Shown here: positions 1 to 35,263 of the stretch, in pieces
Layout: each line of letters starts with the position of its first letter
How positions within the stretch are numbered: the first letter of the stretch is position 1
From: an uncultured Erysipelotrichaceae bacterium
GTDB taxonomy: Bacteria > Bacillota_I > Bacilli_A > RF39 > UBA660
Length of the DNA: 35,263 nucleotides
NCBI GenBank assembly: GCA_902783185.1
Contig: CACZPQ010000010.1
Location: 1-35,263 of the forward strand
Direction: 5' to 3'
The notes under the pieces: model-generated
What the model was told of the DNA's origin: nothing
The model's input: only the letters and a program-made list of their open reading frames with translations
Databases searched by the model: none
Position numbers and translations under genes: made by a program

Positions 1-3
1 AAT

Positions 4-30
4 GACACTTTTTTAGTGTATATTTTTAAA
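4..30 (+). terminator. possible terminator of a gene upstream of the window
   Basis: ACACT (5-9) and AGTGT (15-19) can pair across a T5 loop and are followed by a T-rich run. The stem is only five pairs, so this is weak. The gene it would serve lies outside the window. Confidence 0.35.
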
Positions 31-44
31 ATTTAAGTTATAAT
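15..44 (+). promoter_or_regulatory. pgk promoter
   Basis: A perfect -10 TATAAT sits at 39-44, with only a poor -35 (around 15-21). The predicted transcription start near 51 coincides with the GGTG Shine-Dalgarno site (51-54), giving a very short 5' leader. This layout recurs at gpmI and rnr. Confidence 0.5.
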
Positions 45-60
45 ATATATGGTGAAAAGA

Positions 61-1248
61 ATGAAAAGATTACAAGATATGGAAGTAGATAATAAAACGG
101 TTATTGTTAGATGTGATTTTAATGTTCCTATAAAAGATAATCAAATAATAGATGATTATAAGATAGTTAAATCATTAGATACTATTAAGTATTTATTAGA
201 TAGAAATTGTAAAATTGTATTATTATCACATTTAGGAAAAGTTAAAACTGAAGAAGATAAAAATAATAATAGCCTAGAGATAGTAGCAAGAAGATTAAAA
301 ACATTATTAAATACTAATGTAATTTTTTCAAGAGTAATAAGAAATGAAGCATTGAATCAAAAGATTAAAACATTACAACCTAAAAGTATTATTCTTTTAG
401 AAAATACAAGATTTATGGATGTACCTAATAAACAAGAAAGCAATTGTGATGATGATTTGTCTAAGTATTTTGCTAGTTTAGGTGATATATTTGTTATGGA
501 TGCTTTTGGATCATCACATAGACGTCATGCATCAACTTATGGAATAACTAAATACATTCCTAGTTGTATTGGTTTATTAGTTCAAAATGAAATAGATAAT
601 ATAAATAAATATGTTATTAATGCAGAACATCCATTTACTATTGTAATGGGTGGAGCTAAGATTGATGATAAGTTAGAATTAATGGTTGAATTACTACCTA
701 AGTGTGATTATATGCTACTAACTGGTGGCCTTGCAAATACATGCTTAAAAGTACTAGGATTCAATGTTGGTAATTCTATATGTTCTAAAGATGATGCTGT
801 CCTTGCTGTGGTTAAAGAAATGTTAGTTACTTATAGAGATAAGATTACACTTCCATATGATGTAATTGTAACTAATACTTATAGTGATAATTATATAGAT
901 CAAAAGAATGTTGATGAAATTGATTCTAATGAAGAAATTAAAGATATAGGTGGAACAACGCTTAGTAATTACGCTAAAGTAATAAATCAATCTAAGACTA
1001 TATTTGTTAATGGTACTGCTGGAGTATATGAAGATAATAGATTTGCTAATGGTACTAAAGAATTATTAAGAATTATTTCTTTATCTCCTGCTGATGTAGT
1101 AGTTGGTGGTGGAGATGCAGCATCTGCAGCTAGAACTTTAGGTTATTCAAACTCATTTAAGTTTATATCTACTGGTGGTGGTGCTACATTAGATTATATT
1201 ATTAATCATAAGATGGCCATTGAAGATAATGATGTTGAAGTATTATAA
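61..1248 (+). CDS. pgk: phosphoglycerate kinase (divergent)
   Basis: Glycolytic kinase interconverting 1,3-bisphosphoglycerate + ADP and 3-phosphoglycerate + ATP in the cytoplasm. The 395-residue length is normal. Visible family motifs are RCDFNVP (17-23), SHLGK (56-60), LLENTRF, DAFGSSHRRHAS, MGGAKIDDK, VVGGGD and STGGGATLD. The start is set at ATG 61, not ATG 49, because 49 lies upstream of the predicted transcription start and GGTG at 51-54 is well spaced for 61. Oddities: two substrate-binding Args of the family are Lys here (K34 in DDYKI, normally DDTRI; K60 in HLGKV, normally HLGRP), and the usual WNGPMGVFE loop reads VNGTAGVYE. It may be a diverged or secondary PGK; activity cannot be judged from sequence. 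It is transcribed alone, ending in a terminator. Confidence 0.9.
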   Translation: MKRLQDMEVDNKTVIVRCDFNVPIKDNQIIDDYKIVKSLDTIKYLLDRNCKIVLLSHLGKVKTEEDKNNNSLEIVARRLKTLLNTNVIFSRVIRNEALNQKIKTLQPKSIILLENTRFMDVPNKQESNCDDDLSKYFASLGDIFVMDAFGSSHRRHASTYGITKYIPSCIGLLVQNEIDNINKYVINAEHPFTIVMGGAKIDDKLELMVELLPKCDYMLLTGGLANTCLKVLGFNVGNSICSKDDAVLAVVKEMLVTYRDKITLPYDVIVTNTYSDNYIDQKNVDEIDSNEEIKDIGGTTLSNYAKVINQSKTIFVNGTAGVYEDNRFANGTKELLRIISLSPADVVVGGGDAASAARTLGYSNSFKFISTGGGATLDYIINHKMAIEDNDVEVL

Positions 1249-1250
1249 AT

Positions 1251-1281
1251 AATTTAAGTTTTTACTTAAATTTTTTTATTT
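1251..1281 (+). terminator. pgk terminator
   Basis: A nine-pair stem AATTTAAGT (1251-1259) / ACTTAAATT (1264-1272) with a TTTT loop is followed by a T-rich tract. Confidence 0.8.
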
Positions 1282-1310
1282 TATACATTATATTTCATAA
1301 GTTTACATTA

Positions 1311-1317
1311 TTCGACA
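1311..1317 (-). promoter_or_regulatory. 0A box (Spo0A binding site) upstream of spo0A
   Basis: TTCGACA on the + strand is the reverse complement of TGTCGAA, an exact match to the Spo0A consensus TGNCGAA. It lies about 44 bp before the -10 at 1361 in a region otherwise almost free of C and G. The recognition helix of the Spo0A encoded just downstream is conserved, so autoregulation is a reasonable inference. Confidence 0.6.
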
Positions 1318-1337
1318 CTATCTAACATAATAATTTC

Positions 1338-1366
1338 TTTTAATTTGTCTAATTAGATAATATAAT
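1338..1366 (+). promoter_or_regulatory. spo0A promoter
   Basis: A perfect -10 TATAAT is at 1361-1366, with only a weak T-rich -35 around 1338-1344. A weak -35 with an upstream 0A box would fit an activated promoter, but that is inference. Confidence 0.45.
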
Positions 1367-1410
1367 AGATTTGTGCTGTAAAAATAAAAAAGAATAGAGG
1401 AGACTAGAAA

Positions 1411-2178
1411 ATGATTAATTTACTTATGGTAGATAATGATGAATCTACCATTAAAGAAGTTAAGCAGTATTTTAGTAGTATAAGCAGTATCAATATTAAA
1501 AAAGTATGCAAAGATGGAAAAGATGCATGTGATGAATTAATTAAAAATAGTAATGGATATGATGTTATTTTACTTAATCCTGTACTACCAACTATTGATG
1601 GCATTGGTGTTTTAAAATTAATGGAAGAAAATAATATAAATACTAAAGTAATTATATATGCTGATTATAATAATCCTAATATGGTTAAATCTTTATATCA
1701 GTTTGATATATCATTTTATCTATTAAAGAGTATAGATAAATCTATATTAAAAGAAAGAATAGAAGATTCAATTGAAATTAATTATAAAGAATATGAATTA
1801 TTAGATAACAGCATAAATAAGAAGATTAGTAAACTATTACATGATTTAGGTATGCCATCACATATTAAAGGTTATCAATATATAAGAGATTCTATTATAT
1901 TAATGCATGAAAATCCAGCATACTTTGGAAGCATAACAAAACAATTATATCCAGAAATTGCTAAAAAGTATGATACAACAGCTTCACGTGTTGAAAGAGC
2001 AATTCGCCATGCTATTGAAGTTAGTTGGTCAAGAGGAGATTATGATTTAATGGATGAAATATTTGGCCATTCAGTAGATTTTGATAGAGCTAAACCAACA
2101 AATTCAGAGTTTTTGGCAACATTGGCTGACAGAATAAATTTAGATGAGAGTAGGTATAAGTTAAGAAATTATAATTAA
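1411..2178 (+). CDS. spo0A: Spo0A-type transcription factor with Asn at the phosphoacceptor site
   Basis: Orthologue of the sporulation/stationary-phase master regulator: receiver domain (about 1-125), short linker, Spo0A C-terminal DNA-binding domain (about 132-250). The recognition region TTASRVERAIRHAIEV (189-204) followed by SWSRG matches Bacillus Spo0A almost residue for residue, as do HIKGYQYIR, GSITKQLYP and KPTNSEF. The receiver is degenerate. The phosphoacceptor Asp is Asn56 (codon AAT at 1576-1578, in VILLNPVLP), the acidic pair is D8-N9, the conserved Thr/Ser is Ala84 and the Pro after Lys106 is Ser107. Normal phosphorelay activation is therefore unlikely. The gene stands alone with its own promoter, a GAGGAG ribosome site, an upstream 0A box and a terminator. 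Family assignment is certain; the mode of control is inferred. Confidence 0.95.
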   Translation: MINLLMVDNDESTIKEVKQYFSSISSINIKKVCKDGKDACDELIKNSNGYDVILLNPVLPTIDGIGVLKLMEENNINTKVIIYADYNNPNMVKSLYQFDISFYLLKSIDKSILKERIEDSIEINYKEYELLDNSINKKISKLLHDLGMPSHIKGYQYIRDSIILMHENPAYFGSITKQLYPEIAKKYDTTASRVERAIRHAIEVSWSRGDYDLMDEIFGHSVDFDRAKPTNSEFLATLADRINLDESRYKLRNYN

Positions 2179-2191
2179 CTTATATTTTTTT
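2155..2191 (+). terminator. spo0A terminator
   Basis: A ten-pair stem TATAAGTTAA (2155-2164) / TTAACTTATA (2175-2184) is followed by T7. Its left arm lies inside the last codons of spo0A. Confidence 0.75.
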
Positions 2192-2224
2192 ATGAAATTA
2201 ATGGAAATTTATTCAAATATATTT

Positions 2225-2247
2225 TATAATTTTATTAGGTGAAAAAT
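2225..2247 (+). promoter_or_regulatory. gpmI -10 element with immediately adjacent Shine-Dalgarno site
   Basis: TATAAT (2225-2230) is followed after six bases by AGGTG (2237-2241), then ATG at 2248. The predicted transcript would begin at or next to the Shine-Dalgarno site. No good -35 is visible. Confidence 0.5.
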
Positions 2248-3753
2248 ATGAAAAATGTATTATTAATTGTATTAGATGGATTTGGTATACGAAATGATGA
2301 AAAAGGCAATGCAATAAAGAATGCTGATATGCCAACATTTAATAAACTTTGGGATGAATATCCTCATTCATTACTTGAAGCCTCAGGTAGAGCAGTTGGT
2401 TTAACAAAAGGACAAATGGGAAATTCAGAGATTGGCCATCTTTCAATTGGAGCTGGACGATTAATTAAGCAAAACATTACTCAAATAGATGATATGTTTA
2501 ATAATAATGAATTAAAAGATAATGAAGTATATAAAGAAATGGTTGATTATGCAAGAGTTAATCATAAACCTATACATTTAATGGCTTTAATATCTGATGG
2601 TGGAATTCATTCTCATATTAAGTTTGTATTAAATATGATAGATAAATTATATGAAGATAAAGTTAATGAGGTATACGTTCATGCAATTACTGATGGTCGG
2701 GATACTGATGTTCATTCTGCATATAAGTATATAAAACAAGTTGAGGATAAGTTGGTTGAATATAAATTAGGGCATGTTGTATCAGTATGTGGTAGGTACT
2801 ATGCCATGGATAGGGATAAAAAATGGGATAGAACTAAGTATTATTCTGATATGGTTACCATGGGTAAAGGTGTTAAAATTAAAAATATAGAAGAAGCAAT
2901 TAATATATGTTATAAAAAAGATATTACTGATGAATTTTTACCACCATTATTATTAGATGAAAAACATATAATTAAAGATAAGGATGTTTTACTATGGTTT
3001 AATTTTAGACCAGATAGAGCTAAACAAATACTTGAAGTATTAACTAATCCTAGATTTATTGAGTATCCTGTTGAACTATTACCTAAATTAAAGGTTTATA
3101 CTATATATAAGATTAATGAAGCAATAAATAGTAAAAATTTAATTAATCATATTGATGTTAATAATTCATTTGGTGAATACATATCAAGTCTTGGTTTAAA
3201 ACAAGCAAGAATTGCCGAAACAGAAAAGTATGCACATGTTACATATTTCTTTGATGGTGGTAGGGAATTAGAATTACCTGAATGTGATAGATTTTTAATA
3301 CCATCTCCAAAAGTAGCTACATATGATTTAAAACCAGAAATGTCATCTGTTGGTATTACGAAGCAAGTAATTAGATGTTTAAATGATAATTATGATTTTA
3401 TTTTAGTTAATTTTGCAAATCCTGATATGGTTGGTCATACTGGAAATTATGATGCAACACTTAAGGCTTTAGAGGCAGTAGATAATGCTCTTAGTACAAT
3501 AATGGAATATGCTGAAGAAAATTTTTATACTGTTGTTATAACAGCAGATCATGGAAATGCTGATTACATGTATGATGATAAAGGTACAATAATAACTACT
3601 CATTCAACTAGTCCTGTACCATTTATAATTACAGATAAGAAATTAAAATTAAAAGATGGTTCAATAACTAATATTGCACCAACACTATTAAAATATATGG
3701 ATATTAAGATACCAGATGAAATGAAAGATAGTGATATTTTAATAGATAATTAA
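2248..3753 (+). CDS. gpmI: 2,3-bisphosphoglycerate-independent phosphoglycerate mutase
   Basis: Converts 3-phosphoglycerate to 2-phosphoglycerate in glycolysis using a phosphoserine intermediate and Mn(II) ions; alkaline phosphatase superfamily. The 501-residue length is close to the family's usual ~510. Metal-binding Asp10 is in VLDGFG and the catalytic Ser60 in GQMGNSEIGH. The insert carries AITDGRDTD and GRYYAMDRDKKWDR, and the C-terminal metal sites are TADHGNADYM and THSTSPVPF. The start is ATG 2248, because the in-frame GTG at 2239 overlaps the AGGTG ribosome site. It lies two genes from pgk, but the intervening spo0A has its own signals, so this is not a classical glycolytic operon. 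Confidence 0.97.
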   Translation: MKNVLLIVLDGFGIRNDEKGNAIKNADMPTFNKLWDEYPHSLLEASGRAVGLTKGQMGNSEIGHLSIGAGRLIKQNITQIDDMFNNNELKDNEVYKEMVDYARVNHKPIHLMALISDGGIHSHIKFVLNMIDKLYEDKVNEVYVHAITDGRDTDVHSAYKYIKQVEDKLVEYKLGHVVSVCGRYYAMDRDKKWDRTKYYSDMVTMGKGVKIKNIEEAINICYKKDITDEFLPPLLLDEKHIIKDKDVLLWFNFRPDRAKQILEVLTNPRFIEYPVELLPKLKVYTIYKINEAINSKNLINHIDVNNSFGEYISSLGLKQARIAETEKYAHVTYFFDGGRELELPECDRFLIPSPKVATYDLKPEMSSVGITKQVIRCLNDNYDFILVNFANPDMVGHTGNYDATLKALEAVDNALSTIMEYAEENFYTVVITADHGNADYMYDDKGTIITTHSTSPVPFIITDKKLKLKDGSITNIAPTLLKYMDIKIPDEMKDSDILIDN

Positions 3754-3772
3754 GAAGAATATCTTCTTTTTT
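3752..3772 (+). terminator. gpmI terminator
   Basis: AAGAAGA (3752-3758) pairs with TCTTCTT (3762-3768) around ATA, followed by a T run. It begins at the stop codon. Confidence 0.85.
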
Positions 3773-3775
3773 AAA

Positions 3776-3804
3776 TTGTATTTATTAAAAAATATTTGTA
3801 TAAT
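3776..3804 (+). promoter_or_regulatory. histidine kinase gene promoter
   Basis: -35 TTGTAT (3776-3781), 17-bp spacer, -10 TATAAT (3799-3804). The promoter occupies the 5' end of the longest open frame (a TTG at 3776), so translation must begin farther down, at 3827. Confidence 0.8.
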
Positions 3805-3826
3805 GATAATAATAGGATGTGTTAAT

Positions 3827-5617
3827 ATGATATCAACGTATTTTTTTATAATAATAAGTATGGTTTATAACATTATATTATGTTATTTATTCTTTCATAA
3901 AACTAGAGTTAAGTCACCTGAAATAAGAATATTTGGATGGTTATTAGTTACTAATTTTATTGGTTTATTCTTAGAATTATATAACAGATTTAGTATAATT
4001 ACATTAGGAGCTGATAATGTATTTATACCTTATACTAGTAAATTATATTTATTATATTATATTGTTTATATAGTACTATTTTTTAAATATTTCTTAGCTA
4101 TATCTTTTTCAATTAAAAAGTATAAGAAGTATTCTATAATATTTAATATATTTAGTTTACTAGCAACTATTGGATGTGGATATATGATATATAAATTGCC
4201 TGTTATTATAAATACTGATAATGGTATTTATTTAACTGGTAATTGTGTTGAAACTGTATTTTCATTAATGAGTATTTTTTTAGTATTAATAATATTAATT
4301 TATATGATAAGGTATAGACATATTGATAAAAATAAGTATATATCTTGTTTATCATTCATGATATTAAGTTGTTTATTTGGAGTAGTACAAAAGTATTTTC
4401 CATTTATAACATTATCAACAGCTATGCAAACAGTTGTGTTATATATTATATATAATACAATTGAAAATCCAGATGTTAAAATGTTGCATCAAATTAATTT
4501 AGCTAAACTGTTAATGGAAGAAGCAAATAATAATAAGAAAGAAGCTATAAGTGATATATCTCATGATATTAGAATTCCTCTTAATTCAATAATTGGTTTT
4601 TCTGAGGATATTAAAAAATATGAAAATAAATTACCACTAGAAGTAAAAGAAGATATTAACTATATTTTAGAATCATCTAATAATATATTAGATGCTGTTG
4701 ATAGTTTAAATGATATAAAAGATATAGTAACAACTGATTTAGAACTTACATTAAAACCATATTCACTTAAAAAAGAAGTTAATCGTATAAAGAATAAATT
4801 CAAAACAGAAATTGATGACAATATTAACTTTGTTGTAAACATAGATGATAACATTCCTGAAAAATTAGTAGGTGATAAAACATATATCAGCGAGATTATT
4901 AGTAATATATTATCAATGTCATTAAAAAATACAAACAATGGTGAAATAGAACTATATGTTAAGATTGATACTAATAAAAATAAATGTAATATACTATTTA
5001 TTGTTAAAGATAGTGGTAAAGGATATAAAAAAGATGAACTATATGATTTAAGAAATATTGGTGATGATGATAATATAAAAATTGATGAAAATAATATATT
5101 ATTTGCTATTACAAAAAATTTAGTTAGTTTAATGGAAGGGAAACTTGAAATTGAATCTAAACATAATAATGGATCAACTGTTTCTATTATTATTCCTCAA
5201 GATGTTTATGTTGAAGAAAAGGATGAAGATACTGAGATTTCAATAAACTATTCTAATAAGCATATTCTTGTTGTTGATGATAATGAATTGAATATTAAAG
5301 TATTATCTAGAGCATTAAGTGACTTTAAAGTAAATATAGACTCTGTTTTATCTGGAGAAGAAGCATTAGATAAAATAGCAAAAGGAAATGAATATGATTT
5401 AATACTAATGGATATTTTAATGCCAAAACTTAGTGGAGTAGAAACATTAAATAAACTAAAAGAAGATAAAAAATTTAATACGCCAGTGGTAGCTTTAACT
5501 GCTGATGTTAATAAAGAAGCAAAAGAAAAATATCTAAGTTATGGTTTTAATGATTACATATCAAAACCATTTAGTAAGAAGGAAATAAAAATGAAGATTC
5601 ACACTTTATTTAAATAA
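3827..5617 (+). CDS. membrane hybrid histidine kinase with degenerate ATPase domain
   Basis: A 596-residue sensor protein. The N-terminal ~220 residues form about seven hydrophobic membrane segments. A HisKA domain with SHDIRIPLNS follows (His246, codon 4562-4564), then a HATPase_c-like region and a C-terminal receiver with LVVDDNELN, phosphoacceptor Asp529 in LILMDILMP, ALTAD and SKPF, all intact. In the ATPase domain the G1 box DSGKG (395-399) is kept. The N box has Asn360, but the second, Mg-coordinating Asn position is Met364 (NILSMSLK). The G2 box GxGLGL is absent, with NNILFAITKNL in its place. ATP use is therefore doubtful; it could be a phosphatase, a phosphotransfer scaffold or a pseudokinase. 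ATG 3827 is chosen because upstream starts lie in the promoter. No HPt domain is visible. The partner may be the nearby Spo0A, but that protein lacks an acceptor Asp. Confidence 0.88.
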   Translation: MISTYFFIIISMVYNIILCYLFFHKTRVKSPEIRIFGWLLVTNFIGLFLELYNRFSIITLGADNVFIPYTSKLYLLYYIVYIVLFFKYFLAISFSIKKYKKYSIIFNIFSLLATIGCGYMIYKLPVIINTDNGIYLTGNCVETVFSLMSIFLVLIILIYMIRYRHIDKNKYISCLSFMILSCLFGVVQKYFPFITLSTAMQTVVLYIIYNTIENPDVKMLHQINLAKLLMEEANNNKKEAISDISHDIRIPLNSIIGFSEDIKKYENKLPLEVKEDINYILESSNNILDAVDSLNDIKDIVTTDLELTLKPYSLKKEVNRIKNKFKTEIDDNINFVVNIDDNIPEKLVGDKTYISEIISNILSMSLKNTNNGEIELYVKIDTNKNKCNILFIVKDSGKGYKKDELYDLRNIGDDDNIKIDENNILFAITKNLVSLMEGKLEIESKHNNGSTVSIIIPQDVYVEEKDEDTEISINYSNKHILVVDDNELNIKVLSRALSDFKVNIDSVLSGEEALDKIAKGNEYDLILMDILMPKLSGVETLNKLKEDKKFNTPVVALTADVNKEAKEKYLSYGFNDYISKPFSKKEIKMKIHTLFK

Positions 5618-5639
5618 AGTAAAAATCTTTATTTTTTTT
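5612..5639 (+). terminator. histidine kinase gene terminator
   Basis: AAATAAAG (5612-5619) pairs with CTTTATTT (5627-5634), followed by more T. The left arm overlaps the stop codon. Confidence 0.8.
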
Positions 5640-5650
5640 GTAATTTATAC

Positions 5651-5680
5651 TTGATTTTAAGCATAAAATTGTGGTAAACT
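5651..5680 (+). promoter_or_regulatory. promoter of the ribosomal protein superoperon
   Basis: -35 TTGATT (5651-5656) and extended -10 TGGTAAACT (5672-5680), spacing 18. The start near 5687 implies a leader of about 150 nt before rpsJ. Confidence 0.65.
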
Positions 5681-5686
5681 TATAAA

Positions 5687-5837
5687 CGTATGACTGCATT
5701 GATGTGTGAGGTTGCTGATACACTAGGGTAAGTTGTTTGATAATAATTTACAACAAGATATATATTCCTAGATTTTATCAGGTAATTCATTACGGAGCAA
5801 GTCTATACTAGATATAGGCGAAAGGAGGACATGTATT
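5687..5837 (+). promoter_or_regulatory. structured 5' leader of the S10 operon
   Basis: Pairings visible: CTGATA (5715-5720) with TATCAG (5776-5781); CTAGG (5723-5727) with CCTAG (5767-5771); GTTGT (5732-5736) with ACAAC (5750-5754); and a separate hairpin GTCTATA (5801-5807) with TATAGGC (5813-5819) directly before the AAAGGAGG ribosome site. GTGT (5704-5707) can alternatively pair with ACAC (5720-5723), competing with the long stem. From memory, Firmicute rpsJ leaders share GTGTGAGGTTGC and GGAGCAAGTCT, both seen here. A role in autoregulation is likely but the ligand is not evident. Confidence 0.6.
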
Positions 5838-6143
5838 ATGTCAAACAGTAAAGTTCGTATTAATTTAAAAAGCTATGATCACAGATTAGTTGATTTAGCT
5901 GCTGCAAAGATTTGCGAAACTGTTAAAAGAACTGGGGGAGAGATTTCTGGTCCTATTCCTCTACCTACTGAAATTGAAAAGATTACAGTACTTAGAGCTG
6001 TACATAAGTACAAAGATGCCAGAGAACAATTCGAAAGTCGTACTCATAAGAGATTAATCGATATTAAGAACCCTAGTAAGGAAACTATTGAGGCTTTATC
6101 TCATGTAGATATTCCAAGTGGTGTAAGCATCACAATCAAATAA
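5838..6143 (+). CDS. rpsJ: 30S ribosomal protein S10
   Basis: First gene of the superoperon, 101 residues as expected. S10 sits in the 30S head and, as NusE, also joins antitermination complexes. Typical residues include [34 protein letters not shown] and the C-terminal [12 protein letters not shown]. The AAAGGAGG ribosome site at 5821-5828 fixes the ATG start. Confidence 0.99.
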
Positions 6144-6170
6144 TTATATTAAAAAGGAAGGAAAAGTATT

Positions 6171-7055
6171 ATGAAAGGAATCTTAGGAAGAAAAGTTGGA
6201 ATGACTGAAGTCTTTACTAAAGACGGTAGAGCTATTCCTGTCACAGTTATTGAAGTAGAACCAAATATTGTTACTCAAGTTAAAACAACTGAAACTGATG
6301 GTTATAATGCAATTCAATTAGGCGTTTGTGACAAAAAAGAAAAAAATGCCACTAAAGCAAGTATTGGTCATACTAAAAAAGCTAATACTCACCCTAAGCG
6401 CTTCTTAAAAGAAATTAGAAACTTTGAAGGAACTTATAACTTAGGAGACACTATTAAAGCAGATATCTTTGAAGTAGGAGAAATAGTTGATGTAACTGGT
6501 ACTTCTAAAGGAAAAGGTACTCAAGGTGTTATAAAAAGATATGGACAACATTCAGGTCCAGATACTCACGGATCTCGTTATCACAGAAGAGTTGGTTCTT
6601 TAGGTACAATGAGACCAATGAGAGTTATACCAGGTAAGAAATTACCAGGACATTTAGGAAATGTAACAGTAACTATTCAAAATTTAGAAATAGTTGATGT
6701 TAATTTAGAAGATAATTACATTTTAGTAAGTGGAAATGTTCCAGGTGCAAAAAAATCTTTAGTTTTAATTAAATCTGCAGTTAAGAATTCTAGAAAGAAA
6801 GAAAATATAGAATTAATTAACTACAATGAACCAGAAGTAGTTGAAGAAACTGTAGTTGATGAAGTAGTTGAAACTCCAGTAGAAGAAAATACTGTTGAAG
6901 AAGCTACAACTGAAACTGTAGAAACTACTGAAGAAGTTGCAACTGAGGAAACTCCAGTAGAAGAAGTTAAAGAAGAAACTCCTGCTGAAGAAACAGTTGA
7001 AACTGCAGAAGAAACAAATGAAGCTGAAGTAAAGGAAGGAACTACTGAAGAATAA
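6171..7055 (+). CDS. rplC: 50S ribosomal protein L3 with a long acidic C-terminal tail
   Basis: Early-assembly 50S protein reaching toward the peptidyl transferase centre. Residues 1 to about 210 are a standard L3 ([61 protein letters not shown]). Beyond that the protein runs about 80 residues farther than the usual ~209, in a low-complexity tail of Glu, Val, Thr and Pro (units such as [23 protein letters not shown]), roughly nt 6825-7052. The tail is in frame with no break before rplD, so it is a real extension. Its function is unknown. Similar acidic stretches occur in the proteins at 22394 and 29773. Confidence 0.97.
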
Positions 7056-7081
7056 TTCTTCAAGAGTGAGGGTGAATTTAC

Positions 7082-7711
7082 ATGGCAAAATTAGATGTTA
7101 AAAATTTAAAAAATGAAAAAACTAAAGATATTACATTAAGTACTGAAGTATTTGGTGTTGAAGTAAATGATGTTGTTCTTAAAAAAGCAATTGATTTACA
7201 ATTAGCTGCATCTAGACAAGGAACTGCAAAAACTAAAACACGTAGTGAAGTATCTGGTGGTGGAAGAAAACCATGGAGACAAAAAGGTACTGGACGTGCT
7301 CGTCAAGGTTCTACTAGAGCTACTCAATGGAGAGGCGGCGGAATCGCTTGTGGTGTACTACCAAGAGACTACACATTTAAAATGAATAAAAAGGAAAGAG
7401 TTTTAGCTTTAAAATCAGCTTTAACTTATAAAGTAAAAGATAAAGAATTAGTAGTAGTTGAAAAATTCGATGTTAAATCAATGAAGACTAAAGATATCAA
7501 GTCTATGATTGAAACAATGAAATTAGAAGGTAAAGTATTATTTATTGCATCTTCTGAAACTGATGTTGAAAATCTATATATGGCTTCAAGAAATTTAGGT
7601 TATGTATATGTTTTATTATCAGATGAAATTAATTGTTATGATTTAGTCAATGCTGATACAGTAGTTGTTGAAGAAGCTGCTATTAAAGAGATAGAGGAGG
7701 CACTTAAATAA
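7082..7711 (+). CDS. rplD: 50S ribosomal protein L4
   Basis: Binds 23S rRNA and lines the exit tunnel; in some bacteria it also represses its own operon. The 209-residue length is normal. The Arg/Gly-rich extended loop TKTRSEVSGGGRKPWRQKGT and GRARQGSTRATQWRGGG are unmistakable. A GTGAGGGTG ribosome site lies before ATG 7082. Its TAA shares an A with the ATG of rplW, suggesting translational coupling. Confidence 0.98.
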   Translation: MAKLDVKNLKNEKTKDITLSTEVFGVEVNDVVLKKAIDLQLAASRQGTAKTKTRSEVSGGGRKPWRQKGTGRARQGSTRATQWRGGGIACGVLPRDYTFKMNKKERVLALKSALTYKVKDKELVVVEKFDVKSMKTKDIKSMIETMKLEGKVLFIASSETDVENLYMASRNLGYVYVLLSDEINCYDLVNADTVVVEEAAIKEIEEALK

Positions 7712-7986
7712 TGAAAGATTATACTGATATTATTCAAGAAGTAGTAGTTACTGAAAAAAGTGCTGCTAATGCTGAAAAAGGTGTTTATACATTTAAAGTA
7801 GCTAAAAGTGCTAACAAAATTGAAATTAAGGAAGCTATTGAAAAAGCATTCCAAGTAAAAGTAAAAAATATTAATACATTAAATACTAAGCCAAAGAAAA
7901 AAAGAGTTGGTAGATATGTTGGAGAAAAGAAAACATATAAAAAAGCTATTGTTACTCTTAAAGATGGCGATAGTATTAACTTATAG
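7711..7986 (+). CDS. rplW: 50S ribosomal protein L23
   Basis: 91 residues. L23 sits at the tunnel exit and is the docking site for trigger factor and SRP. Motifs are [46 protein letters not shown] and the Lys/Arg-rich RVGRYVG...YKKAIVTL. It overlaps rplD by one base; AGAGGAGG inside the end of rplD serves as ribosome site. Confidence 0.98.
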
Positions 7987-8003
7987 GAAAGGAGAGAGTG
8001 TTT

Positions 8004-8831
8004 ATGCCAATTAAAAAGTTTAAAGCTACGACAAATGGTCGTAGAGGTATGAGTGCACTAACTAATGAAGGTTTATCTAAAGTTGCTCCAGAAAAATCAT
8101 TACTAGTAAAGAAAACAAAAACTGGTGGTAGAAATAATTCTGGAAAAATGACAGTTAGACACATTGGTGGTGGTGCCAAACAAAAATATAGAGTTATAGA
8201 CTTTAAAAGAAATAAAACTGGTGTAACTGGTAAAGTAGTTTCTATTGAATACGATCCAAATAGAAATGCTAACATCGCTCTTATTTCTTATAAAGATGGA
8301 GAAAAGAAATATATTATTGCTCCTAAAGGATTAGAAGTTGGAACAATAATTGAAAATGGACCTCAAGCAGATATTAAAGTAGGTAATGCATTACCTTTAC
8401 AAAATATTCCAGTTGGTACTGTTGTTCACTGTGTTGAAATGGTTCCTGGAAAAGGAGCTGCTTTAGCTAGATCTGCAGGTACAAGCGTTCAAATATTAGG
8501 ACGTGAAGAAAAATATGTAATGGTAAGATTACAATCTGGTGAAACAAGAAAAATATTAGGTGTATGTATTGCAACTATAGGTGAAGTTGGAAATGAAGAT
8601 TATGAACTTGTTAATATCGGTAAAGCTGGTAGAACAAGACATATGGGAATCAGACCAACTAACCGTGGATCTGTAATGAACCCTAATGACCACCCACATG
8701 GTGGTGGTGAAGGACGTGCTCCAGTAGGACGTAAAGCACCAATGACACCTTGGGGTAAACCAGCTCTAGGATTAAAGACTAGAAAATCAAAGAAAGCATC
8801 TAACAAGTTAATTGTTAGTAAGAGAAAGTAG
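8004..8831 (+). CDS. rplB: 50S ribosomal protein L2
   Basis: Central 50S protein near the peptidyl transferase centre; 275 residues. The start ATG 8004 gives the family N-terminus [17 protein letters not shown]; the in-frame GTG at 7998 would sit inside the ribosome site GGAAAGGAGAGAG. The conserved C-terminal loop [19 protein letters not shown], which contains the functionally important His, is present, as are [19 protein letters not shown] and [14 protein letters not shown]. Confidence 0.99.
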
Positions 8832-8843
8832 GAGGAATAAATA

Positions 8844-9119
8844 ATGGCTAGAAGTTTAAAAAAAGGACCTTATGTTTTTGATAGATTATTAAAAAAAGTT
8901 CAAGAATTAAATAAGGCAAATAAAAAAGAAGTAATTAAAACTTGGTCTAGAAGATCTACAATATTTCCAGATTTTGTAGGATTTACAATTGCTGTTCATA
9001 ACGGTAAAGAATTTATTCCTGTTTATATTACTGAAGATATGGTTGGACACAAACTTGGAGAATTCGCTATGACTCGTAAATTTAACGGACATGGTGGACA
9101 AGATAAAAAAGGTAAGTAG
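8844..9119 (+). CDS. rpsS: 30S ribosomal protein S19
   Basis: 91 residues, located in the 30S head with S13. Conserved sequence includes [52 protein letters not shown] and the end [14 protein letters not shown]. It follows rplB by 12 bases with AGGAGGA as ribosome site. Confidence 0.98.
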
Positions 9120-9130
9120 GAGGTAAATGA

Positions 9131-9490
9131 ATGGAAACTTATGCTATACATAAAAATGCTGATTTAAAACCTCGTCAAGCTAGATTAACATTAGACCTTG
9201 TAAGAGGAAAAAGTGTTATTGAAGCTAGAGGAATATTAGCAAATACAAACACAAAAGCAAGTAGAATGATAGTAAAAGTATTAAATTCTGCTGCTGCAAA
9301 TGCTGTTAATAACAATAATGCAAAAGAAACTGATTTAGTTATCTCTGAATGCTTTATCAATCCAGGACCTGTTAGAAAGAAAATTAAATTTGCAAGTAGA
9401 TCAAGAATTGGAAGAGCAGATCATAGAACAAGTCATATTGTTATTAAGGTATCTGATAACAAAAAAACTAACAAGAAGGAGGCAAAATAG
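9131..9490 (+). CDS. rplV: 50S ribosomal protein L22
   Basis: 119 residues. L22 contributes the beta-hairpin that narrows the exit tunnel and contacts all 23S domains. Visible motifs are LKPRQARLTLDLVRGKSV, ARGILANTNTKAS, VKVLNSAAANA and the loop FINPGPVRKKIKFASRSRIG, with RADHRTSHIVI at the end. It ends directly against rpsC. Confidence 0.98.
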   Translation: METYAIHKNADLKPRQARLTLDLVRGKSVIEARGILANTNTKASRMIVKVLNSAAANAVNNNNAKETDLVISECFINPGPVRKKIKFASRSRIGRADHRTSHIVIKVSDNKKTNKKEAK

Positions 9491-10174
9491 ATGGGACAAA
9501 AGATTAATCCAATCGGTTTAAGAATTGGAGTTAACAAAGACTGGGATTCTAGATGGATGGCAGGAAGTAAAGATTTTGCTAAATATTTAGACCATGATAT
9601 TAAAATTAGAAAATATCTTAATAAAAAATTAAGAGAAGCATCTGTAGCCTCAATTATTATCGAAAGAAATAAAGATAATAAATGTAATGTTACAATTAAT
9701 ACTTCAAAACCTGGTGTAGTTATCGGTAAAGGTGGAGAAGATATTGAAAAATTAAGAAATGAATTAAAGAAATTAGTAGATGAAGATGTTTATGTTTCTA
9801 TTGTAGAAGTTAAAAATCCTGATCTAAACGCTCAAATTGTAGCACAATCAATTGCTTTACAAATTGAAGCTAGAGGAAACTTTAGAAGTGTTCAAAAAAG
9901 AGCAATTAGAAATGCAATGAAAGCTGGAGCTAAAGGTATTAAAACATTAGTTTCAGGACGTGTTGGTGGAGCTGAAATGGCTAGAGGTGAACATTACACT
10001 GAAGGAACTGTTCCATTGCATACTATTAGAGCTGATATTGATTATGGAACTGCTGAAGCATTAACTACATATGGAATTATCGGTGTAAAGGTTTGGATTT
10101 ACAAAGGTGAAATTCTTCCTACTAATAAAGTAAAGAAGGGAGATGACCAAAATGTTATTGCCAAAAAGAACTAA
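9491..10174 (+). CDS. rpsC: 30S ribosomal protein S3
   Basis: 227 residues. S3 lies at the mRNA entry channel and has helicase-associated basic residues. N-terminal [22 protein letters not shown] domain with [16 protein letters not shown], and the C-terminal domain [13 protein letters not shown]. The end overlaps the start of rplP by 23 bases in a different frame, typical of coupled genes. Confidence 0.98.
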
Positions 10175-10577
10175 ATATAGAAAACCACATAGATTAACTT
10201 ATGATGGTCATGCAAAAGGTAATACTGAATTACATTTTGGAAATTTCGGACTTCAAGCTAAAGAAGGTGCATGGATTACTGCACGTCAAATTGAAGCAGC
10301 ACGTGTTGCTATTTCAAGAAAACTAAAACGTGGTGGTAAGCTATGGATTAATATATTCCCTCATTTAGCATTAACTAAAAAGCCTCTTGAAACTCGTCAA
10401 GGTAAAGGTAAAGGTAATGTTGAAGAATGGGTAGCTGTAGTTAAAAAGGGTAAAATTATGTTTGAACTTACAGATGTAACTGAAGAACAAGCAAGAGAAG
10501 CTTTAAGATTAGCATCTCATAAATTACCTATTAAATGTAAATTTGTAAAAAAGGAGGTTGTATCTGATGAAAATTAA
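10152..10577 (+). CDS. rplP: 50S ribosomal protein L16
   Basis: 141 residues; helps position A-site tRNA. ATG 10152 gives the universal N-terminus [14 protein letters not shown], so the in-frame ATG at 10143 is rejected; GGGAG at 10138-10142 is the ribosome site. Further motifs are [51 protein letters not shown] and [13 protein letters not shown]. It overlaps both rpsC (start) and rpmC (end). Confidence 0.98.
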
Positions 10578-10773
10578 GGATTTAAGAGCATTAAAAGATG
10601 ATGAATTAAAAGCAAAAATTATTGATGCTAAAAAAGAATTATTTGAATTAAGATTAAAAAAATCTACAGGTACATTAGAAAAACCTTCAAGAATAAATGA
10701 ACTTAGAAAAGGAATTGCAAGAGCTATGACTATTCTAAGAGAAAGAGAACTAGAAAGTGAGGAGACTAAATAA
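10567..10773 (+). CDS. rpmC: 50S ribosomal protein L29
   Basis: 68 residues, a small helical-hairpin protein at the tunnel exit beside L23. [18 protein letters not shown] and [19 protein letters not shown] are typical. ATG 10567 is chosen nine bases after AAGGAGG (10551-10557); the upstream in-frame TTG 10558 would touch that site. It overlaps the end of rplP and shares its last base with the rpsQ ATG. Confidence 0.97.
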
Positions 10774-11042
10774 TGGCTAAAACTGAAAGTATAAATAAAC
10801 AAGAATTAGTTGGTAAAGTAGTATCTGCTAAAAATGATAAAACTATTACAGTTTTAGTAGAAACTTATAAAAATCACCCACTTTATGGTAAAAGAGTTAA
10901 ATACTCTAAAAAGTATGTAGCACATGATGAAAAGAATGTTGCTAAAGAAGGGGATACAGTTAGATTAACTGCTTCTAAACCACTATCTAAAACTAAGAGA
11001 TATGTACTTAAAGAAGTTGTTGAAAAAGCTGTTATCTTATAG
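10773..11042 (+). CDS. rpsQ: 30S ribosomal protein S17
   Basis: 89 residues, an OB-fold primary 16S rRNA binder. Motifs are [42 protein letters not shown] and [20 protein letters not shown]. It is coupled to rpmC through TAATG. Confidence 0.98.
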
Positions 11043-11053
11043 GAGGTAATCTT

Positions 11054-11422
11054 ATGGTAATGCAAGAATCAAGACTTAAGGTTGCTGATAATTCTGGAGC
11101 TAGAGAAGTTTTAGTTATTAGAGTTATGGGTGGATCTAAAGTAAAATATGGAAATATTGGTGATATAGTAACTTGTACTGTAAAGAAAGCTATTCCTAAT
11201 GGTAATGTTCCTGAAGGAAAAGTTTGCAAGGCAGTTATTGTAAGAACTAAACAAGGTGTTAGAAGAAAAGATGGCTCTTATATTAAATTTGACGATAATG
11301 CATGTGTATTAATTAAAGATGATAAAACTCCAGTTGGAACAAGAGTTTTAGGACCAGTTGCTAGAGAACTTCGTGATAAGGACTTCACAAAGATAATTTC
11401 ATTAGCACCTGAGGTTTTATAA
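11054..11422 (+). CDS. rplN: 50S ribosomal protein L14
   Basis: 122 residues, exactly the normal length with the start at ATG 11054 ([19 protein letters not shown]). L14 forms intersubunit bridges and is the target of silencing factor RsfS. Other motifs are [31 protein letters not shown]-like sequence and [23 protein letters not shown]. An AGGAGG site lies at the end of rpsQ. Confidence 0.98.
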
Positions 11423-11432
11423 GGAGGATATT

Positions 11433-11753
11433 ATGAAATTAAAAGTTGGAGACTTAGTTAAAGTTATTGCTGGTAAAGATAAAGATAAAACTGGAAAAAT
11501 TATTAAAACTTTAAAAAATGAAAACAAAGTTATCGTTGAAGGAGTAAATATCCACAAAAGACATGTTAAACCAAATCAAATGAATCAAGCAGGTGGAATA
11601 TTTGAAAGTGAAGCACCTATTCATGCTTCAAATGTTAAAAAAGTTGATAAAAAAGATAATAAAAAGGAAGCTAAAGAAGTTAAAGTAGAAAAAACTACTA
11701 AAACTACTGCTAAAAAACCAGCAGCTAAAACTTCAAAAAAGAAAGCTAGTTAG
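11433..11753 (+). CDS. rplX: 50S ribosomal protein L24 with atypical Lys-rich C-terminus
   Basis: 106 residues. The N-terminal KOW half is standard ([51 protein letters not shown]). After residue ~70 the usual C-terminal segment (CPKTGKPTRVGYK-like in most bacteria) is missing and replaced by a low-complexity stretch of Lys, Thr and Ala. Total length is therefore ordinary but the C-terminal domain is not. L24 is an assembly initiator on 23S rRNA. Confidence 0.97.
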
Positions 11754-11767
11754 GAGGAACTAAATAT

Positions 11768-12307
11768 ATGAGTACATTAAAAGAAAAATATAATAAAGAA
11801 ATAGTTAAATCTTTAATGGAACAATTTAAATATAATAGCATTATGGAAGTTCCAAAACTAGAAAAAATTGTTGTTAATATGGGTGTTGGAGAAGCTGCTC
11901 ATGATGATAAATTCATGGAAGCTGCTGTTAAAGATTTAGAATTAATCACTGGACAAAAAGTTGTTGTTACTAAAGCTAAAAAATCAATTGCCGGATTTAA
12001 AATTAGAGAAGGTCAATCAATTGGATGCAAAGTAACATTACGTGGTGAAAATATGTACAATTTCTTAGAAAAATTAGTTAGAATTGCTTTACCTCGTGTT
12101 AGAGATTTTAGAGGTATATCTAAATCAGCATTTGATGGTAAAGGAAATTACACATTAGGTGTTAAAGAACAATTAATTTTCCCAGAAATTGATTATGATA
12201 ATGTTGTTAAAGTAATGGGTATGGATATTGTACTTGTTACAACAGCAAAAACAAATGAAGAAGGTCTAGCATTATTAAGTGCTTTTGGACTTCCATTTAG
12301 AAAGTAG
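11768..12307 (+). CDS. rplE: 50S ribosomal protein L5
   Basis: 179 residues; binds 5S rRNA and contacts P-site tRNA. Motifs are [66 protein letters not shown] and [15 protein letters not shown]. Preceded by TAGGAGGA. Confidence 0.99.
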
Positions 12308-12325
12308 AAAAGGAGAGAGATTATT

Positions 12326-12511
12326 ATGGCTAAGAAAAGTATGGTTGTAAAAAATAGAAGAACTCCTAAGTTTTCTACTCGTGCATATACAAGATGTAAT
12401 AGATGTGGAAGACCACACGGAGTACTTAGAAAATACGGACTTTGTCGTATTTGCTTTAGAGAATTAGCAAATCAAGGACAAATTCCTGGTGTTAGAAAAT
12501 CAAGTTGGTAG
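12326..12511 (+). CDS. rpsZ: 30S ribosomal protein S14, zinc-binding type
   Basis: The short 61-residue form (S14 type Z). Two CxxC pairs (CNRC and CRIC, about residues 24-27 and 40-43) form the zinc site. Ends in the family signature [18 protein letters not shown]. The long zinc-free form would be about 89-100 residues. Confidence 0.98.
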
Positions 12512-12528
12512 GAAAGGAGGAACAAAAT

Positions 12529-12924
12529 ATGGTAAATGATAATATTGCAGATATGTTAACTAGAATGAGAAATGCACTTATTATGAAATATAATAACGTT
12601 GAAGTAAATGGAACTAAAATGACTTTAGGAATTGCTGAAATTCTTAAGAGTGAAGGTTTCATTGAAGATTTCGAATATCAAAAGAATACTAATGGTGATA
12701 AATTAAATATTACTTTAAAGTATGGAGATAAAAAAGAAAGAGTTATTACTGGACTTAAAAGAATTTCAAAATCTGGATTAAGAGTATATGTTAAAGCTGA
12801 TGAAGTTCCTCGTGTTCTTAATGGACTTGGAATTGCAATTATTTCAACTTCAAAAGGATTAATGACTGATAAAGAAGCTAGAGCTAATAATTTAGGAGGT
12901 GAAGTACTTGCTTACATTTGGTAA
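12529..12924 (+). CDS. rpsH: 30S ribosomal protein S8
   Basis: 131 residues; primary 16S binder and, in E. coli, repressor of the spc operon. ATG 12529 follows AAAGGAGG (12513-12520); the longer frame from 12505 runs into rpsZ and is rejected. Motifs are [52 protein letters not shown] and [10 protein letters not shown]. Confidence 0.98.
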
Positions 12925-12941
12925 TGCAAGGAAACTAGATT

Positions 12942-13481
12942 ATGAGTAGAATAGGAAATAGACATTTAGTTATCCCTGAAGGTGTTACTGTAACAGTTGA
13001 TAATAATATAGTTACTGTTAAAGGACCTAAAGGTGAATTAACATTAGATATAAAAAGTCCAATTAAAGTTGAAGTTAAAGATAATGAAGTTTTAACTACT
13101 AGACCAGATGATATAAAACATAATAAACAACTTCATGGTACAATGAATTCTCTAATTAATAATATGCTAATAGGTGTTAAAGATGGTTATGTTAAAGAAC
13201 TTGAAACTATTGGTGTAGGTTATAGATTTAATGTTTCAGGAAATAAAGTAGGTATTACTGCAGGTTTTTCTCATCCAGTTGAACTTGCTATTCCTGAAGG
13301 ATTAACAGTTAAACAAGATGGAAATACAGAAATTGCTATTTCTGGTATAAGTAAAAAGAAAGTTGCTGATTTTGCGGCTAAGATTCGTGATGTAAGACCT
13401 CCAGAACCATATAAAGGTAAAGGAATTAGATACAAAGGCGAACATGTAAGACGTAAAGTTGGAAAGAAAGCAGCTAAGTAA
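12942..13481 (+). CDS. rplF: 50S ribosomal protein L6
   Basis: 179 residues, two L6 domains, near the factor-binding centre. MSRIGNRHLVIPEGVTVTVD, VKGPKGELT, ETIGVGYRF and the C-terminal RPPEPYKGKGIRYKGEHVRR are diagnostic. The ribosome site (AAGGAAAC) is weaker than its neighbours'. Confidence 0.98.
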   Translation: MSRIGNRHLVIPEGVTVTVDNNIVTVKGPKGELTLDIKSPIKVEVKDNEVLTTRPDDIKHNKQLHGTMNSLINNMLIGVKDGYVKELETIGVGYRFNVSGNKVGITAGFSHPVELAIPEGLTVKQDGNTEIAISGISKKKVADFAAKIRDVRPPEPYKGKGIRYKGEHVRRKVGKKAAK

Positions 13482-13499
13482 GGTTAGGAGGAATAAAGA

Positions 13500-13856
13500 G
13501 TGATAAAGAAAGAATCAAATAACGTTGCTCGTCTAAGAAGACATGCAAGAGTTAGATCTAAAATATCTGGTACTAAAGAAGTTCCAAGATTAAATGTATT
13601 TAGATCAAATAATAATATATTTGTTCAAATTATCGACGATGAAAACGGTAATACCTTAGTTAGCTCATCATCTGTTGAATTAAAACTTAAAAATGGTGGA
13701 AATGTTGAAGGTGCTAAATTAGTAGGAAAAGATATTGCTGAAAAAGCTAAAAAAGCTAAAATTAAAACTGTAGTTTTTGATAGAGGTGGATACCTATATC
13801 ATGGACGTGTTGAAGCTTTAGCTGAAGCAGCTAGAGAAAACGGATTGGAATTTTAG
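13500..13856 (+). CDS. rplR: 50S ribosomal protein L18
   Basis: 118 residues; binds 5S rRNA with L5. The start is GTG 13500, eight bases after AGGAGG (13486-13491). This is the only clear GTG start in the superoperon. [54 protein letters not shown] and ENGLEF are typical. Confidence 0.97.
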
Positions 13857-13865
13857 GAGGATATT

Positions 13866-14369
13866 ATGGCAAGAGATAAATTTGAAAATAAGAAAAATTT
13901 ACTTGAAGATCAAGTAATATCTATTGGTAGAGTTACTAAAGTTACTAAGGGGGGTCGTCATTTTAGATTCTCTGCAACAGTTGTTGTAGGAAATAGAAAA
14001 GGACTTGTTGGTCTTGGTAATGGTAAAGCTAACGAAGTTCCAGAAGCTATTAAAAAAGCACTTCAAGCAGCTAATAAAAATGTATTTAAAGTTGATATTG
14101 TTGATAATAGAACAATTCCACATGATGCAACTGCAAAAGTAGGTAGAGCAGTAGTTATGCTTAAACCTGCTAAAAAAGGTACAGGAGTTGTTGCAGGTGG
14201 TTCTGCACGTGCAGTTTTAGAACTTGCAGGAGTTAAAGATATAGTTGCTAAATCTTTAGGTTCAAATACTAAGATTAATGTTGCTAAAGCTACTCTTGAA
14301 GCATTAAAATCACAAAGAACTGCAGAACACATTGCTGCACTTCGTGGTAAGAAAGTAGAGGAATTATAA
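13866..14369 (+). CDS. rpsE: 30S ribosomal protein S5
   Basis: 167 residues. N-terminal dsRNA-binding-like domain with RVTKVTKGGRHFRFSATVVVG, VGLGNGKANEVPEAIKKA, then GTGVVAGGSARAVLELAGV and KSLGSNTKINVAKATLEAL. S5 shapes the mRNA entry and decoding accuracy. It is followed by rplO after one base, leaving no room for rpmD. Confidence 0.98.
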   Translation: MARDKFENKKNLLEDQVISIGRVTKVTKGGRHFRFSATVVVGNRKGLVGLGNGKANEVPEAIKKALQAANKNVFKVDIVDNRTIPHDATAKVGRAVVMLKPAKKGTGVVAGGSARAVLELAGVKDIVAKSLGSNTKINVAKATLEALKSQRTAEHIAALRGKKVEEL

Positions 14370-14370
14370 T

Positions 14371-14814
14371 ATGAAGTTACATGAATTAAATGCTCTACCT
14401 GAAGCAAAAGATAATAAAAGATTAGGTCGTGGACCAGCATCTGGACAAGGAAAGACAGCTGGACATGGTGAAAAAGGACAAAAAGCAAGAAGTGGTGTAT
14501 CTATTTCTGCTTGGTTCCAAGGTGGTCAAACACCACTTTATAGAAGAATTCCTAAAAGAGGATTTAATAACAAAAGATTTGAAATTAAATATGCTTGCAT
14601 TAATTTAAGCAGTTTAAATAAATTTTTCAAAGATGGTGATGTTGTTAGTCCTGAAATATTAAAAGAAAAGGGGATTATTAAAAAACAACTTGCTGGTGTT
14701 AAAATTCTTGCTAATGGTGAATTAGATAAAAAATTAACTGTTAAAGCTAATAGATTCTCTAGTGCAGCTGTTACAAAGATTGAAAAAGCTGGCGGTAAAA
14801 CTGAGGTGATTTAA
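14371..14814 (+). CDS. rplO: 50S ribosomal protein L15
   Basis: 147 residues. MKLHELNALPEAKDNKRLGRG, SGQGKTAGHGEKGQKARSG and GQTPLYRRIPKRGFNN are family hallmarks. The ribosome site AGAGG lies at the end of rpsE, one base upstream of the ATG context, suggesting coupling. In most Firmicutes rpmD precedes this gene; here it does not. Confidence 0.98.
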   Translation: MKLHELNALPEAKDNKRLGRGPASGQGKTAGHGEKGQKARSGVSISAWFQGGQTPLYRRIPKRGFNNKRFEIKYACINLSSLNKFFKDGDVVSPEILKEKGIIKKQLAGVKILANGELDKKLTVKANRFSSAAVTKIEKAGGKTEVI

Positions 14815-14815
14815 T

Positions 14816-16078
14816 ATGTTTGCTAAAATTAAGCAACTATTTAGTTCATCTAATAAAGATTTAAGACATAGAATATATTTTACATTAATATGTTTAGGAG
14901 TATTTGCTTATGGAACTACAATAACAATTCCATGGGCAGATACAATCTATCAAGAACTTGGTTTCTTGGAAATATTTAATTTGATGTCTGGTGGAGGTTT
15001 AAAAACATTCTCAATATTTGCACTTGGTGTATCTCCTTATATTACAGCATCAATTATTACTCAACTTCTTCAAATGGATATTATTCCATACTTTAAGGAA
15101 TTAAAGGAAGAAGGATATACTGGAAGACAAAAAATTAATAAAATCACTAGATATTTAGGTATTATATTTGCCTTTGTACAAGCTTATATATTAACATTTG
15201 CTTATATGAAAGGTATGTCATCTGCAGAAATATTAAAGACTACTTTAGTTATGACTGCAGGAACATGTTTCTTAATCTGGATGGGTGATCAAATTACTCA
15301 AAAAGGAATAGGAAATGGGACATCATTATTAATTATGGCAGGTATAATTCAATCTATGCCATCAATATTTACTACAGCATTTAATGAATTAATTACGTCA
15401 GGAAATTATACAAATGTAGTTGGTATTATTTTATTTAGTGTATTTGTATTAGTTAATATTGCAATTGTTGTAGGAATTGTTTATACTCAGTTAGCTGAAA
15501 GAAGAATTCCAATTCAATATTCAAATAGAACAAATGTAGCTTATGGTAAAGATCAATCATTCTTACCAATTAAGTTAAATGCTGCAAATGTTATTCCTGT
15601 AATATTTGCATCTACATTAATTACTATTCCAGTTACAGTTGTTAATTTAATTAATAATCAAGAAGCTATTGATTTTGTTAATAATTACATTAATTATACT
15701 TCTTGGACTGGTATGATACTTTATGTAGCATTAATTATGTTCTTTGGATATTTCTATACATTAATGCAAATGAATCCAGATGATATGAGTAAGAACTTAA
15801 ATAAGAGTGGTGGATATATTCCTGGTATTAGACCTGGAACTGATACTTCTTCTTATTTAGCAAAGGTAATCAATAGATTATCATTCGTTGGATCTATATT
15901 ACTTGTTGTTATAGCTATTTTACCAATATTATTCTCTAAGTTTTCAGGACTTTCTAGTGCTGTAACTATTGGAGGAACAGGACTTTTAATTGTTGTTGGT
16001 GTTGCAATTGAAACAAATAAACAACTTGATAGTTCATTAATTAGTAGAAGCTATAAGAAAGGTTATAGAAGAAGATGA
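14816..16078 (+). CDS. secY: preprotein translocase subunit SecY
   Basis: 420-residue polytopic channel of the Sec translocon, about ten hydrophobic segments. The plug/N-terminal region contains FNLMSGGGLKTFSIFALGVSPYI, then WMGDQITQKGIGNGTSLLI and the cytosolic loop around AERRIPIQYSNR. C-terminal YIPGIRPGTDTSSYL is also typical. The TGA stop overlaps the adk start in ATGA. SecG is encoded separately at 32176. Confidence 0.98.
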   Translation: MFAKIKQLFSSSNKDLRHRIYFTLICLGVFAYGTTITIPWADTIYQELGFLEIFNLMSGGGLKTFSIFALGVSPYITASIITQLLQMDIIPYFKELKEEGYTGRQKINKITRYLGIIFAFVQAYILTFAYMKGMSSAEILKTTLVMTAGTCFLIWMGDQITQKGIGNGTSLLIMAGIIQSMPSIFTTAFNELITSGNYTNVVGIILFSVFVLVNIAIVVGIVYTQLAERRIPIQYSNRTNVAYGKDQSFLPIKLNAANVIPVIFASTLITIPVTVVNLINNQEAIDFVNNYINYTSWTGMILYVALIMFFGYFYTLMQMNPDDMSKNLNKSGGYIPGIRPGTDTSSYLAKVINRLSFVGSILLVVIAILPILFSKFSGLSSAVTIGGTGLLIVVGVAIETNKQLDSSLISRSYKKGYRRR

Positions 16079-16722
16079 AAAATATAATTTTTGTTGCTCC
16101 ACCTGCTGCAGGCAAAGGAACATGTAGTGAAATGCTTACTAACAACTTTGGCTATAATCATATTTCAACAGGTGATCTTTTAAGAGAAGCAAGAATTAAA
16201 GGTGATGATTTAGGAAAAAAAATTGCTGAATTGATGGACTCAGGTGCATTAGTAGGTGATGATATTGTCCTTGAATTATTATCAAACGAATTAAAAAGTA
16301 TGGATAATAATCAAGCATTTATACTTGATGGTTATCCAAGAAATATATTACAAGCAAAAACATTAGATAATTTATTTAACGAATTATCAATAGATAATTA
16401 TATAGTAATATATTTAAATATTGATTATGATAAGGCGCTTTCACGTACTTTGGGAAGACTTATTTGTCCTAATTGTAAAACAGGATATAATAAGGATACA
16501 ACTTCGTTAAAGCCTAAAGTTGATGGAATTTGTGATAAGTGTGGTGAAAAGTTGATTACTAGATCTGATGATAATGAAGAAACTTTCAAAATTAGATTTG
16601 ATAATTATATTAAGGAAACTGAACCAATACTTAAATACTATCAAGAAAAGAATTTATTAAATATTATTGATGCAACACAGGGTGTTGATGACATAATAAA
16701 AGAAATTGAAAGGGTAATATAG
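16075..16722 (+). CDS. adk: adenylate kinase with altered P-loop
   Basis: Interconverts 2 ADP with ATP + AMP; 215 residues. HISTGDLLR, DGYPRN and the LID domain with a zinc knuckle (CPNC ... CDKC, about 130-155) identify it. The P-loop reads VAPPAAGKGT (7-16): Ala at the first Walker A position, normally Gly, and Ala for the Gly after the Pro. Lys14, Gly15 and Thr16 remain. ATGA overlap with secY indicates coupling, a common Firmicute arrangement. Confidence 0.97.
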   Translation: MKNIIFVAPPAAGKGTCSEMLTNNFGYNHISTGDLLREARIKGDDLGKKIAELMDSGALVGDDIVLELLSNELKSMDNNQAFILDGYPRNILQAKTLDNLFNELSIDNYIVIYLNIDYDKALSRTLGRLICPNCKTGYNKDTTSLKPKVDGICDKCGEKLITRSDDNEETFKIRFDNYIKETEPILKYYQEKNLLNIIDATQGVDDIIKEIERVI

Positions 16723-16726
16723 TTAT

Positions 16727-17473
16727 ATGGTAAGTATTAAAAGTGATAGAGAAATAGAACTTATGAGACATGCTGGTCATATTAACTATCTATGCCATAA
16801 ATATTTAGAATCAAAACTAAGATCAGGTATTACTACTAAAGAAATTGATGATTTAGCAGGAAAGTTTATAACAGAACACGGATGTGTATCATCATCTCTT
16901 GGTTATGAAGGATATCCTGGTAATATCTGTATCTCAGTTAATGATGAGGTTGTTCATGGAATAGGTAGCAATAGAAAACTAAAAAATGGTGATATTGTAA
17001 CATTAGATATATCTATGAGCTATAAAGGATATCATTCAGATAGTGCTGCTACTTATCCAATTGGAACAATTACTAAAGATAAACAAGATTTATTAGATCA
17101 TACTAAAGAAGCATTATATGCTGGACTTTCAAAGGTTAAAGCAGGTGCTAAATTAGGTGATATATCCCATGCTATTGAAACATGTGCTCATAGACACAAA
17201 TTAGGTGTTGTTGAAGAACTTTGTGGACATGGTATTGGAACAGAATTACATGAAGATCCTGATATACCAAACTATGGAGAAGAAGGAGTAGGTTTAACCT
17301 TAAAAAAAGGTATGACATTTGCAATTGAACCTATGTTAAATTTAGGAACAAAACATGTTTGTATCTTAGATGATGACTGGACAATAGTTACTGAAGATGG
17401 TAAACCATCTGCTCACTTTGAACATACAGTTGTGGTATTAGATGATGGATATGAAATATTGACGGGAGAATAA
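16727..17473 (+). CDS. map: type I methionine aminopeptidase
   Basis: Removes the initiator Met from nascent proteins. 248 residues, pita-bread fold. Metal ligands are visible in order: Asp in VTLDIS, Asp in YHSDSAAT, His in [13 protein letters not shown], Glu in FAIEPM and Glu in [10 protein letters not shown]. Located between adk and infA as in Bacillus. Confidence 0.98.
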
Positions 17474-17475
17474 AT

Positions 17476-17700
17476 ATGGCTAAAAAAGATAATGAAAAAA
17501 TAGAAGTTGAAGGAAAAGTACTAGAAGTTTTAAAAGGTGGTACATATATTGTTGAACTGCCTAACAATCATACTGTAGAGGCCTATGTTTCTGGTAAAAT
17601 GCGTATGAATATGATTCGTATTTTACCAGGTGATACAGTAACAATTGAATTATCGCCTTACGATATTAAACATGGGCGTATAATATGGAATAATAGATAA
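17476..17700 (+). CDS. infA: translation initiation factor IF-1
   Basis: 74 residues, a single OB fold that occupies the 30S A site. [39 protein letters not shown] and [17 protein letters not shown] match the family. It is two bases from map. Confidence 0.97.
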
Positions 17701-17717
17701 TTGAGGAGGAATTATTT

Positions 17718-17831
17718 ATGAAAACTAGACCATCAGTTAAAAAGATGTGTGACAAATGTAAAATTATTAGAAGACATGGAAAAGTAATGGTTATTTGTGA
17801 AAACCCTAAACACAAACAAGTACAAGGTTAA
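17718..17831 (+). CDS. rpmJ: 50S ribosomal protein L36
   Basis: 37 residues, read directly from the sequence: ATG 17718, TAA 17829-17831, with GAGGAGGA just upstream. [19 protein letters not shown], then a third Cys in [10 protein letters not shown]. The Cys, Cys, Cys, His set binds zinc, so this is the zinc-containing paralogue. Position between infA and rpsM is standard. Confidence 0.97.
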
Positions 17832-17846
17832 TAAGGAGGTTATTTA

Positions 17847-18221
17847 ATGGCACGTATTAAGAATATAGAATTACCAAATCAAAAACATATTGTTATTGGT
17901 TTAACTGCAATTTATGGTATTGGAAGAAGATTAGCAGAAACTATTTGTGATGATGCTAAAGTAGAAAGAACTAAAAAGTGTGCTGATTTAGATGAAAAAG
18001 AAATCGCAGCTTTAAGAACACAAATTGATAAATATGTAGTTGAAGGAGATCTTAGAAGAGATGTTCAAATGAGCATTAAAAATAAGATGGAAATTAACTC
18101 ATATCAAGGTATTAGACACAAAAAAGGTTTACCTGTTCGTGGTCAAAGAACATCAAGAAATGCTAAAACTAGAAAAGGTAAAGGTAAAGTTGTTGCTAAT
18201 AAGAAAAAAGCAGGTAAATAG
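17847..18221 (+). CDS. rpsM: 30S ribosomal protein S13
   Basis: 124 residues; head protein contacting P-site tRNA. ARIKNIELPNQKHIVIGLTA, YGIGRRLA and the C-terminal IRHKKGLPVRGQRTSRNAKT followed by RKGKGK are typical. AAGGAGG lies just upstream. Confidence 0.98.
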   Translation: MARIKNIELPNQKHIVIGLTAIYGIGRRLAETICDDAKVERTKKCADLDEKEIAALRTQIDKYVVEGDLRRDVQMSIKNKMEINSYQGIRHKKGLPVRGQRTSRNAKTRKGKGKVVANKKKAGK

Positions 18222-18232
18222 GAGGTTAAGTT

Positions 18233-18619
18233 ATGGCTTATAATAGAAGAAAAAGAAAAGTTAAAAAGAATATTCCAGAAGCTCAAGCACATATTAAAAC
18301 ATCTTATAATAATACAGTAGTTTCTATTACTGATAAAGAAGGAAATGTAATAAGTTGGGCATCATCTGGAACTATTGGATATAAAGGTTCAAAAAAGAAA
18401 ACTGCTTATGCTGCACAAATGGCTGCTGAAGCTGCTGCTAAAGCTGCTATGGATACTGCAAATGTTAAATCAGTTGAAGTATTTGTAACTGGTTTAGGTC
18501 AAGGTAGAGAAAGTGGTATTAGAGCACTTCAAACTGCTGGACTTGAACTTACTTCAATTAATGATATAACACCAATACCACACAATGGTTGTCGTCCACC
18601 AAAGAGACCAAGAATTTAG
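18233..18619 (+). CDS. rpsK: 30S ribosomal protein S11
   Basis: 128 residues; platform protein. [59 protein letters not shown] and the end [18 protein letters not shown] are diagnostic. Confidence 0.99.
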
Positions 18620-18639
18620 GAGAGAGGGGAGAATAGATT

Positions 18640-19593
18640 ATGATAAAATTTGATAAACCAGATTATAAAATAACAGAATATAATGAAAGTAACCATTATG
18701 CAAAATTTGAGTTTAGTCCACTTGAAAGAGGATTTGCTCAAACATTAGGAACTGCTCTTAGAAGAGTAATGTTATCAAGTATGCCTGGATCTGCTATTAA
18801 TTCAGTTAAAATAACTGGAGTAATGCATGAATTCCAAAAAATTGAAGGTGTAGTTGAAGATGTTACACAAATAGTATTAAATTTAAAGAGCGTTGTAATT
18901 TTAAATCATTCTGAAAATAAAAATGAAGTTAAGAAAATGGAATTAACTGCAAATAAAGAAGGAGAAATTACAGCAGGAGATATTAAACATGATGCTGATA
19001 TTGAAATCATTAATCCAGATCAAGTTATTTGTAACCTTGTTAAAGGTGGAAAAATTGAAATGGAATTAACTGTTTCAAATGGTAGAGGTTATGTAGACTC
19101 TAAAGTTAATCAAAAGAAATATGATACTCAAGTTGGAGTAATCGCACTTGATACTAATTATTCTCCAATCGAAAGAGTTGCTTTTGAAGCACTACCAGCA
19201 AGAGTTGGTCAAAATGAAAACTTTGATAAGCTAGTTATGGAAGTTTATACAAATGGATCATTAACACCAGAAGAAGCTATGGCTTTATCTGCCAGAATAC
19301 TTATTGAACATTTAAATATTGTTACTGATTTAAATAATATTGCAAATGTAGATGGTATGATGGCTGAAAAACAAGTTGATACTATAACTAAAACATTAGA
19401 AACTCCAATTGAAGAAATAGAGTTCTCAGTTAGAGCATATAATTGTTTAAAAAGAGCTGGAATTAATACAGTTCAAGATTTAATTAATAAGAAAGAAGTA
19501 GAAGTAACTAAGATTAGAAATTTAGGTAAAAAATCTCTTAAAGAAGTATTAGATAAAGTAAGAGAAATGGGACTTAAATTTGAAGATCAATAG
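18640..19593 (+). CDS. rpoA: RNA polymerase alpha subunit
   Basis: 317 residues. The N-terminal dimerisation/assembly domain (about 1-230) contains SPLERGFAQTLGTALRRVML, VQITGV-like sequence and VGVIALDTNYSPIERVAFEA. The C-terminal domain (about 255-317) has the helix-hairpin-helix FSVRAYNCLKRAGINTVQDL and LGKKSLKEV, which bind UP elements and activators. Located between rpsK and rplQ as usual; no rpsD lies in the cluster. Confidence 0.99.
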   Translation: MIKFDKPDYKITEYNESNHYAKFEFSPLERGFAQTLGTALRRVMLSSMPGSAINSVKITGVMHEFQKIEGVVEDVTQIVLNLKSVVILNHSENKNEVKKMELTANKEGEITAGDIKHDADIEIINPDQVICNLVKGGKIEMELTVSNGRGYVDSKVNQKKYDTQVGVIALDTNYSPIERVAFEALPARVGQNENFDKLVMEVYTNGSLTPEEAMALSARILIEHLNIVTDLNNIANVDGMMAEKQVDTITKTLETPIEEIEFSVRAYNCLKRAGINTVQDLINKKEVEVTKIRNLGKKSLKEVLDKVREMGLKFEDQ

Positions 19594-19604
19594 GAGGTAA
19601 GATT

Positions 19605-19949
19605 ATGGCAATATATAGAAAATTAAATAGAGAATCAAGAATTAGAAGAAGCATCTTAGCTAGTCTTACTAAAAGTGTATTAGATAAGGGTTATGTTGTA
19701 ACTACTGATGCACGTGCAAAAGAAGCTAGAAAATATGTTGAAAAAATGATTAGTTATGGTAAGAAAGGTACTTTAGTATCTAGAAGAAAAGCTCTTGCTT
19801 TCTTGCATAACGATAAAAAACTAGTATCTAAAGTATTTGATGAACTTGCTAAAAAGTATGAAACTAGAAATGGTGGATATACTAGAATTATTAAATTAAA
19901 AGAAAGAATCGGAGACGATGCTTTAGAAGTAAGATTAGAATTAGTATAA
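19605..19949 (+). CDS. rplQ: 50S ribosomal protein L17
   Basis: 114 residues, last gene of the superoperon. RKLNRESRIRRSILASLTKS, TTDARAKEARKYVEKMI, LVSRRKALAFLHNDK and GGYTRIIKLKERIGDDA are typical. The terminator begins inside its last codons. Confidence 0.98.
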   Translation: MAIYRKLNRESRIRRSILASLTKSVLDKGYVVTTDARAKEARKYVEKMISYGKKGTLVSRRKALAFLHNDKKLVSKVFDELAKKYETRNGGYTRIIKLKERIGDDALEVRLELV

Positions 19950-19963
19950 TTCTAATCTTTTTA
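19932..19963 (+). terminator. terminator of the ribosomal superoperon
   Basis: A perfect 12-pair stem AGATTAGAATTA (19932-19943) / TAATTCTAATCT (19947-19958) with a GTA loop and T5. The left arm is rplQ coding sequence. Confidence 0.9.
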
Positions 19964-19973
19964 ATTATATATT

Positions 19974-20002
19974 TTGCGTTTGTATAATACTTGTGTTAGA
20001 AT
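19974..20002 (+). promoter_or_regulatory. promoter of the small membrane protein gene
   Basis: -35 TTGCGT (19974-19979), 17-bp spacer and extended -10 TGTTAGAAT (19994-20002). Confidence 0.7.
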
Positions 20003-20031
20003 ATATATAGATTATTTAGGAGGGTTTTGTA

Positions 20032-20466
20032 ATGAACAATAGTAAAAAAGAAGAATTAATTAAGGTTTATAATGAGTATGAAAAAATAATTAATAAGAAT
20101 CGTATTAAATATACTATGATTCTTGGTGCTTTTTCTTTAGCAAGTGTATATTTTAGTACAGACATGGGATTTATTGGATTTGGATTAACAATTGGTGTTC
20201 CTACTCTTATTTCTGCAAGAAATTTTAATAAAAATATTCGTGATTTTAAGAATAAGCATAAAGATTATGATTTGCCATCAAGTATTTTTGAAATTAATGA
20301 TTCTTATAATAAAGAATTAAAAAAAATAGAATTAGGTTATAAAAAAGATTATGTTAATAAATGTGAAGAAATAAAAAAAGAAGTTGTAAGTCCAATATAT
20401 AACGATGTATCATATGATAATGAATTAGGTTTTGAAAAAGTAAAAGTTAGAATAAGAAAAAAATAA
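20032..20466 (+). CDS. uncharacterised small membrane protein
   Basis: 144 residues, not recognised. A charged N-terminal helix is followed by two adjacent hydrophobic segments (about residues 27-45 and 48-63, separated by a short turn), then a Lys/Glu-rich, probably helical cytoplasmic tail (about 65-144). AGGAGGG is well placed before ATG 20032. It stands alone between its own promoter and terminator. No function is proposed. Confidence 0.8.
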   Translation: MNNSKKEELIKVYNEYEKIINKNRIKYTMILGAFSLASVYFSTDMGFIGFGLTIGVPTLISARNFNKNIRDFKNKHKDYDLPSSIFEINDSYNKELKKIELGYKKDYVNKCEEIKKEVVSPIYNDVSYDNELGFEKVKVRIRKK

Positions 20467-20496
20467 TATATAACAAGTAATAATATCTAATTAAAT

Positions 20497-20520
20497 AAAA
20501 GTAGGATTGTTCCTACTTTT
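20497..20520 (+). terminator. terminator overlapping the next promoter region
   Basis: AAAAGTAGGA (20497-20506) pairs perfectly with TCCTACTTTT (20511-20520) around TTGT. It ends five bases before the -10 of the ABC exporter gene. Confidence 0.75.
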
Positions 20521-20521
20521 A

Positions 20522-20530
20522 TGTTATAAT
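20522..20530 (+). promoter_or_regulatory. extended -10 of the ABC exporter gene
   Basis: TGTTATAAT is a perfect extended -10. No -35 at a proper distance is seen, consistent with extended -10 promoters. It covers the upstream in-frame ATG 20529, which therefore cannot be the start. Confidence 0.65.
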
Positions 20531-20555
20531 GAAAAAAATAAAAGGGTGTATAAAT

Positions 20556-22304
20556 ATGAAGGATATAAAGTATTTTAAATTAACATTGAATTACTTAAAA
20601 AAAGATAAATTATATTTATTCTTTTTTGTGTTAGTAGATATTTTATATAATGTAGTTCCTTTATTAGTATCCATTTTTTGGGCACAGGCAGTAAATAGTA
20701 TAACAATAATGGATCAACCACAATTTATTATTAATCTTGTTTTATGGGTTTTGAGTGAAATAATAAGTTGGGGAATAATACAAATAATACATAATTACAT
20801 TTATATTAAACTAGAAAATGATTTTATAAGAGAAAGTAGTGTTGACTTATATAAAAAAATGATTAATTTACCAGCATTAGCATATGAGGATATGGGAGTT
20901 GGAGAACTTACTAATAGATTAACAAGTGATACTAGTAATATTATGAATTTGTTAAAACAAATTATTAATTTATCTACAAGACTTATTACAGCTGTTGTTG
21001 TATTTATTTACTCTTTTACTGTTTCTATTTATGTTGGCTTAGAATTTACTGCTCTTGGAATAGTAATGTATTTACTTGCTAATGTATATTATCCAAAGAT
21101 TAAAAAGTATCAAGAAAATTTATCTAAGCAAGGAGACAAAATACATAAAAATGCCACTGAAGATTTTTCTGGGATTAGGGAAATTAAAGCACTCGGAATT
21201 AAAGATGAAGTAATTGATAAAACATCTAATAATTTAGTTGAATTAACTTATAATCAAAAGAAAATATATAGAGTAGAAGAAAACTATTATGCAATAAATA
21301 ATATAGTATATTTTATAATTGAATTTATTATTTTCTTAAATATTGGAATACTAATATTTATTAATCAAAGTACTTTAGCAATGTTTTTAATTATTCAAAC
21401 TTTAATATGGAGATTTGATAGTGTTATTGAAAACTTATCTAATTTTGGCGTTAATTATAATAAAGTAATTGTTTCTTTAAAAAGAATTGATGAAATAATT
21501 AATAATAAAAAATATTCAGATGAAAAATTTGGGAATGAAGAAATAAAAGATAAAACTATTGATATTAGTTTTAAAAATGTATACTTTAAATATAGAAAAA
21601 ATGAAGATTATATACTTAAGGGTTTGACATGTGAATTAATACCTAACAAAAAAATAGCAATAGTAGGTAAATCAGGACAAGGTAAATCAACAATATTTAA
21701 TTTATTAATGAGATATTTTGATGTAAGTAAAGGTGAAATATTAATAAATGGTATTAATATAAATGAATTGACAGAAAAATCTTTAAGAAGTAATTTATCT
21801 ATTATTAGACAAGACCCATATCTTTTTAATCAAAGTATATTTGATAATTTTAAAATGGTAAAACAAGATACAACTTTAAAAGAAGTAAGGGAAGTTTGTA
21901 AAAAATCATATATAGATGATTATATAATGTCTTTACCTAAAAAGTATAATACAATAATTGGTGAAGGCGGTGTTAATTTATCTGGAGGTCAAAAACAAAG
22001 ACTTGCTATAGCAAGAACATTACTTAAAAATACAAAAGTGATTTTATTTGATGAAGCAACATCATCACTAGATAATGAATCACAAGAATACATCAAAAAA
22101 ACAATTGATGATTTAGTAAAAACACATACTATTGTGATTGTTGCCCATAGGCTATCTACAATTATGGATGCAGATATTATATATTTAATAGATGATGGAA
22201 AAGTGTTAGCTAAAGGCAACCACAATGAACTTATATTAAAATCTAAATTATATAAGAAATTATATAATCCTGAAATATTGGATGATAATGATATAGTAGA
22301 ATAA
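20556..22304 (+). CDS. ABC exporter (fused membrane and ATPase domains)
   Basis: 582 residues, half-transporter type. About six membrane helices (residues 15-300) with the coupling sequences DLYKKMINLPALAYED and GVGELTNRLTSDTSNI. The ATPase domain has Walker A VGKSGQGKST (about 368-377), Q-loop IIRQDPYLF, signature LSGGQKQRLAIAR (about 475), Walker B VILFDEATSSLD (about 495) and the switch His in IVAHRLS. It probably acts as a homodimer or pairs with another half outside the window; the substrate cannot be told. ATG 20556 follows AAAGGGTG and lies downstream of the promoter. Confidence 0.93.
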   Translation: MKDIKYFKLTLNYLKKDKLYLFFFVLVDILYNVVPLLVSIFWAQAVNSITIMDQPQFIINLVLWVLSEIISWGIIQIIHNYIYIKLENDFIRESSVDLYKKMINLPALAYEDMGVGELTNRLTSDTSNIMNLLKQIINLSTRLITAVVVFIYSFTVSIYVGLEFTALGIVMYLLANVYYPKIKKYQENLSKQGDKIHKNATEDFSGIREIKALGIKDEVIDKTSNNLVELTYNQKKIYRVEENYYAINNIVYFIIEFIIFLNIGILIFINQSTLAMFLIIQTLIWRFDSVIENLSNFGVNYNKVIVSLKRIDEIINNKKYSDEKFGNEEIKDKTIDISFKNVYFKYRKNEDYILKGLTCELIPNKKIAIVGKSGQGKSTIFNLLMRYFDVSKGEILINGININELTEKSLRSNLSIIRQDPYLFNQSIFDNFKMVKQDTTLKEVREVCKKSYIDDYIMSLPKKYNTIIGEGGVNLSGGQKQRLAIARTLLKNTKVILFDEATSSLDNESQEYIKKTIDDLVKTHTIVIVAHRLSTIMDADIIYLIDDGKVLAKGNHNELILKSKLYKKLYNPEILDDNDIVE

Positions 22305-22332
22305 TATTCCTTTAAAAAACAACAAATCTTTC

Positions 22333-22361
22333 TTGCATTGAATTAATACTTATGTTAAAAT
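22333..22361 (+). promoter_or_regulatory. promoter of the coiled-coil protein gene
   Basis: -35 TTGCAT (22333-22338), 17-bp spacer and extended -10 TGTTAAAAT (22353-22361). It rules out the in-frame ATG at 22352 as a start. Confidence 0.7.
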
Positions 22362-22393
22362 GTAAATGGTATATAATAGAATGGGTGGTTACT

Positions 22394-23299
22394 ATGGATC
22401 AAAATACTATGGTAGAATTAAAGGAAGGAATTAAATCAGAATTAGAAGCTGAAGTTGTTTATTTAAATGAAAGACAAGAAGCTTTTGATAAAATTAATAA
22501 AGCATATCAATCTTTATCTGGTAAGAATGTTGCATTATTAATTGATAAATGCAATTACAGAATGGGTAGTTTAGTGAATGCACATAAATATTCTAGTGTT
22601 GCTAACCAAGAAGATATTGAAAAAGATACAGCTGAATTAAATCAATTAGTTTCTGATTTAAATAATGAAATCCTTGATATTGAAAATATTGGAATTGAAA
22701 TGGGTAATAGTTTTGATGAAACTAAATATCAAGACTTTGCTAATAGAATTTCTTCAATAATTGATATGACATTAAATTCATGCAATGAAACTGTAAGAAA
22801 AGCAACTGATGTTTTAAGTCATAAGTTTGATAGTGTTGAAATGAGTAATGTTGTTGAAACTCCAGTTGAGGAGGAAAAAGAAGAAGTTAAATCTGAAGAA
22901 GTAGTTGATGAATTTACACCAACAGAAATTAAAACTGATTCTATTGAAGATATTGAAAATGAATTGAATAATGAATTACAACCTATTCAAGAAGATAAAA
23001 AAGAATTGGAAAGTATAAAAAATGATTTAGAGGGTGCTGAAAAAGTAACGAGCATTGAACCTGCACCAAGTGCAATTGTTGCTCCTGTTTTAATGCCTGA
23101 AAAAAATGTTGATATAAATTCATTTCTAAATCAAGAAGCTCAAGTTGAAAGTAAGGAAGTAGAATCTGCTCCAATTCAAAATGAAATTGAAAGTGCTGCA
23201 AATGTAGATGAAGGACCTGTACTTGTAACAAATGTAGAAACTTTTGGTTTAAATGAAGAAAGAGAACCAGAAGGACCAGTTTTAGCAAGAACTGCTTAA
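22394..23299 (+). CDS. uncharacterised coiled-coil protein with acidic C-terminal half
   Basis: 301 residues, not recognised; soluble, no signal peptide. Residues 1 to about 155 are predicted helical (ELKEGIKSELEAEVVYLNER, INKAYQSLSGKNVALLIDKC, ELNQLVSDLNNEIL). From about 155 the sequence becomes acidic and low in complexity, beginning with [13 protein letters not shown], which resembles the L3 tail and the linker of the protein at 29773. A short motif recurs near the end: DEGPVLV and PEGPVLAR, with a looser copy APVLMPE before. The start is ATG 22394 after GGGTGGT, because the longer frame starts inside the promoter. Followed by another small gene after 21 bases. Confidence 0.8.
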   Translation: MDQNTMVELKEGIKSELEAEVVYLNERQEAFDKINKAYQSLSGKNVALLIDKCNYRMGSLVNAHKYSSVANQEDIEKDTAELNQLVSDLNNEILDIENIGIEMGNSFDETKYQDFANRISSIIDMTLNSCNETVRKATDVLSHKFDSVEMSNVVETPVEEEKEEVKSEEVVDEFTPTEIKTDSIEDIENELNNELQPIQEDKKELESIKNDLEGAEKVTSIEPAPSAIVAPVLMPEKNVDINSFLNQEAQVESKEVESAPIQNEIESAANVDEGPVLVTNVETFGLNEEREPEGPVLARTA

Positions 23300-23320
23300 T
23301 ATAGAATAGAGGGAATAAAA

Positions 23321-23566
23321 ATGGGATTAAAGATTAATACAATAATTAGCCTAGCTAGTAATGAAAAATTTGTTCTATTAAACGAAACTATGTATGGTGG
23401 AATTAAATATTTCTTAGCTATGGGTGTAGATGAAAATAAAGATATCATTCCTAATAAAGTAAAAATACTTGAAGAAATGATAAATGGTTCAGATGTTTAT
23501 GTTAAAGCAGTTACTGATCCTGAAATGATAGTTATTTTAACTAGAATCTTAAAGTCACAAATGTAA
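23321..23566 (+). CDS. small uncharacterised protein (possibly DUF1292-like)
   Basis: 81 residues. The sequence reads as a compact alternating beta pattern (TIISLASNEKFVLLNE, GGIKYFLAMGVDENKD) followed by a helix and a final strand/helix (VYVKAVTDPEMIVILTRIL). This loosely resembles the small DUF1292 family, but no decisive motif is present. Probably co-transcribed with the preceding gene; GAGGGA ribosome site before ATG 23321. Confidence 0.75.
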   Translation: MGLKINTIISLASNEKFVLLNETMYGGIKYFLAMGVDENKDIIPNKVKILEEMINGSDVYVKAVTDPEMIVILTRILKSQM

Positions 23567-23580
23567 TTTGTGATTTTTTT
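23555..23580 (+). terminator. terminator after the small protein gene
   Basis: TCACAAAT (23555-23562) pairs with ATTTGTGA (23566-23573) around GTA, followed by T7. Confidence 0.9.
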
Positions 23581-23582
23581 AA

Positions 23583-23611
23583 TTTACTTATATAAATATA
23601 TTTGTTAGAAT
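23583..23611 (+). promoter_or_regulatory. rubrerythrin promoter
   Basis: -35 TTTACT (23583-23588), 17-bp spacer and extended -10 TGTTAGAAT (23603-23611). No clear PerR-type palindrome was seen beside it. Confidence 0.6.
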
Positions 23612-23635
23612 TAGATTAAAGGAAGGAAGTATATT

Positions 23636-24175
23636 ATGGAATTAAAAGGAAGTCAAACTGAAAAAAATCTTTTAGCTGCTTTTGCGGGTGAATCACAAGC
23701 AAGAAATAAATACACTTACTATGCATCTAAGGCTAAAAAGGAAGGGTATGAACAAATAGCAGCTATATTTGAAGAAACTGCTGCAAATGAAAAAGAACAT
23801 GCAAAAATATGGTTTAAACAATTAAATGGTGGAGATGTTCCATCAACAATTGATAATCTACATGATGCAATTAATGGAGAAACCTATGAATACGAAGATA
23901 TGTATGCGGAGTTTGCAAAAACTGCTAAAGAAGAAGGATTTGCACAAATTGCCAGACTTTTTGAAATGGTTGGTGAAATAGAAAAGCATCATGCTGAAAG
24001 ATATAAAATCTTATTAGAAAATATTAATGAAGATAAAGTATTCCATAGAGATGAAGAAAGAATTTGGATTTGTAGAAACTGTGGACATGTATACTATGGA
24101 AAAGATGCTCTTAAAGTATGTCCAGTTTGTAATCATCCTGAAAGCTTTATGGAATTAAAAGCAGAGAATTATTAA
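23636..24175 (+). CDS. rbr: rubrerythrin
   Basis: 179 residues. Non-haem iron peroxidase that reduces H2O2 in anaerobes. The ferritin-like diiron domain (about 1-140) has [29 protein letters not shown] and [15 protein letters not shown] with the expected Glu/His ligands. The C-terminal rubredoxin domain has two CxxC pairs (CRNC and CPVC, about 150-170) with GHVYYG and NHPESF. Single-gene unit with AAGGAAGG ribosome site. Its presence suggests an anaerobic or microaerophilic host. Confidence 0.97.
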
Positions 24176-24234
24176 TAAAAAATGTAAATAAAGTGTACAA
24201 ATTTCATTTAAAAAAAAGGAAATCAAGGATTTAC

Positions 24235-24300
24235 CTAGAATAATAATAGTAGAGGGACTAATTAATTTTAAATAATTATTAGTCCTTTTTATTATTCTAG
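24235..24300 (+). terminator. nested hairpin, probably the rubrerythrin terminator
   Basis: Inner stem GGACTAAT (24255-24262) / ATTAGTCC (24278-24285) followed by T5 is a normal terminator. It is enclosed by an outer 12-pair stem CTAGAATAATAA (24235-24246) / TTATTATTCTAG (24289-24300). The outer arm ends next to the ribosome site of the following gene, so a regulatory role is possible. Confidence 0.65.
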
Positions 24301-24313
24301 AAAGGAAATATTT

Positions 24314-24985
24314 ATGAACAATAATTTAGAAACAATTACAAATCTATTTGAAAAAAAAGAAATAAGAAGTGTGTGGGATAGTGAAAAAGAAGACTATTAT
24401 TTTAGTGTAGTTGATGTAATAAGTGCTTTAACAGATGCTAGTATTCCTAGAAATTATTGGAGTGATTTAAAGAGAAAAATAAAAAAGGAAGGTAGTGAGT
24501 TGCACGAAAATATCGTGCAACTAAAACTAAAATCTAATAAAGATGGGAAGTATTATTTAACAGATGTATTGGATACTGAAGGAATACTAAGATTAATTGA
24601 GAGTGTTCCATCACCTAAAGCAGAACCATTTAAATTATGGTTGGCACATCTTGGAAAAGATAGAATAGATGAAGTATTTGATCCAACTATAGCTATAGAA
24701 AGATCAATTAATTATTATCGTAATAAGGGTTATGATGATTCTTGGATAGAAAATAGAATAAGAACAATAATACATAGAAAACAATTAACTGATGTATGGA
24801 AAGAACATGGTGTTAATACACCAAAAGAATATGCAATGCTAACAAATGAAATATATAAATGTTGGTCAAAAATGAATGCTAAAAATTATAAAGATTATAA
24901 AGGATTAAGAAAGGAAAATTTAAGAGATAATATGAGTGATTTGGAACTATTATTAACTGATATTGGTGAAGTAACAATAATATAA
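24314..24985 (+). CDS. BRO/DinD-like phage antirepressor family protein, truncated by frameshift
   Basis: 223 residues as read. The N-terminal half (KKEIRSVWDSEKEDYYFSVV, VISALTDASIPRNYWSDL, IVQLKLKSNKDGKYYLTDVL) is a BRO-N-type domain. The middle part FDPTIAIERSINYYRNKGYD, WIENRIRTIIHRKQLTDVW and SDLELLLTDIGE is characteristic of chromosomal BRO/DinD-like proteins. The frame stops at 24983-24985 just where the family's C-terminal segment should begin; that segment follows in another frame. A perfect 10-pair inverted repeat (24498-24522) lies inside the gene. The family is typical of prophages and mobile regions, and the gene begins an accessory cassette with the DUF3800 gene. Confidence 0.85.
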   Translation: MNNNLETITNLFEKKEIRSVWDSEKEDYYFSVVDVISALTDASIPRNYWSDLKRKIKKEGSELHENIVQLKLKSNKDGKYYLTDVLDTEGILRLIESVPSPKAEPFKLWLAHLGKDRIDEVFDPTIAIERSINYYRNKGYDDSWIENRIRTIIHRKQLTDVWKEHGVNTPKEYAMLTNEIYKCWSKMNAKNYKDYKGLRKENLRDNMSDLELLLTDIGEVTII

Positions 24986-25161
24986 AAAAACCAACCAATT
25001 ATATTGAAAATAAGATGATTGCTAGGAAAGGAGGAAATATTGCCAATGAAACTAAAAATAATATAGAAGAAGAATTAGGTATGCCAATAGTAAGTAAAAA
25101 CAATAATTTAAATTATAAATATAAAGATGACAATTTATTAAATAATACAGGAAAGGAATAA
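24986..25161 (+). pseudogene. out-of-frame C-terminal remnant of the BRO/DinD-like gene
   Basis: In the frame one base back, the sequence gives IKKPTNYIENKMIARKGGNI followed by a Glu/Lys-rich stretch and GMPIVSKNNNLNY, ending at TAA 25159-25161. This is the usual tail of BRO/DinD-like proteins. A single lost base around 24977-24983 explains it. The remnant ends two bases before the next gene's ATG and contains that gene's GGAAAGGA ribosome site. Confidence 0.75.
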
Positions 25162-25162
25162 T

Positions 25163-25837
25163 ATGAAAGAAATAAGCTTATTTATAGATGAATCAGGTAA
25201 TTTAGGATCTCAAGGTAGATTTTTCTTAATTTGTGCCTTAGAAGTACAATGCATAAAATCTAAAACGGTGTCAAGAAGAGTGGCAAGAACTATAAATAAG
25301 TTTAAGAAAAGAAAATTAATTCCAAAAAGTAAAGAATTGAAAGGTTGGAGTATTAAAGAAGATGATAGATTTGAATTAATTACAAAAATACTATCTAAAG
25401 ATATAAAAGTTAGATATATAGTATTAGATAAAGATAAAACAACAATACTACTTAAAAAGGCAGATGATAAAAATGCTTGTTATAACTATTTAGTACAATT
25501 AATAATTAAGAAGATTATTAAAACATATACTGATTTAGAAAAAATAAATATTTATTTAGACAATAGATCAGTTAAAATTGGTAATAGACTATCTTTAAAA
25601 CCATATCTTTATAATAAATTAATTCTCGAACAATTGGAAAGAAAAGATAATGTTAAAAGAGTAGAGTTTGAAATAAACTATTTAGAATCTGAAAGTTGTT
25701 TTTTAATACAATGTGCTGATATAATATCTAATTCTTTATTTAAAAAGTATAATAGCAATAATAATGTTTTTTATAAAGTAATAAGACCCTATATAGTATT
25801 TGAAAGTAAATTTCCATCAAAAAACTTTGGAAAATAA
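25163..25837 (+). CDS. DUF3800 family protein
   Basis: 224 residues. The N-terminal SLFIDESGNLG (about 5-15) with Asp9-Glu10-Ser11 is the DUF3800 hallmark. Also seen are RYIVLDKDKT, the second acidic strand IYLDNRS (about 132-138) and the late helix QCADIISNSLF. The fold is believed to be RNase H-like with an acidic catalytic set, and members occur in phages, islands and near defence genes; biochemical function here is unknown. It probably shares a transcript with the broken BRO-like gene. Confidence 0.85.
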   Translation: MKEISLFIDESGNLGSQGRFFLICALEVQCIKSKTVSRRVARTINKFKKRKLIPKSKELKGWSIKEDDRFELITKILSKDIKVRYIVLDKDKTTILLKKADDKNACYNYLVQLIIKKIIKTYTDLEKINIYLDNRSVKIGNRLSLKPYLYNKLILEQLERKDNVKRVEFEINYLESESCFLIQCADIISNSLFKKYNSNNNVFYKVIRPYIVFESKFPSKNFGK

Positions 25838-25838
25838 A

Positions 25839-25866
25839 TTGACTATTATAGCATTAATGGTATAAT
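25839..25866 (+). promoter_or_regulatory. strong promoter of a candidate small RNA
   Basis: -35 TTGACT (25839-25844), 16-bp spacer and extended -10 TGGTATAAT (25858-25866). This is among the best promoters in the window, yet no open frame follows. The predicted start near 25873 is at the foot of a closing stem. Confidence 0.75.
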
Positions 25867-25872
25867 AAATTC

Positions 25873-25980
25873 TTAAGGAACTGGCATATAAACCTTATAT
25901 AACTTATTCAAGTATTGAATATAAGAGTTATGTATTAACTTAGGAATATAAGTATTGCCAGTTCTTTTATATTGTTTTTT
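25873..25980 (+). ncRNA. candidate structured small RNA, about 100 nt
   Basis: The predicted 5' end pairs with the 3' end: AAGGAACTGGCA (25875-25886) with TGCCAGTTCTTT (25956-25967, one G-U pair). Inside is an asymmetric loop (nine bases on the left, about 21 on the right) and a terminal arm of 16 pairs, 25896-25911 with 25915-25934, interrupted by one four-base bulge. A T-rich tail runs to 25980. No start codon with a ribosome site is seen. Closing stem, central bubble and terminal arm recall 6S RNA, but it is shorter than known 6S RNAs. It could also be an unusual terminator of the DUF3800 gene. Confidence 0.5.
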
Positions 25981-25999
25981 AAATAAAATATGTTATAAT
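25972..25999 (+). promoter_or_regulatory. pheST promoter
   Basis: -35 TTGTTT (25972-25977), 16-bp spacer and extended -10 TGTTATAAT (25991-25999). The -35 lies in the T-rich tail of the preceding candidate RNA. Confidence 0.75.
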
Positions 26000-26005
26000 A
26001 CTTGT

Positions 26006-26218
26006 AATAAATGTTGATATTTATAAAGTAATTATTACAATTATTTATAAAGAGAGATATTAATTAGCTGAGATAATATCATAAATAGTAATAATGAAGT
26101 TTCAATAAATGGAGTTTAAATCGTGAAGAAGCGTTAATCTATTAAAGTGCTAGTAAACCTAGAATTTGGGTGGTACCACGGACTATTGTTCGCCCCAATG
26201 AATTCTTGGTTTTTTTAT
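26006..26218 (+). promoter_or_regulatory. T-box leader responding to uncharged tRNA-Phe
   Basis: Stem I base: ATTTAT (26043-26048) with ATAAAT (26105-26110). The AGAGA motif follows at 26051-26055. The specifier region GAAGTTTCA contains Phe codon TTC at 26101-26103 followed by A. The antiterminator T-box is TTTGGGTGGTACCACGG (26165-26181), and its TGGT bulge (26171-26174) fits the ACCA end of tRNA-Phe. The competing terminator pairs CCTAGAATT-TGGG (26158-26170) with CCCC-AATTCTTGG (26193-26209), then T7. Uncharged tRNA-Phe should favour readthrough into pheST. A further hairpin GTAATAA/TTATTAC (26004-26010/26032-26038) lies at the 5' end. Confidence 0.93.
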
Positions 26219-26238
26219 TTTTTGAAAGGATGAGTTAT

Positions 26239-27285
26239 ATGAAAGAAAAAATTGAAGAAATTAAAAAGTCTTTGGAAAGTGATATTAAAAATGCTAATAC
26301 ATTACAAGATATAGTTGATTTAAAAGCTAAATATATTGGTAAATCAGGATGTATTACGGAACTAACTAAAAATATGAAAGATATTCCTGAGGAAGAAAGA
26401 AAACAAGTTGGTTCTTTAGCAAATGTAATTAAAAATGAAGCTAATGAATTAATTAGTAATAAAGAAAATGAAATTAATACAATTATTATTAATGAAAAAC
26501 TTGCTAAAGAGGCAGTAGATATTTCACTTCCAGCAACTGAAATTCCAATTGGATCACCTAATATTTTAGAAAAAGTTATCGAAGATTTTGAAGAAGTATT
26601 TATGTCTATGGGATATGATGTTGTTGATGGTCCTGAACTTGAAGAAGATAGATTTAACTTTGAGTTACTTGGATTACCAAAAGGACATCCAGCTAGAGAT
26701 GCACAAGATACTTTCTATGTTAAGGGAGATGAACTATTATTGCGTTCACATACGTCTCCTGTTCAAGCAAGAACAATGCTTGCTAAAGGTGGAAATGAGC
26801 CAGTAAGAGTTATATGCCCTGGTAAAGCATACAGAAGAGATGATGATGATGCAACTCATTCACATAATTTTACTCAAATTGAAGGTTTAATTGTAGATAA
26901 GAATATAAAATTATCCGATTTAAAGGGAACTGTAACTGTTATATGTAAGAAATTATTTGGTAATGATACTATAACAAGATTTAGACCATCATATTATCAG
27001 TTTACTGAACCATCAGTAGAAATGGATATTTCATGTTTTAGTTGTAAAGGAAAAGGATGTAATATTTGTAAAAATACTGGATGGATTACTATAGGTGGAG
27101 CGGGAGTAGTTCATTATGATGTATTAAAAGGTTGTGGTTATGACCCAGAAAAATGGAGTGGTTTTGCATTTGGTTTTGGTGCTGAAAGATGTGCAATGTT
27201 AAAATATGGAATTAGTGATATTAGAACTTTTTATAATACTGATTTAAGAGAAACTAAACCATTTGATAGAAAAGAGGAAGATTAA
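26239..27285 (+). CDS. pheS: phenylalanyl-tRNA synthetase alpha subunit
   Basis: 348 residues; class II catalytic subunit of the alpha2beta2 enzyme that charges tRNA-Phe. An N-terminal coiled coil (about 1-85) binds tRNA. Motif 2 is around VICPGKAYRRDDDDATHSH, the Cys-rich insert is CFSCKGKGCNICKNTGW, and motif 3 is GFAFGFGAERCAMLKYGI. The start is ATG 26239 after GAAAGGA; the longer frame from 26170 runs back into the T-box and is rejected. pheT follows after one base. Confidence 0.98.
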   Translation: MKEKIEEIKKSLESDIKNANTLQDIVDLKAKYIGKSGCITELTKNMKDIPEEERKQVGSLANVIKNEANELISNKENEINTIIINEKLAKEAVDISLPATEIPIGSPNILEKVIEDFEEVFMSMGYDVVDGPELEEDRFNFELLGLPKGHPARDAQDTFYVKGDELLLRSHTSPVQARTMLAKGGNEPVRVICPGKAYRRDDDDATHSHNFTQIEGLIVDKNIKLSDLKGTVTVICKKLFGNDTITRFRPSYYQFTEPSVEMDISCFSCKGKGCNICKNTGWITIGGAGVVHYDVLKGCGYDPEKWSGFAFGFGAERCAMLKYGISDIRTFYNTDLRETKPFDRKEED

Positions 27286-27286
27286 T

Positions 27287-27727
27287 ATGATATCAATGAA
27301 TTGGGTTAAAGATTATATTGATTTAACTGGAATTGATTTAATAGAATTAGCTGATAAGATAACTAGAGCAGGCATTAATATTGAAAATGTCATTTCTAAT
27401 CATATTAATAATTTAGTTGTTGGTGAAGTTATTGACTGTATAGATCATCCTGATTCTGATCACTTACATATATGTAAGGTAAATGTTGGTTCAGAAACTA
27501 AACAAATAGTATGTGGTGCACCAAATGTAAGAGCAGGTATAAAAGTAATTGTTGCATTACCTGGTGCCATTTTACCTGGTGATTTTGAAATCAAATCAGG
27601 CAAAATCAGAGGTGAAGAGTCAGATGGTATGATATGTGCCCTATTTGAACTTGGATTAGAAGAAAAACTGATGAAAACTATGCTAAAGGTATTGAAGAAC
27701 TACCAAGTGATGCTCCAGTTGGAGTAA
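27287..27727 (+). CDS. pheT: phenylalanyl-tRNA synthetase beta subunit, upstream part (frameshifted)
   Basis: The first ~126 residues are a normal PheT N-terminus: SMNWVKDYIDLTG, then the EMAP/Myf-type tRNA-binding domain with VVGEVIDCIDHPDSDHLHIC, GAPNVRAG and VALPGAILPG. After ELGLEEK (about nt 27667) the frame departs from the family and stops at 27727. The missing continuation is found one frame over: TDENYAKGIEELPSDAPVGV. One extra A in the A5 run at 27663-27667 would restore a single ~790-residue protein. ATG 27287 follows GAGGAAG. Confidence 0.85.
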   Translation: MISMNWVKDYIDLTGIDLIELADKITRAGINIENVISNHINNLVVGEVIDCIDHPDSDHLHICKVNVGSETKQIVCGAPNVRAGIKVIVALPGAILPGDFEIKSGKIRGEESDGMICALFELGLEEKLMKTMLKVLKNYQVMLQLE

Positions 27728-29661
27728 ATGCATTGGAGTATTTGGGTAGGGATGATACCTTATATGAATTAGATGTTCATAAACATAGAAATAATGACTG
27801 TTACTATCATATTGGATTTGCTCATGAAGTAGGTACAGTACTTGGTAAAAAAGTAAAATATCCAGAAAGTAAATATAGTGAAAGTAATGATGATGTTAAT
27901 AATTATATAAAACTAGAAGTTGATACAAATAGATGTCCATTTTATTTAGGTAAAATGGTCAAAAATGTTAAAATTGGAGAGTCACCTGATTGGATTAAAA
28001 AAAGAATAATCTCAGCAGGTATGAGACCTATTAATAATGTTGTTGATATATCAAATTTTGTAATGCTAGAGTTTGGACAACCAACACATTTCTTTGATGC
28101 TGATAAGTTAGGTAATGTTGTTAAGGTTAGAGATGCCCTAAATAGTGAAACTATAACTACATTAGATGGACAAGAAAGACAATTAACTGAAAATGATATT
28201 GTAATTACTGATGGTAAAGTTCCAACATGCATTGCTGGTATAATGGGTGGAGAAACTGTTGAAGTAGATGAAAATACTAAAAACATATTTATTGAAGCTG
28301 CAATATTTGATGCTTTTTCAACTACTAAAACAGCAACTAGATTAAATTTAAAATCTGAGGCATCTAAAAGATATGGCAAAGGACTTAATTATGAATATAC
28401 AATTATGGCCATGGATAGATGTTGTTCACTTCTTGAAGAATATGCATCAGGTGAAGTATTAAAGGGACAATTACTACATGATAAAGTTGATAAAACACCA
28501 AAAACTGTTGATGTTACAACTGAGGATTTAAATGGTGTTCTTGGTATGCATATGAGTGATGATGATGTTAAGACTCAATTGGAAAAGTTAGATTTTGAAT
28601 ATGAACTAAGTGGTAATGTATTTCATATAACAATTCCAAGAAGAAGATTAGATGTTGAACCTAATAAAGCAGATATTGCTGAAGAAATAGGTAGATTATA
28701 TGGATATAATAATCTTGAAGATACTTTACCTGAAGTTGAAACAAAACGTGGAGTTTATGTTGGTGATGTAGCTTTAAGAAAATCAATATCTAAACGTTTA
28801 AGAATGCTTGGACTAAATGAAGATAGAAATTACACATTAGTTACACCAAGTATGGCTTCTTCATTTAATTATGATAACAAAGAAGTTTTAGAGCTACCTA
28901 ATCCAATGTCTATAGATAAATCAACATTAAGATTATCATTAATTCCTTCATTAATTCAAACTTATGAATATAATAAAGCTAGAAAAGTAAACGATATTAA
29001 TATTTATGAGATTGCTAAAACATATGATAATAACTATGTTGAAGATCACAAAGTTGCAATGTTAATGAAAGGTAATTATATAATTAATAATGCTAATAAG
29101 GTCAATGTTAAAGATGATTTCTTTGTATTAAAAGGAATTATTGAAAACTTATTTAAATATTTAGGATTCAAAAATAGATATTCTTTTGAAAAAGTTGAAG
29201 TAAAAGAGTTACATCCAGGTATATCTGCATCTATTCTTATAGATAGAAAGCCAATAGGTATTATAGGAAAAGTACATCCAACATTGGTTAAAGATGATGT
29301 ATATGTTGCTGAAATATCTATGACTAAATTATATGAATTTAATATTAAGCCATTAAAATTTAAAGAAGCATCTAAATATCCTGAAATAACAAAAGATATG
29401 GCCTTCATAGTAAAAAAAGATATTACTGCTGGACAAATAATAGATGTAATTAAAAAAAGTGGTGGTAGATTATTAACTGATATTGATATATTCGATGTTT
29501 ATACTGGTGAAAATGTAGCTAATGACGAAAAATCTATTGCGTTTAAATTAACATTTAATGAACCAACTAGAACATTAAATGATGATGAAGTAATGGAAGT
29601 ATTTAATAATATAATTAATAATGTAATAAAGGAATTTAATGCAATATTAAGAGATAAATAA
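27664..29661 (+). CDS. pheT: phenylalanyl-tRNA synthetase beta subunit, downstream part (frameshifted)
   Basis: Continues PheT in the shifted frame. It begins KTDENYAKGIEELPSDAPVG and reads ALEYLGRDDTLYELDV (B1 end), the B3/4 editing domain (MRPINNVVDISNFVMLEFGQ, PTHFFDADKL, CIAGIMGG), the B5 domain (IPRRRLDVEPNKADIAEEIG), the catalytic-like core and a C-terminal FDX-ACB anticodon-binding domain (FNEPTRTLNDDEV). No start codon with a ribosome site is seen at the junction; the first candidate in this frame is a TTG at 27733. PheT is essential, so either the indel is an assembly error or the parts are translated separately. Confidence 0.85.
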   Translation, partial: KTDENYAKGIEELPSDAPVGVNALEYLGRDDTLYELDVHKHRNNDCYYHIGFAHEVGTVLGKKVKYPESKYSESNDDVNNYIKLEVDTNRCPFYLGKMVKNVKIGESPDWIKKRIISAGMRPINNVVDISNFVMLEFGQPTHFFDADKLGNVVKVRDALNSETITTLDGQERQLTENDIVITDGKVPTCIAGIMGGETVEVDENTKNIFIEAAIFDAFSTTKTATRLNLKSEASKRYGKGLNYEYTIMAMDRCCSLLEEYASGEVLKGQLLHDKVDKTPKTVDVTTEDLNGVLGMHMSDDDVKTQLEKLDFEYELSGNVFHITIPRRRLDVEPNKADIAEEIGRLYGYNNLEDTLPEVETKRGVYVGDVALRKSISKRLRMLGLNEDRNYTLVTPSMASSFNYDNKEVLELPNPMSIDKSTLRLSLIPSLIQTYEYNKARKVNDINIYEIAKTYDNNYVEDHKVAMLMKGNYIINNANKVNVKDDFFVLKGIIENLFKYLGFKNRYSFEKVEVKELHPGISASILIDRKPIGIIGKVHPTLVKDDVYVAEISMTKLYEFNIKPLKFKEASKYPEITKDMAFIVKKDITAGQIIDVIKKSGGRLLTDIDIFDVYTGENVANDEKSIAFKLTFNEPTRTLNDDEVMEVFNNIINNVIKEFNAILRDK

Positions 29662-29690
29662 AAATGGTATGATTATACCATTTTTATTTA
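29661..29690 (+). terminator. pheST terminator
   Basis: AAAATGGTAT (29661-29670) pairs with ATACCATTTT (29675-29684) around GATT, followed by T and a T-rich tail. It begins at the pheT stop. Confidence 0.85.
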
Positions 29691-29713
29691 TATTAATAAT
29701 TATTTAAAAACAA

Positions 29714-29742
29714 TTTACTTTTACTATTTCTTTTGTTATAAT
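29714..29742 (+). promoter_or_regulatory. promoter of the helical-repeat protein genes
   Basis: -35 TTTACT (29714-29719), 17-bp spacer and extended -10 TGTTATAAT (29734-29742). Confidence 0.75.
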
Positions 29743-29772
29743 TACATATAGAATAATAAGGAGTGTGCTAAT

Positions 29773-31851
29773 ATGAATGGTACTAAATCAATTTTAGATA
29801 GAATAAGCAATTTAATCAGTGATGATAGTAAGATTTTAGAGGAATTTAATAATAAAATCGAAGAAACTAATAAAAATAAAACTAAGGCTGAAGAAGAAAA
29901 GAAATCTTTTGAAAAAGAGATAACTATTATTCAAGGTGATATAGATGAAATTAGTAAGGCTAGTGAATTATCTGAAAGATTTAGTAATTTAGATTCATAT
30001 ATTCCTGGTCTTAAAAAACTAGGAAATAGTGTATCACTTCTAGATGACTTAAAAAAAGAATTAGATAAGATACCTGAACAAATTGAAAAATTAGAAAACA
30101 ATATAAAGAAACTTACTAATCAAAGTGATGATAGAGCTTTAATTATTAATGAAGCTGAAGATGAATTATCTAAATTAGATGTTGAAATATCCGATGCAAA
30201 GAGATATCAAGAAAATCTTGTAGATTTAGTTAATTTAGCTAAGTCTGGTGATATAAACAAAACTAGAGAAGAAGTGGTTGAAACACTTGTTCATGTTGGT
30301 TTTACAGATAAAGAAGCAATTGCAGCTGCTAAAGTTATTTTATTCCCTGAGGATGATTTAATTCCTTATTTTGAAGGGGATAATAAAATTGAAGCAGTAA
30401 AAGAAGAAGTTGTTGAAGATGTTTCTAAAGATTTAAATGAAGAAGAAACACCTGAAGAAAAAGTTGAAGAAACAGTTGAAACACCAGAAATAGAAGAACC
30501 AAAAGTAGAAAATGTTGTTGAAGAAGCAATAGAACAAACTCCTGAAGAAGATGATGAAAAAGAAGAAGTTGTTCAAGAACTTCAAGAAGTAGTTGAAGAA
30601 GAATCTAATGATATTCCATTAGATGAAGAATCATCTGAAATTACATTAGAATCAATGGATGATGATGAGAAACTAAGTCCAGTTGATGTTCAATCTAATA
30701 AAGATTATGAATCTATTAAAAAGATGATTAATGACTATGGTTTTGATTCTTCAAAATTTAGTAATGAAGATTTAGATGATGAAGAAATAGTAAGAGAAAA
30801 TATTAATTTTATTTTAGATAAAAATTTAAATAAAGAATTTGTTTATAAATATCCATCAATTATATCTGATTATGGATTAAAGAAAAAATATGATTTCATA
30901 TTGAATAATCTTGGTAAAAAAGAAGAAGATATTCAATTAACTCCTGACATTCTTGCTAGTTATTCAAAAGAGGATTTAGAAAAATTATTTGAAGTAGTTA
31001 AACAAAATAATATTGATCCAAAAATCATTCCATTAACAGTATATTTAAAGGGCTTACAATCATTTTTAAGAAATTATTTATTATTGAGTGAAAATAATAT
31101 AGAATTAGATGATAATCAATTATCAAAGTTTGCAATTGTTTTATCTATAAATCCAGTAGATTTTAAAAAATCGTTACAAATATTACTTGATTATAAGTTA
31201 ACTCTAGTAAAAAATGATGGAAAAATAGCAATTATGGATTTAGCTGTTAAAGATAGTGAACTTGCTAATAAAATGGATATGATTATTAATATTGGTGAAG
31301 AAGAATTACTAAAGTATTATCCTGAAGTATTATCTGGTAATGTAAAAGATTTAGTAAATAGATTAATATTCTTAAAGAATAGTGATATTCCTTATAAAAC
31401 ACAAAGTCATAATAAAGTAATATATCAATCATTTGTATTACATCAAGATGTACTAGATAAAGTTCTAGAAAAACATATTGATATAGATGAAGTATTAGAC
31501 AAAGATGAAACTAATAGTTATTTAAAACAATTAATTAATAATGAAGAATTAATTAATGAATTAGATAATATGAATAATAATTTTGATTTAATTAATAATT
31601 CTTATACAGAGGATTATAAAGAAGTATTAAAGAGAATAAATGGTAAATATGCAGAAACTGAAAATACATATATTATTGGGGATTATTACTTCTCTAAAAA
31701 TAAAGTTAATAGAGATATCAATTATTTAGTTAATTCTAATACTAATATAGATAATGATATTATTATAGCAGCAAGTTTATTACATGATTCTAGATTATCA
31801 AGTGATGATATGGAAAATGTAATAAATAGTTTAGATTTAAAGGTTATGTAG
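29773..31851 (+). CDS. large uncharacterised protein: coiled coil, acidic linker, helical repeats
   Basis: 692 residues, not recognised; no signal peptide or membrane segment. Residues 1-145 form coiled coils (NKIEETNKNKTKAEEEKKSF, IEKLENNIKKLTNQ). A short helical unit VVETLVHVGFTDKEAIAAAK (about 170-190) looks UBA-like. Residues ~205-300 are a Glu/Val-rich acidic linker. The rest is all-helical with recurring units in which hydrophobic helices flank a Tyr-Pro or Pro turn: KYPSIISDYG, TPDILASYS, YYPEVLSGNV. The pattern recalls mTERF-type helical repeats, but that is only a resemblance. It probably shares a transcript with the small gene after it, which carries one similar unit. AAGGAG precedes ATG 29773. 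Confidence 0.8.
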   Translation: MNGTKSILDRISNLISDDSKILEEFNNKIEETNKNKTKAEEEKKSFEKEITIIQGDIDEISKASELSERFSNLDSYIPGLKKLGNSVSLLDDLKKELDKIPEQIEKLENNIKKLTNQSDDRALIINEAEDELSKLDVEISDAKRYQENLVDLVNLAKSGDINKTREEVVETLVHVGFTDKEAIAAAKVILFPEDDLIPYFEGDNKIEAVKEEVVEDVSKDLNEEETPEEKVEETVETPEIEEPKVENVVEEAIEQTPEEDDEKEEVVQELQEVVEEESNDIPLDEESSEITLESMDDDEKLSPVDVQSNKDYESIKKMINDYGFDSSKFSNEDLDDEEIVRENINFILDKNLNKEFVYKYPSIISDYGLKKKYDFILNNLGKKEEDIQLTPDILASYSKEDLEKLFEVVKQNNIDPKIIPLTVYLKGLQSFLRNYLLLSENNIELDDNQLSKFAIVLSINPVDFKKSLQILLDYKLTLVKNDGKIAIMDLAVKDSELANKMDMIINIGEEELLKYYPEVLSGNVKDLVNRLIFLKNSDIPYKTQSHNKVIYQSFVLHQDVLDKVLEKHIDIDEVLDKDETNSYLKQLINNEELINELDNMNNNFDLINNSYTEDYKEVLKRINGKYAETENTYIIGDYYFSKNKVNRDINYLVNSNTNIDNDIIIAASLLHDSRLSSDDMENVINSLDLKVM

Positions 31852-31860
31852 GTGATAAAT

Positions 31861-32121
31861 ATGAATTTTATAGAAGAAGATATTTCAAGTATAATTTCTG
31901 ATGAAATAAGAACTGACTTAGAAAACAATTCTGATTTAGTTAAAGCTAATCTAGAATACTTAAGAGAATTAGGAATTGAAAATTATCAAGATATATTTAA
32001 AACATATTATCCAATGTTTCTAATGGATACATCAAATTTCCAAGAGATATTTAGTAAATATGAAATAACTGATTTAATTGATAAAATTAATAAAAATATG
32101 GCAATTATAGAGCATTTATAA
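31861..32121 (+). CDS. small uncharacterised helical protein related to the preceding gene
   Basis: 86 residues. LEYLRELGIENYQDIF followed by KTYYPMFLMD and EIFSKYEITDLIDKI has the same helix, Tyr-Pro, helix pattern as the repeats of the 692-residue protein upstream, so it looks like a detached repeat unit. ATG 31861 is chosen over the in-frame GTG at 31852, which is part of the AGGTG ribosome site next to the previous stop codon. Confidence 0.75.
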   Translation: MNFIEEDISSIISDEIRTDLENNSDLVKANLEYLRELGIENYQDIFKTYYPMFLMDTSNFQEIFSKYEITDLIDKINKNMAIIEHL

Positions 32122-32132
32122 TTGCTTTTTTA
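32101..32132 (+). terminator. terminator of the helical-repeat protein operon
   Basis: GCAATTATA (32101-32109) pairs with TATAATTGC (32117-32125), followed by T6. The stem spans the stop codon, and its right arm carries the -35 of secG. Confidence 0.85.
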
Positions 32133-32150
32133 TTTAATATATGTTAAAGT
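32122..32150 (+). promoter_or_regulatory. secG promoter
   Basis: -35 TTGCTT (32122-32127), 17-bp spacer and extended -10 TGTTAAAGT (32142-32150). The -35 overlaps the preceding terminator. Confidence 0.6.
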
Positions 32151-32175
32151 ATTTTAAGTGAAGAGGAAGTGAATT

Positions 32176-32394
32176 ATGGAAACAGCACTTTTAGTAGTAT
32201 CAATAGTATTAATAGTATTAGTACTTTTACAAAGTAATAAAGCAACTGATGGTGGTTTTATTGTATCTGGTGGTAATGATGAATTATTTCAAAACAGAAA
32301 AGAAAGAGGTTTAGAACTTCTTATTACAAGAATAACTGCTCTTTTAGGTTTAGCATTCTTTGTAATATCTTTTATATTATTTATAACTAAATAA
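32176..32394 (+). CDS. secG: preprotein translocase subunit SecG
   Basis: 72 residues with two membrane helices (about 3-19 and 51-70). The conserved VLVLLQSNKATDGGF and GFIVSGG loop between them is typical of SecG, which assists SecYE-mediated export. The order secG-rnr-smpB is the common Firmicute arrangement, although here a terminator separates secG from rnr. Confidence 0.95.
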   Translation: METALLVVSIVLIVLVLLQSNKATDGGFIVSGGNDELFQNRKERGLELLITRITALLGLAFFVISFILFITK

Positions 32395-32417
32395 AGTCTT
32401 GAAAGACTTTTTTTTTA
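32393..32417 (+). terminator. secG terminator
   Basis: AAAGTCT (32393-32399) pairs with AGACTTT (32404-32410) around TGAA, followed by more T. Confidence 0.85.
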
Positions 32418-32430
32418 TTTCTTTTTATTA

Positions 32431-32453
32431 TATAATTATATTAGGTGAATAAC
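32431..32453 (+). promoter_or_regulatory. rnr -10 element with adjacent Shine-Dalgarno site
   Basis: TATAAT (32431-32436), six bases, AGGTG (32443-32447), six bases, ATG 32454. This block is nearly the same as the one before gpmI (23 of 26 bases agree by eye). It points at a 12-codon open frame, not directly at rnr. Confidence 0.5.
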
Positions 32454-32492
32454 ATGATAAAGAATAGGAAATGGGGTGCATTATGTTTATGA
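32454..32492 (+). CDS. possible 12-residue leader peptide before rnr
   Basis: ATG 32454 has a well-placed AGGTG and reads MIKNRKWGALCL, ending in TGA 32490-32492. The stop overlaps the rnr candidate ATG 32489 as ATGA. This arrangement would allow translational coupling. The peptide is too short to judge by composition, so it may be a chance frame. Confidence 0.35.
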   Translation: MIKNRKWGALCL

Positions 32493-34612
32493 AAGAAGAT
32501 TTATTAAAAATATTAGATAATGTATATGAAGCAAAAGATATAATGCAACTTAATGATTTATTAAATTTAAAAACATCTGAAGAACTTAGTGATTTACAAG
32601 ATGTTGTTAAAGAATTAGTTGATGAATGTGTATTATATAACACTAAAAAAGATAGATATATATTAATTAAAAATTGTACTAATCTAAGAATTGGTAAACT
32701 TTCTTTAAATAAGAAAGGTTTTGGTTTTGTTAATTTAGATAAAGAAGAAGATGTATATATTGACTCAAGCAATATTAATGGAGCAATTGATGAAGATACT
32801 GTACTTTGTGAATTAATTGATAAAGGCATAAAAAGAGAAGGAAGAATTATTAGAATAATAAAAAGAGATTTAAGTAATTTAGTAGGTACAGTAATAGTTA
32901 AAAATGATAAATTTTATTTAGACTTAGATGATAATAATAAAAATGTTGAAGTCAGACTTGAAAATACTAATAATGTAGTTGAAGGTCATAAAGTATATGT
33001 TAAGATTACTAAAGAATTAACAAGAAATAAATATGTAGGAGATGTAATTGCAATTATAGGTCATAAAGATGATCCTGGTGTTGATATATTATCTATTGCA
33101 TATAAATATGGTATTATTCCTGAGTTTGGGGATGAAGTAGAAGAAGAATTAAAAAGCATTCCAGATACTGTGTCAGAAAGTGAATTAAAGGGAAGAGTTG
33201 ATCTTACTAATAAACAAATATTTACTATAGATGGTGCTGATACTAAAGATATAGATGATGCTATATCACTTGAAATGAATGGAGATAATTATGTATTAGG
33301 AGTTCATATTGCTGATGTTTCTAATTACGTTAAAGAAAATACAGCACTTGGTGATGCAGCATATCAACGTGGTACATCTTCATATTTAGCTGATACTGTA
33401 ATTCCAATGCTACCACATCAATTATCTAATGGTATTTGTTCATTAAATGAAGGCGTAATTAGGCTTTCTATGTCATGCCAAATGGAATTTGATAAAAATG
33501 GTAAGAGAGTATCTTATGATATATTCCCATCATATATAAAGAGTAATAAAAAAATGACATATGAACATGTTAATAATCTTTTAATGAGAAATATTGTTGA
33601 TGAAGGTTATGAACCATTTAAAGATACATTATTAAAAATGAATGAACTTGCTCATATATTAAGAAAGGAAAAAATATCAAGAGGATATATTGATTTTGAA
33701 ATAGATGAAGCTAAAATAGTTCAAGATGAAGAAGGCCATGCAATTGATGTTAAAAGAAGAATAAGAGAAGATGGGGAAAAATTAATCGAAGACTTTATGA
33801 TTGCAGCAAATGAATGTGTTGCTGAGCATATTAATAACATGGATTTACCATTTATTTATCGTGTTCATGAAAATCCTAAACCTGAAAAAGTTGAAGAATT
33901 TCTAAATTTAATAAAAGTATTAGGTTATCATTTAAAAGGTAATTACAAAGAATTTAGTCCGCTTGCTATGCAAGGAATTCTAGGTGAACTAAAGGATAAA
34001 AAAGAGTTTACTATTCTTTCTACATTACTCTTAAGAAGTATGAGAAAAGCTGAATATAAATCAGAAAATTTAGGACATTTTGGTTTAGCATCTAAGGCAT
34101 ATACTCACTTTACTTCACCAATAAGAAGATTTCCGGACCTTATGGTTCATAGATTATTAAAAAAATATTTAATTGAACATGATATGTCAATGACAACTAT
34201 TAACACCTTAGAAGTATCCTTAGTTGAAATTGCATCTCATTCATCTGAAAGAGAAGTAGCTGCTGTTGATGCAGAAAGAGATGTAGATGATATGAAAATG
34301 GCTGAATATATGGAAAATCACATTGGTGAAGAATTTTGTGGTATAATAACATCTATAACTAATTTTGGATTTTTTGTAGAACTTCCAAATTTAATTGAAG
34401 GTTTAGTTCACATAAGTACTTTAAAAGGAGATTACTTCAATTATATCGAAGAACAATTAGCTATGATTGGTAAATCTACTAAGAAAACTTATCGTCTAGG
34501 GGATGAAGTAAAGGTTAAATGTGTTGCTGCATCTAAGTTAAGTTCTACAATTGATTTTGAATTAGTTTCAGAAAGAGATGATAAACATGAAGATAGAAAA
34601 CAGGAAAGCTAA
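32483..34612 (+). CDS. rnr: ribonuclease R
   Basis: 709 residues; processive 3'-5' exoribonuclease of the RNB family that degrades structured RNA and, with SmpB-tmRNA, defective messages. Order: N-terminal winged-helix-like segment, cold-shock domains (KLSLNKKGFGFVNLDKEED), RNB domain with metal-binding Asps in IDGADTKDIDDAISLE, HIADVSNYV, RGTSSYLAD, LRSMRKAEY and YTHFTSPIRRFPDL, then an S1 domain (FCGIITSITNFGFFVELPNL). ATG 32483 or 32489 are both possible after GGGGTG (32473-32478). The end overlaps smpB by 26 bases. Confidence 0.97.
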   Translation: MFMKEDLLKILDNVYEAKDIMQLNDLLNLKTSEELSDLQDVVKELVDECVLYNTKKDRYILIKNCTNLRIGKLSLNKKGFGFVNLDKEEDVYIDSSNINGAIDEDTVLCELIDKGIKREGRIIRIIKRDLSNLVGTVIVKNDKFYLDLDDNNKNVEVRLENTNNVVEGHKVYVKITKELTRNKYVGDVIAIIGHKDDPGVDILSIAYKYGIIPEFGDEVEEELKSIPDTVSESELKGRVDLTNKQIFTIDGADTKDIDDAISLEMNGDNYVLGVHIADVSNYVKENTALGDAAYQRGTSSYLADTVIPMLPHQLSNGICSLNEGVIRLSMSCQMEFDKNGKRVSYDIFPSYIKSNKKMTYEHVNNLLMRNIVDEGYEPFKDTLLKMNELAHILRKEKISRGYIDFEIDEAKIVQDEEGHAIDVKRRIREDGEKLIEDFMIAANECVAEHINNMDLPFIYRVHENPKPEKVEEFLNLIKVLGYHLKGNYKEFSPLAMQGILGELKDKKEFTILSTLLLRSMRKAEYKSENLGHFGLASKAYTHFTSPIRRFPDLMVHRLLKKYLIEHDMSMTTINTLEVSLVEIASHSSEREVAAVDAERDVDDMKMAEYMENHIGEEFCGIITSITNFGFFVELPNLIEGLVHISTLKGDYFNYIEEQLAMIGKSTKKTYRLGDEVKVKCVAASKLSSTIDFELVSERDDKHEDRKQES

Positions 34613-35015
34613 CCATTTATACTTTATTCTTGATAAAATAGAATGTGGTATAGAATTAAAAGGTACTGAAATTAAATCAATTAGAAAAGGATCTTGTGAT
34701 ATAAGAGATTCTTTTGCAATTGTTAAGAATAATGAAATATTTGTAGTTAATATGTATATATCTAAATATAAAGAAGGAAATAACTTTAATCATGAAGAAA
34801 GAAGAACAAGAAAACTATTATTACATAAACATGAAATAAAAAAACTAAGAGAAAAAAAAGAAAGAGAAGGAATAACATTAGTTCCACTTGAAGTATATTT
34901 TAAAGGCAGTAATGCAAAATTATTGCTAGGTGTATGTAAAGGTAAAAAACTTTATGATAAGAGAGAAACAATTAAACAAAGAGATTTGGATAGAGAAATG
35001 AGAAGAAAAGCCTAA
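34587..35015 (+). CDS. smpB: SsrA-binding protein SmpB
   Basis: 142 residues, slightly shorter than the usual ~150 at the N-terminus. Partner of tmRNA in ribosome rescue. Conserved sequence includes NRKANHLYFI, CGIELKGTEIKSIRKG, VVNMYISKYKEGNNFNHEER, RKLLLHKHEI and the C-terminal GKKLYDKRETIKQRD. ATG 34587 is preferred because it begins MKIENRKA; ATG 34578 would add three residues. It overlaps rnr, so the two are co-transcribed. No tmRNA gene is visible before the window ends. Confidence 0.97.
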   Translation: MKIENRKANHLYFILDKIECGIELKGTEIKSIRKGSCDIRDSFAIVKNNEIFVVNMYISKYKEGNNFNHEERRTRKLLLHKHEIKKLREKKEREGITLVPLEVYFKGSNAKLLLGVCKGKKLYDKRETIKQRDLDREMRRKA

Positions 35016-35030
35016 CACTTTTCTTTTTTT
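35004..35030 (+). terminator. rnr-smpB terminator
   Basis: AGAAAAG (35004-35010) pairs with CTTTTCT (35018-35024), followed by a T run. The left arm is inside the end of smpB. Confidence 0.85.
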
Positions 35031-35118
35031 ATTATTTTTTTTAAAATTTACTAATTTTATAAATTGGATATATAAAATTTATTCAATTTTGAAAAATGGT
35101 CTAAGAAGAATTTAAAAA

Positions 35119-35141
35119 TTGGACATAGTTTTGATGTCCAA
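35119..35141. repeat. inverted repeat of unknown role
   Basis: TTGGACAT (35119-35126) and ATGTCCAA (35134-35141) form a perfect 8-pair palindrome with a seven-base gap. It has no T tract after it and lies 18 bp upstream of the next -35, where an operator could sit. Nothing else is recognised in 35031-35158, which is very AT-rich. Confidence 0.5.
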
Positions 35142-35158
35142 TATTAAAAAATGGCAAT

Positions 35159-35187
35159 TTGACAAGTATTTTAATATGTATTATAAG
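35159..35187 (+). promoter_or_regulatory. strong promoter at the window end
   Basis: Perfect -35 TTGACA (35159-35164), 17-bp spacer and -10 TATAAG (35182-35187). The predicted start is near 35194. Confidence 0.75.
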
Positions 35188-35190
35188 AGT

Positions 35191-35263
35191 ATTTGCACAC
35201 CGAAAAAGTGGGCAAATTAAAGTGTCGTGCCTTTCATCTAAAAAGTGAAAGGAGGGATCAGAT
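35191..35263 (+). promoter_or_regulatory. leader RNA with a Shine-Dalgarno-covering hairpin (gene beyond window)
   Basis: Hairpin 1 pairs ATTTGC (35191-35196) with GCAAAT (35212-35217) and CAC (35198-35200) with GTG (35208-35210). Hairpin 2 pairs CCTTTCA (35230-35236) with TGAAAGG (35246-35252), covering part of the AAAGGAGG ribosome site (35248-35255). GCACAC (35195-35200) can instead pair with GTGT...GTGC (35222-35230), which would break hairpin 1 and touch hairpin 2. It resembles a ribosomal-protein-type autoregulatory leader, but I cannot name the family. Confidence 0.5.

Follow-up and report, generated by a model that had tools for sequence, protein, structure and literature searches.

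An aspartate-less receiver in the sole Spo0A of an uncultured Erysipelotrichaceae bacterium

Phosphorylation of Spo0A is regarded as the point at which endospore formation is universally decided, and work on how the sporulation pathway has been remodelled describes different routes to Spo0A~P, never its absence (PMC6136694). The window considered here, a stretch of 35,263 nucleotides analysed as a whole (contig CACZPQ010000010.1 of an uncultured Erysipelotrichaceae bacterium), encodes a Spo0A-like protein in which asparagine occupies the position of the phosphoacceptor aspartate. The question raised by this locus is whether the protein is truly Spo0A and, if it is, whether it may still direct sporulation. 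The features of the locus are collected in Table 1. The open reading frame and the four sites first named in the initial annotation (Asn9, Asn56, Ala84 and Lys106-Ser107) were all correct when the sequence was re-read.

Table 1. Features of the spo0A locus; positions are those of the window
Feature	Position	Strand	Basis or remark
pgk	61..1248	+	conserved upstream neighbour; locus marker without part in function
Candidate second promoter TTTACA-18-CATAAT, 0A box in spacer	1302..1331	+	10/12 matches; such sites no more frequent than chance
Perfect 0A box TGTCGAA	1311..1317	-	94 bp upstream of ATG
TATAAT, candidate -10 of the promoter nearest spo0A	1361..1366	+	conserved by eye in genus promoters, without statistical support
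Shine-Dalgarno-like AGAGGAG	1396..1402	+	sequence
spo0A orthologue (255 aa), aspartate-less receiver	1411..2178	+	TIGR02875 215 bits; PF00072 + PF08769
Receiver domain (aa 3-120), eroded phosphorylation pocket	1417..1770	+	PF00072 58 bits
Codon 9, Asn, second pocket acid lost	1435..1437	+	Ser in other genus members
Codon 56, AAT, Asn at phosphoacceptor position	1576..1578	+	followed by Pro57
Codon 84, Ala at switch Thr/Ser position	1660..1662	+	Ser in other genus members
Codons 106-107, Lys106 retained, next Pro replaced by Ser107	1726..1731	+	
Spo0A_C DNA-binding domain (aa 139-242)	1825..2136	+	PF08769 139.6 bits
Recognition-helix region (aa 188-210)	1972..2040	+	87% identity to B. subtilis
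gpmI	2248..3753	+	conserved downstream neighbour; locus marker

The protein passes the cut-off of the NCBI Spo0A equivalog spore_0_A (215 versus 200 bits), and its Pfam matches, Response_reg and Spo0A_C, give the architecture of a receiver joined to a DNA-binding domain. The gene order pgk-spo0A-gpmI is kept throughout the family, which identifies the window gene as the spo0A orthologue; as judged from its sequence and locus, the protein is Spo0A by descent. A single Spo0A_C match is present in the whole genome (1.1 Mb in 107 contigs, completeness 90.7%), so that there is no sign of a second copy, which, with an intact Asp, would by the initial annotation have refuted its own reading. Identity to B. 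subtilis Spo0A is 55% over the DNA-binding domain, 87% in the recognition-helix region and 19% in the receiver, so that the description of the DNA-binding half as almost identical to that of Bacillus holds for the recognition helix and not for the domain overall. Tandem Spo0A duplicates are found in genomes G005 and G032 (L045:3697-5364 and L018:607-2304), and in one of the G005 copies the second pocket acid is Asn.

The receiver motifs read MVDNDE, where one acid of the pair is gone, ILLNPVLP (Asn56), IYADY (Ala84) and LLKSID, where Lys106 is no longer followed by Pro. The pocket residues retained are Asp8 and Lys106. By its residues (Asp8/Asn9, Asn56, Ala84, Lys106-Ser107) this is no phosphorylation-activated response regulator, and with no Asp56, one pocket acid left and no Thr/Ser switch, standard receiver chemistry is predicted to be impossible. 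The domain as a whole appears well formed. An AlphaFold2 model gives a (beta-alpha)5 fold, mostly with pLDDT >90, that Foldseek matches to the Spo0A receivers 1qmp and 5wq0 (TM 0.87-0.90 over the target). A Pfam receiver with this predicted fold and Asn56 in place of Asp is an aspartate-less receiver (ALR) by definition.

The protein thus described shares with B. subtilis Spo0A the receiver and Spo0A_C domains, the recognition helix, a single gene copy and 0A boxes in front of both spo0A and sigF, but lacks the phosphoacceptor Asp, the second acid, the switch Thr/Ser and the Pro after Lys. Among characterised ALR regulators, RitR and ChxR likewise keep the receiver fold while replacing Asp with Asn (RitR) or Glu (ChxR), together with further pocket changes, and RitR functions with Asn at the phosphoacceptor site (PMC4395418). 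They differ from the window protein in its Spo0A_C output and predicted control of sporulation. No ALR-Spo0A was found in the main text of PMC4395418, and no report of a Spo0A lacking this Asp was found in the literature searched.

Spo0A proteins from other genera of the family (Bacilli metagenome-assembled genomes including Ca. Aphodocola) share the locus, the DNA-binding domain and the 0A-box promoter with the window gene, but nearly always keep the canonical D-D / D / T-S / K-P pocket. A fully canonical pocket is present in 74 of 81 Spo0A proteins (80 named loci of relatives); five of the seven non-standard pockets belong to the window clade, and the other two have the second acid alone changed. 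All five genomes of the genus have replaced the second pocket acid with Asn or Ser, and Pro107 with Ser or Asp. Codon 56 is AAT in the window genome and in two other species, G002 (JAFUTV010000020, from roe deer reticulum) and G003 (CAMUZS010000002), and GAT/GAC in G004/G001, which are 99% identical to each other and count as one lineage. The genus sample therefore amounts to four independent lineages, three of which share Asn56, and all of the evidence is sequence from uncultured metagenome-assembled genomes. In the sister genus g42 (three genomes) Asp56 is kept, the acid pair is shortened, and Lys is followed by Asn or Asp.

Whether Asn56 is fixed among related genomes was a check proposed in the initial annotation; G001/G004 and g42, with Asp56, show that it is not. 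The initial annotation had suggested that relatives with Asp at this position would point to a sequencing error; such relatives exist, but the pockets of the nearest ones are broken too, which indicates evolutionary polarity and not an error. Since these Asp56 relatives, too, have lost the second acid and the Pro that follows Lys106, the pocket broke first and the change from Asp to Asn followed. The break goes back to the common ancestor of the genus and g42, and Asp was replaced by Asn later, probably once. The Asn56 lineages group together in the Spo0A tree (support 81) and show no clear grouping in a concatenated tree of neighbouring genes (supports 65-76). A separate receiver erosion is seen in G028 (L066:3669-4475), a genome that has SpoIVA: the Asp remains there, while the pocket Lys is gone and the acid pair is partly lost.

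The receiver has diverged strongly from the family consensus (identity 0.36, against a median of 0.67). Within the genus, receiver identity is 0.63-0.65 at a DNA-binding-domain identity of 0.83-0.87, while phosphorylatable relatives at matched DNA-binding-domain divergence have mean receiver identities of 0.59-0.61. The genus receivers are no less conserved than these, and relaxed selection on the receiver was not seen in this matched comparison. Among the genus lineages receiver dN is 0.22-0.29 and dS 0.73-1.02, giving a dN/dS of roughly 0.25-0.4 with dS near saturation. On these sequence comparisons a sharp change in the receiver on the stem branch was followed by constraint, a pattern more in keeping with an altered role than with decay. 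The earlier proposal that several signalling residues were lost from an intact gene still apparently selected for DNA binding is borne out by the status of the gene as the sole spo0A and by Asn56 in three of the four lineages.

Of the 139 distinct spo0A promoters in the family, 109 have a perfect 0A box within 250 bp upstream, compared with 2.5 expected; most of these boxes lie some 100 bp ahead of the gene and share one orientation. The box is at a similar position in four of the five genus genomes; G002 and G045 (the g42 genome examined) have a one-mismatch version instead of a perfect box. The sequence TTTTGTCGAA was found again 5' of sigF in the window genome (G000), G002, G003 and G045. 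This sigF box precedes a conserved -10-like TATATT by ~30 bp, and in the window genome it is the only such box within 16 kb. No 0A box was found at spoIIGA. The 87% identity of the recognition-helix region, together with the boxes at spo0A and sigF, predicts that Spo0A-type binding to 0A boxes is kept. The gene had been credited with its own promoter and terminator. The promoter is supported by the conserved 0A box, although promoter-like hexamers are no commoner than in shuffled sequence; a search of 1200-2400 gave no terminator-like site.

Spo0A is accompanied in the window genome by the full sporulation sigma cascade. SigF, SigE, SigG, SigK, SpoIIGA, SpoIVA (636 bits), SpoVAC/AD/AE, YqfD and CotZ are all encoded, and as several sporulation matches fall below the strict NCBI equivalog cut-offs, here and family-wide, the names rest also on the gene orders SpoIIGA-SigE and SigF-SpoVAC-AD-AE. 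Absence of the spore sigma factors, raised in the initial annotation as something to look for, is therefore rejected, and its suggestion of a use other than classical sporulation is not upheld: with the cascade, SpoIVA and the other genes kept, and a conserved 0A box at sigF, there is no indication that the protein serves a non-sporulation role. Spore formation with altered regulation and reduced spoIIAB/spoIIE has been predicted for RF39 (PMC10868615). Neither spoIIAA nor spoIIAB was found upstream of sigF in the window genome, and the sole PP2C match is a membrane protein that fuses SpoIIE-type PP2C and HATPase domains (L104:1-1803, G000:C6). SpoIIIAE (PF09546) gave no match in any family genome searched, though other sporulation genes are present.

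Besides Spo0A, four proteins of the window genome carry a receiver, giving five in all: a member of a PhoB-like pair, an HPt-receiver protein and two hybrid kinases. The HPt-receiver protein is intact in all five genus genomes, which, with the two hybrid kinases here, argues that the phosphotransfer machinery has not vanished. In G041 an HPt-receiver gene (L020:94-918) is directly upstream of spo0A, making it a candidate substitute for Spo0F/Spo0B in the family; as a universal Spo0A partner it is unsupported, since G038 has a canonical Spo0A and no HPt-receiver match. One of the hybrid kinases is encoded two genes downstream of spo0A (3827-5617) and is 39% identical to the other; its H-box (SHDIRIP) and G2 box appear degenerate while its own receiver is intact. 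The idea of a cognate partner encoded at a conserved locus was rejected for this kinase, which is absent from that position in other genus genomes and elsewhere.

The explanation we favour, with some reserve, is that this sole Spo0A, carrying an ALR receiver, continues to direct sporulation with no need of phosphorylation; how active it is would depend on its amount and on autoregulation, and perhaps on contacts made by the receiver. Spo0A would bind 0A boxes phosphate-free, and sporulation would be switched on mainly by the amount of protein, with autoregulation through the box in the spo0A promoter and activation of sigF through its own box upstream of the -10-like element. The folded, conserved receiver may dimerise or bind a partner, by analogy with characterised ALR regulators, and control by phosphorylation would probably have been lost in the ancestor of the genus and sister genus, before Asp gave way to Asn. 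Points that weigh against this explanation are the retained HPt-receiver protein and hybrid kinases, the imperfect spo0A boxes of G002 and G045, the sample of four lineages from metagenome assemblies, the unclear grouping of the Asn56 lineages in the neighbour-gene tree and a dS near saturation. A precedent for Spo0A action independent of phosphorylation is B. subtilis sad67, which turns on early sporulation genes and allows sporulation when a second signal is supplied (PMC4689505); that is a laboratory allele, whereas the window protein has a natural receiver, kept whole but re-evolved. It is a more tentative thought that the lineage has a natural phosphorylation-independent sporulation switch in which His-Asp phosphotransfer is bypassed, the receiver senses a partner, a metabolite or its own concentration, and the HPt-receiver relay is rewired elsewhere.

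Early decay, in which a lineage losing sporulation has shed its receiver input first and would lose the rest of the pathway next, seems unlikely. Multiple losses of sporulation have been described in these orders (PMC10868615), and within the family SpoIVA and SigE-like genes are absent from G009, G037, G040, G042 and G047, several of which have shrunken Spo0A relics; but the four genus lineages, at a Spo0A identity of about 70-75%, retain SpoIVA and SigE, with constraint on both the receiver and the DNA-binding domain, and 0A boxes at sigF are still perfect. The relics, Spo0A-derived proteins near pgk in relatives without SpoIVA (G063, G061, G040, G059 and G009; L070:3901-4386, L071:4007-4477, L072:4293-4952, L077:4366-4923 and L069:4005-4724), in some cases lack most of the receiver and all have an altered recognition helix, possibly reflecting non-spore reuse. 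That relatives without spore genes keep such proteins at the same locus means that non-spore roles are possible in the family, and reassignment of the window Spo0A to, for example, metabolic or envelope control could be imagined. The full sigma cascade and the sigF box, and a recognition helix unchanged here and altered in the relics, make this improbable.

Persisting phosphorylation, at another residue or after deamidation of Asn56 to Asp, is somewhat less probable again. Reversion of Asn to Asp is known in one receiver (PMC4395418). Asp8 and Lys106 are still in place, but the pocket has also lost its second acid, its switch residue and the Pro next to Lys106. Deamidation is slow where Asn precedes Pro, as in Asn56-Pro57, which counts against that route. 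An error at codon 56 would need a single base (G to A) to separate AAT from GAT, and errors may exist in the window, where pheT (27263-29661) is apparently split into two open reading frames around 27727-27733 by a frameshift or assembly error; but Asn56 recurs in two independent assemblies of other species and four other pocket positions are altered, and a sequencing error is thereby refuted.

Should the favoured reading be true, a sigma cascade and 0A boxes combined with a Spo0A lacking the phosphorylation site would mean that the sporulation decision can move off phosphotransfer. The sequences examined suggest that a small group of uncultured gut Bacilli may switch on sporulation in a manner not previously described, and the sister species with Asp56 and Asn56 form a natural series on how a receiver changes its input. 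Elsewhere in the window, a phage-antirepressor (Bro-N)-like open reading frame (24314-24985) and a DUF3800-like one (25163-25837), both recognised by eye, lie amid housekeeping genes.
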